In this document: in pieces, positions 1-64,000 of the stretch | How the letters are laid out: every line of letters starts with the position of its first letter | Position numbering within the stretch: the first letter of the stretch is position 1 | Assembly: GCA_016927425.1 (NCBI GenBank) | Contig: JAFGMR010000020.1 | Coordinates: forward strand, 1-64,000 | DNA length: 64,000 nt | Direction: 5' to 3' | DNA from: Methanotrichaceae archaeon | GTDB lineage: Archaea; Halobacteriota; Methanosarcinia; Methanotrichales; Methanotrichaceae | Position numbers and translations under genes: made by a program | Notes under the pieces: generated by a model | Seen by the model: the letters and a program-made list of their open reading frames with translations, nothing else | What the model was told of the DNA's origin: nothing | Database searches by the model: none

Positions 1-483
1 AAATGACAAAACTTAGCGATAAATTGCACAACATGTTTTCCTATGCGCCTAATTTTTCCGGGAGCTTGGGTCCAACCGATTATTGGCTCATCCCAAAAAT
101 TCCGCTATTCGCGAGGCGTAGAATCGACACATAGCGATATCCTGCTCCGCCCTTCGCCGGGAGGAGCTTGTCCATCCGTCTGGACCGGACGGATGACCCA
201 CGAAGTCATCGGAGGGCTCGTATTGACCCAGAATTGTTCATTATTACGCACTCCAGCTATCTTAGCCTTTCATCGAGCATTCCTCAGGCCCCCGTCAACA
301 GCAGGATCTCGCTCGCCAGATGGCCCTTGCCCAAAAAGCCAGGGACCACCGCATGAGATAGGAATCCCAAGAATAGAGAATGGCCAGGACGACCCTTGCG
401 AGGCCCTCCCGGCCCTTTGGACATCCATTGCCCGATGTCATTCGAGTTTGGTGGACACAAATGACCCTGATCTACAACGTAAA
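1..483. other. Gene-free leading stretch
   Basis: I see no convincing gene here. Open frames on both strands have irregular composition, no recognisable domain, and run into the tRNA genes that follow. It may hold the 3' flank of a gene outside the window. Confidence 0.4.
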
Positions 484-556
<73 letters not shown>

Positions 557-564
557 GTTGATGG

Positions 565-638
565 TGGGCCCGATGCGATTCGAACGCATGACCTCCGCCA
601 TGTCAAGGCGACGTCATAACCAGCTAGACCACGAGCCC
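565..638 (-). tRNA. tRNA-Val (GAC)
   Basis: A 74-nt cloverleaf with acceptor GGGCTCG, anticodon loop TTGACAT (anticodon GAC) and T-loop GTTCGAATC. It is the upstream partner of the adjacent tRNA-Phe. A close relative with anticodon TAC is at 63488-63561. Confidence 0.95.
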
Positions 639-710
639 GTGCCACTCTTCCTGCATCCTTTTGGCTCTTAAACCCTTCGGTTAGGTGGGCCCGGGAGGGC
701 CCAAGGGCGC

Positions 711-3700
711 TCATGAGGCCCTCTGGCCGACCTCCTTGTGGTACTCGTCGAGTGCCTTTATCGTGATCTCGCCGAGCTTCGCCCTGACGATGGCCTCAGC
801 CGCAGCCTTTGCTGCCTGGACGGTCGTTATGTAGGGGACGTCGTAATCGACTGCGTTCCTCCTGATCTGGAAGCCGTCCTTTACCGACTGCTTCGTAGTC
901 GGCGTGTTGATGATCAGCTTGACCTGCTCCTTTCTCATGTAGTCGAGGACGTTTGGGCTCCCGTTGTAGATCTTCTTCACCTGCTCGACAGGGATGTTCC
1001 TCGACCGGAGAAACTCGGCGGTGCCGTCTGTTGCGATGATGGAGAGGCCTGATCTTGCAAGCTTCAGGGCATCCTCGGCGATTTCCGGCTTGTCCTCGTC
1101 GCGGACCGAGATGAAGACGATCCCCTCGAGTGGAAGCGTATTCTCCGCGCTGATCTCGGCCTTGAAGAAGGCAAGCCCCATGTTGTAGTCGATCCCCATC
1201 ACTTCACCGGTCGACCGCATCTCGGGCCCCAGGAGCACATCGGCGCCCGGAAGCTTGTCGAAAGGAAGGAGGACCTCCTTAACCGAGACGTAGGGGAGGA
1301 CGGGCTCCTCGGTTGTGCCAAGCTCCTTTAGCGTCCTTCCAGCCATCACGCTTGCGGCAATCTTTGCAAGCGGCAAGCCAACGCTCTTCGAGACGAAGGG
1401 GATTGTCCGGCTGGAGCGAGGGTTCGCCTCGAGCACGTAGACCTCGCCGTCCTTGTAGGCCATCTGGAGGTTCACTATCCCGACGACGCCAAGGCCCAAG
1501 GCAATCTCCCTCACATACCTCCTCACGGTATCGAGCACCTCGCGGGAGAGGGTTTGCGTTGGAATAACGCAAGCGCTGTCGCCCGAGTGGATTCCAGCCT
1601 CCTCAATATGCTCCATTATAGCGCCTATGAGGACGTCTCTTCCATCGCATACGGCATCGACATCGATCTCGATTGCGTTTTGGAGGAAATCATCGATCAA
1701 TACCGGATGCTCCCTCGATACCCGGACTGCCTCTCGCATGTACACATCTAGGCCTGCCTCGTCGAGGACGATCTCCATCGCCCGTCCTCCAAGAACGTAG
1801 CTGGGCCGGACGAGCACGGGGTAGCCGATCCTGCTTGCCACGGCCTTTGCCTCAGGAGCCGAGTATGCGATTCCCGCCTTCGGCTGGGGTATATCGAGGC
1901 GGGTCATGAGATCGTTGAAGCGCTCCCGATCCTCAGCCATATCGATGCTATCCGGCGAGGTGCCCAGGATCTTCGTCTCGAGGCCACGGCGCTTGATCTC
2001 CCTCTCGAGCGGGAGAGCGAGGTTTACGGCAGTCTGCCCCCCGAACTGGACCATGACGCCGTAGTAGCGCTCCTTCTCGATGATGTTCATCACATCCTCG
2101 AGCGTTACGGGCTCGAAGAAGAGCTTGTCGGATGTGTCGTAGTCGGTGGAGACGGTCTCAGGGTTGTTGTTGACGATATGAGCCTCAATGCCTAGCTCCC
2201 TCAAGGCCATCACAGCATGGACCGTGCAGTAGTCGAACTCGATCCCCTGGCCGATCCTAATCGGGCCTGATCCAAGGATGAGGACCTTCTTCCTGTCCGT
2301 CGGAGCAAGCTCGCACTCGCTCTCGTATGAGGAGTAATAATAAGGGGTCTTTGCCTCGAACTCGGCTGCACACGTATCCACCATCTTGAATGTCGGAAGG
2401 ATGCCTGACGCTATTCGCAGGTCGCATATCTCCTCCCACTTTCGGCCGGTGATCGCAGCTATCCGCTCGTCGGTGAACCCCATCCGCTTCGCTCTTCTGA
2501 GGAGATCTGTTGAGAGCTCCACCTTCAGCTCCTCCTTCAGCTCATCCTCTATTCCGATGATGCCCTCTATTCGGCGGATGAAGTATGGATCGATGCCGGT
2601 TAAAGAGGAGATCTCTGAGACGGCAAACCCCCGCCGAAGAGCGATGTATATCGCAAAGATCCGCTCGTCGGTCGGCACCCTCAATAGCTCGCGTAGCTCG
2701 CCATCGGTCCATGCGGTGTACTTGCCCTCGAACCCGAGGTCCATATCGATGTCGAGAGAGCGAATCGCCTTCATCAAGGCCTCCTCGTAGCTTCTTCCGA
2801 TCGCCATCACCTCGCCGGTCGACTTCATGGAGGTCGTCAGCGTCTTGTCCGCCTTCACGAACTTGTCGAAGGGCCAGCGCGGGATCTTTATCACCACGTA
2901 GTCGACCGCAGGCTCGAATGAGGCCGGCGTCTCCTTTGTCACATCGTTTCTGATCTCGTCGAGCGTCATACCTATGGCGATCTTTGCTGTCACGCGGGCA
3001 ATCGGGTATCCGGTGGCCTTCGATGCAAGTGCTGAAGAGCGCGATACACGGGGGTTGACCTCGATCACCCTGTAATCCTCGCCCTTTACTGCAAACTGGA
3101 TGTTGCAGCCCCCTTCTATCCCGAGAGCGCGTATGATGTTTATGGCTGATGATCGGAGCATCTGGACCTGTTCATCTGAGAGGGTCTGGATGGGAGTTGC
3201 AACGATCGACTCCCCTGTATGGATGCCCATGGGATCCATATTCTCCATGTTGCAGATGGTGATACACGTGTTATTGGAGTCGCGCATCACCTCGTACTCG
3301 ACCTCGGTCCACCCAATAACGCTCTCTTCGAGGAGAACCTGCTGTATCCTCGACTTCTTGAGGCCCAGCTCGCATATCCGGATTAGGTCCTCCTCGGTCC
3401 TGGCAACGCCTCCTCCACTTCCTCCAAGGGTGTATGCGGGCCTTACGATCAACGGAAGGCCGAGGAGGGAGATCGCACGGATGGCCTCATCGAGCGAGTT
3501 TACGGCAACGCTTCGGGGAACTGGCTCGTTCACCCTCTCCATCGCCTTCTTGAAGAGATCCCTGTCCTCAGCCACCTGGATCGAGCCAACCGAGGTTCCA
3601 AGCACCTCGACGTTGAACTTATCGAGGACTCCCATCTCGGCAAGCTCTGAAGTTATGTTGAGCCCGGTCTGGCCACCGATTCCGGCGATTATCCCGTCTG

Positions 3701-3947
3701 GGCGCTCCTTCTCGATGATCTTTGCAACGATCTCTGGAACGAGCGGCTCGATGTAGATCTTGTCAGCCATCTCCGGATCGGTCATGATGGTTGCAGGGTT
3801 CGAGTTGACGAGGACGACCTCGATTCCCTCCTCCCGAAGGGACTTACATGCCTGCGACCCTGAGAAGTCGAACTCGGCTGCCTGACCGATCTGTATCGGG
3901 CCGGATCCTATCAAGAGCACCTTATGGATATCCTGGCGCTTTGGCAT
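711..3947 (-). CDS. carB: Carbamoyl-phosphate synthase large subunit
   Basis: The synthetase subunit makes carbamoyl phosphate from bicarbonate, ATP and glutamine-derived ammonia, for arginine and pyrimidine synthesis in the cytoplasm. At 1078 residues it has the full bacterial/archaeal length. It contains two homologous ATP-grasp halves, each opening with a nucleotide-binding segment (VLLIGSGPIQIGQ near the N-terminus, VLILGSGPIRIGQG at mid-protein), and a C-terminal MGS-like allosteric domain with an ATDGTAEFL-type start. I chose the ATG at 3947 because a strong GGGGAGGGGGG ribosome-binding site lies about 8 nt upstream and the protein then starts MPKRQDIHK, as in the family. An in-frame start at 3980 would overlap carA. 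carA ends 7 nt upstream, so the two form one operon. Confidence 0.97.
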   Translation of the reverse strand: MPKRQDIHKVLLIGSGPIQIGQAAEFDFSGSQACKSLREEGIEVVLVNSNPATIMTDPEMADKIYIEPLVPEIVAKIIEKERPDGIIAGIGGQTGLNITSELAEMGVLDKFNVEVLGTSVGSIQVAEDRDLFKKAMERVNEPVPRSVAVNSLDEAIRAISLLGLPLIVRPAYTLGGSGGGVARTEEDLIRICELGLKKSRIQQVLLEESVIGWTEVEYEVMRDSNNTCITICNMENMDPMGIHTGESIVATPIQTLSDEQVQMLRSSAINIIRALGIEGGCNIQFAVKGEDYRVIEVNPRVSRSSALASKATGYPIARVTAKIAIGMTLDEIRNDVTKETPASFEPAVDYVVIKIPRWPFDKFVKADKTLTTSMKSTGEVMAIGRSYEEALMKAIRSLDIDMDLGFEGKYTAWTDGELRELLRVPTDERIFAIYIALRRGFAVSEISSLTGIDPYFIRRIEGIIGIEDELKEELKVELSTDLLRRAKRMGFTDERIAAITGRKWEEICDLRIASGILPTFKMVDTCAAEFEAKTPYYYSSYESECELAPTDRKKVLILGSGPIRIGQGIEFDYCTVHAVMALRELGIEAHIVNNNPETVSTDYDTSDKLFFEPVTLEDVMNIIEKERYYGVMVQFGGQTAVNLALPLEREIKRRGLETKILGTSPDSIDMAEDRERFNDLMTRLDIPQPKAGIAYSAPEAKAVASRIGYPVLVRPSYVLGGRAMEIVLDEAGLDVYMREAVRVSREHPVLIDDFLQNAIEIDVDAVCDGRDVLIGAIMEHIEEAGIHSGDSACVIPTQTLSREVLDTVRRYVREIALGLGVVGIVNLQMAYKDGEVYVLEANPRSSRTIPFVSKSVGLPLAKIAASVMAGRTLKELGTTEEPVLPYVSVKEVLLPFDKLPGADVLLGPEMRSTGEVMGIDYNMGLAFFKAEISAENTLPLEGIVFISVRDEDKPEIAEDALKLARSGLSIIATDGTAEFLRSRNIPVEQVKKIYNGSPNVLDYMRKEQVKLIINTPTTKQSVKDGFQIRRNAVDYDVPYITTVQAAKAAAEAIVRAKLGEITIKALDEYHKEVGQRAS

Positions 3948-3954
3948 GAACGAC

Positions 3955-5040
3955 TCACCCCCCTCCCCTGCAGTGCGCACCCATCCTCGCCTCGACCGCC
4001 CTGAAGAAGGGATCCTCGGTACATAGAGGACCTGGATGGGCCTCTGGATGGTACTGGACGGCGAGGATATCGAGGTAGTCGCTCTTCATCCCCTCGACCG
4101 TTCGATCGTTTGCATTTATCTGGGTTATAGCAAGGTCAGTCCCCTGAAGAGAGTCCGGGACGACTGCGAAGTTGTGGTTCTGTGAGGTTATGTAGACGAT
4201 CCCGCAGGCGAGGTCCTTTACAGGCTGATTGCCGCCATGATGGCCGAACTTCAGCTTGTAGGTCCTAGCGCCGAGAGCAAGCGATATCACCTGGTGGCCG
4301 AGGCATATACCGAATATCGGAAGCTCACCGGCAAAGCGCTTCACTGCGGCGATTGCATCAATCGCCCGCTCAGGGTCGCCCGGGCCGTTTGAGAGGAAGA
4401 GCCCCTGGGGTGATAAGGCCTCGATCTCATCGATGCTGGTGCTCGCAGGGACGACATGGATGTCGAAGCCCCTCCGGCTAAGGCTCTTAAGAATATGCCT
4501 CTTTATCCCAAGGTCGATTACGACGATTCCTGGACCTGGGCCCGCTATATGGTAGGGCTGCTTGCACGTGACCTCGCTTATGAGGTCGAGGGAGGATATG
4601 GGCGCTTCTTCGCGGGCGATCGCAACGACGTCCGCATCCTCGCCGACGGCGAGAGTTGCCCGCATGGATCCAAGCTCCCTGATCTTTATGGTGAGCATCC
4701 TGGTGTCGAGCCCATATATCCCTGGCCGGCCCTCCTCCTCCAGGAACTGCGATATGCTCTTCTTGGATCGATATTGTGTAGGATGATTCCAGATCTCCTT
4801 GCAGATAAGGGCCTTAGCCCTCATGTGATCTGACTGGAAGTTGTCGCCGCTGACGCCATAGTTGCCCATCAGCGGATAGGTGAACATCAAAAGCTGTCCA
4901 TTGTAGGAAGGATCGGTGAGTGCCTCCTCATAACCGGACATGATGGTGGTGAAAACGAGCTCTCCGGAATGGATGCCAGGCGCACCAAAACCGTTACCTG
5001 TAAGCCTGGTTCCGTCCTCTAACCCTAAGACCCCAATCAT
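3955..5040 (-). CDS. carA: Carbamoyl-phosphate synthase small subunit
   Basis: The glutamine amidotransferase subunit hydrolyses glutamine and channels ammonia to CarB. The 361 residues have the usual layout: an N-terminal CPSase small-chain domain (EDGTRLTGNGFG, then the GYEEALTDPSY motif) and a C-terminal class I GATase domain. The nucleophile is in FGICLGHQ, and the catalytic His/Glu pair is in VQYHPEAHPGP. It is the first gene of carAB, with carB 7 nt downstream. A G-rich ribosome-binding site (GGGGGGGCGAT) precedes the ATG, and a TATA-like box lies about 30-38 nt upstream. Confidence 0.97.
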   Translation of the reverse strand: MIGVLGLEDGTRLTGNGFGAPGIHSGELVFTTIMSGYEEALTDPSYNGQLLMFTYPLMGNYGVSGDNFQSDHMRAKALICKEIWNHPTQYRSKKSISQFLEEEGRPGIYGLDTRMLTIKIRELGSMRATLAVGEDADVVAIAREEAPISSLDLISEVTCKQPYHIAGPGPGIVVIDLGIKRHILKSLSRRGFDIHVVPASTSIDEIEALSPQGLFLSNGPGDPERAIDAIAAVKRFAGELPIFGICLGHQVISLALGARTYKLKFGHHGGNQPVKDLACGIVYITSQNHNFAVVPDSLQGTDLAITQINANDRTVEGMKSDYLDILAVQYHPEAHPGPLCTEDPFFRAVEARMGAHCRGGG

Positions 5041-5069
5041 AGTATCGCCCCCCCAAAGAGCGAGGTCAT

Positions 5070-5078
5070 CTAAATACG
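5070..5078 (-). promoter_or_regulatory. TATA box of carAB
   Basis: On the minus strand the sequence reads CGTATTTAG, preceded by an A-rich BRE-like stretch (CGAAA). It is about 30-38 nt upstream of the carA start, the spacing expected for an archaeal promoter with a very short leader. Confidence 0.5.
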
Positions 5079-5187
5079 TTTCGATAATCTCGTTGCATGC
5101 GAATTGTGCGAGGATCCAATCAAGGCCATCCGAAGAGATGTCAAAGGATCTCGAAGGAAGTCGGAGGAGACGGTCGGTGTCATCAGC

Positions 5188-5196
5188 TATTTTAAG
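5188..5196 (+). promoter_or_regulatory. TATA box of the DUF3467 gene
   Basis: TATTTTAAG sits 24-32 nt upstream of the ATG at 5220, which has no ribosome-binding site. The spacing puts transcription start at or next to the ATG, suggesting a leaderless mRNA. The 180-bp gap from carA therefore carries two divergent promoters. Confidence 0.45.
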
Positions 5197-5219
5197 TACG
5201 ATACAGATAGACCGGTCGT

Positions 5220-5543
5220 ATGGATCTTTCGATCGAGGTCATCAGGAGTCCTGAGTTCAGGCAGGTATACGCCATAGGGGCCATTGGAGGTCATAGCCCT
5301 TACGACTTTCGCATAGCCTTCTATAACGACTCACCAAAGGTATTCACCGAGGGGGGAAAGACCCTCAATGCGATGGAGCGGACGATGGAGACGGAGATCA
5401 TACTCTCCCCCCTGGCGGCAAAGGAGCTATCGGAGTGGCTGAACAACCACATCAAAGACTACGAGAAGACCTTCGGGGAGATTACGAGGCGGGGAAAGGC
5501 CCCGGAGAAGGAACAGTCATCCCCCATCCAGGGATATATGTGA
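5220..5543 (+). CDS. DUF3467 family protein
   Basis: A 107-residue protein of unknown function matching the DUF3467 pattern. It has an aromatic/aliphatic strand (FRQVYAIGAIGG), then a DFRIAFYND segment, an ETEIILSPLAAKELSEWL segment and an amphipathic C-terminal helix. The family is widespread in archaea and bacteria, with no established biochemical role that I know of. No signal peptide or membrane segment is present. It begins a co-directional run with the TPR gene 9 nt downstream. There is no Shine-Dalgarno before the ATG, so it is probably leaderless. Confidence 0.75.
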   Translation: MDLSIEVIRSPEFRQVYAIGAIGGHSPYDFRIAFYNDSPKVFTEGGKTLNAMERTMETEIILSPLAAKELSEWLNNHIKDYEKTFGEITRRGKAPEKEQSSPIQGYM

Positions 5544-5552
5544 GGACATCCC

Positions 5553-6098
5553 ATGAAGAGCAAAGAAAGGGTGATCCTCCTCAAGGGAGTTGACCGGATC
5601 AGGAGAGGACAGTACACCGAGGCTCTGGAGCAGTTCGACCGGGTCTTGGAGTTGGATTCCGAGAGCTTCGATGCCTGGAACAACAAGGGAGTGGCCTACT
5701 TCAAGATGGGTGAGGGAGATAAGGCCATCGAATGCTACGAGCGCTCGCTTGAGATCAACCCCGATAACCTGGATCCTTTGAGGAACATAGCCTTCGTATT
5801 GCGATCGCAGTCCCAGTTCCAGAAAGCGATCGATATTTACGATGAGATCCTGGCGAGGGGGGGCGATGTAGGCGACATGGAGGCCAAGGCGACGAGCCTC
5901 GTAGGACTCGATAGGTTGGAGGAGGCGCTGGGGATCCTAGTGGCGGCTGCAAGGATCAAACCCTCACCACACCTCGATGATTTGATAGAGATGCTGATGG
6001 GCGTATTGGCTGGCCAACGATCAGAGGAGCAGGAGGAAGTAGTTGAGCAAGAGCGCCTTGTTGATCGAGATGAAAGTGATATATCCTCGAAGCGCTAA
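5553..6098 (+). CDS. Tetratricopeptide repeat protein
   Basis: A 181-residue cytoplasmic protein made almost entirely of TPR helices. About residues 5-110 show three clear 34-residue units, with the W/G/Y/A/P spacing in AWNNKGVAYFKMGEGDKAIECYERSLEINPDN and a weaker third repeat; the segments from about residue 110 on are degenerate. The C-terminus is acidic and probably disordered. TPR proteins are scaffolds and the sequence does not reveal the partner. It lies 9 nt after the DUF3467 gene and 26 nt before the Lrp-like gene, so the three may share a transcript. Confidence 0.85.
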   Translation: MKSKERVILLKGVDRIRRGQYTEALEQFDRVLELDSESFDAWNNKGVAYFKMGEGDKAIECYERSLEINPDNLDPLRNIAFVLRSQSQFQKAIDIYDEILARGGDVGDMEAKATSLVGLDRLEEALGILVAAARIKPSPHLDDLIEMLMGVLAGQRSEEQEEVVEQERLVDRDESDISSKR

Positions 6099-6124
6099 TG
6101 GCATAGATGTCCATAAGGTGACAG

Positions 6125-6367
6125 GTGGTTTGGGTGAAGGGTTTCATAATGATAGACGTCGAGCCTGGCTTTGAGAAGTCGGTATTCGATGCCCTCGCCA
6201 GGATTAAAGGGGTTCGCGAGGTGGTCCCGGTCTATGGGGAGAATGACTTCATAGCCATCACCGAGGTGGGGGCCATATCCGATCTGAACATGGCCGTGCT
6301 CGAAATCCGCGATATCGATGGTGTCACCAAGACCCAGACGATCCTGGGGATGGAGTTGAAGTTCTAG
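6125..6367 (+). CDS. Stand-alone Lrp/AsnC ligand-binding (RAM) domain protein
   Basis: Eighty residues with the ferredoxin-like alpha-beta fold of the Lrp/AsnC effector domain and no DNA-binding HTH. The sequence runs GFIMIDVEPGFEKSVFDAL, then a central VREVVPVYGENDF strand-turn and the closing VTKTQTILGMELKF. Such single-domain members typically oligomerise and bind amino acids, or act as partners of full-length Lrp regulators. The start shown is GTG at 6125, with AAGGTGA just upstream. A second GTG at 6134 is possible and would put the site at more usual spacing. Confidence 0.85.
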   Translation: MVWVKGFIMIDVEPGFEKSVFDALARIKGVREVVPVYGENDFIAITEVGAISDLNMAVLEIRDIDGVTKTQTILGMELKF

Positions 6368-6421
6368 CTAGAGGGCTGATCTCCCATCCGAATCGATAAA
6401 ACCTCAGGCGGCGAAGCGCCC

Positions 6422-7570
6422 ATGCTCGCCGTCTACCTCGCGGTCTTCGTGGCGGTCCTTGGATTCTCCTTGATTGCCCCCATCTTCCCCCTGTACGTCC
6501 GAGGCCTTGGGGCATCCTATACGCTGCTTGGCATAGTCATCTCCACCTACGGGGCAGTCCAGCTGGTAACGCAGATCCCTTCAGGCCGTCTCTCAGACCG
6601 CTTAGGCCGTCGCCGCCTAATACTCGCAGGGCTCGTGATCTTCGGGCTGATGCCCCCACTCTACCTATACGCCAGGGATGCCACATTCCTCGTCCTCGTC
6701 AGGGCGATCGGCGGCGTTGGAGCCTCACTGGTCTGGCCAGCGGCGATGGCGCTTGCCATCGATCATGCGGATCGCGGCACGAGGGGAAGGGCCATGGGCT
6801 GGTACAACGCCTCCTTCTACTCGGCGCTTGCCGTCGGCCCTGTGATGGGGGGAGCGCTCTACGATAGGCTCGGCCTGGCCGCGCCGTTTTACTTCTGGAC
6901 GCTTCTTGCAGCACTCTCGTTCGTCCTCGTGCTGGTCCTGGTCAAGGATCCGCCCAAGATCCAAACGCCTTCAGTTGACCGATCCCGCTCTCCCTCGGGA
7001 AGGCTGATCCAGGCCGGATTTAAACCAACGTTCCTCGCCTGCTGTGGAGTCGTCATCTGGACGGGCGTCGTTGGCGGATTCAATGTGACGCTGCTTCCCG
7101 AGTTCGCCATAAGGCTCGGCTTTTCAACAATCGAGATCGGCCTTCTCTACATGGCCTTTGCAGGAAGCAACGCACTCTCTGCGATCTACTTCGGAGGCCG
7201 GGCAGATATTGGGAGCCGAAAGAATCTAATAATCGCGGGATCGGTGACGGGCGCGGCCTCCTTCCTGCTCCTGAGGTTCGCGGAGGGGACCGTTCCGGTC
7301 ATGCTTCTTCTCGCCTGCCTCGGCCTCGGGTCCGGGATGAGCAATCCCGCGGCCGCTGCGGTTATCGCAGACGTGACCACACCAAGCCATCGCGGCGAGA
7401 TCTTTGGCATCTTCAACACAGCCCGAATGGTTGGCGTGGTGGTCGGGCCAATGGTCGCCGGCCTGACCGCTGATGCCTATGGCATCAACGGCTCGCTCGC
7501 CGCCTTTCTTGCAATCGGCCTTGTCATCGCCGCGGGCACCCTCGCGCTACGCGAGCCTCCCCCTCCATAA
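6422..7570 (+). CDS. Major facilitator superfamily transporter
   Basis: A 382-residue membrane protein with about 12 hydrophobic helices split by a polar loop at mid-protein (KDPPKIQTPSVDRSRSP). The MFS motif A is intact between helices 2 and 3 (GRLSDRLGRRR, residues 55-65), and a weaker copy follows helix 8 (GGRADIGSRKN). The second half carries the pattern of drug/sugar-type exporters (MSNPAAAAVIADVTTPSHRGEIFGIF). The substrate cannot be told from sequence. It lies between the Lrp-domain gene and mutS, 43 nt from mutS. Confidence 0.88.
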   Translation: MLAVYLAVFVAVLGFSLIAPIFPLYVRGLGASYTLLGIVISTYGAVQLVTQIPSGRLSDRLGRRRLILAGLVIFGLMPPLYLYARDATFLVLVRAIGGVGASLVWPAAMALAIDHADRGTRGRAMGWYNASFYSALAVGPVMGGALYDRLGLAAPFYFWTLLAALSFVLVLVLVKDPPKIQTPSVDRSRSPSGRLIQAGFKPTFLACCGVVIWTGVVGGFNVTLLPEFAIRLGFSTIEIGLLYMAFAGSNALSAIYFGGRADIGSRKNLIIAGSVTGAASFLLLRFAEGTVPVMLLLACLGLGSGMSNPAAAAVIADVTTPSHRGEIFGIFNTARMVGVVVGPMVAGLTADAYGINGSLAAFLAIGLVIAAGTLALREPPPP

Positions 7571-7613
7571 GACCGAAACCAATATGAATCGAATGAAGGG
7601 AGATGAAGATGGC

Positions 7614-10223
7614 ATGGCGAAGCCTACATCCTTCATGGAGCAGTATAAGGCAATCAGGGCCGAATGCAAGGACGCCTTGCTCCTCTTTCGGATGGGCGAC
7701 TTCTACGAGACCTTTGGGGAAGATGCCGTAATCGCGGCAAGGGAGCTCAACATCACGCTGACCGCCAGAGGAAAGGACGAATCCGGTGAGAAGATCCCTC
7801 TTGCAGGCATACCATATCACGCCCTCGACGCCTATCTCGGAAAGCTCGTCAAGGCCGGACACAAGGTCGCCATCTGCGAGCAGCTGGAGGACCCAAAGAA
7901 GGCGCGAGGGATTGTGCAAAGGGGGATCACGAGGATTGTTACTCCCGGAACCATCATCGAGCCCTCCATGCTCGACGAGGGATGCAACAACTACCTGGCA
8001 GCGATCCTGCAGGAGGGAGAGGCACTGGGCCTCGCGCTTGCAGACGTATCCACCGGCGAGTTCATGGCATGCGAGCTCCTAAGCACAGGAGATGCCCTAT
8101 CCTCAGAGCTTGCCAAGTTCAGGCCTTCGGAGATACTGCATCCAGCCTCCCTCAAGGGGAGGTCTCTGGAGGCGATCGATTGTCAAAGGGCGGCGGTACA
8201 GGCATTCTCCGATGCAGCCTTCTCCAAGGAAGCGACGGGGGCAGCCCTGGAGAGGCAGTTTGGCGAGGGATGGGCCGCTTCATCGTCGCATACAGCGCTT
8301 GCCCTGCGGGCAGCAGGGGCAGTTCTCAATTATCTCCATGAGACCCATCTAGATGCCATCGGCCATATATCCGATCTCAAACCATATTTCTCAGGGGAGG
8401 CCATGGTCCTCGACGAGGTCACATTGAGAAACCTGGAGATCTTCCGCAACATCAGGGATCGGTCCGCCAAGGGCTCGCTGCTCGAATTCCTGGACAAGAC
8501 TGAGACCGCCGTGGGGTCGAGGACGCTTCAGAGATGGCTTGCCCTCCCAACCCTCTCGTTGGAGACGATAGGAAGGCGGCTGAATGCGGTCGAGGAGCTG
8601 ATCGCAAGCACCCTCGCCCGTGAAGAGCTGAAGTTTGCCCTCGACGGCGCAGGGGACCTGGAGCGTCTGATGGGGCGCATCTCCTGCAAAAGCGCTAACC
8701 CAAAGGACCTCATTGCACTTAAGAACACTCTCCTTCGCCTGCCGCAGATCTGCAGGAGCCTCGAATCCTCCGAATCGGATCTTTTGATCGATCTCAGAGA
8801 GGAGCTGGATCCAACTTCCTTGGACGAGGTCGTCGACCTGCTAGAAAGGGCAATCTCCCCAGATCCGCCCACCTCGACCAAGGAGGGAGGTGCAATCAGG
8901 GAGGGATTCGACCAGGAGCTGGACCGGCTGAGGGCTGCATTGAGGGACGGTCGGTCGTGGATAGCCGACCTCGAGGCCAAGGAGCGAGAGGATACAAATA
9001 TCAAGTCGCTCAAGGTTGGATACAACAACGTCTTCGGCTACTTCTTGGAGGTCACGAAGCCAAACCTCTCGAATGTTCCCGACCGCTACATTCGCAAGCA
9101 AACGCTCTCAAACGCCGAGCGGTTCATCACTCCGGAGCTCAAAGAGATGGAGGACCAGGTCCTCTCAGCCCAGGAGCGCTCCATCGCACTTGAACAAGAC
9201 CTTTTCTCGAGCGTGCGCTTTGAGATTGCGGCATCGAGCCAGGATGTCCAACGCCTGGCTCGCGCTATGGGAGAACTCGATGTCCTCCTCTCCCTGGCCA
9301 CGGTTGCCCTCGACCGAGGCTTCGTCAAGCCGAGAATCGATCGAGGTGGAGGCATCACTCTCCGGGAGTCTCGTCATCCCGTGCTCGACCTTGCCATGAG
9401 AGGAGGATTCGTCCCCAACGACGTCCACCTCGATCGAGAGAAGAGGTTCATGATGCTCACAGGGCCGAACATGGCTGGGAAGTCCACCTATATGAGACAG
9501 GTTGCCCTCTCGGTCATCATGGCCCAGATGGGCTCCTTCGTCCCCGCATCCTTCGCCTCGATCGGCCTTGTGGATCGAATATTCACACGGGTGGGCGCCT
9601 ACGACGACCTTGTCGCCGGCCAGAGCACATTCATGGTGGAGATGACTGAGCTTGCGAACATACTGAACTGCGCCACTGTCGACAGCCTCATACTCCTCGA
9701 CGAGATAGGACGGGGCACGAGCACGTTCGACGGACTCAGCATCGCCTGGGCAATGACGGAGTACATCCACTCCACAGTTAAGGCGAAGTCGATCTTCGCT
9801 ACGCACTACCACCAGCTCACACAACTTGCGAGGCAGCTTCCTGGAATCGTGAACTACAACATGGCAGTAAAGGAGGAGAAGGGGTCGATCGTCTTCCTAA
9901 GGGCTGTCGTTCCAGGGGCATCCGACAAGAGCTATGGAATCCATGTGGCAAAGCTTGCAGGCGTACCCAACCAGGTGGTCAAGAGGGCAAACGAGATCCT
10001 CTCGGAGATCGAGCAAGAGATGGTCCTGGATGGGAAGACAAGATCCAGGGCCAATCGATACACCCAGCTCATATTCTTCGACGAAGGGGTGGCTGCCGGA
10101 CCAGATCCATCACCGGAGGACCCGCTCCTCGATGATATCAGGAACCTCGACCTGGACGCCACAACCCCAATGGAAGCCCTGAACACGCTTTCCGAGTACC
10201 AGAAGGCCCTCAAGAAGAGATGA
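7614..10223 (+). CDS. mutS: DNA mismatch repair protein MutS
   Basis: Recognises mismatches and small loops in DNA. About 869 residues with all MutS1 domains: an N-terminal mismatch-binding domain with the Phe-x-Glu motif (RMGDFYETFGEDA, about residues 27-40), connector, lever/clamp, and a C-terminal ATPase. The ATPase has Walker A GPNMAGKST near residue 617 and Walker B LILLDEIGRGTSTFDG, then the ATHYHQL switch. I chose the ATG at 7614 (MAKPTSFMEQYK), which follows an AGGGAGATG site; ATGs at 7584 and 7593 are possible. mutL follows after 7 nt. Bacterial-type MutS1/MutL is absent from most archaea, and Methanosarcinales are among the exceptions. Confidence 0.96.
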   Translation: MAKPTSFMEQYKAIRAECKDALLLFRMGDFYETFGEDAVIAARELNITLTARGKDESGEKIPLAGIPYHALDAYLGKLVKAGHKVAICEQLEDPKKARGIVQRGITRIVTPGTIIEPSMLDEGCNNYLAAILQEGEALGLALADVSTGEFMACELLSTGDALSSELAKFRPSEILHPASLKGRSLEAIDCQRAAVQAFSDAAFSKEATGAALERQFGEGWAASSSHTALALRAAGAVLNYLHETHLDAIGHISDLKPYFSGEAMVLDEVTLRNLEIFRNIRDRSAKGSLLEFLDKTETAVGSRTLQRWLALPTLSLETIGRRLNAVEELIASTLAREELKFALDGAGDLERLMGRISCKSANPKDLIALKNTLLRLPQICRSLESSESDLLIDLREELDPTSLDEVVDLLERAISPDPPTSTKEGGAIREGFDQELDRLRAALRDGRSWIADLEAKEREDTNIKSLKVGYNNVFGYFLEVTKPNLSNVPDRYIRKQTLSNAERFITPELKEMEDQVLSAQERSIALEQDLFSSVRFEIAASSQDVQRLARAMGELDVLLSLATVALDRGFVKPRIDRGGGITLRESRHPVLDLAMRGGFVPNDVHLDREKRFMMLTGPNMAGKSTYMRQVALSVIMAQMGSFVPASFASIGLVDRIFTRVGAYDDLVAGQSTFMVEMTELANILNCATVDSLILLDEIGRGTSTFDGLSIAWAMTEYIHSTVKAKSIFATHYHQLTQLARQLPGIVNYNMAVKEEKGSIVFLRAVVPGASDKSYGIHVAKLAGVPNQVVKRANEILSEIEQEMVLDGKTRSRANRYTQLIFFDEGVAAGPDPSPEDPLLDDIRNLDLDATTPMEALNTLSEYQKALKKR

Positions 10224-10230
10224 GCTTCAG

Positions 10231-11961
10231 ATGAGTGGAATAAAGGTCCTCGACGAGGATACCATCAACAAGATCGCCGCCGGTGAGGTGATAGAGCGCC
10301 CATTCTCCGTTGTGAAGGAGCTCGTGGAGAACTCGATCGATGCCGGAGCAACATCGATCCTCATCGAGGTAGAGGATGGTGGAAAGAGCCTGATCGGGGT
10401 TGTCGACGACGGCTGCGGCATCGACCGAGAGGATCTCCCCCTCGCATTTGAAAGGCATGCAACGTCGAAGATAAGGGCGGCCGAGGATCTCGATTACATA
10501 AGCACGCTCGGCTTTAGGGGAGAGGCGCTCTCTGCAATCGCAAGCGTCTCGCGCTCTGTGGAGGTATTGACAAAGACCAGGGACGCATCAAGCGGCTCAT
10601 TCCAGAGGATCGAAAACGGCAACATGGAGAGGGGTGAAGCAGGGTCGCCGCTGGGGACGAAAGTCGTTGTGAGCGGGCTCTTCCACAACCTGCCTGCAAG
10701 GCGAAAGCATCTGCGCTCGGCCGGATGGGAGCTTGCCCGCATTGCAGAGCTCGTAACGGAGCTTGCAATAATCAACCATGGGATATCGTTCGAGCTCTTC
10801 TCAAAAAAGCGCACGATCTTCAAGTCTGCGCGTTCCCCCAGCTGGGACGATGTCCTCGCAAGAACGCTCGGCTTCGATGTCTTCAAGTGTCTCCTCCCCC
10901 TGGAGGCCGAAGCAGCCGGATTCAGGATCAAGGGGATGGTTGGAAGCCATCTGCTCACACGCTCGAGCCCCGACTGGGTGCTCATATATGTAAACGGCCG
11001 CCCGGTCTCGTCGCGGCCGATCCAGGCAGCGCTAAGGGAGGCCTATCGCGGACTGATCCCGAGAAGCAAAAGCCCTATCGCCATCATCTCGATCGAGATA
11101 GACCCTCGATGGATCGATGTGAACGTCCACCCGACCAAGAGGGAGGTACGCTTCCTACGAGAAGAGGAGGTGATCGAGGCGGTGAGGTCAATCGTATCCT
11201 CCGTTCTCAAGAGAAGCCCATCGGCTGCGCCAGAAGATCGGCTTCGTCCTCTGGAATGGAGAGAGCCCTCCGGTTTGGGCAGGGAGCTGGATATGGCCTT
11301 CATAGAGATGGAGGATGATATCCACCCCCATGGCGAGCAAAGCACGCTTCCCCTGGAAGGCTTGGACGACCGCCTGGAGGCCACCCTCCCAGGACAGCGC
11401 ATCCTGGGTCAAATCATGGACCTCTACATCGTGGCCGAGGGGAATGGGGGACTTCTGCTCGTAGATCAACATGCGGCAGCCGAACGCATAAGCTACGAGG
11501 CGATATCTCGAAGGATCGAGGAGTCGCACATATCCCAAGAGCTGATAGCTCCTGTGGCAATCGAGCTCTCCTCCAAGGAGCAGGTTCTCCTGGAGACCTA
11601 TAAGCCGCTCCTCGTTGAGATGGGCTTCTCGATCCAGCCCTTTGGTGGGCGCGCCCATCAGGTGAGGGCGGTTCCGGCAACGGGATCCCGCCTGGAGAGC
11701 CCCCAAGCGATCCACGATCTCCTGCTCGATCTCTTCGCCTTGGGCAAGGCCTCCAAGGGCTCCACCATCAGGGAGGAGGCAATCAAGCTGCTCGCCTGCA
11801 GGGGGTCGATCAAGGCAGGGGAGAAGCTCTCCATTGGTGATATGCGCAAGCTTCTGCATGACCTCCTTTCTTGCAACAATCCACTCACTTGCCCCCACGG
11901 AAGGCCTACTATGATCACGGTCTCGGCGGAGCAGCTGGAGAAGATCTTCAACCGGCGTTGA
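10231..11961 (+). CDS. mutL: DNA mismatch repair protein MutL
   Basis: The GHKL-ATPase partner of MutS. Its 576 residues include the N-terminal ATP site (ELVENSIDAGA, DDGCGI, TLGFRGEALSAI), a linker, and a C-terminal dimerisation/endonuclease domain. The metal-binding endonuclease motif DQHA(X)2E(X)4E is intact (D412, Q413, H414, A415, E418, E423), with ACRGSIKAG and CPHGRP downstream. It is therefore predicted to be a nicking MutL of the kind found in organisms lacking MutH and strand methylation. It is 7 nt from mutS, so probably co-translated. Confidence 0.96.
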   Translation: MSGIKVLDEDTINKIAAGEVIERPFSVVKELVENSIDAGATSILIEVEDGGKSLIGVVDDGCGIDREDLPLAFERHATSKIRAAEDLDYISTLGFRGEALSAIASVSRSVEVLTKTRDASSGSFQRIENGNMERGEAGSPLGTKVVVSGLFHNLPARRKHLRSAGWELARIAELVTELAIINHGISFELFSKKRTIFKSARSPSWDDVLARTLGFDVFKCLLPLEAEAAGFRIKGMVGSHLLTRSSPDWVLIYVNGRPVSSRPIQAALREAYRGLIPRSKSPIAIISIEIDPRWIDVNVHPTKREVRFLREEEVIEAVRSIVSSVLKRSPSAAPEDRLRPLEWREPSGLGRELDMAFIEMEDDIHPHGEQSTLPLEGLDDRLEATLPGQRILGQIMDLYIVAEGNGGLLLVDQHAAAERISYEAISRRIEESHISQELIAPVAIELSSKEQVLLETYKPLLVEMGFSIQPFGGRAHQVRAVPATGSRLESPQAIHDLLLDLFALGKASKGSTIREEAIKLLACRGSIKAGEKLSIGDMRKLLHDLLSCNNPLTCPHGRPTMITVSAEQLEKIFNRR

Positions 11962-12011
11962 CGGAAAGAGCCGGGAATCGCTTTTATCCCCGAAGGCCAG
12001 ATCATGCCGAC

Positions 12012-13361
12012 ATGGATCTCGAAGGATTTGCGAAGAGGGGTCTCGCCCGAGGCGATGGGCAGATCAAAGAGAAGCTTGTGGCCATGATCAAGGAGGTCAA
12101 GGATATCGCCCCAAAGAGGGCAGATGCCTTGGCAGAAGCGGTCCTACAGGAGGCGGGTGCCACATTGCATCCCAGGGGAGAGGTATTCGAGCTGCATGAG
12201 GTAGGGGTGACCATGGGGGACTTCGGCGTCGGCTCTCGCGGCCTTGGAGACTTCTACGCCCACACCAAGATCGCCGAGGTGATCGGGAAGACCTCGGCGG
12301 TCGTGGACTCGGGCGAGCTCGACGATTCAGGCGTTGTCAAGGCCGGAGGCAAGTATATCGTCCTCACCGTCGACGGCATGCACTCGAGGCTCAGCGACTA
12401 CCCCTTCCTCGCAGGCTTTCACGTAACCCGCGCAGCTTTAAGGGACATATACGTCATGGGATCGCGGCCAGTCGCCCTCTTCTCCGACGTCCACCTGGCA
12501 GATGACGGGGACCTCTCCCGTCTATTCGACCACATCGCGGGGATCGCCACCGTCTCGGACCTCGTGGGAGTCCCCTTGATCACAGGGAGCACTCTTAGAA
12601 TCGGCGGCGATATGGTGATAGGCGACCGGCTCACGGGCTGCGTGGGAGCGGTCGGGGTTGCGGATCGACTGACGCCTAGAAGGGATGCGAGAGCAGGCGA
12701 TGTAATAATGATGACCGAGGGTGCCGGCGGCGGGACCACATGTGCAGCAGCTCTCTATTACGATAGGCATGAGGTAGTCTCCGAGACGCTGAACGTAAAG
12801 TTCCTGGAGGCAGCCTCCGCCTTGGTCGAGGAGGAGCACGAGATCCACGCCATGACCGATGTCACGAACGGGGGGATCAGAGGTGATGCGAAGGAGATCT
12901 CGCACACCGCAGGGGTAAAGCTCGTCTTCGAGGAGGGGAGGATGCGCCGCCTAGTCAACCCCAGGGTAAAGGAGATGCTCGACGAGCAATCGATCGACTA
13001 CCTGGGAGTCTCCATCGACGCCCTCTTGGTGATAGCTCCGGAAGAGGCGGCGGATGCGATCCTTCGGACGGTGAGAGGGACTGGAGTTGCGATGGACGTG
13101 ATCGGCCGGGTGGAGGAGGGACGCGGAGCTGTCCTCGTCGAGGAAGGACGCGAGAAGGAGTTTGTCCCGCGGTTTCGGGAGTCCGCCTACACCCCCATCA
13201 AGAAGGCAGTTGGAGAAGGGGCGGAGAGGGATTTTGAGGAGATGAGAGCAAAGGTGGACCAGGCTGCCTTGAGGGCCGCTGAAAAGAAGGCGAAGTTCGT
13301 GGACCAAATTAGGAAACATAATAGTAATTTTACTTATGAAAACGCCGGATACATAGACTAA
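12012..13361 (+). CDS. AIR synthase (PurM/HypE/SelD)-related protein
   Basis: A 449-residue cytoplasmic protein with the PurM-like ATP-binding N-terminal and C-terminal domains. The Gly-rich loop GDFGVGSRGLGDF (about residues 69-81) resembles the SelD/HypE nucleotide loop, followed by VLTVDGMHSRL and, in the second half, AMTDVTNGG. It lacks the selenocysteine/cysteine-centred start of SelD, so the substrate is unknown. Related proteins in methanogens are annotated only as AIR synthase-related. The ATG at 12012 is chosen over an upstream frame that overlaps mutL. It follows mutL by 50 nt in the same direction. Confidence 0.8.
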   Translation: MDLEGFAKRGLARGDGQIKEKLVAMIKEVKDIAPKRADALAEAVLQEAGATLHPRGEVFELHEVGVTMGDFGVGSRGLGDFYAHTKIAEVIGKTSAVVDSGELDDSGVVKAGGKYIVLTVDGMHSRLSDYPFLAGFHVTRAALRDIYVMGSRPVALFSDVHLADDGDLSRLFDHIAGIATVSDLVGVPLITGSTLRIGGDMVIGDRLTGCVGAVGVADRLTPRRDARAGDVIMMTEGAGGGTTCAAALYYDRHEVVSETLNVKFLEAASALVEEEHEIHAMTDVTNGGIRGDAKEISHTAGVKLVFEEGRMRRLVNPRVKEMLDEQSIDYLGVSIDALLVIAPEEAADAILRTVRGTGVAMDVIGRVEEGRGAVLVEEGREKEFVPRFRESAYTPIKKAVGEGAERDFEEMRAKVDQAALRAAEKKAKFVDQIRKHNSNFTYENAGYID

Positions 13362-13407
13362 AACGTGCTCTACCAAGGCTCAATGATTTATTTAACCTAA
13401 ATAAACT

Positions 13408-13414
13408 ATTTATA
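13408..13414 (+). promoter_or_regulatory. TATA box of the HTH regulator gene
   Basis: ATTTATA lies inside a strongly AT-rich stretch (13385-13425) about 50 nt upstream of the start at 13465. Spacing implies a leader of roughly 25-30 nt that contains the AAGGGG/AGGGAG ribosome-binding region. Confidence 0.45.
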
Positions 13415-13464
13415 GGATAAGAGACTCTTTCAAATCATAAGGGGAATAAAAGGGAGTAGATCGC

Positions 13465-13854
13465 ATGAAGGAGTCTTCAGTATTGAGGTTCGATGAGAGG
13501 GACCTCGAGGTAGTTGAAACCCTGCGCAACCTTGGGGTTCCAAGGAAGGTGTCTAGCATGCTTGCCTTCCTCGCCAATGTGGACGAGGCGACCTCCAGGG
13601 ATATAGAGAGGGCATCTGACCTGAGACAGCCGGAGGTGAGCATAGCCCTTCGCACGCTGCGCCGAAACCGTTGGGTGAAGGAGCGCATATGCAAGAGCAA
13701 CGGCTCCGGCCGCCCCACAAAGGTATACCGGCTCGCCCAGCCCATTGAACAGATCCTGGAACACTACGAGGAGGAGAAGCTACGAGAGGCCAACAAAGCA
13801 ATGGAGAACATACAGAAGCTGAGGGGCTTGCTTGCTCACGCCGAGTCGATCTGA
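13465..13854 (+). CDS. Winged-helix transcriptional regulator
   Basis: A 129-residue DNA-binding protein. Residues about 25-95 form a MarR/TrmB-like winged helix: SSMLAFLANVDEATSRDIERAS, the recognition helix QPEVSIALRTLRR, and a wing rich in R/K with the GSGRPTKVYRL turn. The C-terminal 35 residues form a charged coiled coil (EHYEEEKLREANKAMENIQ) likely to dimerise. Similar small regulators are common in Methanosarcinales. No effector domain is visible and the target is unknown. It has its own AT-rich promoter. Confidence 0.85.
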   Translation: MKESSVLRFDERDLEVVETLRNLGVPRKVSSMLAFLANVDEATSRDIERASDLRQPEVSIALRTLRRNRWVKERICKSNGSGRPTKVYRLAQPIEQILEHYEEEKLREANKAMENIQKLRGLLAHAESI

Positions 13855-14030
13855 GGCTCCTCCCCTCATAATTTTATCCGCCAGATCCAGCCCGGCAATG
13901 GCTGCAATCGTGCACGTTGCTAGCGACTGCGCGTCCCATCTCTAGGGATCTCTACACCTCATTGAGCTCTCGCCGGTCATCTCATGATCGAGCAATTCGA
14001 GATGCAAAGATTTTTCAAGGTCTGCGAAGG

Positions 14031-14038
14031 CTTATAAG
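14031..14038 (+). promoter_or_regulatory. TATA box upstream of tfe
   Basis: CTTATAAG preceded by the purine-rich BRE-like GCGAAGG, about 85 nt upstream of the tfe start. The intervening leader contains a G/A-rich segment before the start. The rest of the 266-bp gap from 13855 shows nothing recognisable. Confidence 0.5.
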
Positions 14039-14120
14039 CCATCAGTACGTAGATATACTTTTGTCCACGCTGGCCCGATAAAGAGGTCCTTCCCGGAGGA
14101 AGGGCGCAAGTGGTGATCTA

Positions 14121-14624
14121 TTGGTAGCGATTGATGAGCTGATACACAGGGCGTACCTCTGCAAGCTTGTCGGGGAAGATGGCCTAATGATTGTGGAGAG
14201 CATGCCAGAGGAGGAGGTCACGGACGAGTTCCTGGCGGAGAAGACTGCGATCAGCCTCAACACGGTGAGGAGAACGCTCTACCTGCTCTACGAACATAGA
14301 CTGGCCATATACAGGAGAAAAAGAGACCCCGATAGCGGCTGGCTTACATATCTCTGGAAGCTCTGTCCTGAGAACCTCGAGAAGGCCATGGAGGCAGAGG
14401 CGCGTCGATTGATTAGCAAGCTCGATGAGCGGCTTGCGTATGAGAAGAACAACATATTCTATGCATGCGTGGCTGGATGTGCCCGCTTCGTCTTCGAGGA
14501 GGCAAGCGAAGCCAACTTCGTCTGCCCTTTCTGCGAAGGGAGCCTTGAGTTCCTTGACAACGGCAAGATCGTGGAGTGCATAGAGCAGAAGATGACGGGG
14601 CTGGAGTCCGCGCTCCAGCACTGA
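14121..14624 (+). CDS. tfe: Transcription factor E, alpha subunit
   Basis: The archaeal TFIIE-alpha homologue, which assists promoter opening by RNA polymerase together with TBP and TFB. The 167 residues contain an N-terminal extended winged helix (about 5-85, with LAEKTAISLNTVRRTLYLLYEHRLA), a coiled linker, and a C-terminal zinc ribbon with C116, C120, C135 and C138. The start is TTG with GGTGAT a few bases upstream. It is monocistronic, with a convergent minus-strand pair downstream. Confidence 0.93.
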   Translation: MVAIDELIHRAYLCKLVGEDGLMIVESMPEEEVTDEFLAEKTAISLNTVRRTLYLLYEHRLAIYRRKRDPDSGWLTYLWKLCPENLEKAMEAEARRLISKLDERLAYEKNNIFYACVAGCARFVFEEASEANFVCPFCEGSLEFLDNGKIVECIEQKMTGLESALQH

Positions 14625-14637
14625 GATTCTCCCCGCA

Positions 14638-15039
14638 TTAGAGGTTATCCGGCTTTTTTCCCAGCACCGCCACCCACCACCATCGGCCCATATCCACCAG
14701 GTCGCGGGAGAACGCTCCGGAGAGCCTGTATTCCCCCCCTCGATTGCTGATAAGCCCTGCTCCAAGGAGCTTGTTCCTCATGGAGTAGAATGCCGATCTG
14801 CCCACATCCAGATCCTCCATAATAAGCTTCCATTCCCGGGTCTTTAGCGGATTCCCGCTCATCTGTCGCTCCTCGACCATTCCCAGAAACTCCCTGCCAC
14901 GGTTCGCGGTCGTCTCGTCCTGAAACAGTCGCAGCATCAGCTCGTGATAGGGGTCCCTCGAGTGGCTCACCATATGCTCGGCTTTTGAGCGCACCTTCAG
15001 AGTAGTGGCCGTACGAGGAGCATTCTTGATCGTAATCAT
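14638..15039 (-). CDS. Conserved hypothetical protein, HTH-like
   Basis: A 133-residue soluble protein. The middle and C-terminal part looks like a winged helix (REWKLIMEDLDVGRSAFYSMRNKLLGAGLISNRGGEYRLS), while the N-terminus is basic. I do not recognise a named family. It overlaps the upstream DUF2551 gene by 4 nt (its start is inside that stop), so the two are translationally coupled and probably act together, perhaps as a small regulatory pair. It ends 14 nt from the convergent tfe stop. Confidence 0.65.
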   Translation of the reverse strand: MITIKNAPRTATTLKVRSKAEHMVSHSRDPYHELMLRLFQDETTANRGREFLGMVEERQMSGNPLKTREWKLIMEDLDVGRSAFYSMRNKLLGAGLISNRGGEYRLSGAFSRDLVDMGRWWWVAVLGKKPDNL

Positions 15040-15356
15040 GCCTTGGAAAGCGCCCCACTGACTGCGTATCTGGCGATCTCGGCGTACTCCTCCCTGAGCA
15101 CATAAACGATGGGCGACCTATAGGACGACCTATGCGCCCGAAGGAGCCCCAGGCTGGAGCAAATATAGCCGATGAGGGACGCGACCACCCTCCTGGAGAC
15201 GGCGAATCTCTCCTTGACGGAGCAATGCAGAGAGGCTACGGTGATCTCACCGGCCTCCAGTATCTGCTGAATGACGAACTTCCTTAGACCGTCCTGGTCC
15301 TGGTCCAGAAACCTGATCAGTCTCTTCCGTATCTCGGGCTCCGATGGCTTCATCAC
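15036..15356 (-). CDS. DUF2551 family protein
   Basis: A 106-residue protein matching DUF2551, a family known to me only from methanogenic archaea. The N-terminal half (RKRLIRFLDQDQDGLRKFVIQQILEAGEITVASLHCSV) is a helical, winged-helix-like segment. The second half has SRRVVASLIGYICSSLGLLRAHRSSYRSPIVYVL, consistent with a DNA-binding wing. Function is unknown, and a regulator role is inference. It is the first gene of a two-gene unit with a TATA box about 25-30 nt upstream of the start. Confidence 0.75.
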   Translation of the reverse strand: MMKPSEPEIRKRLIRFLDQDQDGLRKFVIQQILEAGEITVASLHCSVKERFAVSRRVVASLIGYICSSLGLLRAHRSSYRSPIVYVLREEYAEIARYAVSGALSKA

Positions 15357-15378
15357 AGCTACCCCCTCTATCCATCCC

Positions 15379-15387
15379 TTTTATATC
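15379..15387 (-). promoter_or_regulatory. TATA box of the DUF2551 operon
   Basis: On the minus strand GGATATAAAAG lies 23-31 nt upstream of the ATG at 15356, so transcription should begin at or just before the start codon. The rest of the 293-bp divergent gap (to 15649) is AT-rich between 15400 and 15510. It probably also holds promoter elements for the transporter gene, but I see no second clear box. Confidence 0.5.
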
Positions 15388-15649
15388 CTCATACTTAGGT
15401 AATCTTTACAATATAAGCCTTATCATTCTAACGCGTTCAAGGGCTTAATCGCGATGCAATGAACTTGAATTACTGTATTTAATTTTATATTCTTATCTTA
15501 AAAACCTCATCGGAAAATTCTCCCAATCCCTTCTTGAATGTGGCGGAAGCTCAGAGCATTGGGGCCTCGAAATTATCCGAAGATCGTGGGCAGTCGAGTG
15601 GAATGCCTCCAGGCAAGCTTAATTAGGTCGGCCGGCGATTCTCGTCTCC

Positions 15650-16330
15650 ATGCTTCCCCTGATCATCCTCTGGATCGTGATCATAAGCGCATTCACCCTC
15701 TTTGGGTCATGGTATGCCCGAAGGTACGACCGCTCCGACGCCCTCTTCGGCCTCTATGTGGCATTCGGCATATTCGCAAATATCGCAGCGACCAAGACCG
15801 CAGCCTTCGACCTCTGGTTCTCGACCTTCTACGCCCCTGCGGTCATACTCATCTTCGGCGTGACCTTCCTCATCACGGATATCGTGAACGAGCGCTTCGG
15901 GCTTGCCGAGACGAGGAGGATGATCCTCATAGCCCTCCTATCCCAAGTCGTCATCTCGTTCTTCGCCTGGCTCGTGCTGGCCCTCCCGGTAGCGCCGTTT
16001 TATATGGACCAGGCATCGCTCGAGAGCGTGCTTGGCCAGGTGCCGCGAATAGTCTTTGCCTCCTGGGTGGCCTTCCTTGTAAGCGAGAACCTGGATGCAT
16101 ACATATTCTCATGGTTCAAGGCAAGAACAGGCGGCCGCCATCTTTGGGCAAGGAACGCCTTCTCCTCGCTTCCGGCAATGGTCCTCGACTCGACCATATT
16201 CATCAGCCTTGCCTTCTATGGAGTCATGCCCATAATGCCGCTGATCGTAGGAATCACGGTGACCAAGTGGCTCGTAGGCCTCGTGGACATCCCCTTCATG
16301 TACCTCAATCGATGGGTCATGTATCGCTGA
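15650..16330 (+). CDS. Queuosine precursor transporter (YhhQ/VUT family)
   Basis: A 226-residue integral membrane protein with six or seven hydrophobic helices. Family-typical segments are FLITDIVNERFGLAETRRMI (the ITDIxxExFG signature), FASWVAFLVSENLDAYIFSWFK and ALPAxxLDS-like SSLPAMVLDSTIFISLAFYG. YhhQ-family members import 7-deazaguanine precursors. In archaea the same precursor feeds archaeosine in tRNA, so salvage of preQ0 or a related base is the likely role (inference). It stands alone, with the DUF5788-like gene 116 nt downstream. Confidence 0.88.
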   Translation: MLPLIILWIVIISAFTLFGSWYARRYDRSDALFGLYVAFGIFANIAATKTAAFDLWFSTFYAPAVILIFGVTFLITDIVNERFGLAETRRMILIALLSQVVISFFAWLVLALPVAPFYMDQASLESVLGQVPRIVFASWVAFLVSENLDAYIFSWFKARTGGRHLWARNAFSSLPAMVLDSTIFISLAFYGVMPIMPLIVGITVTKWLVGLVDIPFMYLNRWVMYR

Positions 16331-16446
16331 AAGGAGAGGAAAAAGGATTGCGTCATCCCTGCACAATGAGGACTGGGCGAGCGCGTCGGGCGGCCTCCTA
16401 TCTTCCGCGATCATGTTAAATAGTCCAGACGGGAAATGGCTGATTC

Positions 16447-17007
16447 ATGAGCGAGGGGAGAGAGCCCGAGGCAGGGACAGGGGATCGTCTGACCAAGGAT
16501 GAGCGAGAGAAGCTTCTCTCCCACCTTCAAAGGGTGCTTGTCTGGGTGGGGGAGAAGGTCCCTGATGAGGTGGAGGTCGATCGGGATCTGCTCGGGGAGG
16601 AGCTCGATAGGGACCACCTGGGATCAAAGGATATCTACCCAGAGGTTCACCCCGATTCCGGGGAGATCGATCTGCACGAGCTTATCTGGCGGCTGATTCA
16701 CGAGGAGGGGGAGGTCTCCTCAAAGGAGAAGGCCGAGATCCAGGACCTGATCATCGTCTTGAAGAGAAAGGAGACGGACGACGTAGAGCTGCTCAAGAAC
16801 GCTGACATCACGCGGGAGGAGGCACAAAGGATCTTCGCTGAGGCAGCAGGCGTGATCAGGGCGCTGCTCGACCTCAAGGACATGCTCAAGGGGAATAGGC
16901 GATCCCTTAGAGCGCAGAAGGCAGCTCGACGAACGGTCGAAAACGCCCGGAGATGGAACCGCTTCATGGACGAGGTCAAGGATCGGCCGAAGTACGGCGA
17001 GAGCTAG
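16447..17007 (+). CDS. DUF5788-like protein
   Basis: A 186-residue acidic, mostly helical cytoplasmic protein with no transmembrane segment and no catalytic motif that I recognise. The N-terminal part (EREKLLSHLQRVLVWVGEKVPDEVEVDRDLL) and the middle (EIDLHELIWRLIHEEGEVSSKEKAEIQDLI) resemble the archaeal DUF5788 family. Assignment is from memory of the pattern and should be treated as tentative. The C-terminal third is basic and coiled. Upstream of the nurA operon by 112 nt, same strand. Confidence 0.6.
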   Translation: MSEGREPEAGTGDRLTKDEREKLLSHLQRVLVWVGEKVPDEVEVDRDLLGEELDRDHLGSKDIYPEVHPDSGEIDLHELIWRLIHEEGEVSSKEKAEIQDLIIVLKRKETDDVELLKNADITREEAQRIFAEAAGVIRALLDLKDMLKGNRRSLRAQKAARRTVENARRWNRFMDEVKDRPKYGES

Positions 17008-17119
17008 CGATCGATTCGGATGCGAGATCAGACGGAAGCGGCAGAGGCCGAGGCAATCCTGCGTGTAATCGCGCTCTAACATAGAAATACCTTCACCCCT
17101 CGGAAAAGCGGTAAATATC

Positions 17120-18145
17120 TTGCATTTAAACCGGGAGATGATGGAGAGAAAAGCCCTGGAGGAGGTCGCGCTTGCAATCAAAGAGCGTCTGAAGCTTGAG
17201 AGCAGCGAGCAGTTCATGGAGGCGACGGGGATTGAGAAGTCCGATTATAAGCCTCTTACTGTGGAGGAGTTCGACGGCCTGACATTTGCCGTGGACGGAT
17301 CGAACCTGTCCATCTGCGACTGGTCTATAGCTCAGGCAAACCTCATCCGGGCCGGATATGTGGTGTATCGCGGGAAAGCGTGGCAGAGGACGAAAACGAC
17401 CTTCGACCGCATCTTCCTCGCCGACCGTCGAAGCTATCGAGATCAGTTCCTTCCTTATATGAAGGCCTTCTTCGGACTGGACACCCTCGCCCTCAAGGAG
17501 ACCGAGCTCGATCGGCTCACAACCTACTTTCGCGAGATGCAGGAGTACATCGCGCTCTCCCTCGCGCTCGACGAGGCCCGCAAGGGAGATCTCCTCCTCT
17601 ACGACGGCGGCCTCTCACAATGGAAGGAGAGACCGTTTGGAGGGGCGCTCGATGCCATCTTTTCGAAAGCGGAGGAGAGGGGCGTATCACTTCTTGGCAT
17701 AAGCAAGTCAAGCACTCTTTCCTGGGGAGAGGAGATATCGAGGCCATTCATTCAGCATGCTGCAATCCTAGGAGAAAGGCTCCTTCCGGAAAAGGCATGG
17801 TACTTGGAGGTTGGAGAGAAACGGATCGATCCCCGGCCAGGCGGTGCGGTGAGAAGCTATGTCGCGAGATTCCATCCACGGGCAAGCAGGGCCTTTCGGG
17901 TGGACGCACCATCGGGCGATGGAATCGACCTTGCCCTCTCTCATGCTGCCGGATACTCGGGATCGGCCGAAAGCCTGGGCTATCCCCATGCGCTCTTTCG
18001 AGCTCATCATGAGATGAGGATTGGGCGCGATGAGGGCGCGCTTTTGCGTCTCTTTCTGATGGAGGAGCTAGGCAGGTCCGGCCTGGAGCTCGATGAGGCT
18101 GAAGTATCTCTGGACTACCACGAGATACTGGATAGCTGCCTATGA
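17120..18145 (+). CDS. nurA: 5'-3' nuclease NurA
   Basis: The nuclease partner of HerA in DNA end resection. About 341 residues with the NurA (RNase H-like) fold. The first catalytic Asp is in LTFAVDGSN (D59), a second acidic strand is LLLYDGGLSQ, and the C-terminal acidic/His region is GYPHALFRAHHEMRIG. It is the first gene of nurA-herA-mre11-rad50, ending 9 nt before herA. The start is uncertain: TTG at 17120 gives the full N-terminus, while ATGs at 17138 and 17141 lie directly behind GGGAG. Confidence 0.92.
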   Translation: MHLNREMMERKALEEVALAIKERLKLESSEQFMEATGIEKSDYKPLTVEEFDGLTFAVDGSNLSICDWSIAQANLIRAGYVVYRGKAWQRTKTTFDRIFLADRRSYRDQFLPYMKAFFGLDTLALKETELDRLTTYFREMQEYIALSLALDEARKGDLLLYDGGLSQWKERPFGGALDAIFSKAEERGVSLLGISKSSTLSWGEEISRPFIQHAAILGERLLPEKAWYLEVGEKRIDPRPGGAVRSYVARFHPRASRAFRVDAPSGDGIDLALSHAAGYSGSAESLGYPHALFRAHHEMRIGRDEGALLRLFLMEELGRSGLELDEAEVSLDYHEILDSCL

Positions 18146-18154
18146 GGTGGAAGG

Positions 18155-19786
18155 ATGGAGAGGATATCGACGCAGTTCAAAGAAGCCTCGCCCTCTCGCG
18201 AGGCTATGCTGGATCAAAGGACGGTGGACGCCACGGCCAAGTCCACCCACAGGATAATATCCCGCAACGTGAGGGAGTACCAGTTCATAGTTCCCTACAA
18301 GGAGAGGGTGGAGGTTGGCGAGATATTCTCGGTACACGATATTCGAGGAGACATCGAGTTCCTCGCCCGCGTTCTCGATATCGAGCACGACTCCAACTAC
18401 TCGGGCAACTGGGACACGGCGCTGCGAGGAGTCGACTTCTACGATCAAGAGCAGATATTCAATCGCATCAAGGCTGAGCCCCTCGGCTGTGTGGAGAATG
18501 GCTCCTTCAAGAAGGCCAGAACCATTCCAACCAAGTTCTCGAGCGTATCGCAAACGTCCGGAGACGAGTTCTCATTTCTCCGAAAGGTGATGGGGGATAT
18601 CGAGGTAGGCCGCCTTAGAAACGGAAGCCAGGTTGTAGAGGATATCCCAGTAGCCCTCCATAGCGATGCGATGGACCATCATATGGGCGTCTTTGCGACG
18701 ACTGGGATGGGGAAGTCCAACTTCATGAAGGTCTTTGCCGCCTCTTGCATGCGCCTTGCAGCCGACGGGAATTCAAGCTTCGGACTTCTCGTCGTCGATC
18801 CTCACGGCGAGTACCTCAAGGGGACGAAGGGCGGGCGATCTAAGGGGCTCGTCCACCTGAAGAGCTTCTCATCAGGCCTTGCCTGCTATTCGACCGACCG
18901 GGAGAACCGCTCGATGCCGCAGGTAGAGGAGCTCTCCGTCGCCGCTGGCGAGATCGATCCAGGCGACATCTCCGTCCTCTACGATTGGTCGTCTGCCCAG
19001 AGAGACGCCCTGGAGGCGATAGATCGGGTCTTCGATTCAGCGAGCTGGCTCGATGAGATACAGAGCCCAACAGGGATCGCCCGGATGGTGGAGGAGGGTT
19101 TCGGAGAGAACACGATCAACGTCATCTCTCGAAGGATCAAGACCCTCCTTGGCCGAAACTCCTACATCCAGAATCGGTCGAGCATCCCAAACATCATCAG
19201 GAACCTAAAGGAAGGAAAGGTGGTCCTCGTCGACATACCGCGCATGAGCGACAGGTCCGAGCTCTTCCTTCTATCCATCATCTCCCGCCGCATAATGGAC
19301 GAGTACAAGAGGGAGCTAGCTTCTGGCGAGGAGAGGAGGGCTTGCCTTATCACTATCGAGGAAGCCCAGAGGGTTCTTGGAGGCGGATCTGGCAGCATCT
19401 CCCGCTTCGAGACGATCGCCCGGGAGGGGCGAAAGTTCGGCGTCGGCCTTTGCGCAATCACGCAACAGCCAAAGCTGATAGATAAGCAGCTATTGTCCCA
19501 GTTCAACACTCTCGTCATTCTCGGACTCTCTGACAGGAACGACCGGTCTCGCCTGGAGGAGTCGGCAAAGCAAGATCTCTCGTCGATGGAAATCGAGATC
19601 CAGACGCTCGAGAAGGGGGAAGCTATCATAAGCACCCTCAAGATCCCATTCCCGGTTCCGGCAAAGATCCACAGGTTCGAGGACTACGTAAGAACGCTCT
19701 CCTCCGAGGTCGGGGAAGGGGATCTCTTGATGGGCAGAGGAGCGGATCTCCGAAGAGGCGGTGGCTTTCGCCCGACAATGGACTAG
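18155..19786 (+). CDS. herA: DNA translocase/helicase HerA
   Basis: A hexameric FtsK-like ATPase that drives DNA through the NurA nuclease, with Mre11-Rad50, to make 3' tails for recombination. The 543 residues comprise an N-terminal HAS-barrel (about 20-120) and a RecA-like core. Walker A is TTGMGKSN (GKS about 186-188), Walker B is FGLLVVDPHGEY, and ITIEEAQRVLGGG and ITQQPKLIDKQLLSQFNT match the sensor/arginine-finger region. GAGGTGG precedes the ATG. mre11 begins 2 nt after the stop. Confidence 0.95.
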   Translation: MERISTQFKEASPSREAMLDQRTVDATAKSTHRIISRNVREYQFIVPYKERVEVGEIFSVHDIRGDIEFLARVLDIEHDSNYSGNWDTALRGVDFYDQEQIFNRIKAEPLGCVENGSFKKARTIPTKFSSVSQTSGDEFSFLRKVMGDIEVGRLRNGSQVVEDIPVALHSDAMDHHMGVFATTGMGKSNFMKVFAASCMRLAADGNSSFGLLVVDPHGEYLKGTKGGRSKGLVHLKSFSSGLACYSTDRENRSMPQVEELSVAAGEIDPGDISVLYDWSSAQRDALEAIDRVFDSASWLDEIQSPTGIARMVEEGFGENTINVISRRIKTLLGRNSYIQNRSSIPNIIRNLKEGKVVLVDIPRMSDRSELFLLSIISRRIMDEYKRELASGEERRACLITIEEAQRVLGGGSGSISRFETIAREGRKFGVGLCAITQQPKLIDKQLLSQFNTLVILGLSDRNDRSRLEESAKQDLSSMEIEIQTLEKGEAIISTLKIPFPVPAKIHRFEDYVRTLSSEVGEGDLLMGRGADLRRGGGFRPTMD

Positions 19787-19788
19787 AG

Positions 19789-20931
19789 GTGATCGAGATT
19801 AGAATCGTCCATATGGCAGACTCTCACCTCGGCTTCTCGAACTACAATCGAGTGGATCGCCTCGGGCGAAACGTCGTCGAGGAGATGATCTACAAGGGAT
19901 TCGAGGAGGCGATCGAGAGGATCGTCGATCTCTCGCCTGACGCGCTCGTCCATGCGGGAGACGTATTCCATCACGTCCGGCCCCGCATTCGGCCGCTCTA
20001 CGTCTTCAAGAAGGCGCTTGAGAGGCTCGTCGATGCGGGAATTCCTGTGATCATCATAAGTGGCAACCACGACTCCCCGAAGAGCTACTCCCACTTAAGC
20101 CCGTTTTACATGTACGAGGGGCTGGATGGCGTTTTTATCGCCCATCGCTATCGCTTGGAGAATTTCGAGGCAGGAGACCACACATTCCACTGCCTGCCCT
20201 TCTGTCTGGACCCTCATGACTACATGGCCGAGTTCGAGAAGATCCGCCTCTCTGGATCCGATGTATTAGTGATGCATGGGATCGTCGAGGCCTTGCGTAA
20301 CGAGAGAATGATGACTGTGGGAGAGCACGAGATCAACGACAGCCTTCTCAAGAGCGATTTCGATTACATCGCCCTCGGCCATTATCACGGCCAGGCCCAG
20401 ATCTCAGGGAATGCCTGGTACAGCGGCTCCATCGAGTACTTCAACTTCGGGGAGGCACGCCAGGTGAAAGGTCTCCTCCAGGTCGATCTCGAGAGCGGTC
20501 GGGTCGAGCAGATCCCCATCCGGCCGCTCTACATGATAGATCATCCCCCCCTCGACTGCTCCGGCATGAGGCCTGAGGAGATTATTGAGGGGATGGAGGA
20601 TCTCTGCCAGGAGATGGAGGGAAGGATGGTTCGCCTGAACTTGATCAACGTCGGACGAGGTGCGTACCGGCGGATAGACCAGTCCCGAATCAACAGGCTT
20701 GCATCCCGCGCGATCCATCTTATGGTCCGCGTCGAGTACGAGGACGAAGCTCCTTTAAGCAGGAGGGAGAGGGTAGATGTCCTCGGAATCCCCGAGGAGT
20801 TCGGCCGGTTCATCTGCGAGGAGGGGGGGATCTCACCTGCGATCGAGAAGGAGGTCGTTGAGTACGGGACAGGCCTCTTCAAAAATATAGTTGCAGCGAA
20901 CCAGACGGAGGCTCTCGATGCTCCTCAATAG
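19789..20931 (+). CDS. mre11: DNA double-strand break repair nuclease Mre11
   Basis: The Mn-dependent exo/endonuclease of the Mre11-Rad50 complex. In 380 residues the five phosphoesterase motifs are visible: HMADSHLG (D11, H13), HAGDVFH, ISGNHDSP, VMHGI and ALGHYHG. The C-terminal part carries the cap and Rad50-binding region. The start is GTG at 19789, AGAG overlapping; it is needed to retain the first strand before the D-x-H motif. It overlaps rad50 by 14 nt. Confidence 0.95.
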   Translation: MIEIRIVHMADSHLGFSNYNRVDRLGRNVVEEMIYKGFEEAIERIVDLSPDALVHAGDVFHHVRPRIRPLYVFKKALERLVDAGIPVIIISGNHDSPKSYSHLSPFYMYEGLDGVFIAHRYRLENFEAGDHTFHCLPFCLDPHDYMAEFEKIRLSGSDVLVMHGIVEALRNERMMTVGEHEINDSLLKSDFDYIALGHYHGQAQISGNAWYSGSIEYFNFGEARQVKGLLQVDLESGRVEQIPIRPLYMIDHPPLDCSGMRPEEIIEGMEDLCQEMEGRMVRLNLINVGRGAYRRIDQSRINRLASRAIHLMVRVEYEDEAPLSRRERVDVLGIPEEFGRFICEEGGISPAIEKEVVEYGTGLFKNIVAANQTEALDAPQ

Positions 20932-23900
20932 GATAGAGCTTCACAACTTCAAGAAGCTTCGAAGAGCTGATATCGCATTCCAAAACGGCCTTACAGGGAT
21001 CATCGGCGGAAACGGTTCGGGCAAGAGCACCATAGTTGAGGCAATTGCCTGGGCCCTCTACGGCAGCCGCGCCTCGACCATCAAGAAGGAGTTCATCAAG
21101 AACAGCCAGGCCCGCGAGTCGGAATCCGTGGAGGTCCGTCTGGAGCTCGATCTCGGCAAGCACAGAATCGGCCTCTACAGGGGGATGAGGGGAAAGAGCA
21201 TGGCGCCGGAGGCCCACCTCTTCTTAGACGGCGCCGAGGTTGCATCCGGCACTAGGGAGGTCGACCTGCAGCTCGAGAGGATCATCAAGATAAGCTTTCC
21301 CGACTTCATGAAGACATTTTACGCCCGGCAAAAGGACCTCGACAACCTCCTCCGGGAGGGCGGTATGGGAAAGCGCGAGTACCTTTTGAAACTGCTCGGG
21401 CTCGACGAGATCAGGGAAGCCGTGCTCGAGAGGATCAAGGGCGACGAGCGAGGCATGGAGAACGAGCGCAATCGCACGATGGGGGCGGTTGCCGAGATCG
21501 GGGACGTCGAGGGGCGAATGACAAATGTCTCCGGCGAGATCCGAGAAGCATCGGAGAAGACCTCTTCCGCCCGGATTCGCGAGATCGATATCTCCAAGGC
21601 CGTAGAGTCATTCCGCGATGCGGTGGAGGGATGGGGTTGGAAGGAGAGGGACCACGGAATCGTCCAGGCAGATCTTGCCCGCCTCGACAAGTCTGCGGCA
21701 GAGAAGAAGGCCTCGGCCGAGAAGGAGAGGGAGCGCCTAAACCGGATGGAGGGCCAAAAGGGCGAGCTTGCCAAGCTCGAGCCGGATCTAAGAAGGCTTG
21801 ACGATGTGCGGCAAAGGCTGGAAGTCCTTGAGCCTCTGCGACAGAAGCACGAGGATCTCGACAAGCAAAGGATCAAGGCCATAACTCGAAGGGAGGGCCT
21901 GGAGCGATCCGTCACCGATGATGAGAGAAGGCTTCTATCGCTCAAGAAGGACAGGGCCGAGCTTTTAAAGCTCGAGCCAGAGGAGGCCGAATACAGGAAA
22001 GCAGAAACGACCCTCTCATCGCTCGATGCAATTCGGGACGAACATAACCGCCTCAAAGCCGTTCTCGGCCGGGAGGAGGGAACGCTTCATGCAACGTCGG
22101 AGTCCCTATCCAGGCTCGATGGAGAGATCTCAAAATTGATGAGATCTGCGGAGCGATTGAAGGAGCTCGACCCCATCATAAAGAGGCATTGCTTCCTGGT
22201 CGAGGAGAATAAGAGGCTCGAAGGCCTTCGGGAGAAGAGCAGGGATAAAGAGCATCTGCTCTCCCGATTGCCTCCCATCGCATCGCGGATCTCGGCTCAT
22301 AGCTCCGCGATTGAGAGATGCAGAGGCGAGCTTGGTTCTTTAAGCGACCTTGAGGTAGAGGGGGCCAGGATTCGTTGCGATGGAAGCGCCCTCGATGAAG
22401 AGGCCTCAAAGCTCCAGGAGCTATCCGCGATAGAGCGCGCCAGGCTTCGCGAGCTCCGTGAGCTTAAATCTCGATCTAAGAAGGCCTTACAGAGGATCGA
22501 GGAGATGGGCCCTGAAAGCATCTGCCCCACATGCGAGAGGCCGCTAGAGGATCAGTACTCCATCCTCCAGTCGAAGTACGAGGAGGAGATCGCCAGGGCC
22601 TCGGCCGAGGAAGGTGAGGTCGAGAAAAGGATCTCGGAATTTGCGGCCCGGGTCGAGGAGATCGCATCTGCCAGGAAGAAGGTCGAAGCAGCCATTGAGT
22701 CCCTGCGGAAGAGATCGATGCGGAAGGCCGAGCTTCTCGCCGAGGAAGCAAGCCATCGCTTGGGCGCCGAGGGGGTGGAGAGGGAGAAAGACGAGATCGA
22801 GGCCTCGATTTTGGCGATAGGGGATGTGGACTACAGCGAGGATGACCATCGCCGCCTTCGGCAAGAGATCGAGGATATGCGGCCGCTCGTCGAGGAGCAT
22901 TCATCGATCAGATCCCGGCTGGAGGAGAGGCCCAGGCGCGAGGCTGAAAGGGTAAAGCTCTTCGAAGAGGCCGAAGGCCTCAAGCAGAAGATCTCGAAGA
23001 TCAGGGGATCGATTACATCATTGGGATTTCGAGAGGAGGAGTATGCCGAGACGAAGGGGAGGCTGGCGGATCTCAAGGCGGCTCATCGAAGATGGCAGTC
23101 CCTCTCACAGACGGTAGAGGAGATCCCTGCGGTCGAGGGCCGGATCGCATCGTTACGTGAGGAGATGAGCGAGCTGGACCTGCGGCTGGAAGAGATAAAG
23201 GCAGGCTTAGTCGATCTTGGATTCGATTCCCAGGAACATAGCAACCTCAAAGATGAGGAGAAGCGTCTGGCTTCCTCTGAGAAGAGGGCACAACAGCTCA
23301 ACATAAGCCTTGCAGGGGAGGCAGAATGCCGCGAGAGGCTCGACAGGGCAGCGAAGGATCTAGCAGTTCTCAAGCTGGAGATAAATGCCGGTGAGAAGCG
23401 CATGGAGGAGATCGCCTACAGCCTTGAAGCACACTCCGCCGCGAAAGCGTTGTTCGCTGATGCGCAGATTCGACTCGATTCTGCCCGCCAGGAGATCGCG
23501 ACGATTTCCGGTCGTCTAGATGCGCTAAGAGCAGACTTGAAAAGGCTCTCCGAGGAGAGGGACCGGCTCGCGCAGCACCGGGAGAGGATAAGCGTCCTCG
23601 ATAGGAGGCTTGAGATCGTCGACGTTGCGCGCCGGCTTGTCAACCGTTTCATGGACAGCATCCTCGTCCGGGTGAAGGACGATATCGCCCAGGCTGCAGG
23701 CGATATACTCGAGGAGCTCTCCGGAAAGTACAGCCTGGTTAAGATCGACGAGGATTTCAACATTCTCGTCGAGGATGCTGGCGAGTATTACCCCATATAT
23801 CGGTTCTCCGGCGGGGAGATCGATATGATGGCCCTGGCAGTTCGGCTATCTATAAGCGAGTATCTGATGCGATTTCGAAAGGACGGCCCGAGCTACTCGT

Positions 23901-24097
23901 TCATAATCCTCGATGAGATATTCGGCTCGCAGGACATAGAGCATCGGGAGAGCATGATAGGGATGCTTCGCCGCCTCGAGGAGCGATTTCCCCAGATCAT
24001 TGCGATAAGCCATATAAGCGACGTCCAGGGCCAGTTTGACAACACGATCACGGTGATCGATGAGGGCATAGGATCAAGCCGCGTGGAGGTCGGCTGA
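20918..24097 (+). CDS. rad50: DNA double-strand break repair ATPase Rad50
   Basis: An SMC-like ATPase that tethers DNA ends. About 1059 residues: an N-terminal Walker A lobe (GGNGSGKST, residues 30-38), a long antiparallel coiled coil, and a zinc hook CPTC at 536-539 at its tip. The C-terminal lobe has the FSGGE signature and Walker B FIILDEIF, followed by the AISHI switch. The ATG at 20918 has GGAGG 6 nt upstream. An upstream in-frame start at 20891 adds a poorly fitting basic segment. It is the last gene of the operon. Confidence 0.96.
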   Translation: MLLNRIELHNFKKLRRADIAFQNGLTGIIGGNGSGKSTIVEAIAWALYGSRASTIKKEFIKNSQARESESVEVRLELDLGKHRIGLYRGMRGKSMAPEAHLFLDGAEVASGTREVDLQLERIIKISFPDFMKTFYARQKDLDNLLREGGMGKREYLLKLLGLDEIREAVLERIKGDERGMENERNRTMGAVAEIGDVEGRMTNVSGEIREASEKTSSARIREIDISKAVESFRDAVEGWGWKERDHGIVQADLARLDKSAAEKKASAEKERERLNRMEGQKGELAKLEPDLRRLDDVRQRLEVLEPLRQKHEDLDKQRIKAITRREGLERSVTDDERRLLSLKKDRAELLKLEPEEAEYRKAETTLSSLDAIRDEHNRLKAVLGREEGTLHATSESLSRLDGEISKLMRSAERLKELDPIIKRHCFLVEENKRLEGLREKSRDKEHLLSRLPPIASRISAHSSAIERCRGELGSLSDLEVEGARIRCDGSALDEEASKLQELSAIERARLRELRELKSRSKKALQRIEEMGPESICPTCERPLEDQYSILQSKYEEEIARASAEEGEVEKRISEFAARVEEIASARKKVEAAIESLRKRSMRKAELLAEEASHRLGAEGVEREKDEIEASILAIGDVDYSEDDHRRLRQEIEDMRPLVEEHSSIRSRLEERPRREAERVKLFEEAEGLKQKISKIRGSITSLGFREEEYAETKGRLADLKAAHRRWQSLSQTVEEIPAVEGRIASLREEMSELDLRLEEIKAGLVDLGFDSQEHSNLKDEEKRLASSEKRAQQLNISLAGEAECRERLDRAAKDLAVLKLEINAGEKRMEEIAYSLEAHSAAKALFADAQIRLDSARQEIATISGRLDALRADLKRLSEERDRLAQHRERISVLDRRLEIVDVARRLVNRFMDSILVRVKDDIAQAAGDILEELSGKYSLVKIDEDFNILVEDAGEYYPIYRFSGGEIDMMALAVRLSISEYLMRFRKDGPSYSFIILDEIFGSQDIEHRESMIGMLRRLEERFPQIIAISHISDVQGQFDNTITVIDEGIGSSRVEVG

Positions 24098-24237
24098 AGG
24101 GGAATGCGCGCCCCAACTGACGAGAAGATTAATATGCCCTCAACCCCTTTCTATGCGGATATGACAGCTGCCGTCCCAGCGGGGGGGCGGCCGAACTCGT
24201 ACAAGCAAGAATCCGCTAAGAAACTCAAGTGATTTAG
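24098..24237. other. Leader region of arsM
   Basis: A 140-bp gap with a possible TATA-like element (GATTAATATG near 24127) and a G-run (GCGGGGGGGCGG near 24180). No small gene or clear operator is visible. Confidence 0.3.
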
Positions 24238-25047
24238 ATGAAGGAACGGGAGATTAAGAGGGCTGTAAGAGAGGGGTACGCCCAGATCGCAAAGCAGGCC
24301 GGCTCATGCTGCTCAGTGGGTGGGCCTTGTGAAGCCACCCTCTCGGATGATATATACAAGCGAATTGGCTATTCCGATGAGGAGATCATGGCTGCGCCAA
24401 TGGCGTCCAACCTGGGGCTCGGCTGCGGAAATCCTCTCGCTTTGGCCTCTATAAAGTCAGGGGAGACCGTGCTGGACATGGGCTCCGGAGCAGGCCTTGA
24501 TTGCTTTCTGGCATCGAGGAAGGTTGGGCAGAAGGGTTTCGTCATAGGGATAGATATGACGAGCGAGATGGTGGAGCGGGCAAGGGCAAATGCCCGAAAG
24601 GGTAACTATACGAACATCGACTTTCGCCAGGGAGAGCTCGAGAACATGCCAGTGATGGACGGCATAATCGATGTCGTCATATCGAACTGCGTAATCAACC
24701 TCGTGCCCAACAAGAGGAGCGTCTTCAAGGAGGCCTACAGGGTGCTGAAGCCCGGCGGACGCCTGATGGTATCGGACATCGTGCTCCATAGGGAGCTTCC
24801 AGCTGCCGTGAAGAACTCCCCCGAGGGCTATATCGGCTGCCTATCCGGGGCGGTGCTCAAGGAAGAGTATCTCGATGCCATTAGATGGGCGGGCTTTGGA
24901 GATGTGCGCGTCGAGGAAGAGGCAGCCTTCCCACTCGACTCCCTGATCAAGGGTCTCCAGGAGCCCGCGATCTCGAAAGAGGGGCTATCAGAGATGAAAT
25001 CCTCCGTCTTCAGCATCAAGGTGAGCGGGACAAAGCCCGCTACTTGA
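24238..25047 (+). CDS. arsM: Arsenite S-adenosylmethyltransferase
   Basis: Methylates As(III) using SAM, giving methylated and volatile arsenicals. It has 269 residues with a class I methyltransferase fold (SAM loop DMGSGAGLD, residues 80-88). The three cysteines that correspond to the As-binding triad are C63 (GLGCGNP), C151 (SNCVINL) and C201 (IGCLSGA). An extra N-terminal CC pair (C24, C25, with C31) is typical of the longer ArsM type. A second methyltransferase follows within 23 nt. No ArsR regulator is in view. Confidence 0.92.
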   Translation: MKEREIKRAVREGYAQIAKQAGSCCSVGGPCEATLSDDIYKRIGYSDEEIMAAPMASNLGLGCGNPLALASIKSGETVLDMGSGAGLDCFLASRKVGQKGFVIGIDMTSEMVERARANARKGNYTNIDFRQGELENMPVMDGIIDVVISNCVINLVPNKRSVFKEAYRVLKPGGRLMVSDIVLHRELPAAVKNSPEGYIGCLSGAVLKEEYLDAIRWAGFGDVRVEEEAAFPLDSLIKGLQEPAISKEGLSEMKSSVFSIKVSGTKPAT

Positions 25048-25070
25048 TCAAACGGTGGAGGACTGGCGGA

Positions 25071-25868
25071 GTGACTCCAGATTACGTTCACGGCTATACC
25101 CATCGCGAGGCAGAGCGGCTGCGTGATCAGGCAGAGACCCTTTCTGACCTCCTCCACTCCGATACCGCATATCCTGCGGGATGCCTCGTCCTGGAGGCGG
25201 GATGCGGAGTCGGCGCCCAGACCGCAATCCTCTCACTGCGGAGTCGCAGCGCTCGCATAACCTCGATCGATATCTCATCCGACTCCCTCCGCCAGGCGAG
25301 GTCCGCCCTTTTTGACCGGGAGATCGGCTTTGCAAGGGCGGATGTCTTTAACCTGCCCTTTCCCGATGAGGCGTTCGACCACGTATTCCTCTGCTTCGTT
25401 CTCGAGCACCTCAAGGATCCAGAAAGAGCGCTCGTCGAGCTTGGAAGGGTCCTCAAGGCGGGCGGATCGATGACAGTAATCGAAGGGGATCACGGATCAT
25501 GTTTCTTCCATCCCTCAAGCGCTGAAGCTTCCATTGCCTGGAACTCGTTGATCCAGGTCCAGGCAGGCCTAGGGGCAGATTCGCTAATCGGCCGAAGGCT
25601 CTATCCGCTCCTATCAAGCGCTGGACTAAGCGATGTGCAGGTCTCTCCCCGCATGGTCTACAGCGATGCAAGCAGGCCTGCCATGATGGATGGGTTCGTC
25701 CGAAGGACGATCATCCCAATGGTCGAAGGCGTAAAGGAGTCTGCGATCTCCCTTGGGCTTGCTGACGAGGCCTCCTGGGAGGCGGGGATCAGGGATCTGC
25801 ACCGGACGGCACAGCCGCCGGAAGGAACCTTCTGCTACACCTTCTTCAAGGGCGTCGGGATCAAGTGA
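25071..25868 (+). CDS. Class I SAM-dependent methyltransferase
   Basis: A 265-residue methyltransferase of the UbiE/Methyltransf_11 type. Motif I is VLEAGCGVGAQT, the acidic residue ending strand 2 is in SIDISSDS, motif post-I is ARADVFNLPFPDEAFDHVF, and LGRVLKAGGSMTVIEG follows. The GTG at 25071 fits a GGAGG site 9 nt upstream and gives the N-terminus VTPDYVHGY, like related methanogen proteins. The substrate is unknown. It overlaps larE by 4 nt (GTGA), so coupling with LarE and with ArsM upstream is likely. Confidence 0.85.
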   Translation: MTPDYVHGYTHREAERLRDQAETLSDLLHSDTAYPAGCLVLEAGCGVGAQTAILSLRSRSARITSIDISSDSLRQARSALFDREIGFARADVFNLPFPDEAFDHVFLCFVLEHLKDPERALVELGRVLKAGGSMTVIEGDHGSCFFHPSSAEASIAWNSLIQVQAGLGADSLIGRRLYPLLSSAGLSDVQVSPRMVYSDASRPAMMDGFVRRTIIPMVEGVKESAISLGLADEASWEAGIRDLHRTAQPPEGTFCYTFFKGVGIK

Positions 25869-26680
25869 CCGATTGCGACAATCCCCGGGAGATGATCGAC
25901 CGCCTAAAGAGCTGGCTCTCAAAGAAGGGCCAAGTCCTGATCTGCTACTCAGGCGGCCTTGACAGCAGCCTTCTTGCGTCCGTTGCAGCAATTGTCCTTG
26001 GAGACGATGCCCTTCTAGCTATCGTCGATTTTCGGGCGCTTCCAAGAAGGGAGCTACTGGAAGCTACAAAGAGGGCGGAGTCCCTCGGCCTCAGGCTGCA
26101 GGCCTTGTCCTTCCCCTTCATGGAGGTCGAGGAGATCGTCGAAAACGGCCCGGATAGGTGCTACCACTGCAGGAAGGGATGGGCCGTTATGCTGAAGGAT
26201 CTCGCCGAGAAGGAGGGCATCTCAACGATTGCCGACGGCCTTAACATGGACGACATTGAGGACGACCGGCCTGGAACGAGGGCATTCGACGATGCTGGCA
26301 TCGTCCACCCGTTTTTGGAGCTTGAGCTCTCCAAGGCCGACCTCAGGAGGATGGCACGCGCCCTCGCCTGCGACTTCTGGGATAGGCCTTCTTCCGCATG
26401 CCTTGCAACCCGCATCCCCCCGTGCGAGAGGATCACAGAGGAGAGGCTCTCTCGAATCGAGGCCGGAGAGGAGTTTCTCCTGGACCTTGGCGCATCCCAG
26501 GTAAGGCTGCGCGATCACGGCGATCTCGCGAGGATCGAGGTCTTGTCCGGCGATATGGCATCGATGCTCAAACGACGAGAGGATATCCTCGAAGCCCTTC
26601 GGCGGCTTGGATATCGTCATGTTGCAATCGATCTCGATGGCTACAGGACGGGCAGCTTGAAGGGGTTCCATCAGATATAA
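25865..26680 (+). CDS. larE: LarE-type sulfur transferase (PP-loop ATPase)
   Basis: LarE enzymes adenylate a carboxylated pyridine and give up a cysteine sulfur while building the nickel-pincer cofactor of lactate racemase. The 271 residues contain the PP-loop CYSGGLDSS (S29-S34), a DRCYHC pair (C99, C102), and the SSACLATR motif whose cysteine (C179) is at the position of the sacrificial sulfur donor. C187 lies 8 residues later. LarB, LarC and a racemase are not in the window, so the target in this organism is open. It follows the methyltransferase with a GTGA overlap. Confidence 0.88.
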   Translation: MTDCDNPREMIDRLKSWLSKKGQVLICYSGGLDSSLLASVAAIVLGDDALLAIVDFRALPRRELLEATKRAESLGLRLQALSFPFMEVEEIVENGPDRCYHCRKGWAVMLKDLAEKEGISTIADGLNMDDIEDDRPGTRAFDDAGIVHPFLELELSKADLRRMARALACDFWDRPSSACLATRIPPCERITEERLSRIEAGEEFLLDLGASQVRLRDHGDLARIEVLSGDMASMLKRREDILEALRRLGYRHVAIDLDGYRTGSLKGFHQI

Positions 26681-26744
26681 CATCCCTTGGGGGCAAGATG
26701 GATCTGCGGGATGGGCTTATTGCCCGTCCTCTCGGGAGGATGTC

Positions 26745-29700
26745 ATGAGTCCAGAGTCCACGATCACATTTGAAATAAGCGATAGCGGATCGCCAGGCAG
26801 CAGGACCCTAGAGCTGAAGGTCGCGTGCCTCAGGAAGTCCCTTGCAAGGAGGATCCTAAATCCGGCCGAGGCAAGCGAGGTCCTGACGATTCCAGAAAGG
26901 CTCGACGACCTGATGCGAAGGCGAATGCGGGAAGAGGACTTGCGCCACTACATGGACCTTCTCGGAGATGAGATATTTCGCATCTGGCTTGCGAAGGACT
27001 GGGCGATCATCTCGCGCCGCCTCCAAGGTGCAAGATCGCTCAAGATCTGTTCCGATCTCGAAGAGGTCCTGGCCCTTCCCTGGGAGCTGATGCGCCCACC
27101 CGGAGGAGAGGCCATCGGATTGCAGCTGGAGATAAGCCGCCATATCCCCGGAGTCGAAACTGAGATGCTCCGGCAGTCAGGTCCCTTGCGCGTTCTATTC
27201 TGCGCCGCAGCCCCCAAGTCCGAGTTCGAGTGGGCAGAGGAGAGGATCGTCCGGGCGCTCGAGGGCCTCGGCATCTCTATTCGGATATGCGACGGCGGAC
27301 GTTTGGAGCTCGCGAGGATGGCCGAGTCCTTTCGGCCCCACCTGGTCCATATCTCCGCCCCCCTGGTGACCGCTCGCGATTGCGTCCATCTGATCCTCGA
27401 GGGCGAGGATGGCGGCCAGGATCGGCTCTCGCCTCGAGGGCTCGCCGAGATCGTGCCTGGCGCAGGGGCGATAATTAGCCCTCCTAAGAATGAATGCGCG
27501 AACCTGGCCTTGAGCCATCTCTGCCACTCGCTTCTCGCCGAGGGAATGCATTTCGCCCTCTCATGGCCTTGCTCGAAGGAGGCATCCTGGCGCTGCCTCT
27601 ACCGATCGCTCGGCAAGGGAAAGGGCATTGGTTGCGCCCTTCTGGAGAGCAGAGCTCCCCTTTACTGCGGCGGAGATTCCAGTTGGGCCCTTCCAGCCCT
27701 CTACGGCGAATGGGCTGGCCTTCTCGAGCCCGCTGCTCAAACAGAAGCTCTAGCCAAAGCTCAAGACGGAGATCTGGCTGAAGCTCAAGCCGAGTCAGTA
27801 GAGACCCCTCGCGAAGCTGTTCCCTTGCATTTACTTCGCAAGGCCCATCTTGTAGACCGCAGGCGAGAGAGGCAGAGGCTCCTTCCCCGCCTAAAGTCGG
27901 GCACGCTTTCCGCGGCATTGATCCTTGGCCCTGCTGGAATGGGGAAGAGCGCTCTCTCCGCGTCCCTCGCCCTATCCCTCGATAAATTCTTCCCCGTTGC
28001 CTTGCACGGCGATTGCGACCTGCCCATCTCGGCTTTTAGGATCATCGAGGCCGCTCTTGATGCCTTTCGATCCTGCGGGGATGGCTATGGGGATGTCATC
28101 GAGGACCTCCTCGACCCCGGCCAGGATATGGAACGGAAGTGTAATAGAACGATTGATGGCCTTAACAGGGGCCAGTTTCTGTTGATCCTGGACGATCTCG
28201 GTGGGGCGCTCTCCCCAGACGGGACGATGGAAGACCCCCACTTGGCGAGATTATACCGTCTTCTGCTCACCTCCCTCAAGGCCTCCAGGACAATAATCGT
28301 TGCCCCCACCCAGCCCAAAGATCCCAAGATCCTTCCCACTGGAGCGAGGAAGGAGCAGCTCGCCCCGTTGTCCTCGACCTCCCGGATACGAATCTTGCTA
28401 TCGCACCCCTTGATCGAGGAAGGTTACAGGAGTGGAGAGATCCCTTACGTCCTATTGGATCGACTCTCGAAGGAGAGGGCGCCTTCCCTGGACCTGATCC
28501 GATCGGCCCTTCTCACATCCCCAGTGGAGGTTGGATCGCTGATGGAGGGGGAGATCTCCACATGGTCAAAGCTCGATGAAGATCTGCTGGAGATCGTGCA
28601 CCGGGGGCTTGGACCTCGCCTCTGGCACGCCCTCTGCAAGGCAGCAGCCTTCAAAACCCCTGTGAGGAGGGAAGCCCTTGCAAAGGCACTACGACTATCC
28701 GACTCTGCGCCCTTCGACGAATGGGTGGAAAAGGGGCTCGCTGTTGCTGATGAGTGGGAGATCTTCGTATCGGAGAGCCTTCGCCCATTGCTTCTCGCAC
28801 AATTGAAGCCAGAGGATTATAGAAGCGCCGAGCGGATGGCAGGAGGCCTTTTGATGGAGATCGCCGAAGAGGAGGCGCCTGGCGCGGGGATCACAAGGCT
28901 CGACCGACTCCTCATGGCCCGCCTCCATCTCCTCAGCGGCGATGACATGGAGGGCGCGAGGAGGGCCTCGGCCGCCATCAGCTCGATCCTGATCGCTCGC
29001 GGATTCTATGGAGATGCGATCCGCATAAATCGCGAGCTTCTGGATAGGGAGGAGCATCCGGCCACATTAAGCTGGCTTGCCCAGGCGCATCAGCTACTCG
29101 GAGACGCCGCATCCGCTCGCAAATGGTACGAGCGCGCATTGGATGCATCCCTCGGCCGAGGGCCTGCCGCGTCGGTTGCCCTGCATGGCCTCGCCTCCCT
29201 GGAGATGGCCTCGGGAAAGCTTGCATCCGCCTCTAAGAGGTTGGAGGAGGCCCTCAACCTGGAGGGCCCGCGCCAGAGGGGGGAGACGGCAATCGAGATC
29301 GCCAAAATCGAGATGGAGAAGGGAGACCTCCATCGGGCAAAGGACCTCCTGGAGGAGGCCCTCTGCCTCCCTCTGCGGGAGGCGGGCGGCCAGGACGAGG
29401 CCTATTATCTGCTGGGGCTTGCCGAGCAAGGCCTCGAAGAGCTCCCCGCCGCAAGGGTTCATCTGAACCGCGCCCTCGAGATCAGACGATCCCTTGGGAT
29501 CCGCAAAGGGGTAGGGGCAGCTCTCCACAGCCTAGCCACGGTCGACCTGCAAATGGGCGACAGTCCTACAGCCATCTTGCGATTCCGTGAAGCTCTGGAG
29601 ATAGGGCAGGAGATCGATGATGGGCCTCTCGAGGCATCCACCCTCTTCCAGCTGGGATCGACAGCTGTCCTGGCCGGGAGGGTCAAGGAGGGCTTGAGCC

Positions 29701-29897
29701 TTGTCATATTGAGCGGGATGATCCTTCGAAGGCTGAACCATCCCGACACGTTGAGGGTGGAGTCCACGATCAGCGGCCTTGCCTCCCACCTCGGCTACGA
29801 CCAGAGGAGGTTCGATTCGGTCCTCAGGGAGGCCATCCAGTCCTACAGGAAGGACCGTGGGCGAGGGTTGATTGAGGCTGCCTTTCGGATAAGCTGA
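26745..29897 (+). CDS. CHAT-like / STAND NTPase / TPR multidomain protein
   Basis: A 1050-residue soluble signalling-type protein. Residues about 20-325 resemble a CHAT (caspase-like) domain: the family hallmark LPWELMRPP is at 111-119, with VHISAPL at 201-207. Residues about 365-740 are a STAND/AAA-type NTPase with Walker A GPAGMGKS (395-402) and Walker B FLLILDDL (478-485), then a helical winged-helix region. Residues about 760-1040 are at least six TPR units. In CHAT proteases the catalytic His and Cys lie in HxxxH and NxCxS-like motifs; here these read VHISAP and ISPPKNEC, so both look lost or moved. The C-terminal TPRs probably sense a ligand. It lies 64 nt after larE, same strand; a defence or stress-switch role is inference. 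Confidence 0.8.
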   Translation: MSPESTITFEISDSGSPGSRTLELKVACLRKSLARRILNPAEASEVLTIPERLDDLMRRRMREEDLRHYMDLLGDEIFRIWLAKDWAIISRRLQGARSLKICSDLEEVLALPWELMRPPGGEAIGLQLEISRHIPGVETEMLRQSGPLRVLFCAAAPKSEFEWAEERIVRALEGLGISIRICDGGRLELARMAESFRPHLVHISAPLVTARDCVHLILEGEDGGQDRLSPRGLAEIVPGAGAIISPPKNECANLALSHLCHSLLAEGMHFALSWPCSKEASWRCLYRSLGKGKGIGCALLESRAPLYCGGDSSWALPALYGEWAGLLEPAAQTEALAKAQDGDLAEAQAESVETPREAVPLHLLRKAHLVDRRRERQRLLPRLKSGTLSAALILGPAGMGKSALSASLALSLDKFFPVALHGDCDLPISAFRIIEAALDAFRSCGDGYGDVIEDLLDPGQDMERKCNRTIDGLNRGQFLLILDDLGGALSPDGTMEDPHLARLYRLLLTSLKASRTIIVAPTQPKDPKILPTGARKEQLAPLSSTSRIRILLSHPLIEEGYRSGEIPYVLLDRLSKERAPSLDLIRSALLTSPVEVGSLMEGEISTWSKLDEDLLEIVHRGLGPRLWHALCKAAAFKTPVRREALAKALRLSDSAPFDEWVEKGLAVADEWEIFVSESLRPLLLAQLKPEDYRSAERMAGGLLMEIAEEEAPGAGITRLDRLLMARLHLLSGDDMEGARRASAAISSILIARGFYGDAIRINRELLDREEHPATLSWLAQAHQLLGDAASARKWYERALDASLGRGPAASVALHGLASLEMASGKLASASKRLEEALNLEGPRQRGETAIEIAKIEMEKGDLHRAKDLLEEALCLPLREAGGQDEAYYLLGLAEQGLEELPAARVHLNRALEIRRSLGIRKGVGAALHSLATVDLQMGDSPTAILRFREALEIGQEIDDGPLEASTLFQLGSTAVLAGRVKEGLSLVILSGMILRRLNHPDTLRVESTISGLASHLGYDQRRFDSVLREAIQSYRKDRGRGLIEAAFRIS

Positions 29898-29946
29898 CGC
29901 AATAGCAAAGGCTTAATGCCATCCGGAACCCCCATCCCTTGAGATC

Positions 29947-31305
29947 ATGAATCCCATCCTTTACTTCAGCACAAACGGCGATCCTCAGAAGGTCGACTTC
30001 AAGCAGGCGCTCCTCGCAGGCCAGGCCCCGGACAAGGGGCTCTACATGCCTGAATTGATCCCCCGCCTCGACGCCGACCTTATCGCCAGCTTCTCCGATA
30101 TGACATACCCGGAGATCGCATACGAGGTCCTTCGCCCATACGTTGGAGAGTTGATCCATGAGGATCGCCTAATCGCCCTTCTCAAGGATGCCTACGACTT
30201 TGAGGTCCCACTCGAGGAGGTCTTCCCCGGAAAGCACATCATGCGCCTCGACCGCGGCCCGACCTGCTCATTCAAGGACTTCGCCGCCCGGTTCATGGGA
30301 AGGACTATCGAGCACTTCCTGAAGGAGGAGGGCCGAAGCATGGTGATCCTAACGGCAACCTCCGGCGACACTGGATCCGCCGTTGCCCACGCCTTCTACG
30401 GCCTCGAAAAGATCGACGTCGTCGTGCTCTTCCCAAGGGATGAGGTGACGGTTCGGCAGAGAAAGCAGATGACGACGCTAGGGGATAACGTTCATCCTCT
30501 CGCCGTCCGAGGCAAGTTCGACGACTGCCAGGCGCTCGTAAAGCGGGCATTTACCGATCCAGAGCTGGCAAGGATGAACCTCTCGTCTGCCAACTCGATC
30601 AATATCGGAAGACTCCTCCCCCAGGCGGTTTACTACTTTTATGCAGCATCCCGCCTCGGGCCCGAGGGGGGGAGGCTGGTATTCTCCGTTCCAAGCGGAA
30701 ACTTCGGCGACCTGATGGGAGGACTGATCGCCATGCGAATGGGCCTTCCAATGCGGAGGTTCATCGCGGCCACAAACGAGAACGACGAGTTCCCCCGGTT
30801 CATGAAGACCGGCGTCTACAACCCCATCCGCCCTTCGAGGAACTGCATCTCAAATGCGATGAACGTAGGCCACCCAAGCAACCTGGCCCGCCTCTTCAGC
30901 CTCTACGGCGGATGGATGGACGAGACGGGGGTCGTCAAGAGGGCCCCGGATCTCGCTGCTATGAAGGGGGACCTCTTTGCGGTCTCAATAACAGATGCCG
31001 AGACGAGAGTTGCGATGAAGGATGTATACGAGCGCTATTCCATCGTGCTCGAGCCGCATGGCGCCGTCGGCTGGGCAGGCCTTATGAGATATCTGCACGA
31101 GGTGGAGGACTGGAATCCCTGCGTCTCCCTCGAGACCGCCGACCCTGCCAAGTTCCCGAAGGAGATAGTCGACCTGATGGGAATCGAGCCAAAGCGAGAC
31201 GCGATCTCCTCCCTCGATCTCCTGGTTGAGAGCTACGGACACATCGGAGACGATTACGGAGAGCTCAAGAGGGAGCTCTTCTCCATCTTTGGGGATCGGA
31301 CATGA
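29947..31305 (+). CDS. thrC: Threonine synthase
   Basis: Converts O-phosphohomoserine to threonine with PLP. The 452 residues include the N-terminal STNGDPQKVDFKQALLAGQAPDKGLYMPE region of the long (class I) form. The PLP lysine is in TCSFKDFAARF (K110), and the phosphate loop is in ATSGDTGSAVAHAF. The C-terminal region carries EPHGAVGWAGL. The start follows a TTGAGATC region with no strong ribosome-binding site. It overlaps the MetE-like gene by 4 nt, joining two branches of aspartate-family amino acid synthesis. Confidence 0.95.
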   Translation: MNPILYFSTNGDPQKVDFKQALLAGQAPDKGLYMPELIPRLDADLIASFSDMTYPEIAYEVLRPYVGELIHEDRLIALLKDAYDFEVPLEEVFPGKHIMRLDRGPTCSFKDFAARFMGRTIEHFLKEEGRSMVILTATSGDTGSAVAHAFYGLEKIDVVVLFPRDEVTVRQRKQMTTLGDNVHPLAVRGKFDDCQALVKRAFTDPELARMNLSSANSINIGRLLPQAVYYFYAASRLGPEGGRLVFSVPSGNFGDLMGGLIAMRMGLPMRRFIAATNENDEFPRFMKTGVYNPIRPSRNCISNAMNVGHPSNLARLFSLYGGWMDETGVVKRAPDLAAMKGDLFAVSITDAETRVAMKDVYERYSIVLEPHGAVGWAGLMRYLHEVEDWNPCVSLETADPAKFPKEIVDLMGIEPKRDAISSLDLLVESYGHIGDDYGELKRELFSIFGDRT

Positions 31306-32300
31306 CCCAGATCCTCTTCGACGATATCGGAAGCTATCCGCTGCCACGCGGCATCCTTCTCGATGGCCTCTCACCTGACGCCTACGCCGCGCTTGTGAGG
31401 GATTGCATGGAGCAGAAGCTAGCCGCGGGCGTGGAGGTCCCGACATATCCTCAGTTTAGGGACATGATCGATATGTTCATGAAGCCGATCGAAGCGCCGG
31501 ATGAGAGCGAGAGTCCCTATATCGTGCGAAAAGAGGCGGCAGAGATCGAGGAGCTCAACGCCCTCGAGCCCCTGGCCATTTCAAGGGGCGAGCCTCTTCG
31601 CCTTAGGGTATGCGTCACAGGCCCAGTCGAGCTCTACCTCTCCGCCTTTGGGGCCACTTCATACACCGATATCCTCTTCAATTTGGCAACCTCCGTAGCC
31701 CGCTTTCTGGAGAGGGCAAAGGAGGTTCCATTCCTGGACGTGACCGTGGCATCATTGGACGAGCCGAGCCTTGGGATCAGTCCAAGCATAATATTTGAGG
31801 AAGATGATCTCACCAGGGCATTGGAGATCGCAAGCGAACCATGTAAAGATATAGACTGTGAGATCCATCTACACTCTCCATTATACGCCGAGCTTTGCTG
31901 CAGGGTCCCTGGAATCAATATCGTAGGTGTGGAGTCGGCTGCCCACCCAGATTATCTCAAGCTCATCGATCGCTCAATCCTCGATGAGACCGACTCATAT
32001 CTCAGGGCTGGAATCGCCCGAACGGATATCCTCTCGATAGTTGCCGGCCTCAACGACCGTCTGGGGCTAAACCTCTGGACCGATCCAAAACGGCTGGAGA
32101 TGGAGATATCGAGAGCGGAGTCACCCTCGATCCTGGAGGGGCGCCTATCAAAGATACACGCGCAATTCGGGGATAGGATTCGATGCGCAGGGCCGGACTG
32201 CGGGCTTGGATCATGGCCGAGCCAGGAACTCGCGAGAGGGCTTCTCTTCAATTGCTCCCAGGCGCTTGCCTCATTTCGGCAGCGTGCGGGGCCAAGCTGA
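31302..32300 (+). CDS. Core MetE-type cobalamin-independent methionine synthase
   Basis: A 332-residue protein equal to the catalytic (C-terminal) half of MetE, of the short archaeal core-MetE kind. These methylate homocysteine from a corrinoid or pterin methyl donor. It starts ILFDDIGSYPLPRG, like the family. The zinc site of MetE is H-x-C, E, C. Here the corresponding residues seem to be H189-L-H191, E211 and C300 (AGPDCGLGSWP), so the usual first cysteine looks to be replaced by His. The methyl donor cannot be told from sequence. It is translationally coupled to thrC (ATGA). Confidence 0.82.
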   Translation: MTQILFDDIGSYPLPRGILLDGLSPDAYAALVRDCMEQKLAAGVEVPTYPQFRDMIDMFMKPIEAPDESESPYIVRKEAAEIEELNALEPLAISRGEPLRLRVCVTGPVELYLSAFGATSYTDILFNLATSVARFLERAKEVPFLDVTVASLDEPSLGISPSIIFEEDDLTRALEIASEPCKDIDCEIHLHSPLYAELCCRVPGINIVGVESAAHPDYLKLIDRSILDETDSYLRAGIARTDILSIVAGLNDRLGLNLWTDPKRLEMEISRAESPSILEGRLSKIHAQFGDRIRCAGPDCGLGSWPSQELARGLLFNCSQALASFRQRAGPS

Positions 32301-32549
32301 CCACAGAGCGCGGTCCTTAGGATTTCTCTTCTTGCGTGTTTATTTGGGGTCGGTTATCATCTTGTTGAAATTATATGCTGTATATATTTCCGAATATCCT
32401 TGCGCAAAGAATATCTTTGCTCATAATTTAGGTGGTTTTCAGCAAAACATAAATATTTTATAACGTTAGTTTCTGCTCATTGAATATCCCTTTCCGGATT
32501 ACTACCATTACCATTATCTATAAATATTTTAAGATCATACAGTGATCTC
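32301..32549 (+). promoter_or_regulatory. AT-rich gap with promoter of the DUF1699 gene
   Basis: A 249-bp non-coding stretch that becomes strongly AT-rich from 32360. A good TATA box (CTATAAATATTTT) is at 32518-32530, about 20-32 nt upstream of the ATG at 32550, implying a very short leader. A second box-like ATAAATATTTTATAA lies near 32450. I see no gene. Confidence 0.45.
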
Positions 32550-32957
32550 ATGAGGCTTAGAGTTGTGAGTTCAAAGAAGGAGATCAGGGATCTCAACCGG
32601 ACGGAGCAGGTCGTCCACCTGGCCTTCCGGGCATCCAATATGGATGTCATGGGGCTGGTACAGAACTGTCCTCGCCTTCGAGCAGTTCAGATTCCCCCAT
32701 CTTATCATCAAACCATGTCCAAAGCAGCACAACAGTTCCTCGAGATACAGGGCGTGGAGCTGCTTAAGGGAGACGTCTGGGGGCATCGCAAGGATATCGA
32801 TGAGTACTACACCGTGAGCGAGAAGGTGATAGATCGGCTCTCATCCCTCATCGCCGATGGACATAGCATAGATGACACGGTCAAGAGGGTCCAGAGGGAG
32901 ACCAAGCTCTCCGAGGACCTGATCCGATATATACTGAAGGAGAAGGTGATCTCCTAA
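32550..32957 (+). CDS. DUF1699 family protein
   Basis: A 135-residue protein of the DUF1699 family, which I know from Methanosarcinales. Features are MRLRVVSSKKEIRDLN at the start, HLAFRASNMDVMGLVQNCPRLRAVQIPPSYHQTMSKAAQQFLEIQGVELLKGDVWGHRKDIDEYY in the middle, and a C-terminal helical HTH-like segment (DTVKRVQRETKLSEDLIRYIL). Function is unknown; the last segment suggests DNA or RNA binding. It has its own promoter. Confidence 0.78.
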   Translation: MRLRVVSSKKEIRDLNRTEQVVHLAFRASNMDVMGLVQNCPRLRAVQIPPSYHQTMSKAAQQFLEIQGVELLKGDVWGHRKDIDEYYTVSEKVIDRLSSLIADGHSIDDTVKRVQRETKLSEDLIRYILKEKVIS

Positions 32958-33001
32958 GGCACCATCACCGTTTTATCTCATAAGCAGAATAGGCGCAATG
33001 C

Positions 33002-33496
33002 ATGGAGCTCTTGAACAAGGTCCAGGAGTACCTCGAGGTTCAGCAGGAGAAGCTCCAGGGAGAGCTGGCGGCGAAATATGCCCTCCCCCAGGATGAGGCC
33101 GACGAGCTTCGAATTGCCGTCACCAGATACCTGGATAAGACCTATGGTCCGGCAATTGACCTCGCCAGGTACATCTGCGGGAGGAAAGGAACGGTTGTGC
33201 TCTTCATCGGGAGGGAGGGCTGCGAGATCTGCCATGACAGCCAATTTGGCCTGGACCGCTTCATCAGCGAACACGGGGATGTGGAGCTCGTTAAGGTGAG
33301 CTACTCCGATCCCGCAGGGCTGCTATATCATCTCATCCATGGAGACGAAGGCGGACTATTGCCCCTGATAGCCATGATCAGAACGGGTCACCTGAACATG
33401 ACCTTCACAGGGGTGAGGCTGCTTCCAGAGGTCTATGAGAAGTACTACAGCTCTCTTTCGCCGGTCAGATGCGAGGGGGACATGTGCGTCCTATAA
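33002..33496 (+). CDS. Thioredoxin-fold protein with CxxC
   Basis: A 164-residue cytoplasmic protein. The N-terminal 60 residues are helical and charged. From about residue 60 there is a thioredoxin-like core: TVVLFIGREGCEICHDSQFGLDRFI, with CEIC in the position of the redox motif, then VELVKVSYSD, and LLPLIAMIRTGHLNMTFTG at the usual cis-Pro region. It ends with CEGDMC, a second pair of cysteines that could be redox-active. A disulfide-exchange role is inferred and the partner is unknown. It precedes tpiA by 43 nt. Confidence 0.6.
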   Translation: MELLNKVQEYLEVQQEKLQGELAAKYALPQDEADELRIAVTRYLDKTYGPAIDLARYICGRKGTVVLFIGREGCEICHDSQFGLDRFISEHGDVELVKVSYSDPAGLLYHLIHGDEGGLLPLIAMIRTGHLNMTFTGVRLLPEVYEKYYSSLSPVRCEGDMCVL

Positions 33497-33539
33497 AGCG
33501 TCCAGAGACCATTTCATCAAAAAGGAGGTCGGCAAATAG

Positions 33540-34202
33540 ATGACGATCATAGTGCTCAACTTCAAGACATATCGTGAGTCCACGGGAGAGGATGCTTTGA
33601 CGCTCTCTCGCATATGCGAGGGCGTGGCCCGGGAGTACGGTGTGGAGATTGCGGTCGCCCCCCAGACGGCGGATATAGGGAGAGTGGCAGAAGCAGTCGA
33701 GATCCCGGTCTTTGCCCAACATGTGGACGGCGTGGGCTTTGGTAGCTTCACCGGGCATACGACCGCGACCTCCATCAAGGAGGCTGGTGCCAAGGGATCC
33801 CTGATCAACCACTCCGAGCGAAGGCTTAAGCTCGCCGAGATCGACGCTGCCATCGCTGCATGCAGATCTTGCGGCCTAAAAACCATCGTTTGCACGAACA
33901 ACGTGGCAACGACGAGGGCCGCTGCAGCGCTGTTGCCCGACTATGTGGCTGTCGAGCCTCCCGAGCTGATCGGAAGCGGCATCCCAGTCTCCAAGGCCGA
34001 CCCGGAGGTCGTGCGGGGATCGGTCGAGGCCGTAAAGGCGATCGAGCCGGGTGTTGCAGTCCTCTGTGGGGCAGGGATAACCCATGGAGAGGATCTGAGA
34101 GCTGCCCTGGACCTCGGGTCGGCGGGGGTCCTCCTTGCCTCGGGCATAATAAAGGCCAAGGACCAGCGCTTGGCGCTTGAGGACCTCGTCACCGGCATAT
34201 GA
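33540..34202 (+). CDS. tpiA: Triosephosphate isomerase
   Basis: Interconverts dihydroxyacetone phosphate and glyceraldehyde 3-phosphate. Its 220 residues match the short archaeal form of the TIM barrel. Active-site residues are N7/K9 (LNFKTY), H91 (NHSERR) and E139 (AVEPPELIG). The phosphate loop is in LCGAGITHGED and GVLLASGIIKA. GGAGGT precedes the ATG. acyP follows with its ribosome-binding site overlapping the tpiA stop, so the two are coupled. Confidence 0.95.
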   Translation: MTIIVLNFKTYRESTGEDALTLSRICEGVAREYGVEIAVAPQTADIGRVAEAVEIPVFAQHVDGVGFGSFTGHTTATSIKEAGAKGSLINHSERRLKLAEIDAAIAACRSCGLKTIVCTNNVATTRAAAALLPDYVAVEPPELIGSGIPVSKADPEVVRGSVEAVKAIEPGVAVLCGAGITHGEDLRAALDLGSAGVLLASGIIKAKDQRLALEDLVTGI

Positions 34203-34215
34203 GGTGGCAACTACC

Positions 34216-34485
34216 ATGATTTGCGTCCGGATCAGGGTGTCTGGGAGGGTGCAGGGCGTGGGCTTTCGCTACTTCACCCAAATGAACGCAGAACTCCTGG
34301 GGATAAAGGGATGGGTAAGGAACATTCCCGGTGGCGGCGTAGAGGCGGTATTGGAGGGCGAGCGGCAGAAGGTTGGGGAGCTGCTGAACCTTATGAAATC
34401 GGGCCCCTCAGGCGCCCTGGTCTCGGGCATGGAGCTCTCGGAGCTGGAAGCCAAGAACTTTGAGGAATTCAAGATAAGTTATTAA
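34216..34485 (+). CDS. acyP: Acylphosphatase
   Basis: Hydrolyses acyl phosphates such as acetyl or carbamoyl phosphate. At 89 residues it has the family length, with the catalytic arginine in GRVQGVGFRYF (R18) and the asparagine in GWVRNIPGG (N36). The ATG at 34216 follows GAGGTGG, and an upstream in-frame start inside tpiA is not needed. In an acetate-using methanogen it could dispose of spilled acetyl phosphate (inference). Confidence 0.92.
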   Translation: MICVRIRVSGRVQGVGFRYFTQMNAELLGIKGWVRNIPGGGVEAVLEGERQKVGELLNLMKSGPSGALVSGMELSELEAKNFEEFKISY

Positions 34486-34523
34486 GTTGGGTTGTTACAA
34501 TTATTGGATGGGGATGAGGTCCA

Positions 34524-34703
34524 TTGCTGACGGTCAATAGGTACAAATGCTGTTACTGCGGAGCCTGTGTCGGCGTATGTCCGGCCTGTGCCCTGGAGCT
34601 GGTGGAGACCTGGATAGAGGTCTCAGATAGCTGTATCGAATGCGGTCGTTGCACCGATATCTGTCCAGTGGGTGCCCTCGGTCTTATGGAGGTTCAGCGA
34701 TGA
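34524..34703 (+). CDS. Small 2[4Fe-4S] ferredoxin
   Basis: A 59-residue protein starting at TTG 34524, easily missed because it is so short. The sequence has two cluster motifs, CCYCGACVGVCPACA and CIECGRCTDICPVGA, each with CxxCxxCxxxCP. GAGGT is just upstream of the TTG. It overlaps the geranylgeranyl reductase start by 4 nt (ATGA). In Methanosarcina acetivorans the ferredoxin next to the reductase (MA1485 with MA1484) was shown to be needed for full reduction of archaeal lipids, so this is very likely its electron donor. Confidence 0.9.
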   Translation: MLTVNRYKCCYCGACVGVCPACALELVETWIEVSDSCIECGRCTDICPVGALGLMEVQR

Positions 34704-35875
34704 GATGCGATGTGGTTGTGATCGGCGCGGGGCCAGCGGGCTCATTGTCCGCAAAGACGGCTGCGGAGAAGGGGCTTAATGTGATACTGCTCGAAAAGCG
34801 CCAGGAGATCGGCGACCCAGTGCGATGTGCCGAGGGGGTGAGCAAGGTCGGGCTCGCTGAGCTCGTCAAGCCTGACCCCAAATGGATCTCGGCCGAGGTC
34901 AAGGGTTCCAGGCTGATCGGTCCAGACGGCACAAGTTTTGTGATGGCCGAGGATCGATCCGGAAACGAAGTGGGCTACGTCCTCGAAAGGAAGATATTCG
35001 ACCGTGCTCTGGCCCTCGATGCAGCCCTTGCCGGAGCCGAGGTGTTTGTAAAGACGAGAGCTCTAGGCCTATTGATGCGGGACGGCAAGCCCTATGGGGT
35101 CTCTGCAATGCGCCACGGCGAGATGATAAGCATAGAGTGTCCGCTGATCATCGGGGCTGACGGAATCGAGTCCAAGGTGGGCAGATGGGCAGGGATCGAT
35201 ACAACCCTAAAGCCAAAGGACATCGGCATATGTGCCCAGTTCCTGCTTCAGGACAGGAACATCGATCAGGATTACAGCGAGTTCTTCTTCGGAAATACCA
35301 TCGCTCCAGGCGGCTATGCTTGGTCGTTTCCAAAGGGCGGGAACCTCGCCAACGTCGGCCTTGGGATTCAGGGCTCGAGGTCCAAACCGGGTGAGGCCCT
35401 GCGTCTCCTCGAACGGTTCGTCGCTTCCAAGTATCCCAGCGCAAAGGTTGCTGAGGTGATTGTGGGCGGCGATCCTGGTTGCGGCCCAATCGAATCGGCC
35501 ACTGCAAACGGCGTGATGCTTGTCGGCGATGCTGCTCGACAGACCGATCCCATCACCGGAGGAGGTATACTCAACGGCATGACCGCCGGAGTCATAGCCG
35601 GAGAAGTGGCTGCAGAGGCCTTATCAGCGGGTGATCTGAGCAAAGATGGACTGAAGGCCTATGAGGATCGTTGGAGGGAGGCCATTGGGGTCCACATCGC
35701 GAGGAGCTTGGAGCTCAAGGAGTTCTTCGTCAAGCTGACCGATGACGACCTGAATCGGCTCATGCACTCCCTGAAGGACCAGGATATCTCCAAGATGGAT
35801 CTCATGGGAATGCTCAGGGTGCTAGTCAAGCTCAATCCCAAACTGCTATGGGGGCTAAAGCACCTCATAGTCTAG
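34700..35875 (+). CDS. Geranylgeranyl reductase (digeranylgeranylglycerophospholipid reductase)
   Basis: A flavoprotein that saturates the isoprenoid chains of archaeal ether lipids at the membrane. Its 391 residues start with the FAD dinucleotide fold (VVVIGAGPAGS, residues 6-16), followed by a VRCAEGVS motif, the LERKIFDRALA segment and the second FAD motif VMLVGDAARQTDPITGGGI. The final helices (DLMGMLRVLVKLNPKLL) are amphipathic and may touch the membrane. The ATG overlaps the ferredoxin stop, matching the pairing known in Methanosarcina. Confidence 0.95.
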   Translation: MRCDVVVIGAGPAGSLSAKTAAEKGLNVILLEKRQEIGDPVRCAEGVSKVGLAELVKPDPKWISAEVKGSRLIGPDGTSFVMAEDRSGNEVGYVLERKIFDRALALDAALAGAEVFVKTRALGLLMRDGKPYGVSAMRHGEMISIECPLIIGADGIESKVGRWAGIDTTLKPKDIGICAQFLLQDRNIDQDYSEFFFGNTIAPGGYAWSFPKGGNLANVGLGIQGSRSKPGEALRLLERFVASKYPSAKVAEVIVGGDPGCGPIESATANGVMLVGDAARQTDPITGGGILNGMTAGVIAGEVAAEALSAGDLSKDGLKAYEDRWREAIGVHIARSLELKEFFVKLTDDDLNRLMHSLKDQDISKMDLMGMLRVLVKLNPKLLWGLKHLIV

Positions 35876-35962
35876 ATCGGATCGAGTAGATAGAATCGAG
35901 TGGAGCGGATCGAATAGGGATATAGGACAACCTGCTGCCCTATATCGGTCAAACGGCGTCGC

Positions 35963-35984
35963 ACCCCGCAGCAAGCTGCGGGGT
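35963..35984. terminator. GC-rich hairpin between convergent genes
   Basis: ACCCCGCAG-CAAG-CTGCGGGGT gives a perfect 9-bp stem with a 4-nt loop, followed by a T-rich stretch (ATTCGTTTCTAAG). It lies between the convergent reductase and HesB genes and could act in both directions. Archaeal termination mostly uses T-tracts, so a repeat-element role is also possible. Confidence 0.5.
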
Positions 35985-36003
35985 ATTCGTTTCTAAGATA
36001 CCT

Positions 36004-36363
36004 TCAGTGGCAGCCGCATCCAGATCCTTCGTAGGAATCGTCCTCACACGAATCATGGCAGCATCCGCAGGCCATCTCACTCTCTGGCCCTTGGATGACG
36101 AAACCGTTTCCCATTATATCGTCTTCGATGAAGTCGATGATGGTCTCGCCCAGAAGCTCTGAGTCTTGAGAGCTCATATGGATGGTGATGCCGTTGCTCT
36201 CGAATAGCTGGTCGTCCTCCTCAGGCATGCCCATCCCAAGGCCGTAGTTTGCCCCGGAGTCGTCGATTGCCGCAAGGAACATCCTGACCACCCTTCCCTC
36301 GGCCAGGCTATCTCTGATCTTATCGGCTGCGGCGTCGGTTATCTCGATCATTTCCTTGAACAC
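36004..36363 (-). CDS. HesB/IscA (A-type carrier)-like protein
   Basis: A 119-residue protein of the IscA/ErpA fold (MIEITDAAADKIRDSL start, then VRMFLAAIDDSG and LGMGMPEEDDQLFESNGITIHM). The C-terminal tail ACGCCHDSCEDDSYEGSGCGCH holds the Cys-rich cluster region; this differs from the C-x35-65-CGC of true IscA, so it is an A-type-like variant. It could carry or sense Fe-S clusters. The start is GTG at 36363 with AGGAGG 9 nt upstream; an internal ATG lies at 36351. Monocistronic. Confidence 0.78.
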   Translation of the reverse strand: MFKEMIEITDAAADKIRDSLAEGRVVRMFLAAIDDSGANYGLGMGMPEEDDQLFESNGITIHMSSQDSELLGETIIDFIEDDIMGNGFVIQGPESEMACGCCHDSCEDDSYEGSGCGCH

Positions 36364-36389
36364 CCCTTAGGCCTCCTTTCCAGAACTCC

Positions 36390-36398
36390 TATTTAAAC
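36390..36398 (-). promoter_or_regulatory. TATA box of the HesB-like gene
   Basis: TTTAAATAG-type box on the minus strand 27-35 nt upstream of the GTG start. The same 216-bp gap carries a GTTTAATATATGG box at 36515-36527 for the divergent fen gene, about 53-65 nt before its ATG. Confidence 0.5.
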
Positions 36399-36579
36399 GA
36401 TATCATGGTCGTAATTCTATAATGGCCGTGACTCTACGATCAACCGGGATTCGTAGTAGAGTTCCGAACTCAGGGAATGGTATAAGCGCCCGGTGATGGC
36501 GGCAAAGGAGATGGTTTAATATATGGAGGTCCTGAACCCTCAATCGGTCCTTACGGTTGGGAAATAGAGGAGAATTGTC

Positions 36580-37584
36580 ATGGGCGTCGATCTTGGCGAT
36601 ATGCTCTCTCGGCACAGGTTCGATCCAATGGAGTTATCGGGCAGATGGGTTGCGGTAGATGCTTTCAACACCCTCTACCAGTTCCTGAGCATCATAAGGC
36701 AGCAGGACGGATGCCCCCTCATGGACAGCAGTGGTCGCGTCACATCGCACCTCTCAGGGATCCTATATAGGATCACCGGCATTATCGTGGCCGGAGCCAA
36801 GGTCGCCTTCGTACTGGATGGAGAGCCCCCTGAGTTCAAGGCAGAGACGCTGAAGGTGAGGGCAGAAGTCCGAAGCTCGGCCGAGGCGAAATGGCAGGAG
36901 TCTGAGGGGGAGGAGAGATTCAAGTATGCCCAGGCATCCTCTCGTCTCAATGAGGAGATCATAGAGGACGCGCTGAGGTTGCTCGATTGCATGGGCCTGC
37001 CAATCGTCCAGGCGCCATCGGAGGGGGAGGCCCAGGCTGCCTGCATGGCCTCTCGGGGCGATGTTGACCTCGTCTCCTCACAGGACTACGATTCTCTGCT
37101 CTTCGGAGCCCCCAGGGTTGTGCGAAACCTCGCCTTGACCGGAAGGCGAAAGCTCCCCAGAAAGAAGGTATACGTGGACGTGAATCCGGAGGTGATAGTG
37201 TTGCAGGAGGTGCTCGAGCGCCTCGGCATAGACCGGGTGCAGCTCGTTGAGATCGGCATCATGTGTGGAACCGACTACAACCCAGGCCTTCCACGAGTCG
37301 GCCCAAAGACCGCCCTGAAGCTGATCAAGGAGCATGGAGACCTGGAGTCAGTCCTATCCGCCCGGGGCGAGTCGTTAGAGAACTTCGAGGAGATCAGGGA
37401 TCTCTTCCTGCATCCTCCTACAACCGATGACTACTCCCTGCGGATGAGGACCCCTCGATCCGATGAGATCGTCTCCTTCCTTTGCGATGAGCGGGACTTC
37501 TCAGAGGAGAGGGTGAGAAAGGTAGCAACCAGGCTTGAGGAGGCTTACAGGGTTGGACAGTCAACGCTCGACAGATGGCTCTAG
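36580..37584 (+). CDS. fen: Flap endonuclease 1
   Basis: Removes 5' flaps in Okazaki-fragment maturation and base-excision repair. The 334 residues have the XPG N and I domains: the N-terminal MGVDLGDML, the metal-binding aspartate in VAVDAFNTLYQF, FVLDGEPPEFK, APSEGEAQAA, VSSQDYDSLLFG and the helix-hairpin-helix GIMCGTDYNPGLPRVGPKTA. The C-terminus GQSTLDRWL is a PCNA-interacting (PIP-box) peptide. dph2 begins inside its 3' end. Confidence 0.96.
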   Translation: MGVDLGDMLSRHRFDPMELSGRWVAVDAFNTLYQFLSIIRQQDGCPLMDSSGRVTSHLSGILYRITGIIVAGAKVAFVLDGEPPEFKAETLKVRAEVRSSAEAKWQESEGEERFKYAQASSRLNEEIIEDALRLLDCMGLPIVQAPSEGEAQAACMASRGDVDLVSSQDYDSLLFGAPRVVRNLALTGRRKLPRKKVYVDVNPEVIVLQEVLERLGIDRVQLVEIGIMCGTDYNPGLPRVGPKTALKLIKEHGDLESVLSARGESLENFEEIRDLFLHPPTTDDYSLRMRTPRSDEIVSFLCDERDFSEERVRKVATRLEEAYRVGQSTLDRWL

Positions 37585-38548
37585 ATACCGCCTGGATCTC
37601 GACGGGGCAATCGAGATCGTAAAGGATATGGGCATCTGCAAAGTAGGTCTCCAGGTCCCCGAAGGATTGAAGAGAGAGGCCCAATCGATTGCGCGCCTAA
37701 TAGAGGAGAGAACTCCCGCTAAGGTGATCGTCTCGGGGGAGCCATGCTACGGGGCATGCGATCTTGATCTTGCCTTAGCTTGCGAGGTTGACCTTTTGAT
37801 CCACGTGGGCCACGCCCGGCTTCTGGACGAGCCTTCGAACGTCCTCTACCTGGAAGCTCGTATGGTGGGAAATCGCCTGCGCGACTCCCTGGACCAGGCA
37901 ATCCCCCTCCTCAAATCGAGAAGGGTTGGGGTAGTGACGACTGTCCAGCACGTCCACCTCCTCGATGATGCGCTCGACGCCCTCTCGAAGGCGGGACTCG
38001 AGGGGGTTATAAGTCCAGCAGGACGAAGGACGGCCTATCCTGGCCAGGTTTTAGGCTGCTCCTTCCAAGCGGCAAGATCGCTCGACGTTCCCGAGTTCAT
38101 CTTCATCGGCACAGGGATGTTCCACCCGATCGGAGTTGCAATGGCCTCAGGAAAGAGCGTCGTCGCCCTCGACCCAATCACCGGCGAGGCTACGATCGTC
38201 GATCCCTCGCCCCTGATACGCCGGCGATTCGGAAGTATCGCCCGGGCCGGCAAAGCTTGCCGATTCGCAGTTCTAGCATCCAAAAAGCCAGGCCAGAGGC
38301 GGATCGATCTCTGCGAGAGGATGATGGAGCTTGGACGATCCCACGGCAAGGAGATGATGCTCGTATACGTGGATCGCGTGGATCCCGACGTCCTGATCAA
38401 CCTCGGCGTTGAAGCCGCCGTATCGACCGCGTGCCCCCGGATAGCGCTCGACGATGCTGCGAGGTACAATGTCCCACTCCTCACCCCCCCCGAGTTCGAG
38501 CTCCTCCTAGGAGAGCGAGAGGAGTACAAGCTAGATGAGATCGAGTGA
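37553..38548 (+). CDS. dph2: Diphthamide synthesis protein Dph2
   Basis: The archaeal radical 3-amino-3-carboxypropyl transferase for the first step of diphthamide on elongation factor 2. Three cysteines that hold the [4Fe-4S] cluster fall in EPCYGACD, LGCSFQAA and STACPRIALDD. The 331-residue form starts at TTG 37553 with GAGGAGG 9 nt upstream; TTG 37535 is an alternative. Both starts overlap the end of fen by tens of bases, which suggests coupled translation. Confidence 0.92.
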   Translation: MDSQRSTDGSRYRLDLDGAIEIVKDMGICKVGLQVPEGLKREAQSIARLIEERTPAKVIVSGEPCYGACDLDLALACEVDLLIHVGHARLLDEPSNVLYLEARMVGNRLRDSLDQAIPLLKSRRVGVVTTVQHVHLLDDALDALSKAGLEGVISPAGRRTAYPGQVLGCSFQAARSLDVPEFIFIGTGMFHPIGVAMASGKSVVALDPITGEATIVDPSPLIRRRFGSIARAGKACRFAVLASKKPGQRRIDLCERMMELGRSHGKEMMLVYVDRVDPDVLINLGVEAAVSTACPRIALDDAARYNVPLLTPPEFELLLGEREEYKLDEIE

Positions 38549-38574
38549 GGTTCTCGACGAAACAATAAAACGTC

Positions 38575-38639
38575 CATGATCCTCAGACAGGGATCATGCA
38601 CAAAGGATGAAAAACCAATATGCCTCGTGAGTTTTTCAT
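38575..38639. other. Two tandem stem-loops after dph2
   Basis: CATGATCC...GGATCATG (38575-38598, 8-bp stem) is followed by ATGAAAAAC...GTTTTTCAT (38607-38639, 9-bp stem, 15-nt loop). They could end the dph2 transcript or form a small RNA. The rest of the gap to 38760 shows no gene. Confidence 0.35.
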
Positions 38640-38760
38640 GTGAACGGCAAAGAGACGCCTCGACAATCTTGGCTACCATATCCATCCACGCCAAAAGGCG
38701 GAATAGACGATGCCCGGGCGGACTAGTTGACGAAAAAAAAGATCCAATGGAAGGCATCAT

Positions 38761-38768
38761 CTATATAA
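38761..38768 (+). promoter_or_regulatory. TATA box of the secreted protein gene
   Basis: CTATATAA lies 22-29 nt upstream of the GTG at 38790 and about 31-38 nt upstream of the ATG at 38799. Either start would give a near-leaderless message. Confidence 0.5.
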
Positions 38769-38789
38769 GTAAATGAGGGCGATAACCCG

Positions 38790-39461
38790 GTGATCGATAT
38801 GAAGTGGATATCATTGTTGATGGCCACGCTCTGCTGCGCCCTCATCTCAACGGCAAGCTCGGCGATCCTGTCCCCTGGACAAGTTCTATCGAACGATGAC
38901 CAGGCGCTCCTGGACGAGACCGAGGGCTATTTCTACCGATATGTGACAGAGACGGCCGATGGCGGCGCCTCGCTGGCGGCGGCGAATATCTCCTATCTGG
39001 CATCGGTTGAGGATTTCAACTTCACCTCCATGTGGAATGGCATGGCAGTGAAGTTCACCGCGCCCTATGACGGCTGGATGCTCAAGAAGGTGGAGATCGC
39101 AGGCCTGATCTACTACGACCATCAGAACCAAAGCTTCCCTCCCGGCTGGTGCTTTGGCCTGGAGATACTCGACTCGGATAAGAACCTCCTCTACAAGTAC
39201 GCCGACTCGCCCCTCGCCTATTTCAGCGTGACCACCCCCTTTATGGGAGAGGTGGAGCTGCCTTCATTGGAGATAGACGGTGATTTCTACGTCTGCATCT
39301 ATGATCGAGGTTTGTTCGGCGTGGGAATTAACATCACCGCCCCACAGGATACCTCGTTTGTATATAATTACATTACCGGCGATATGATCCCAACCGAGAC
39401 GACATTGGATGGAGGTGTCCCGGCATCGATGAACTGGGTCATACGGGCTGTCGGCGAATAG
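38790..39461 (+). CDS. Secreted hypothetical protein
   Basis: About 220 residues with a classical signal peptide (MKWISLLMATLCCALISTASSA, cleavage likely after SSA). The mature part is acidic, rich in aromatic residues and beta-strand-like, with FTAPYDGWMLKKVEIAGLIYYD and a C-terminal VPASMNWVIRAVGE. It resembles a jelly-roll or S-layer-associated domain in general style, but I recognise no family. Similar architecture (signal peptide, then DGGVPAS-type end) suggests relation to the protein at 54126 only in style. Start could be GTG 38790 or ATG 38799. Confidence 0.7.
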   Translation: MIDMKWISLLMATLCCALISTASSAILSPGQVLSNDDQALLDETEGYFYRYVTETADGGASLAAANISYLASVEDFNFTSMWNGMAVKFTAPYDGWMLKKVEIAGLIYYDHQNQSFPPGWCFGLEILDSDKNLLYKYADSPLAYFSVTTPFMGEVELPSLEIDGDFYVCIYDRGLFGVGINITAPQDTSFVYNYITGDMIPTETTLDGGVPASMNWVIRAVGE

Positions 39462-39534
39462 GCCCTCCCATCCTTTTTTCCTTCGATTCGGGGCTCTATT
39501 AGCGATCGTCCCGGCGAAAGTATGTTATATCTGC

Positions 39535-40218
39535 GTGACCTCTCATTGGCTGATGTTAGGCTTCGATCAAATATGCGTAGGAGGCCTGCCAGGCATCGGA
39601 TCGGTGGGCAAGGTCGCCGCGGACTACTTGGGAGTAGCCTTGGACTCCCAAACGGTTGCGACCATCCACTCCTCGGGCTTTCCCCCACAGGTGATGGTCG
39701 ATGGGGGCCTCGTTCACATATTCCGCGTGGAGATCAATGTGCCCAAGGAGAGGCCAGACCTCCTCATCCTCTCGGGAGATGCCCAGCCCCTTGACGTTGG
39801 GGGCATGTACTCGCTGGCAGGCGAGATACTTAGCCAGGCTCGGGATTTGGGAGCGGGCTTGATAATAACCATGGCAGCCTACGTGGGAGACTCGAAGCAC
39901 AAGGTCCTGGGGGTCGCTTCCGATGCCGAGCTCGCGAGAAGCCTCGAAGATGTCGGAGTTCATCTGCTGAAGACGGGCTTCATAGGGGGGCTAAACGGCC
40001 TGCTCGTCGGGATGGCTCCCTCCTACGGCTTGAAGGGATTATGCCTTCTGGGCTCCTCTTCTGGGGATCTGCCAGTCGATATCGAAGCAGCGTGCAACAT
40101 TCTTGAGGTAGTGGCTCGGCTGCTCGATCTGGAGATTGCCTTAGACGGCCTGACCTTATGCTCTGATGAGGATGACTTGGAGCCAGTGCCTCAGGAATTC
40201 GACATCAACTACCGCTGA
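39535..40218 (+). CDS. PAC2 family protein (proteasome assembly chaperone-like)
   Basis: A 227-residue protein with the PAC2 fold: GLPGIGSVGKVAADYL near the N-terminus, a SGFPPQV motif, LLILSGDAQP and a GFIGGLNGLLVGMAPSYGLKGLCLLG core. The C-terminus has the LPVDIEAACNILEVVARLL segment of the family. In archaea these proteins assemble or recruit the 20S proteasome, or act on amino-group substrates. The start is either GTG 39535 or ATG 39553. No neighbour gives a function. Confidence 0.85.
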   Translation: MTSHWLMLGFDQICVGGLPGIGSVGKVAADYLGVALDSQTVATIHSSGFPPQVMVDGGLVHIFRVEINVPKERPDLLILSGDAQPLDVGGMYSLAGEILSQARDLGAGLIITMAAYVGDSKHKVLGVASDAELARSLEDVGVHLLKTGFIGGLNGLLVGMAPSYGLKGLCLLGSSSGDLPVDIEAACNILEVVARLLDLEIALDGLTLCSDEDDLEPVPQEFDINYR

Positions 40219-40250
40219 TCAGGATGGGAGCGGCTGCCTTTGTGGCAGCA

Positions 40251-41102
40251 TCAAAGCGCTCTTACGACCAATGATCCCCTCTCCACCCCAAGAGCCCTTG
40301 CCACAGGACTGCACTTCGCCCGCAGTATGTATATGAGCCTGCCCTTCAGCATCTCCTGGAACTCGCTTATGGTCTCGTAGTTTCCCATGCCCTTTGCGAG
40401 GATCAGGCAGTCGCCATCGTTGATCAAGGCCTTGGCTGCCCGAGTCGCTACCTCGAGCGACAGGCCCACGACATCCCCTGTTGGGACGATCTCTATATCG
40501 GTCATCTCACGAAGCTCGGCTGCTGTGACGTCGTTCAATATGGGATCGGACTTGGGGCCGATGACGACCTGTTTTCCCATATCGATCAGCCTCTCGATCA
40601 CCAATAGGTCGAAGACGACCTCCCCGCAGTTGTCCGTCAGATAGTATATCTTGGAGAAGCGGTCGAGATAGGATTCGACCTCGGATAGATCGCCATCGAG
40701 CCTCTCATTAAGCGTGTCCCAGAAGACCTTCTCGAAGGTCTTGTTGTCGAAATCGTGCCCTTTGACGCCGAACTCCATCGAGTTCGCGAAAGCTGCCACC
40801 CTAACCAAGGCCTCCAGGCCGTCCTCGTCGATGAATCGCCTCGCCAAGGGGAGAAGCGCCCTGGCAACAACGTTGCTCTCCTCCTTGAACACCCTGTAAG
40901 GATCCTTATCACCAGATCGCCTCTTGATTATCCTCTCGCGGGCAGTGCCCACCTGGGCGGAGACCCCCCTCTTATGAGCGACCATGAAGTCCAGGAGCTC
41001 CTCCATCGCCTCCATCTTCTCCTCCTCCGTTGAGAAGACCATGTCGCACTCGAACTTGGCGCGGTCCAATATGCAGCTATAGCACTCGGATGATAGCTTC
41101 AA
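40251..41102 (-). CDS. DUF89 damage-control phosphatase family protein
   Basis: A 283-residue metal-dependent phosphatase of the DUF89/ARMT1 type. It shows the N-terminal ECYSCILDR pair (C7, C10), a long helical lobe, and the catalytic core LTDNCGEVVFDLLVIERL with the Asp/Asn pair. LILAKGMGNYET follows as the second metal/acid motif. DUF89 enzymes remove harmful sugar phosphates or side products of coenzyme pathways. It is coupled to the upstream histone-deacetylase-fold gene (4-nt overlap), so both may handle one metabolite. Confidence 0.88.
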   Translation of the reverse strand: MKLSSECYSCILDRAKFECDMVFSTEEEKMEAMEELLDFMVAHKRGVSAQVGTARERIIKRRSGDKDPYRVFKEESNVVARALLPLARRFIDEDGLEALVRVAAFANSMEFGVKGHDFDNKTFEKVFWDTLNERLDGDLSEVESYLDRFSKIYYLTDNCGEVVFDLLVIERLIDMGKQVVIGPKSDPILNDVTAAELREMTDIEIVPTGDVVGLSLEVATRAAKALINDGDCLILAKGMGNYETISEFQEMLKGRLIYILRAKCSPVARALGVERGSLVVRAL

Positions 41103-41944
41103 GGAGATCGCCGCCCGGCGAGCATCGAGATGACCCCAGGTATCGCCTCCTTTGCCACCTGCACGTTGGATCCGCCGCTGAGGACGAAGACGAGCCCCTT
41201 GTCCTGGATCGCCTCCAGTATCATGCGCGTCATCTTCGGATAGACCTTCTCCGTCAGGTTGAACCCGCCATAATCGTCGCGATGAGAGTCGTGCCCGAAG
41301 ATGACGAAGCAGAGCTGGAAGTCGAAGTCCTTTGCAAGCTCTAGAATGGATGCAAGCTCCTTTAGGAACTTCTGATCATCGGCGTCGAAACCGATGCCCA
41401 TATCGTAATTGTTCATAAGAGGGTCGTGCTTTATCTCTGATCCCGTATGGAAGTTGATGTGAAAGACATCTGGGTCGCGTCCGAAGAAGTCCCTCGTCCC
41501 ATCGCCGAAATGGGGATCGACATCGATTATCAAGAACCTGGAAAGCCCCATCTCCCTCAACCGGAGAATGGTGATTGCAACATCGTTAAAGTAGCAGAAC
41601 CCCCAGCAGCTGCCGCGAGAGGCGTGATGGCCGGCCGTGCCCGTGTAGGCAAAGGCGCTCTCTGCAGCGCCAGTTGCCACGAGCTCCGCCGCTAGGAGGA
41701 CGCTTCCAGCGGAGAGGATTGCCACCTCTCGATAGGGATCTTGGAGCATATTATCCATGTGCTGGGGCGTGTGAGCCCTCTCCACGAGCTCCAATGGAGC
41801 AGGCTTTGGGCCGAATACCTGCACATCCACCCCATCCACGATACCCGACTCGATCAGGCTCTCGTAGGACGGCCTGATCCTGTCCTTCAGAACGGAGAAG
41901 CCATCCCGCCCGAAGTCACCGTGATAGACGACTGCAACCTTCAT
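41099..41944 (-). CDS. Histone deacetylase-fold hydrolase
   Basis: A 281-residue metal hydrolase of the AcuC/HDAC superfamily. The active-site His pair is in TGTAGHHASRGSCWGFCYFNDVA (H106, H107), and the zinc ligands are in IDVDPHFGDGT (D143, H145) and in GHDSHRDD. The usual catalytic-loop Gly-Gly-Tyr seems to be LSGGSNVQ here, so the tyrosine appears to be missing. The N-terminus reads VYHGDFGRDGFS, a variant of the family opening. Substrate unknown (acetyl-polyamine or acetyl-lysine are the usual choices). It precedes the DUF89 gene with a 4-nt overlap. Confidence 0.85.
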   Translation of the reverse strand: MKVAVVYHGDFGRDGFSVLKDRIRPSYESLIESGIVDGVDVQVFGPKPAPLELVERAHTPQHMDNMLQDPYREVAILSAGSVLLAAELVATGAAESAFAYTGTAGHHASRGSCWGFCYFNDVAITILRLREMGLSRFLIIDVDPHFGDGTRDFFGRDPDVFHINFHTGSEIKHDPLMNNYDMGIGFDADDQKFLKELASILELAKDFDFQLCFVIFGHDSHRDDYGGFNLTEKVYPKMTRMILEAIQDKGLVFVLSGGSNVQVAKEAIPGVISMLAGRRSP

Positions 41945-42005
41945 GCATTGACCATCCTCGGGGGTCGGTTAAGGCTCTTGCCCCAATAGATCACCGATTG
42001 CCTCA

Positions 42006-43535
42006 TCAGATCTCCGTCATCCTCGGATACCTTTCAAGCAGCATCCCCTCGACCACTATCGGAACCTGTCTCTTGATATCCCTCATGGTGCAGTCCTTGA
42101 TTGCGCACTCGAGCTCCCAGTCGCTCGATGAGCATATGGTCAGCAAGGGCTCGCCCTTCTTTACCATCTCGCCCATCTTCCGATGAATGATCACCCCTGC
42201 CTTCTTGTCAGATGGGGCGCCAGCTATGCGAGCGATCTCGACGATGCGCTTGTTGTAAAAGGCAACCACATATCCCGTGCTCGGTGAGAGGATCTGCTCC
42301 TGATGATCGCCTATCTGTATATCCGCGCTCTTGACAGCGGGATCGCCCCCTTGGGCCTCTATGATCTCCATCAGTTTCTTGTGAGCTCTTCCGCTTGCGA
42401 GGATCTCCTCGGCTCTGCGATGTCCCTCGCCTCGGCCGGCAACACCGCCCATCTCGAGAAGAATCCCTGCAAGCGCGAGGCCCTTCTCCCTGAGGCTGTT
42501 TGGACCCTGGCCCGTCTCCAGCATCGTCAAGGCCTCCCGGATCTCCAGGGCAGGTCCAACCGTCCTCCCGACTGGTGACCCGCCAAACGTCATGGCGCAC
42601 TCGACCTTTATCCCCAGGCGGTCGCCCAGGTCCATGAGGTCTTTGGCAAGCGACCTTCCATCCTCCTGGGTCTCGAGCTTCGTCCCGGGGCCGACAGGCA
42701 TATCCACGACGACCGCATCCGCGCCCACCGCCCCCTTCTTGGCCATGATCGATGCGAGCATCTGGCTGTAGGGATCTATCGAGAGCGAGTACTCCTGCTT
42801 GATCAGCTTGTCATCGGCAGGAGCAATGTTGGTTGCCCCGCCCCAGGCGATCACGCCTCCGACGTCCTCGGTGATCTCCTTGATCTCGTCTGCCGTGAAC
42901 TCGACTGGGGCGAGGATCTCCATCAAGTCGGCAGTGCCGCCTGCGCCGGTTATTGCCCGGGAGCTCGTCTTTGGGATGAGAAGGCCGGCTGCTGCAACGA
43001 TCGGCACAACCAAGAGGGAGACCTTGTTTCCAGGCACTCCGCCGATGCTGTGCTTGTCCACGACCGGATGGGTGTCGAAGTAGATCCGGTCGCCGGTCTC
43101 TATCATCGCCCTAGTCAGCCACTCGGTCTCCTGAGCGTCCATCTTGTGAATATAAGAGGCCGTGATGTAAGCAGAGAGCTCGACCTCGCTCAGGTTGTTG
43201 TCCACGATATCCCTTACGATCGTTCGTATCTGGTCCTCGGAGAGCCGTTCGTTGTCCATGATCCGCTTGATGTAAGATATGGACTGGGGCTTTGGCGCTG
43301 GAAAGATGTCGACAGTCATCGCCCCCTTGAGCTCCTTCAAGGCCTCGGTGAATATGCCGACCTGGCCTTTGGCAACCATTGCGGTGGTGGTGTCAAGGAT
43401 TGCTACAAGGGATGCACCTTTGGTCCTTATCCGGACCCTGTCCCCGGCATTGATCCCAAGCTCCCTGGCGTCGGCCAGGTTCAGCATGACCTTATACTGG
43501 CCAATCTCGATATCGAAGGGATGAACCTCAAACAT
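42006..43535 (-). CDS. deoA: AMP phosphorylase
   Basis: Phosphorolyses AMP (and CMP/UMP) to base and ribose 1,5-bisphosphate, the first step of the archaeal pathway that leads through ribulose bisphosphate to RuBisCO. The 509 residues have an N-terminal extra domain (1-85), absent in bacterial thymidine phosphorylase. They also contain the signature SSRAITGAGGTADLMEIL and DKHSIGGVPGNKVSLL, and a C-terminal PYNP domain ending ERYPRM. The ribose-bisphosphate isomerase and RuBisCO are not in the window. Confidence 0.94.
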   Translation of the reverse strand: MFEVHPFDIEIGQYKVMLNLADARELGINAGDRVRIRTKGASLVAILDTTTAMVAKGQVGIFTEALKELKGAMTVDIFPAPKPQSISYIKRIMDNERLSEDQIRTIVRDIVDNNLSEVELSAYITASYIHKMDAQETEWLTRAMIETGDRIYFDTHPVVDKHSIGGVPGNKVSLLVVPIVAAAGLLIPKTSSRAITGAGGTADLMEILAPVEFTADEIKEITEDVGGVIAWGGATNIAPADDKLIKQEYSLSIDPYSQMLASIMAKKGAVGADAVVVDMPVGPGTKLETQEDGRSLAKDLMDLGDRLGIKVECAMTFGGSPVGRTVGPALEIREALTMLETGQGPNSLREKGLALAGILLEMGGVAGRGEGHRRAEEILASGRAHKKLMEIIEAQGGDPAVKSADIQIGDHQEQILSPSTGYVVAFYNKRIVEIARIAGAPSDKKAGVIIHRKMGEMVKKGEPLLTICSSSDWELECAIKDCTMRDIKRQVPIVVEGMLLERYPRMTEI

Positions 43536-43734
43536 GGCTGTGACCTCACATAAGCGGATGCTGTAAATGCTTAATTAGCTTCCGGGAGCCTCCGCCATTC
43601 ATAGGAAACATGGTCAATATGTTGAGGCAAATTGCCCTTTTGAACTAATCCTTAGCGAAACCGCAATGCCTCATGCTCGTGACATCTTTTGATCAGTATC
43701 TCAAGAAGGAGGGTGCTGAATAGTTGCGTATCCC

Positions 43735-43845
43735 CAAGATATCGATCGAGTACCATCTCTCACAATTCAACCGGTCCAGCCTAACCATGCTCCTGAGCGA
43801 TGGCGACAAGATATCGATTGAGTACTATCTCTCATAATTCAACCG
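43735..43845. repeat. Two 39-nt direct repeats with 33-nt spacer (CRISPR-like pair)
   Basis: CAAGATATCGATCGAGTACC... (43735-43773) and its second copy (43807-43845) are 39 nt each. They differ by three C-to-T transitions and are separated by a unique 33-nt spacer. The size resembles one CRISPR unit, but only two copies exist, and no cas gene is in view. A degenerate sequence TTGATCAGTATCTCAAG near 43690 may be a third relic. Confidence 0.5.
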
Positions 43846-43878
43846 CGAATGAACGCGAATATTTTCCTTTCATTCGCG
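43844..43878. repeat. Palindromic repeat
   Basis: CGCGAATGAA...TTCATTCGCG is a perfect 10-bp inverted repeat (43844-43853 and 43869-43878). The first 17 nt (43844-43860) are the exact reverse complement of 55158-55174 in the composite element, so this is one dispersed repeat family. Confidence 0.7.
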
Positions 43879-44019
43879 TGCATATGCTCCATCTATGGCG
43901 GTTCCCCCCACAAATTCATATCGCTCTTCCCATGGAGTTTGGGCGTGACGAAGCTGACAATTATTCCAAATAGCGGATTGGTAGCCTTCAAGTAACTGAC
44001 CAGTTACTTCACTGGCCTG

Positions 44020-44973
44020 TTACTCGAAGACCGACAGCCCGGCAGGGGAGTCGAGTCCGAGCAACGAAAGCGATCGGATCCACTCGCCCCTAGCCTCCCT
44101 CGTTGTTCCAACGATGAGGGAGAGACCGCTTGCCGTCTCCTCCAGGACTCCTACTGCCTCCACTTTCTCTCCGGGAAGGGCCTGGCCTGCATATGTATGT
44201 GAGAAGCAGGCGATCTCCTCCACATCGCCATCCAGCTTGAGGATGGAAGGGCTGTCGAATGCATACTCGGCATCCACTACCTCGCCGACCACCTTGGCCC
44301 GGCCAACTGGACGGCCGGGGGATCGTGGAGAGCCGCCGATCTGGTCCCATTCTCTGGTGAAGAGGAGGTCGAAGTATGTGCCGTCAATCACCCCGCGATT
44401 TCCCTTCCGCCTCTCATGGAGGACGAACTCCGAGAACGAGACCTCCGGCCGTCTCTTGGCATAGATCTTCCTCCACATAGAATCATTCAATTCCTCGATC
44501 AGGCCGTTGGCCTTTGCCTGCCTTATGATATCCCGGGCGCAAAACCAGGCCTTGCCATATGCGACGAAGTCGATATCCGAGGTCGGACCTTGCAGTCCAA
44601 TGAGCATGGAGCCGGTTATTCCCATGGAGCGTCTCTCGATCCCCCCATCCTCCAGGAGTACCGTGATCCTCCCGAGCCGGGAATCGGCCTTTGCCACGTC
44701 ACTTAGGCGCTCGACAGGGTCATAGCGTCGAGAGACATCCTCAACTGGGACGACGTGGAGGTCCTCTATGTAATCCGGGCGCTCCCTTCTGAGGAAGTCG
44801 AAGGATGGGTCGAAGTCGAGCTTTCGAAATCTTCGGCCTCCAGCTTCCCTCTCACCTTGTGGATGAGGGATGTAGCGCAGAAGGGATCTAATGCCCCTTG
44901 GATGATGATAATCGGCCACGGCGAAGATCCAGCCGTCCTTCGACTCTATGAAGTCCCTGATCCTCGCCCTCAT
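44020..44973 (-). CDS. Predicted nucleotidyltransferase (COG1665-like)
   Basis: A 317-residue archaeal protein. A DNA-polymerase-beta-like motif, GITGSMLIGLQGPTSDIDFVAYG (GS followed by an acidic D-x-D), is at about residues 117-139, preceded by a conserved N-terminal domain with GWIFAVADYHHPRG and VPVEDVSRRYDP. The last third looks like an OB fold (DAEYAFDSPSILKLDGD). The nucleotide and acceptor are unknown. It follows tsaC with a 4-nt overlap, suggesting involvement in tRNA or translation (inference). Confidence 0.75.
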   Translation of the reverse strand: MRARIRDFIESKDGWIFAVADYHHPRGIRSLLRYIPHPQGEREAGGRRFRKLDFDPSFDFLRRERPDYIEDLHVVPVEDVSRRYDPVERLSDVAKADSRLGRITVLLEDGGIERRSMGITGSMLIGLQGPTSDIDFVAYGKAWFCARDIIRQAKANGLIEELNDSMWRKIYAKRRPEVSFSEFVLHERRKGNRGVIDGTYFDLLFTREWDQIGGSPRSPGRPVGRAKVVGEVVDAEYAFDSPSILKLDGDVEEIACFSHTYAGQALPGEKVEAVGVLEETASGLSLIVGTTREARGEWIRSLSLLGLDSPAGLSVFE

Positions 44974-45554
44974 TGGATCGCCTCGACCACACGATCCAGC
45001 CAGGCCCCCTTCCTCAGTATCCTTCTCGATCTCAGGTCGACCAATGTCGATGGCTGGGCGTAGCGGCTTCTGCCGCCGTCGAGGACCATCTCGACCGCTG
45101 AAGATATCTCCGGATCGATCTCATCGGCGCTAGTAGGAGGGCGCCCCCCGCTCCGGTTAGCGCTCGTAGAGGTGATGGGGCCGCAAGCCTCTATCAGCTC
45201 GAGCGCCATTGGATGCATGGGAAAGCGTATGCCAACCAGGCTCGATCCGCCGGTGATCTCCGATGCGAGGTCGCCTTTTGCCCTTACAAGGAAGGATACC
45301 GGCCCTGGCAAGAGCTCTCTTATGATCTCCATATCCTCCTCGTTGACCAAAGCCACGCTCGATATCATATCGAGGCTTGATACCGCAACTGAGATGGGCT
45401 TTTCCCTCGGCCGTCCTTTGATCTCAAATACCCTTGCAATGGCTGCAGGGTTCGATATGGAGCAGCCTATGCCGTAGACCGTCTCTGTGGGATAGACGAC
45501 TACTTTGCCCTCTCGTATCAGGCAGGCGGCCTCCAACGCCTGAGCCTCCGTCAT
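44970..45554 (-). CDS. tsaC: Threonylcarbamoyl-AMP synthase (Sua5/YrdC family)
   Basis: Makes threonylcarbamoyl-AMP for the universal t6A modification of tRNA A37. It is a single YrdC domain of about 194 residues: [22 protein letters not shown], then [15 protein letters not shown] (the K-R-P nucleotide loop), [14 protein letters not shown] and [17 protein letters not shown] take ATG 45554 as start. The frame stays open to 45650, but that overlaps the aMBF1 gene by 32 nt with a Ser/Pro-rich extension. Middle gene of a three-gene unit with aMBF1 and the nucleotidyltransferase. Confidence 0.9.
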
Positions 45555-45618
45555 CCGGACCCCTGAGATGGCCGGCCCCGATGAATCGAGCGGCCTCGAT
45601 TCTCCTTCAGTGGATGGG

Positions 45619-46104
45619 TCATCTTCTTTTGATGTTGGCGATATCTCCAAGGGTCAAGCCCTTCGATCCGCTGCCCGGCTTCCAGCGCTCCTCTCTTTCC
45701 GCTTCGTCTGTGAGCTTTATCCTCAGCTCCCTCTCGAGCTTCTTTCTGATGGAGTCCTCTGGCACTATCTCATGTCGTTCGATCTTTCGTATGAGGGAGG
45801 CTTTCTCAGCTATCTGGGATCCCAGCTTCTCGGGGGTCAATCCCAGATCCTCCCGCGCCTCCCTAACGACGCGACCGTAATCTGGTATTATCTCAACCAA
45901 GTCCTTGAAGTGATCGCGGGGCCTGGGAGGTCTGGCAACCCTGAAGGCGCGTTCAGCCGGGATCAGCTTCTTTGGAACTGGGGTCCACTTGTCTTCCGGC
46001 TTTCCGAAACGCGCACAGCTCTTGCAAACCTCCAAGGAGGAGCCGTCGATTACTATCTTTTGCGGAACGCCGGCAATCTCGGCACCGCATATCTCGCATT
46101 GCAT
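45619..46104 (-). CDS. Multiprotein bridging factor aMBF1
   Basis: The archaeal homologue of eukaryotic MBF1, a ribosome- and TBP-associated factor. The 161 residues hold an N-terminal zinc ribbon (C3, C6, C27, C30), a basic linker, and a Cro/C1-type HTH domain at about 72-128 ([39 protein letters not shown]). The 3' end is basic. The minus-strand TATAAAAG box 21-28 nt upstream implies a leaderless mRNA. It begins the aMBF1-tsaC-nucleotidyltransferase unit, divergent from PAN. Confidence 0.93.
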
Positions 46105-46124
46105 ATCCCGCTCATCTCGGAAAT

Positions 46125-46132
46125 CTTTTATA
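46125..46132 (-). promoter_or_regulatory. TATA box of aMBF1
   Basis: TATAAAAG on the minus strand, 21-28 nt before the aMBF1 start. The 75-bp divergent gap also carries ATTTTACTAAG and GATATAGG elements for PAN. Confidence 0.5.
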
Positions 46133-46179
46133 GCTGCCGCATTTTACTAAGCTTAGGAGATATAGGTTTTGGAGAGACC

Positions 46180-47391
46180 ATGAACGAGTCGCATGCTGGA
46201 GCCGACTTCTCGCGGTATATCCTGGATCGGATGCGTCAGCTGGAAGAGCGGAACCTAGCATTGCGTGAACAGAAGGACCGGGCCGAGGGCGAAAGAAGGA
46301 TAATTGAGAACCAGAAGCTGAAGTACGAACGCGAGGCCCGAAAGCTGAGAAGCGAGCTGGAACGATTGCGCGTTGGCCCAATGGTGGTGGGCACAGTCGT
46401 CGATGTGCTCGACGAGAGCCGAGTCGTCGTAAAAAGCAGCACAGGTCCGCGATTCGTGGTCAACGTCTCCCAGTTTCTTGAGGATTCTTTAAAGCCGGGA
46501 CTGAGTGTCGGCCTCAACCAGCAGTCCTTCGCGGTGATGTGCGTCCTTCCGGCATCCAAAGATCTGGCCATCTTCGGAATGGAGATCGAGGAGGTACCGG
46601 ACGTGGACTTCTCGGAGATCGGCGGCCTGGATACGCAGATCTCGGAGATAAGGGAGATCGTAGAGCTTCCATTAAAGAGGCCTGATCTCTTCAAGAAGGT
46701 GGGCATCGAGCCGCCGAGAGGGGTGCTCCTCTACGGCCCACCGGGCACGGGAAAGACGCTCCTTGCAAAGGCCGTTGCAAACAGCACCGAGGCCACGTTC
46801 CTCAGGGTTGTGGGAAGCGAGTTCGTCCAGAAGTACATCGGTGAGGGGGCTAGATTGGTGCGGGAGCTCTTCGAGCTCGCCATTAAGCAAGCGCCTTCCA
46901 TCATATTCATAGACGAGCTCGACGCGATCGGATCAAGGCGGATGGATGGGGCAACGAGCGGCGACCGAGAAGTCCAGAGGACGCTGATGCAGCTGCTCGC
47001 CGAGATGGACGGATTCGATCCCCGGGGTGAGGTCAAGCTCGTCGCCGCGACCAACAGGCCGGACATGTTGGATCCGGCCCTCATGAGGCCTGGGCGGTTC
47101 GATAGGGCCATCTTCGTTCCCATCCCCAACCGTGAGGGTAGAAGGTCCATACTCAAGATCCACACGAGAAAGATGAGCCTTCACGAGGACGTCAACCTGA
47201 ATCGGATCGCCGATGCCACGGCCGATGCGAGCGGGGCCGATCTCAAGTCCCTAGCAACCGAGGCCGGGATGTTCGCGATACGAGAGGAGAGGGATATGGT
47301 CTACCAGTCGGACTTCGAGAGGGCAGCCTCCAAGATCCTCCGGCCAGAGAGCAAGAAGGAGCCTCTAGAGCTCGTCCAGCAGTATATATGA
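46180..47391 (+). CDS. Proteasome-activating nucleotidase PAN
   Basis: The AAA+ hexamer that unfolds proteins and feeds the 20S proteasome. The 403 residues have an N-terminal coiled coil (about 15-70), an OB domain, and the AAA core with Walker A GPPGTGKT (about 186-193), Walker [12 protein letters not shown], the RPGRFD arginine finger and the C-terminal helical domain. The last residues QQYI keep the penultimate tyrosine of the HbYX docking tail, though the residue before it is Gln, not hydrophobic. GGAGAG precedes the ATG. It lies divergent to the aMBF1 unit. Confidence 0.95.
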
Positions 47392-47501
47392 GGGGCTGGA
47401 AGTCAACTTTGCATCTTTGGATATGGCTCTATGCATGGTTCGCTTCGTTCATTTGCGAGGGCAGATTCGCCGCGAGCCTATCACCAAGCTGTGCCCATAT
47501 C

Positions 47502-47822
47502 TTATCTCCTGAGCCTCTGGCCGATCTCCTTCAAGACCTCTTCCAGGCTCATCTCTCGAGAATCCTCGAGCTCTGGGGCATGTCTATGGTGAGGATATGT
47601 TCTGAGATGAGAATGATAGGGCGAGTTATCCCACCGTATTTTGAGAGAGCCGTTTTCGCCCTGCCAATGATACGAATATAGATAGGCATCTGAAGAAAAG
47701 AATTCCCTGATATGGAGCTCACTGCCATCGACCAAAGCCGCCCTGATCTTTATATAGTAGAATCTACCGCCGCTTTTGAAATCTAGGATCTCATAGCCTT
47801 TGATGAGATCATCCTGCAGCAA
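47502..47822 (-). CDS. TumE-like (DUF6516) toxin
   Basis: A small protein of about 106 residues. The core reads YYIKIRAALVDGSELHIREFF, then YLYSYHWQGENGSLKIRWDNSPYHSHLRTYPHHRH, which matches the DUF6516/TumE family of ribonuclease-like toxins. The start used is TTG 47822, 14 nt inside the upstream partner's end; the frame stays open to 47924, but that portion only overlaps the partner. It is downstream of, and coupled to, the putative antitoxin. Toxin activity itself is not shown by sequence. Confidence 0.72.
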   Translation of the reverse strand: MLQDDLIKGYEILDFKSGGRFYYIKIRAALVDGSELHIREFFSSDAYLYSYHWQGENGSLKIRWDNSPYHSHLRTYPHHRHAPELEDSREMSLEEVLKEIGQRLRR

Positions 47823-48096
47823 TTCTAACGTCTTTAGTATCTTCGATCTCTCTAAGACGGGATTCGAGCTCCAAAACGCTCTCCGAGTACGCCTTCCATT
47901 CGATGAAGTCGTCCCAACGCTCAAAGTCCTCCGGCAGCGCCTTGATCAACTCTCCGAAGGAGTGAATATCGCATCCATACTTCATCTCCATGGATCTGAT
48001 CCTCTCCTTCAATGGAGCTATCTGAGATATGACCTTTAACCTCTCGAAGGCCTTAACATCGTTCGCAGAGACGACCAGGCTTGAGTCCTGACCCAT
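47809..48096 (-). CDS. TumA-like antitoxin candidate
   Basis: A 95-residue acidic, mostly helical protein (VVSANDVKAFERLKVISQIAPLKERIRSMEMKYGCDIHSFGELIKALPEDFERWDDFIEW). Its end overlaps the TumE-like gene by 14 nt. The size, charge and order fit the antitoxin of this pair, but it has no clear HTH and I identify it by position rather than by strong similarity. Confidence 0.6.
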   Translation of the reverse strand: MGQDSSLVVSANDVKAFERLKVISQIAPLKERIRSMEMKYGCDIHSFGELIKALPEDFERWDDFIEWKAYSESVLELESRLREIEDTKDVRIAAG

Positions 48097-48204
48097 ATGA
48101 AAATATGTTGGCGTGCTTATGGTATAAAGCCCTCTCCCGGCCGCCTGCCAACGGTCGTCCGAGTCGCAGGTTATGAATAAGATGAGAAGAACGAGACTGG
48201 CTCA

Positions 48205-48985
48205 TAATACAGACCGCCTTCAAGAAGAAGCTCATCGAGGTCTCCCTGCTGCTCGAGGCGATCAATGCCGCCTCCGCGCGCGAGATCGGCCAAGGCCACC
48301 CCTCGGCGCTTCAGGTGGGCGAGGCGGCAGCTTGCGGCATGCAGGGCGGTCCTCTTCTCCTCCCTCGTCGACGATCCCTCGTCAAGGCCCGACCTCTTCC
48401 CGACGGAGGAGGCCCAGGAAGAGGAGCGCGATCGGCTCTTCGCAATCATTGAGAGGCTCGTCCTTTGGGAGAACACCAACAACGAGCAGGTCCTCGATGA
48501 AGCGCGCCGCGAGATTCTGCGCTCCACAAGCGGCCGCCCGCCGCCTGTTCTCGATCCCTTCTGCGGCGGGGGATCGATCCCCCTGGAGTCCCAGCGGTTG
48601 GCCTCGAGGCCCACGGAAGCGACCTCAACCCTGTTGCTGTCCTGATCACCAAGGCGATGATCGAGATCCCGCCCCGCTTCGCGAACCTGCCGCCGGTCAA
48701 CCCCGATTCCCGAAAGGTGATGCGGAAGCGGCTCGGCGAGGACTGGCCAGGCGCATCAGGCCTTGCCGAGGACGTCCGCCACTACGGAAGATGGATGCGG
48801 GACGAGGCAGAGAGGAGGATGGGCCACCTCTACCCGAAGGCGAGGCTTCCCGACGGCGGCGAGGCGACGACGATAGCCTGGCTCTGAGCCAGGAAGGTTC
48901 GCTGCCCAAACCCTGCCTGCGGCACGGAGATGCCGCTCTTATCTTCATTCACCAAGGCTTGGAGCCTGAACTTCCAGCTGGTTTA
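48205..48985 (+). pseudogene. Decayed DUF1156 / COG1743 DNA methylase (5' third)
   Basis: Fragments in three frames line up in order with one protein: [29 protein letters not shown] (from about 48209), then [55 protein letters not shown], and [41 protein letters not shown]. It ends with ARKVRCPNPACGTEMPLL, where an in-frame stop follows TIAWL. DUF1156 methylases are about 900 residues long, so only the first third survives, broken by at least two frameshifts and one stop. A relic of a restriction- or defence-type DNA-modification locus. Confidence 0.75.
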
Positions 48986-49007
48986 AGAGGACCCCCGGAT
49001 AATAGAT

Positions 49008-50477
49008 ATGATGGATAATAGGGCTGATATGATGAACGATGAGATGCCGGAGAAGGTCCGCTTCGAGGAGAAGGATGGCGTCAAGATCCTGTACGTTGCC
49101 GGAAGCCCTTACGAGATGGGGTACCAGCACGGCCGCATGCTGGCTGACAGGATCGACCTCATGGTGAACCGCACGCTTTTGGCGACGGCCGCCTACGTCG
49201 CCGCGCAAACCGGATCGAATATCGAGAGGGCTTCTGAGATGCTCTGGATCGGACAGAGGAAGGCCGAACCCTTCCTTCCAGGGGAGTCTCGGGAGGAGAT
49301 TGTGGGAATCGCCGACGGCGTGATGGACGCGGGAGGTGATGCGACCCTCGACCAGATCCTCCTCTGGAATACCAACTACGACCAGTGGTGCATCTACTGC
49401 CATCCTCGTTACTGGAGGTGCGATGGCGGGCGAAGCGGCGACCGCAAGCGAAGCGACGGCGGTGGCAGTGCGATGCCGACCCAAGGCTCGCCCATGCCGT
49501 CAGGCGGCTGCAGCAGCTTCTCCGCCTGGGACGAATGGGCCGGCGGCGATGGGAAGCTGATCTTTGGAAAGAACGAGGACAACTTCAACATGCCAGGGCA
49601 GCTGGAGAACCGGATCATGGTGGTGGCCGAGCCAGACGACGGCCTCGGCCACGCCTTCATGACCTATCCTGGGATGATCGGGCTCGACGGCGGGGTAAAC
49701 GAGGACGGCTTCGAGATGATGACACAGCTCTCCTCCATGCAGCACGAGAGCATGGAAGGCTGCGGAATTGCAGTCTTCACGCGCCTTCTCTTGACACACG
49801 CAAGCTCAGTAGACGACGCCGTCCGGATCTTTCGGGACCATCCCCGATCTGCAGGCATCGCCTACCACGTCGCCGACGCCAAGGCGAGAGCGGCAGCCGT
49901 CGTGGAGACCTCCTCCAAGATGATCTCTGTTCGCCATCCCATACCCGAGGTCGATTGCATCTGGCAGACGAACCACTCCAACTGCTATCCTGGCTGGATG
50001 GGCTACTCAGGCTACAACATGGTAGCTGATCAATTGCCTGTAAACGAGCTTTCTGACATATCCACGATCGAGAGCTGGCAGAGGAGCCTGAGGGATCCGT
50101 ACAACTTCTACGTTCAGGCGCCAAGCAGGTTTGAGAGGTATGGGCAGCTGATCCACAAACACTACGGCGCGATCACTCCCGAAACCGCGATCGAGATATT
50201 GAGCGACCGCTACGACCCATATACACGGATGACTCGGCCGATGGATTTCCCCTCCTGGACGAACAACATCCTATGCACCATATGCGCGCTCTATCCCGAG
50301 TTCGCCTACAGGGCAAACCCGCCTCTCGGGGAGTTCAGGGCACGCATAGCCAACATGTGGAGCCTCGTTGCCCGTCCCGAAACAGGGGATCTCTGGCTTG
50401 CGATTCGGGACTTTCCGGCGCAGTATGGCGGGTATGTGCACTTCAACCTGTTCGACCTGCTGGGGAGTCTGCGATGA
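49008..50477 (+). CDS. C45-family autoproteolytic acyltransferase/hydrolase
   Basis: A 489-residue Ntn-type enzyme of the peptidase C45 (acyl-CoA:6-APA acyltransferase-like) family, which self-cleaves before a catalytic cysteine. The N-terminal region SPYEMGYQHGRMLADRI is typical. The nucleophile is predicted to be C168 in SGGCSSFSAWDEW, followed by GKLIFGKNEDNF. Later motifs include NEDGFEMMTQLS and WQTNHSNCYPGW. The natural substrate is unknown. Just before the cysteine there is an unusual RCDGGRSGDRKRSDGGGSAMPT linker rich in Gly, Ser and Arg, perhaps a recent expansion. Start may be ATG 49008, 49029 or 49032. Confidence 0.82.
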   Translation: MMDNRADMMNDEMPEKVRFEEKDGVKILYVAGSPYEMGYQHGRMLADRIDLMVNRTLLATAAYVAAQTGSNIERASEMLWIGQRKAEPFLPGESREEIVGIADGVMDAGGDATLDQILLWNTNYDQWCIYCHPRYWRCDGGRSGDRKRSDGGGSAMPTQGSPMPSGGCSSFSAWDEWAGGDGKLIFGKNEDNFNMPGQLENRIMVVAEPDDGLGHAFMTYPGMIGLDGGVNEDGFEMMTQLSSMQHESMEGCGIAVFTRLLLTHASSVDDAVRIFRDHPRSAGIAYHVADAKARAAAVVETSSKMISVRHPIPEVDCIWQTNHSNCYPGWMGYSGYNMVADQLPVNELSDISTIESWQRSLRDPYNFYVQAPSRFERYGQLIHKHYGAITPETAIEILSDRYDPYTRMTRPMDFPSWTNNILCTICALYPEFAYRANPPLGEFRARIANMWSLVARPETGDLWLAIRDFPAQYGGYVHFNLFDLLGSLR

Positions 50478-50556
50478 CGGCTGACTCGGGGGTCCTTTTA
50501 TTCATCTAAGCCGCCTTATACGAATTTGAGGGAGGCTTCCGAAACACATACCAAAA
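50478..50556 (+). promoter_or_regulatory. Short gap with possible TATA element
   Basis: CCTTATACG at about 50513-50521 is a weak TATA-like box upstream of the two orphan genes that follow. No ribosome-binding site precedes the first of them. Confidence 0.25.
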
Positions 50557-50778
50557 ATGGCCCCCCCGTTCGCCGCCCTGTTCAGGAGGGGGATCTGGCA
50601 GGAGACTCGGCGGAGAATCGCGATCTTTGGAGATCGACTGGACGAAATAGCTCGGGCGGTTTTGAGCAAAATCATCTGGATTGTCATTGGGGATTTGAGG
50701 GAGGACGCTTGCTCCCCCCAAAAAGAGCTCGGATCCGAAGCGGTTATCTCCGAGTCGCGAAAGAGTCGTATCTCATGA
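50557..50778 (+). CDS. Possible small basic protein
   Basis: A 73-residue frame (APPFAALFRRGIWQETRRRIAIFGDRLDEIARAV, then a hydrophobic LSKIIWIVIGDL) whose stop overlaps the next gene's ATG as ATGA. That coupling is its main support; it has no ribosome-binding site and no known family. It could be a chance frame. Confidence 0.3.
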   Translation: MAPPFAALFRRGIWQETRRRIAIFGDRLDEIARAVLSKIIWIVIGDLREDACSPQKELGSEAVISESRKSRIS

Positions 50779-51302
50779 CCGAGATACTGGAGATCGGGGC
50801 TGGTATCCTCTATGCAGAGAACAGAAGCTGGAGATGGCAGACGATGACGCGCCCCATAAGGCTGGGCCTCGTCTTCGAGGCGGTGGACCTCAAGGCGGGA
50901 GACTGCCCCTTCGTGGTCGAGGCAAGTCTCCTTCCCCCTCCCGAGGAGCTGGACCAGGAGATCCTGGATGAAGCCGCAGAGGGGGGCAACTCCCGTGGAG
51001 AGGTCATTCGTCAGTTATACATCACGTATGGAGGCATTCCTGTGAACATCGATGCCCTCCAGCCGGCCAAGGCATCATGCGGCTTCTCCAGCTTCCTTGC
51101 CGAGGGAAGCATAGACTCAGCGGGCGCCCCCGGCGGAGAGATCCGCCACTTCAGGGACGTCCAGGAGGCGCTCGGCTTCATCAGGGACTTCTACGCCGTC
51201 TATTCGACCGGCCTCTTCAACTTCATTGACGAGATCCTGGATAATCCGCTGCGCCAGGGCGGGTGCGGAAGGGATCTTATACTCGGGATGGTCCGAGAAT
51301 GA
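50775..51302 (+). CDS. Hypothetical protein
   Basis: A 175-residue soluble acidic protein. It starts MTEILEIGAGILYAENRSW and has TRPIRLGLVFEAVDLKAGDCPF, a Pro-rich LPPPEELDQEI linker and a C-terminal FIRDFYAVYSTGLFNFIDEI helix. I recognise no domain. The ATG at 50775 is preferred to an upstream in-frame start because it overlaps the previous stop. Confidence 0.6.
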   Translation: MTEILEIGAGILYAENRSWRWQTMTRPIRLGLVFEAVDLKAGDCPFVVEASLLPPPEELDQEILDEAAEGGNSRGEVIRQLYITYGGIPVNIDALQPAKASCGFSSFLAEGSIDSAGAPGGEIRHFRDVQEALGFIRDFYAVYSTGLFNFIDEILDNPLRQGGCGRDLILGMVRE

Positions 51303-51479
51303 GGGCGGCAGAGGAATACATGACATAATTTATATAGCTTGACTGAGCTAAATATGTAGAAGACGGTCAAATGCCATGTCGGATAACGGCGGATAATATG
51401 GGAGACGATCTACTGAGATCCATATATAAAATGGCGATGAGCACATCATAGGATAAATGATTGAACGGTTGCGATAGCA
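51303..51479 (+). promoter_or_regulatory. Promoter region with two TATA-like boxes
   Basis: AATTTATATAGC at 51328-51339 and CATATATAAAA at 51421-51431. The second lies about 50-59 nt before the start at 51480 and is the better candidate. The 177-bp gap is AT-rich. Confidence 0.45.
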
Positions 51480-51929
51480 ATGAGTAGAAGAGAAGGAAAA
51501 ACTGCTATGAACATGATCGAGCCGAGATCGTTCTATTCCTGCAATAGCGAGAAGACAAAGCTGAACTGGTTCTGTTACGAGATGTCAATGAGTTTCTACG
51601 ATGAACTCCGTGAACACCTCGGAAGACGTCTGAGGAGATACAGGATCGATGAAGATGCTCTTGCAGCGTTTTCGATCTATCTATCGAAGACGATGAAGAA
51701 AATCATCTTGCAACAACAGTCTGGCGAAATTGAACATGTGTATCTGTCGTATAAGATGATAGAATCGTACTACTCAAATCTCAGCGACAAAATGATAAAT
51801 GACATCCTGGATGCGGTCTCGAAGGCGTGGAGATTTCAGCTCGGTTTCTGTGTAGCTTGTCCAAATAGGTGCATAAGCGAGAAAGACGTGTACTGTATTA
51901 TGTTCGATGATAAGAGTCTCTTCAGATGA
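51480..51929 (+). CDS. Orphan protein with a cysteine cluster
   Basis: A 149-residue protein with helical N-terminal part (FYDELREHLGRRLRRYRIDEDALAAFSIYL) and a C-terminal CVACPNRCISEKDVYC cluster (C-x2-C-x3-C-x7-C) that could bind zinc or an Fe-S cluster. Codons are more AT-rich than in neighbouring genes, as expected for acquired DNA. No family recognised. Confidence 0.6.
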   Translation: MSRREGKTAMNMIEPRSFYSCNSEKTKLNWFCYEMSMSFYDELREHLGRRLRRYRIDEDALAAFSIYLSKTMKKIILQQQSGEIEHVYLSYKMIESYYSNLSDKMINDILDAVSKAWRFQLGFCVACPNRCISEKDVYCIMFDDKSLFR

Positions 51930-52171
51930 AGTTAGCGAAGGCGATCGCCTCTTAGCATGAAGGTGGCATTGCATGATCTCATCCTTCCCCTTTATGCATG
52001 AGTTATTCGAAGGACGAATGCGTCGCATGTTGGATGATGCTGGCATTGCCATCTCGGGCTTCGCCTTGTACAAGCTCCAAAGATGCTATATGTGATAATG
52101 ATTCAGTTCGTCATACCCGATGTGACGGCCTGCGAAAAGTCGCTGGCGCCGTCTCCAAAGGGGGAGATCCA
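51930..52171. other. Gene-free gap
   Basis: About 240 bp; I see no gene or clear regulatory element besides the GGGGGAG ribosome-binding site for the next gene at its right end. Confidence 0.35.
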
Positions 52172-53673
52172 TTGGATGATGGAAGAGAGATCCATTTGGC
52201 TTGTGGGGGAGCGCTGGCCCTGCTCCTGGTGCTGTTTGCCTTTCTCACAGGGACGGCATTTGGCGAGTGCAGCACGTTTGACAACTTCGGGATCGCCAAT
52301 GTCTGGACGATCGAAGCCTATCCAGCCTGGGCCGAAAGGCACATCGCCTGGACGCTCCAGGATGGCGCGCTCCATGCGGCAATCGAGCTAAAGCATGCGC
52401 CGTTGCAAGAATTCCTTGGGGACGCCAATCTTTCGAGGTCGATTGCCGGCCCGGCCCTCGTAGCCTTCGTTTGGAGGATGGATCATCTGCCGCCAAAGGA
52501 AGCTTCGATCGAGAACTCGATCGAGAACTCGACCGAGATGGATGGCTTCTTCCTCCTTATCGACGGGAGGATCGAGAAGGCCTGCACCTCGACGGAGTGG
52601 GACGAAGAGAGGATCGAGCTTGGCGTTGGTCGGCATAACCTGACGTGGATGCTATCCAAGGATAGAGGCGGATGGAATGCGAGCGGCTGGATCGACCGGA
52701 TCTGCATCGACTGCCTTATCACGGCCGCCGATCGCGTCATGGCCGGCGTCCCGTCCCATGCCCTCGTTGCCGATGCCGGGGCCGATGCCGTATACAACTG
52801 GACGATTGCCGGAGGCGAGATCATATCCGGACAGGGCACGCCCTCGATTACCTGGGCCGCCCGGGATGCAGGCGCAGCAAAGATCTCGGTCGAGGTCTCG
52901 GCTTTCGGGATGGCTTGCGAGTGCGAGAAGGAGATCGCCGTTTATGGATGCTCCATTCAGGTCCCCGGTTGGGTGGTCTCCGACGTTGCTTACAATGCTT
53001 CCGTCGCCGATGCTGGGGCCGATGCCGTATACAACTGGACGATTGCCGGAGGCGAGATCATCTCAGGCCGGGCCACGCCCTCGATCGCCTGGGCCGCCCG
53101 GGATGCAGGCATGGTGAGGATCTCGGTCGATGTTGCCGCCCCTGGAATAGAAGCTGAATGCGAGAAGGAGATCATGGTCTATGAATGCTCCATCCAGGCG
53201 CTCGATTGGGTCGTCTCAGGGGGGATTACAATGCGACAGCGCCGGATGCAGGGCCAGAGGCCAGTTACAATTGGACCGTCAGCGGCGCAAGGATCATCTC
53301 CGGCCAGGGGACGAGATCGATCGAGTGGCACGCAGGAAGCGGTGGCCCGGTGATGATCGGCCTTGTAGTCTCTGTCGATGGATTCAAAGCCGAGTGCGAG
53401 AAGGCGATTGAAGTCTACAGGTGCGCCATAAGCTCTCCCGGAATTGTGCGCTCAGGCAGCCGCTACAATGCGTCGGTTGCTGATGCCGGTTCAGGCGCAA
53501 CTTACGAATGGACCGTGAGCGGCGGAAGCATTCTCTCCGGCCAAGGGACGAGGGAGATCGAATGGCGCTGCGACAGGGTTATGAGGACATCCATTGGCGT
53601 GAATGTCTCTGTCTCGAGGGACGGCATGGTGTCCGAATGCCACAAAGAGTGGGATTTGCGCAGCTTCTCGTGA
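52172..53673 (+). pseudogene. Secreted PKD-like repeat protein, frameshifted in a G-run
   Basis: The frame starts at TTG 52172 behind GGGGGAG and opens with a signal peptide (LACGGALALLLVLFAFLTGTAFG). A lectin/laminin-G-like region with FDNFGIANVWTIE follows, then four repeats of about 75 residues. Each repeat carries (V)ADAGADAVYNWTIAGGEIISG, a TWAARDAG turn and an ECEKEI(A/M)VYECSI end. In the third repeat (53219-53224) six Gs interrupt the frame: the first frame reads VVSGG then goes wrong, while one more G would give VVSGGDYNATAPDAGPEASYNWTVSG, matching the other repeats. The remainder (53225-53673) is in the second frame and ends after the last repeat. The repeats are PKD/Ig-like surface modules; phase variation, decay or a sequencing error could explain the shift. 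Confidence 0.8.
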
Positions 53674-54046
53674 ACCATTCGGATGGCGATGGAGGCGTGC
53701 TCTCGCCTACGCGCCCTATTGCAGAGGGCTGACGTCTGCGGGCGACGGCCGGCGGCCGTCCGCCAGCGGTTCGCGCATCAATTGTGCGTAGGGCCTGCCC
53801 TGCCGTCGGGAGAAACTGTGGGGCTTGCGATCTTTTTCATCAAGGACATGATGCCAGGCTTTCTCTGCCTTGGGGGGCCCCATCTGGAAGCCCGGGATAC
53901 CAAGGCCGGAGCCTCCAAAGGACTCGCTGTTGAAGCGGTCCTTGATCTCGTCGAATATCCTCTTCTAGGCGACGTATGTTGAAGTCGACGCTCAAGGCCT
54001 CGCCTCCGGTCGGCAGAATGGCGTTATGGGGGCAGCCGTCCCGGCA
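53500..54046. repeat. Left copy of a ~550-bp segmental duplication
   Basis: Contains the last repeat of the PKD-like gene, about 110 nearly identical bases of intergenic sequence, and the antisense 3' end of a radical SAM gene. The right copy is at 55452-56003. The intergenic part (GGCGTGCTCTCGCCT..., 53695-53780) is the most alike. Confidence 0.85.
53778..54046 (-). pseudogene. 3' remnant of a radical SAM/SPASM gene
   Basis: Reads YYCRDGCPHNAILPTGG at its start, then after one extra nucleotide near 53975, IFDEIKDRFN, GFQMGPPREAKPGIMSLMKKIA and the stop. These match the C-terminal 85 residues of the intact enzyme at 55734-56957. It lacks the whole 5' part and is frameshifted. Confidence 0.85.
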
Positions 54047-54125
54047 ATAATACACCATCGACATCCTTTTCTTCTCACAACCACATCCCACATCATCCCG
54101 GACTTCCGGGTGGAACGTGATCACT

Positions 54126-55019
54126 ATGAAGATGAAAAACGCCGCTATAATCATCACCATGCTCCTCATCTGCACCGAATGGGCTGCTGCAGTGGACAAT
54201 CCGCAGGGAAACAACCCGGTCTGCGGTCCGTGCAGTTCGTACGGTCTGCAATTTGACGGACCGCTTGAGTATACCCCGTATCCGGAACCACTCAATGTCG
54301 GTGCCCAGAATCCGGGGAAGATCTATGTTGTCTACTCGGTCATCGACGAGGAAAGCAGACCCTGGTGGACTCAGGCTACTGGAGTCTGGCAGGCCTGGGG
54401 CCCGTATGAGTTTAAAAGCGGTAAGGGCTATATCCTCGAATTCGGACCACAGGACATCGTCGGCATGACCGAAGGGCCGCTCCCATACTATGTCGAAGGA
54501 ACTGCCGCATGGTTGCAGGAGGAGAACGTCGATTACTGGGAGGAAAATTCCTATTCCTACTGTATCGTACCAGAAGGACAGTTCCTCAACGCAAGCACCA
54601 CCCACGCCCCGGTTCCTGCCACAGGAGAAGAGGCCCTCATCCTTGATATCGACACCCTCGGAGCAGTCTATAATGGACCAACCGCAAGTGTTTACCTTAA
54701 TCTGGCCGAGAAGACCAGGATCACAAAGATCCAGACGTATCACTGGAATTATGGGGCAGGAACCGAATCACCGGGATCCATCCTGATCGTTGATATGAAC
54801 TCACAAGAATCTGACGGAGGATATCCAATGACCGAGTATGAGGCATACGGACTGGAAGGGTCAGGCGGTGCACCGAACGCGTACTGGGTAGTTGAGCCTG
54901 ACCTTGTTTTAGAGCCTGGAAAGTACATGATCCTCGACTCGGAAAACTCCACCTGGGCTCAGAACGATGAGACTGGCGGCATCGGTGTCACGAAGGTCTG
55001 GGGTATTGTCGAGTCCTGA
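54126..55019 (+). CDS. Secreted hypothetical protein in inserted segment
   Basis: About 297 residues: signal peptide KNAAIIITMLLICTEWAAA, then a mature acidic, aromatic-rich beta-type protein (DGPLEYTPYPEPLNVG, TGVWQAWGPYEFKSGKGYIL, YWVVEPDLVLEPGKYMILDSENSTWA). A CGPCSS pair lies near the N-terminus. ATG 54126 fits the signal peptide; GTG 54117 is possible. GAA is used more than GAG and arginine is rare, unlike flanking genes, which fits transfer. It lies exactly between the two copies of the duplication. Family unknown. Confidence 0.7.
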   Translation: MKMKNAAIIITMLLICTEWAAAVDNPQGNNPVCGPCSSYGLQFDGPLEYTPYPEPLNVGAQNPGKIYVVYSVIDEESRPWWTQATGVWQAWGPYEFKSGKGYILEFGPQDIVGMTEGPLPYYVEGTAAWLQEENVDYWEENSYSYCIVPEGQFLNASTTHAPVPATGEEALILDIDTLGAVYNGPTASVYLNLAEKTRITKIQTYHWNYGAGTESPGSILIVDMNSQESDGGYPMTEYEAYGLEGSGGAPNAYWVVEPDLVLEPGKYMILDSENSTWAQNDETGGIGVTKVWGIVES

Positions 55020-55041
55020 ACCAGCAGAAAGAAGATCCATC

Positions 55042-55155
55042 GTATCCGCTTCAAATTAGAGGGTAACTGACACCATTTCAAGATCGAATGCCTGCTTGCG
55101 CACTTGATTTAGATGATCCGAATGTGCATTTTACCCTGCTTTTTGAAGTGGATAC
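55042..55155. mobile_element. MITE-like element, copy 1
   Basis: 114 bp starting GTATCCGCTTCAAA and ending TTTTTGAAGTGGATAC; the ends are inverted repeats with 13 of 14 matches. It differs from copy 2 by two substitutions and a 3-nt gap. Confidence 0.8.
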
Positions 55156-55157
55156 TA

Positions 55158-55227
55158 ATTCGCGTTCATTCGCGTTCATTCGTGGCTAAGTATTTAAAAC
55201 CACTAATGCACACTAATGAACACGAAT
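55158..55227. repeat. Imperfect 28-nt palindrome in the element centre
   Basis: Left arm 55158-55185 and right arm 55200-55227 pair with 23 of 28 matches around a 14-nt loop. The left arm contains ATTCGCGTTCATTCGCG, also present in reverse complement at 43844-43860. Confidence 0.7.
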
Positions 55228-55229
55228 CC

Positions 55230-55346
55230 GTATCCGCTTCAAATTAGAGGGTAACTGACACCATTTCAAGATCGAATGCCTGCTTCCGCACTTGATTTAG
55301 ATGATCCGAATGTGCATTTTGCCCTGCTGCTTTTTGAAGTGGATAC
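55230..55346. mobile_element. MITE-like element, copy 2
   Basis: 117 bp, same orientation and same terminal inverted repeats as copy 1, with the extra three bases in CTGCTGCTTTTTG. It ends directly at the right GATCCATC. Confidence 0.8.
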
Positions 55347-55451
55347 GATCCATCCTTTTTTCATGGGCGAAGACCGATGCAGCAGTATTGCCCCCCTGGT
55401 ATGAACAGATGGAATCTGACCACCTGAGATGTCGACGGCAGTCCTGGTGTG

Positions 55452-56003
55452 ACTTATGATTAGGACCGTAAGCGGCGAAAGCATTCTATCCTGCCAGGGG
55501 ACGAGGGAGATCGAATGGAGATGCGGGTGGAGCACTGCATCCATTGGCGTGGAAGTCTCCGTCTCGATGGAAGGCATGGGATACATCTGCTATAGAGATT
55601 GATCGCTCTCCCGGCTCGGGATCTTGCTAACGAGCTGGACGGCAACGGAGGCGTGCTCTCGCCTCCGCGCCCTCTTACAGAGGGCTGACGTCTGCGGGCG
55701 ATGGCCGGCGGCCGTCCGCCAGCGGTTCGCGCATCAATTGTACGTAGGGCCTGTATTGCCTTCGGGAGACTCTGCAGGCCTCGCGATCTTTTTCATCAGC
55801 GACATGATGCCCGGCTTTGCCTCCCTTGGGGGTCCCATCTGGAATCCTGGAATATCGAGGCCCGAGCCTCCGAAGAACTCCTTGTTGAACCGGTCCTTGA
55901 TCTCGTCGAATATCCTCTTGTAGGCGACGCAGTGAGGGTCGACGTTTAAAACCTTCCCTCCGCTCGGCGCCATGGCGTTATAGGGGCAGCCGCCCCGGCA
56001 GTA
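55452..56003. repeat. Right copy of the ~550-bp segmental duplication
   Basis: Same order as the left copy at 53500-54046: PKD-like last-repeat fragment, near-identical intergenic bases, and the 3' end of the radical SAM gene, here part of the intact gene. Confidence 0.85.
55465..55602 (+). pseudogene. PKD-like last-repeat fragment
   Basis: Forty-five codons and a stop (TVSGESILSCQGTREIEW, then SIGVEVSVSMEGMG). They match the last repeat of the frameshifted gene upstream, but with no 5' part. It is convergent with the intact radical SAM gene. Confidence 0.8.
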
Positions 56004-56957
56004 CTTGATATGAGCGCAGCTTTTGCATTCCCGGTCGACGAACTCCTTGAACTGGTGCATGAGCTTCCAGGCGTCGGATCTCGCCAGGTCCTCCATAGTT
56101 GGATGATCGTAGACGGAACCCATCACGAACTCCGGCATGCCGACGAAGCGATAGCAGGGATATATGCTGCCATCGGGTCCCACCGCAAATGTATCCCCCA
56201 TGCAATCGACGTATGTGCATACGGTTCCACGGCCTACGAGGACGCATCTTAAGAGGTCGTCGATGTTTCGAATCTCGATCTCGCCGATGTTCTCGATATA
56301 TTTGTCGAGGAGATATACCAGGAGCTCTCCATACTCCTCGGGGGGAAGCGCCCATCTATCCGGGTCCTTGTCGCGCAGAGACGGGAGCGCCGGATGGAGC
56401 TTGAGGGTGAAGCCGTTCTCCAAAAAGAAGTTAAATATATCCTCCTTGAAGTTGATGGAGTACGATGTAAACGTGCAGATGAACTGGACCTGGAGGCCAG
56501 CCTCCTTAGCAATCTCGAGGCCTCGCATCGTCTTTTCGAAATAACCCTCGCTCCTCTGCAGGTCGTTTAGCTCCTTTGGGCCGTCGATGCTCGATCCGAT
56601 GGGGATCTTGTACTTGGCAAGCACCCTTGCCAGCTCCGGCGTGAGCTTCCAGAGGTTGGTCTGAAGGGCAAAGGCGATTTGCAGGTGAGACAATCCCTGG
56701 GTGAGCAATGGCAGGGCCTGGCGGTAGAACTCAACGCCAGCTAAGAGCGGCTCTCCTCCGTGGAACGTGAATGTGATCGTATCGTTGCGGAAATCCTTGA
56801 GCCACTCGACCACCTCCTTGATCGTCTCTATGCTCATTACGGGGGACCTCTCGTCAGAGCTCCAGCAGTAGGCGCAGCTTGAGGGGCAGCCGAGCGTTGG
56901 GATCAGCATCACGTGAAAGGGCATTTCCGAAGCACCAATTGCGTCGATGCCCTCCAA
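55734..56957 (-). CDS. Radical SAM/SPASM enzyme, peptide-maturase type
   Basis: About 407 residues. The radical SAM cluster motif C-x3-C-x2-C is in LGCPSSCAYCW (C24, C28, C31), followed by FTFHGGEPLLAG and the anSME-like barrel. The SPASM region has CTYVDCMGD...PCYRF and ECKSCAHIKYCRGGCPYNA, which can hold two auxiliary clusters. The layout matches enzymes that modify Cys-rich peptides or sulfatases; I recall a methanogen peptide-modifying group (Mhun_1560-like), a tentative placement. Start TTG 56957 has no ribosome-binding site and ATG 56924 is an alternative. A TATA box lies at about 57053-57064. A convergent PKD-like gene is its old neighbour. Confidence 0.88.
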   Translation of the reverse strand: MEGIDAIGASEMPFHVMLIPTLGCPSSCAYCWSSDERSPVMSIETIKEVVEWLKDFRNDTITFTFHGGEPLLAGVEFYRQALPLLTQGLSHLQIAFALQTNLWKLTPELARVLAKYKIPIGSSIDGPKELNDLQRSEGYFEKTMRGLEIAKEAGLQVQFICTFTSYSINFKEDIFNFFLENGFTLKLHPALPSLRDKDPDRWALPPEEYGELLVYLLDKYIENIGEIEIRNIDDLLRCVLVGRGTVCTYVDCMGDTFAVGPDGSIYPCYRFVGMPEFVMGSVYDHPTMEDLARSDAWKLMHQFKEFVDRECKSCAHIKYCRGGCPYNAMAPSGGKVLNVDPHCVAYKRIFDEIKDRFNKEFFGGSGLDIPGFQMGPPREAKPGIMSLMKKIARPAESPEGNTGPTYN

Positions 56958-57252
56958 GGTATTAATAGATTCGCAGCAATGCTATACATGCGATGCGATA
57001 TGCGAAATGCACTGCACGGAAATGGCTTGCAATGAATGGATCACAGGAAAAGTATTTAAATATGTAAGCGAAGTAGATGGTTTGGATACAGGGCTCTGGA
57101 AGAAGGGATATTTCGGCATGCTGCCGTTTGGCGCGGCAGAGGAGTTCGATGAGATCCTTGGAGGACTTGCGCTGAGGACTGAGGAGTTGAAAGGTGGCCT
57201 TGCTACTGCTCTAGGAAGCGTATCTAGGCTTTTTCCCACGATACTTTGCTAA
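56947..57252 (+). CDS. Candidate Cys-rich peptide
   Basis: A 101-residue frame divergent from the radical SAM gene. Its first 30 residues contain CYTCDAICEMHCTEMAC (five cysteines spaced by 2-4 residues), followed by a Gly-rich part (KKGYFGMLPFGAAEEFDEILGGLALR). It has no ribosome-binding site and overlaps the radical SAM promoter, so it may be a chance frame; if translated, it would be a natural modification target. Confidence 0.3.
   Translation: MPSKVLIDSQQCYTCDAICEMHCTEMACNEWITGKVFKYVSEVDGLDTGLWKKGYFGMLPFGAAEEFDEILGGLALRTEELKGGLATALGSVSRLFPTILC
57053..57064 (-). promoter_or_regulatory. TATA box of the radical SAM gene
   Basis: CATATTTAAATA on the minus strand, giving a predicted leader of about 70 nt that contains a GGAGG site around 56947-56952. 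The leader also contains a 26-codon frame starting ATG at 56989. Confidence 0.45.
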
Positions 57253-57318
57253 TTTCCATCCCGCTGACTCTGAGGATCTGTTGCCATCAGAAGCTATCGT
57301 ATGTTGTGAGGTGAGGAG

Positions 57319-57951
57319 ATGGTAGACGAATACTTGGATGAGGAGCTGGAAGAGATATCAAAGAGGGTCTATGGATGGTTCGTGGAGTTCACTGAGAGCA
57401 AGTACTTCGAAGAGCTGACCGAGGAGCAGAAAAGTGAGTCGGAATTTGCGGTCATGTCCTTCGCCGATTATATGTACTCTTATTTTCTGTCGTCTCCTGA
57501 GGAATGGAACGAGGATGAGCTTGAGGAGTGCTGTTTGGAGACGCTTCCGCGAAAGGTCAGCGCAGATGAGTCATTTTTTGAGTCCATTGCGCCTGTGCTA
57601 TCCGCATTCTTCTCTTATCTAGGCGAGAAGGACTTGCTGGAGAACGGATCGCAGCTTGCAAGAACGGTTAGGGGGATCGATGAAGAGATCGCAAGAAATG
57701 CAAGTGATCCAAGGAACTGGGGCATGGCAAAATCATTTGTAATGGCTGCAAATGATGCGGGAGTTGATATAACGAAGGAGGGGGAGCTGCAGAGATACAT
57801 GCAGGTCTATAACACGCAACGGCTTGCTGCAATGGGAAGCGAGCAACTACTAAAGAGACCCATCACTATCCCTAAAAAATCCAAGATAAGGAGAAACGAT
57901 CCTTGCCCCTGCGGCAGCGGGAAGAAGTACAAGAGATGTTGTGGTCCGTGA
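57319..57951 (+). CDS. SEC-C domain protein
   Basis: A 210-residue soluble protein ending in the SEC-C zinc motif NDPCPCGSGKKYKRCCGP (C-x-C-x8-C-C type). The first 180 residues are helical and acidic, with no recognised catalytic motif. SEC-C tails occur on SecA and on many accessory proteins, where they bind zinc and nucleic acids or ribosomes. The ATG at 57319 follows GAGGTGAGGAG. AT-richer codons than the core genes. Confidence 0.8.
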   Translation: MVDEYLDEELEEISKRVYGWFVEFTESKYFEELTEEQKSESEFAVMSFADYMYSYFLSSPEEWNEDELEECCLETLPRKVSADESFFESIAPVLSAFFSYLGEKDLLENGSQLARTVRGIDEEIARNASDPRNWGMAKSFVMAANDAGVDITKEGELQRYMQVYNTQRLAAMGSEQLLKRPITIPKKSKIRRNDPCPCGSGKKYKRCCGP

Positions 57952-58202
57952 ATTGGATCCATTGGCCTTCGTTTTAGCCGAATCCCAGTCCGATCTCTCA
58001 CATCATGGGTGTCAAATGCATGAAAGCCATGGATAAATACTATTATTAATGCTATTTTAAACCCTCCCCTTGCCCCATTGATCGGCAAATCAAGTCCAAA
58101 CGTTCGGGCCCAGGCCGCTCCATCAATTGTTTCAGATGGAAAGGCTTAATCCGGAATGTCGGTTTAATTCAATAATCCCCAAAACCAGTGAGGAAGCGCC
58201 CC

Positions 58203-60944
58203 ATGACCAGCCGAGAGAGCCTTTACTCCCTCCCAATCGATGACGTCCTTGCCTGCCTCAACACAAGCACCTCGGGCCTTGATAGGTCCGATGCCAGAAA
58301 AAGGCTTGAGGAGCACGGCCCAAACGAGCTAGAGAAGATGCGAGAGAAGAGCTATCTTCTGGAGTACCTCCGGCAGTACCTCCAGTTCTTCGCCCTCCTC
58401 CTCGAGGTTGCAGCAGCCCTCTCATTCGTTGCAAGCTACTACTCGCCAGGCGAGGGCTACGAGATCCTCGCAGGCGCAATCCTCGGAGCTGTCTTCATCA
58501 ACGCAACATTCGCCTTCTGGCAGGAGTACAAAGCCGACAAGACCGTGGAGGCCCTCCTGAAGCTCATCCCCACCATGGTGAAGGTGAGGAGGAAAGGAAA
58601 AGTTGAGGTGGTGAACGCAAGGGAGATCGTTCCAGGCGACCTTTTGATCGTCGACGAGGGAGACAGGATCGGGGCCGACGCAATCCTGCTCGAAGCCAAC
58701 TCCCTCTACGTCAACATGGCAGCCCTGACCGGCGAGGCAGAGCCCGCAAGGAGGATCGCCGAGATCGATCCTTGCGACGATATCCTGGATGCGAGAAACG
58801 TCCTCTTCGCAGGAACGACCATTGCCTTGGGAAATGGCCTTGGAGTCGTCTATAGAACGGGAATGGAGACCGAGTTTGGAAGGATCGCATCGCTCTCAAA
58901 GGAGGTCGAGAGAAGGCCTACTCCGATGCAGATCGAGATCATCAGGATAACGAGGATCCTCACCCTCGCAGCCCTCCTGGTAGGTGGGGTCTTCTTCGCC
59001 CTCGGCGTTGCTTCAGGGCAAGGATGGCTCGTTGCAGCCATATTCGCCCTTTCCCTCATCGTTGCCAATGTTCCCGAGGGCATGCTTCCCACAATCACGC
59101 TATCCCTCTCTCTCGCAAGCCGCAACATGGCGAGGAGAAACGCCCTGATCAAGAACCTGGACTCGGCCCAGACTCTTGGAAGCGCAACGGTGATATGCAC
59201 CGACAAGACCGGAACGATCACCAGAAACGAGATGACGCTGAAGGAGATCTATCTTTCGAGCGGCGAGGAGGCGTCGGTCAGCGGAGAGGGATACTTTGAC
59301 GACGGAATTATCAGCCTCGCTGAAGAGAGGCCAGGCTCCCTCGATCGGCTGAGGTTTCTCCTTCTGGCCGGAGCTCTGAACTGCAGGGCAATGATCGAAG
59401 GGGATGATGCATTGGGCGACCCAACGGAGCTTGCAATCGTTGCCGGCGCAAGAAAGGCCCGGGTTCGAGTGGATGCGTACAGGAAGGTCGGGGAGATCCC
59501 CTTCTCAAGCGACCGGAAGATGATGTCGACGGTCTGTGAAAGGGTGGGGAAGGGGTGGGGAGAAGGGGGAGGAGAGGGAGAACTAGAAGGGGAAAGCGAA
59601 GCGGGGAAGGTCATCTTCTCCAAGGGCGCGCCCGAGGTACTGATCGAGCTTTCAAGCCGCCTAATCGATGAGGGGGGCAGGATCCAGCCCATCGGGGACG
59701 TTGAACGCAGAAGGATCGAGGCCAGGGCCGAGGAGCTGGAGCGGAAGGCCTACAGGCTTCTTGCAATCGCCTACAACGAGGGGACTGACGAGTCAGATCT
59801 GATCTTTCTTGGGCTTGTTGCGATAATGGACCTTCCAAGAGAGGAGGTCTTTGATGCGATTAGAAAGTGCCAGCTAGCATCGATAAGGGTCATGATTCTC
59901 ACCGGAGACAACCCCCTGACCGCAAGGGCGATCGCCGAGAAGGTGGGGCTTGAGGTCGAGATGGCCCTGACGGGCGACGAGATCCGCACGATCCCGGACG
60001 GGGATCTCGCAAGTCTCATCAAGGACAAGAACGTCCTATTTGCGAGGGTGAGGTCTGAGCAGAAGCTCAGAATCGCCTCCCTCCTCCAGGAGAACGGGGA
60101 GGTTGTAGCGATGACCGGCGACGGCGTAAACGACGCGCCGGCATTGAGGAAGGCCGATATCGGCATTGCCATGGGGATAAAGGGGACAGAGGTTGCAAAG
60201 GAAGCGGCGGACATGATCCTTCTCGACGACAACTTCGCTTCGATCGTTGCCGCAATTGAGGAAGGAAGGACGGTCTACTTCAACATCAAGAAATTTGTGA
60301 CATACATCCTCTCGTCGAACGTCCCTGAGATCGTGCCCTACATACTCTTCTTCTTCCTGAAGGTCCCGCTTCCCTTGTCGATTATCCAGATCCTATCCAT
60401 CGACCTTGGATCCGACATGCTCCCAGGGCTCGCCCTTGGAAGCGAGGCCCCGGAGGAAGACATCATGGAGCGGCCTCCTGTCGGCAAATACGAGCGGATC
60501 CTCGACTGGGAGGTCTTCAAGCGTGGGTACTTCTTCCTTGGGGCAATCGAAGGGGCTTCAGCGATGGCCGCCTTCATCGGGTTCTTGTTCTTGAACGGCT
60601 GGCATTACGGGGACCTCTCGATCTCAAACACCCTCCTTCACAGGCAGGCGATGACTATGACGCTTCTTGGAGCCGTGAGTTGCCAGCTCTTCAACGTCTG
60701 GACACTCCGGTCCTGGGAGTACTCGGCCTTCGATAGGGGCCTCTTTAAGAACAGGCTTCTGATCGTCGCAATCCTCATCGAGCTCATCTGGATATACGCC
60801 CTCTTGAACGTGAGGGTCGTCCAGCTGATCTTCAACACCGCATATGTCCCCACTGGGTACCTCTGGCTCCTCCTCCCCTTCCCGGTCCTCCTCTTTGCAA
60901 GCCACGAGGCTTACAAGTCGAGGATCCGAAAGAGGGGGCGATGA
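58203..60944 (+). CDS. P-type cation-transporting ATPase (P2 type)
   Basis: A 913-residue membrane pump with ten predicted helices. Domain markers are LTGEAEPARR (actuator, the TGE loop), the phosphorylation site CTDKTGT (D334), and TGDGVNDAPALRKADIGIAMG. The helix-4 motif NVPEGMLPTITLSLSLASRNM resembles the Na+/K+-ATPase-like (type IIC) archaeal pumps such as Mhun_0636 rather than the proton pumps. A low-complexity insertion (KGWGEGGGEGELEGESEAG, about residues 450-468) sits in the N domain. ATG 58203 has GAGGAAG 7 nt upstream and is preferred to GTG 58188. Ion specificity is inference. Confidence 0.9.
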   Translation: MTSRESLYSLPIDDVLACLNTSTSGLDRSDARKRLEEHGPNELEKMREKSYLLEYLRQYLQFFALLLEVAAALSFVASYYSPGEGYEILAGAILGAVFINATFAFWQEYKADKTVEALLKLIPTMVKVRRKGKVEVVNAREIVPGDLLIVDEGDRIGADAILLEANSLYVNMAALTGEAEPARRIAEIDPCDDILDARNVLFAGTTIALGNGLGVVYRTGMETEFGRIASLSKEVERRPTPMQIEIIRITRILTLAALLVGGVFFALGVASGQGWLVAAIFALSLIVANVPEGMLPTITLSLSLASRNMARRNALIKNLDSAQTLGSATVICTDKTGTITRNEMTLKEIYLSSGEEASVSGEGYFDDGIISLAEERPGSLDRLRFLLLAGALNCRAMIEGDDALGDPTELAIVAGARKARVRVDAYRKVGEIPFSSDRKMMSTVCERVGKGWGEGGGEGELEGESEAGKVIFSKGAPEVLIELSSRLIDEGGRIQPIGDVERRRIEARAEELERKAYRLLAIAYNEGTDESDLIFLGLVAIMDLPREEVFDAIRKCQLASIRVMILTGDNPLTARAIAEKVGLEVEMALTGDEIRTIPDGDLASLIKDKNVLFARVRSEQKLRIASLLQENGEVVAMTGDGVNDAPALRKADIGIAMGIKGTEVAKEAADMILLDDNFASIVAAIEEGRTVYFNIKKFVTYILSSNVPEIVPYILFFFLKVPLPLSIIQILSIDLGSDMLPGLALGSEAPEEDIMERPPVGKYERILDWEVFKRGYFFLGAIEGASAMAAFIGFLFLNGWHYGDLSISNTLLHRQAMTMTLLGAVSCQLFNVWTLRSWEYSAFDRGLFKNRLLIVAILIELIWIYALLNVRVVQLIFNTAYVPTGYLWLLLPFPVLLFASHEAYKSRIRKRGR

Positions 60945-60954
60945 CAATAGATAA

Positions 60955-61293
60955 TCCACTACCAAATCCTGGGCGACCAATCGGGATGAACGAGTGCTTG
61001 TCTACCGTCGATGGAAAGCCAACGAGATCCTGATAATCGCCCTCAACCCCTCCGACAATGAAACATACGTCCCCATTCACTTCCGCCATGCAGGCAGTTG
61101 GATCGATATCCTCGATGCCATTTATGAGAACTGCCAACGTCCATATGCCAAGTCCGTGACCGATCCGGCGGCTCGCGAATGGGTCCCCATTCCAAGCAAA
61201 TTCGGAAGGATTCTGCGCTTGGAGCCGCAATACCAGCGACGATTTCTAGGATCAACGGCTGCGTTTAGAGATAAGCTGCCATCCTCCAGTTAA
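60955..61293 (+). pseudogene. C-terminal remnant of a GH13 alpha-amylase family protein
   Basis: A frame of about 113 codons that starts right after an in-frame stop (60952-60954). It reads TNRDERVLVYRRWKANEILIIALNPSDNETYVPIHF, with DILDAIYE later. This resembles the beta-sandwich end domain of amylases (RDERVLVYRRWKGxE...LNPS). There is no catalytic barrel. The stop, short length and lack of a start make it a remnant. Confidence 0.5.
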
Positions 61294-61310
61294 CCTTACG
61301 GGTAATCTGG

Positions 61311-61385
61311 TGCTCCGGTAGGGATTTGAACCCTAGTCGAAGGAGTGAGAGTCCTTCATGATTGGCCGAGCTACACTACCGGAGC
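61311..61385 (-). tRNA. tRNA-Glu (CTC)
   Basis: A 75-nt cloverleaf with acceptor GCTCCGG/CCGGAGC, a D arm with GTGTAGCTCGGCCAATCAT, the anticodon loop CTCTCAC (anticodon CTC) and the T-loop GTTCAAATC. The discriminator is A and CCA is not encoded. Single gene, convergent with the remnant upstream. Confidence 0.95.
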
Positions 61386-61412
61386 GCGGAGTGGGGGTTG
61401 CTCTCCTGGCAT

Positions 61413-62081
61413 TTAATCCTTTTGGCCATGTTGCCGGAAGTTGCAGATCTCATCGAGCGCACAGGCGCTACAGAGGGGGGACCTTGCCCGACAGACTGCC
61501 CTGCCGTGCTTGATGAGGTTGAGATGCATCGAGAGGTACTTATCCGGGGGGACGACCCCCTCCAGAACCTCCTGAGCCCTCTCGATGCTCGCCTTCTGCG
61601 GAACAAGGCCAAGGCGGGAAGCCACCCTGTGAACATGGGTGTCGACCGGCATTGTGGGGAGTCCAAACCCGAAGAGGAGGACGACTGCCGCAGTCTTTGG
61701 CCCGACTCCAGGGAGGGAGAGCAGGAACTCCCGCCCCTCTTCAAGGCTCATATCACCGAGAAATCCAAGGTCCATGGAGCCGGCCCTCTCAAGCACCCTC
61801 GCCAGGCCCTCTTTTATGCGGGGGGCCTTGATCTTGGAAAGCCCGCCTGGGCGGATCTGGCTTGCAACCTCTTTTGTAGGAGCAAGGAGCATGCGGCCAT
61901 AGTCCGGATATGCCTCCTTCAAGGCGGCAAAGGCCCTTTCCGAGTTCGTGTCAGACGTGTTCTGGGAGAGGATGGTGATCACGAGCAGGTCGAGTGGATC
62001 CCTTCCTTCCAGCACGGGGTGGCCATAGATCCTCTCCAGGATGCCAATGCAGTCGAGAACCTTCTCCTCCAAGCCTTGCAT
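61413..62081 (-). CDS. nth: Endonuclease III (DNA glycosylase/AP lyase)
   Basis: Removes oxidised pyrimidines and cuts AP sites. The 222 residues contain the helix-hairpin-helix LPGVGPKTAAVVL with the catalytic lysine, the catalytic aspartate in MPVDTHVHRV, and the C-terminal 4Fe-4S loop C-x6-C-x2-C-x5-C (CRARSPLCSACALDEIC). It starts MQGLEEKVLDCIG. Family length and all key residues are present. Monocistronic and divergent from the MgtC gene, 81 nt apart. Confidence 0.95.
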   Translation of the reverse strand: MQGLEEKVLDCIGILERIYGHPVLEGRDPLDLLVITILSQNTSDTNSERAFAALKEAYPDYGRMLLAPTKEVASQIRPGGLSKIKAPRIKEGLARVLERAGSMDLGFLGDMSLEEGREFLLSLPGVGPKTAAVVLLFGFGLPTMPVDTHVHRVASRLGLVPQKASIERAQEVLEGVVPPDKYLSMHLNLIKHGRAVCRARSPLCSACALDEICNFRQHGQKD

Positions 62082-62161
62082 GTCCTGGAGTCTGGCCAGC
62101 CCCCAATAATATAGCTTGCATCCGAAACCTAATTAGGGAGTCGATTGAGAGGGATTATTAG

Positions 62162-63406
62162 ATGCAGTTCCTCACCCTCTACCCCTTCCTCCTCTCCATG
62201 CTCATTGGAGCCCTGATAGGCACCGAGCGACAGCGCCGGCTCGCCCAGGAGAGGATCCGAGGAGTTGCTGGCCTGCGCACGTTCACGCTCATCGCAATGC
62301 TAGGAACGCTATCCTCCAAGCTCGCGGAGACCTATGGTCCCTTCTTCGCACTCGCAGCGCTCGCGAGCTTCGTCGTCCTGATTGGTATCAGCTACTCAGC
62401 CTCTGTCAGCGCCCAGCATCGCCTCGACCTCACAGGCGCAGTTGCCGCCGTGATCACATTCGCACTTGGGTTGCTCTGCGGGATCGAGGAGTCGAGCCTG
62501 CTTGCCGTGGCGCTAGGTATAATCACAACCTGGGTCCTTGCGACGAAGGCGATCACGCATAGATACGTGGAGGCCCTGACCGAGGCCGACCTCCTCGACA
62601 CTCTCAAGATGGGCCTGATGGCGCTTGTGATCTACCCCCTCCTTCCAGAAGAGACAATCGATCCCCTGGGCGTCCTAAGCCTTAGGAAGATCTGGCTCAT
62701 GGTGGTCCTCGTCAGCCTGATCGGCTACGTCGGCTACATACTCATCCGTATACTTGGCACCCGAAGGGGTCTATCGCTTACAGGCGTGTTTGGAGGGCTC
62801 GTATCGAGCACTGCGGTTACAATGGCGATGGCCTCTGAAGTCAGGGCGCAAAGGGAGATTTGTGCAACTGCCGTCTTTGCAGCTGCAATTGCGAGCTGCA
62901 CCATGTTTCCCCGGATGCTCTTCATCGTCCTCGTGGTCAATCGGGAGCTCTTCTTGGACCTTCTGCCCAGCCTTTCTGCGATGACTATTCTAGGAGTAGG
63001 CCTTGCCTTCCTTCTCCTGAGGGAGAAGGGCGAAGGCGGAAAGGATATCGGCCTTGACGATCCCTTCCGCATCGTCCCGGCCCTGAAGTTCGGGGCCTTC
63101 TTTGCCTTCATCCTCCTCATATCGAAGATCGCAACGATCCACTTTGGGGATGCTGGCACTTACGCTGCAAGCATCATATCAGGGCTTGCCGACGTCGATG
63201 CCATAACCCTCTCGCTCGCAACGCTTGCCCACTCCGGCCTCAGCCCGGATGTGGCGGTGAAGGCAATTATAATGGCAGCCATAACAAATACCCTCGTCAA
63301 GCTCACGATCGCGTACATTCTTGGGAGCAGGGAGTTTGGAGGCCGGATGGCAATGATCCTCCTGCCTACTGCAGCAGTCGGAATCCTCGTGGCCCTGGCG
63401 TTCTAG
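62162..63406 (+). CDS. MgtC/SapB + DUF4010 membrane protein
   Basis: A 414-residue protein with about twelve helices. The N-terminal MgtC/SapB domain shows LLSMLIGALIGTERQRR, the VAGLRTFTLIAMLGTLSS motif and a conserved acidic residue, and a long C-terminal DUF4010 domain has TGVFGGLVSSTAVTMAMA and GLADVDAITLSLA. MgtC proteins help cells survive low magnesium in bacteria; the role in archaea is unknown. ATG 62162 follows a GAGAGGG site. Confidence 0.88.
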   Translation: MQFLTLYPFLLSMLIGALIGTERQRRLAQERIRGVAGLRTFTLIAMLGTLSSKLAETYGPFFALAALASFVVLIGISYSASVSAQHRLDLTGAVAAVITFALGLLCGIEESSLLAVALGIITTWVLATKAITHRYVEALTEADLLDTLKMGLMALVIYPLLPEETIDPLGVLSLRKIWLMVVLVSLIGYVGYILIRILGTRRGLSLTGVFGGLVSSTAVTMAMASEVRAQREICATAVFAAAIASCTMFPRMLFIVLVVNRELFLDLLPSLSAMTILGVGLAFLLLREKGEGGKDIGLDDPFRIVPALKFGAFFAFILLISKIATIHFGDAGTYAASIISGLADVDAITLSLATLAHSGLSPDVAVKAIIMAAITNTLVKLTIAYILGSREFGGRMAMILLPTAAVGILVALAF

Positions 63407-63487
63407 GAGAAGCCTGCGTAGAGACGGTTCGGCCGAAGAAGGCGACGCTCAAATCCTTTGGACGTTGCAGAAGCGCGAAAGAGAAGA

Positions 63488-63561
63488 TGGGCCCGACGCG
63501 ATTCGAACGCGTGATCCCCGCCGTGTAAGGGCGATGTCATAACCAGCTAGACCACGGGCCC
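63488..63561 (-). tRNA. tRNA-Val (TAC)
   Basis: A 74-nt cloverleaf with acceptor GGGCCCG, anticodon loop CTTACAC (anticodon TAC) and T-loop GTTCGAATC. D arm, T arm and overall sequence are very close to the tRNA-Val (GAC) at 565-638. Confidence 0.95.
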
Positions 63562-63786
63562 TCGCCAGCACCACTCATAATTCTGGTGATATTAGATTCT
63601 ATCGCTCCGATCTTGGCAGCGAGAGGAAAGGAAGATGGATGCCTCGCTGCTTAACATGGTAGCAGCGAGGTGAGAGATCGAGGCCGCGCAGAGGGCATCG
63701 ATCACCCGTCCAAGAAAGCAATGGAGATGCAAGATGCTGCTGGTGCATACCTGAATCTTCCCATCAGCTATCCTTTGGCCTTCCCC
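63562..63786. other. Gene-free gap
   Basis: About 225 bp after the tRNA. I see no gene or strong regulatory element; GCAGCGAGG recurs twice (63617 and 63662 areas) in a short inverted arrangement of no clear role. Confidence 0.3.
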
Positions 63787-64000
63787 TCAGCTTCCCCTCT
63801 GCCGGATGAAGGGGCCGGTTAGGGTCTCATCCAACACCTTCTTTGACGGCGGAGCGGTCATGAGGCTCACAACCACCATCACTATTATCGCCAGAGCAAA
63901 GCCGTATATGCTGAAGTGCATGGGGAGCGGGGCGATGAACTTGTGATAGTATCCAGCTCCGACGGCCCCCAGGAGTCCGAGCACCATCGAGTAGATAGCG
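63787..64000 (-). CDS. Sodium:solute symporter, C-terminal part (partial)
   Basis: The last 71 residues of an SSS-family transporter; the 5' part is beyond the window. It shows the final helix pair (VLGLLGAVGAGYYH, then FSIYGFALAIIVMVVVSLMT) and the SLMTAPPSKKVLDETLTGPFIRQ tail seen in acetate- or proline-type symporters. The frame stays open to the window edge. Confidence 0.75.
   Translation of the reverse strand, partial: AIYSMVLGLLGAVGAGYYHKFIAPLPMHFSIYGFALAIIVMVVVSLMTAPPSKKVLDETLTGPFIRQRGS

Follow-up and report, generated by a model that had tools for sequence, protein, structure and literature searches.

How did two nearly identical MITEs come to enclose a hairpin between a single pair of 8-bp repeats? 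The question is raised by a block at 55034-55354 of the window, the whole stretch of 64,000 nucleotides of Methanotrichaceae DNA analysed here. The block may have arrived as one mobile unit, or it may have been put together at this site by separate events.

Layout of the block and its borders

The block begins with an 8-bp target-site duplication, GATCCATC (55034-55041), followed by MITE copy A (114 bp, 55042-55155; ends GTATCCGCTTCAAATTAGAGGGTAA and, at the right end as the reverse complement, GTATCCACTTCAAAAAGCAGGGTAA), a 74-bp hairpin (55156-55229), MITE copy B (117 bp, 55230-55346) and a second GATCCATC (55347-55354), all given on the forward strand, with the duplications read at base level. 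An earlier note had claimed a 114/117-bp pair with GTATCC...GGATAC ends in direct orientation around a 74-bp hairpin centre, bordered by GATCCATC on both outer sides; its coordinates are exact to the base, and both outer repeats are present. Alignment confirms the direct orientation; relative to A, copy B is substituted at two positions and carries 3 inserted bp. The inverted ends of the 114-bp element are imperfect and about 25 bp long, and inspection of the ORFs agrees with the claim that no transposase is encoded. Each MITE copy folds end to end better than its shuffled versions (z -5.3 for A, z -3.6 for B), and so does the 74-bp centre (z -3.7). The whole composite measures 305 bp between the duplications. 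It occupies an intergenic site: to its left a 300-codon ORF ends at 55019, and to its right lies a convergent, putatively radical-SAM-like ORF on the minus strand (55734-56957); no gene is evidently disrupted by it in the ORF list of the window, where Rfam matches are to tRNAs only.

The centre, apparently a captured repeat, is one unit of a dispersed family found at dozens of places in the same genome, at some of which the units repeat in tandem every 81 bp (C46:43713-44179). Within the window the repeat occurs at 43844 and 55158. Its core, ATTCGYGTTCATTCGYG, has 53 exact matches in the genome and none in the 294 other genomes sampled from the phylum, and the majority of the copies do not adjoin a MITE. 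A search for papers on the hairpin motif found none.

The GATCCATC duplication is confined to the outer borders and is absent between MITE A, the hairpin and MITE B. The outer flanks are identical at 8/8 positions, whereas the inner 8-mers, TAATTCGC after A and ACGAATCC before B, match neither each other nor GATCCATC. Such a picture could also arise if two MITEs had inserted independently next to a hairpin and their outermost 8 bp agreed by accident, and MITEs nested in or adjoining one another do occur (L174/L177). However, nested cases retain an inner duplication and the window has none; for example, a nested MITE in G096 has the inner duplication CTGATTTT plus the outer TTATTTTA, and no uninterrupted host sequence for it was found. 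With a probability of about 1e-5 to 1e-3 for the outer match (~1.5e-5 for chance identity of the two border 8-mers when equal base frequencies are assumed), a fortuitous agreement of this kind is very improbable.

The MITE family and its IS66-like parent

The earlier note suggested a search for further GTATCC-ended copies, and these were found in the same genome, at C63 and C11, and in many relatives. The genome contains four full MITE copies, namely A, B, C63:109-222 (98% identity to A) and C11:22301-22413 (89%). The last of these stands alone ~20 bp past a tRNA-Pro gene, flanked by an exact duplication of its own, ATATGGAT. Across the class, 40 of 238 genomes show a match (E 0.01 or better); matches of ~27 bp cover the MITE ends only, and their source can be an IS or a longer variant. 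The 16 genomes examined in depth contain 2 to 39 matches each at E 0.001. Hosts include Methanosaeta sp. UBA204, an ANME-3 Methanosarcinaceae MAG (L070) and a Methanosarcinales MAG (L067, L071). Plasmids and viral contigs gave no match when searched, and the literature search, with subscription literature and ISfinder outside its scope, yielded no paper on the family.

An exact 8-bp direct repeat surrounds 30 of the 51 distinct single MITE copies with enough flank, while repeats of 5, 6, 7 and 9 bp are found at one copy each; a looser flank requirement gives 31 of 52 for 8 bp. Among 2550 control pairs of mismatched left and right flanks, 2 agree over 8 bp. Set against this control, the 30 copies fix the duplication length of the family at 8 bp, the rule that GATCCATC follows. 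On these signatures the MITE family is real and mobile. One copy, L074 (G232:C175:1328-1438), the same element as L070, has flanks that are inverted and not direct (ATTTC / GAAAT); they lengthen its terminal inverted repeat and show no duplication.

A search for an IS with the same ends, also suggested in the note, was successful, and relatives of that IS have 8-bp duplications. In Methanosaeta sp. UBA204 there is a 27-bp match to the MITE left end, and the contigs stop just inside an ORF. In G098, a 2053-bp IS has both ends, GTATCCGCTCCAAATTAGAGGGTAACT and TTTTACCCTACTTTTTGGAGTGGATAC; its reading frame is broken in three pieces, two of which give weak IS66 matches. Uninterrupted relatives of the transposase, 550-559 aa long, are present in G232, G137 and G051. 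They score 47.9-56.3 bits against PF03050 (cut-off 23.1) and match NF033517 at E 3e-31 to 2e-35, with 109-123 bits, which is below the equivalog cut-off of 180. By these profile matches, the parent is assigned an IS66 DDE transposase. Each IS inspected has only one large ORF. Methanosarcinaceae relatives of the IS (family f3, genus g18) carry GTATCCTCTTCAA ends flanked by exact 8-bp duplications, namely ACTTATTT, GAATGTTT and TAATCAAT in elements of 1775, 1789 and 1810 bp, respectively; no duplication is left at the flanks of the three longer ISs that are nearest to the MITE. Many of the IS66-like transposase matches in this genus (L124, L125, L127, L129, L145-L148) contain a single in-frame TAG; it may encode pyrrolysine in these hosts, or it may mark a broken gene.

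Taken together, the transposase matches, the ends and the 8-bp duplications point to an IS66-like parent with the single-ORF layout of the ISBst12 group. Like the parent, ISBst12-type members of the IS66 family have an 8-bp duplication, imperfect terminal inverted repeats and one large transposase ORF, and the tnpA/tnpB accessory ORFs are absent in this group. An 8-bp repeat is reported for ISDge4 of the ISBst12 group (PMC12898284), and two IS66 ISs are listed with 8 bp (PMC3281130). The ends of the parent family start with GTATCC, unlike those of ISDge4 (GTAACTGCTC/GTGACTACTC). Compared with the known family, the parent transposases are divergent by their NF033517 scores, and the window element is without an ORF.

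The genome that harbours the composite has no match to the parent transposase at E 1e-20, but 93 bp from the left end of the parent IS survive in it at C63, as a remnant. Its assembly is 99% complete and consists of 94 contigs. Multi-copy ISs are often missing from assemblies of this kind. The helper transposase would have been lost from this genome or would lie outside the assembly.

The C63 locus and the origin of the composite

The homology between C63 and the window starts exactly at GTATCC and runs through the MITE and the hairpin, with the same junction between them, to GAATCC. To the left of GTATCC, the two loci are unrelated (AAACAATG versus GATCCATC); AAACAATG sits in the 93-bp remnant, inside a truncated IS of the MITE's family. 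Since the edge of homology coincides exactly with the transposon end, MITE and hairpin have a common history as one block, which suggests that the MITE-hairpin block is older than the window site. The C63 contig breaks within a hairpin array, so its sequence covers only the left half of what would be a second copy; the complete composite is known in one copy.

Of the two readings that the note had offered, transposition of the composite fits better, given that GATCCATC is missing from the interior of the block and that C63, with another left flank, has the MITE-hairpin junction too; internal duplication is disfavoured, and the matter is not proven. Internal duplication supposes that one MITE inserted, that it was then duplicated in tandem at the site to give the second, and that a hairpin was inserted there as well. 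Tandem pairs do exist, for example in the relative G234:C186. The units of that pair are separated by its flank, AGATTATAC, whereas in the window GATCCATC does not recur between A and B; moreover, the MITE-hairpin junction is common to C63, where it stands under another flank. We therefore consider assembly in place to be improbable.

A different course of events would begin with a solo MITE that made the GATCCATC duplication; through homologous recombination or gene conversion, the composite would later have replaced it, copied from a MITE-hairpin-MITE block at another locus, for instance that at C63. The homology needed is available, as A and B are near-identical to the C63 MITE (2 and 6 alignment differences, respectively) and a related block exists there, and the outcome would look identical to insertion of a composite. 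But for conversion, too, a composite must already have existed, and a further event is needed on top; a solo-MITE version of the window site is not known. This course is possible but rather unlikely.

We thus return to transposition of the composite. The block is best described as a 305-bp composite non-autonomous transposon that probably moved as one unit. In this proposal, two MITEs of the IS66-like family would have come to flank one hairpin unit in direct orientation; an IS66-like transposase, supplied in trans, would have acted on the two outermost ends, left in A and right in B, both together in a single event; and the whole block would have inserted at an intergenic site, duplicating GATCCATC. 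The comparison with C63 favours movement of the composite as a unit; repeated movement of such a composite would explain both loci, and conversion of a solo MITE would explain the window as well.

The note had also suggested looking for an empty site. When the joined flanks were searched for in 50 genomes of the family, none of the relatives proved to have them; the matches were the window itself, its duplicate farther upstream and two short stretches of genes. The upstream duplicate belongs to a direct duplication of ~550 bp with 80% identity (window 53500-54049 and 55451-56002), which includes the 3' end of a radical-SAM-like gene and whose left copy resembles a truncated remnant. This duplication, at 53.5 and 55.45 kb, was rejected as a paralogous empty site, as it starts ~100 bp downstream of the insertion.

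Hairpin cargo and known composites

Longer members of the family also carry internal DNA. Elements of 248, 537, 247 and 378 bp have the exact duplications GAAAATTG, GACTTTTG, GATCAATG and TTATTTTT, respectively, and these duplications in members with internal DNA indicate that the ends of the family can move cargo. A TTTGCGTCTTTGCG-type hairpin lies between the MITE ends of the 248-bp element (L071), TTTGCGTCTTTGCG-type and ATCTGCGTTCATCTGCGG-type hairpins lie between those of the 537-bp element (L067), and an ATCTGTG-type hairpin lies between those of the 247-bp and 378-bp elements (L094 and L080). Parts of one carried block are common to L071, L089, L090, L067 and L119, at different sites. 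As read from these elements, carriage of hairpins by the ends of this family is recurrent in related archaea, in whose genomes hairpins are abundant. On the basis of no fewer than four distinct hairpin sequences, from three archaeal families, we tentatively raise the possibility that IS66-type MITE ends in this archaeal class have time and again captured dispersed palindromic repeats and spread them as cargo.

Two-MITE composites are already known from bacteria. TIME-COMP elements are composites of Tn3-derived MITEs whose movement as one unit was shown experimentally (PMC4133298). As in the window, two MITEs flank other DNA within one outer duplication, the orientation in TIME-COMP being direct or inverted. 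TIME-COMP elements belong to the Tn3 family and have a 5-bp duplication and kilobase gene cargo, whereas the window composite is IS66-like, has an 8-bp duplication and a 74-bp hairpin as cargo, and is known from sequence alone. Membership in the Tn3-derived TIME family was rejected on account of the IS66-like parent and the duplication of 8 and not 5 bp; the composite would resemble a TIME-COMP in its way of working only. In Acinetobacter johnsonii (PMC3934969), a blaPER-1 segment has the same MITE at both ends and is thought to have been mobilised; the MITE there is another one (439 bp), with gene cargo on a plasmid. The window block is an archaeal case with an IS66-like family, in a relative of Methanosaeta.

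What this locus adds is a widespread IS66-like MITE family in relatives of Methanosaeta and in other Methanosarcinia, including an ANME-3 genome; the 8-bp signature of this family is clean, and a parent IS has been identified for it. The composite offers a small, readable archaeal example of two MITEs that would mobilise the DNA between them. If the reading of hairpins as recurrent cargo is true, MITE ends might serve quite generally to carry hairpin repeats that are otherwise unexplained.
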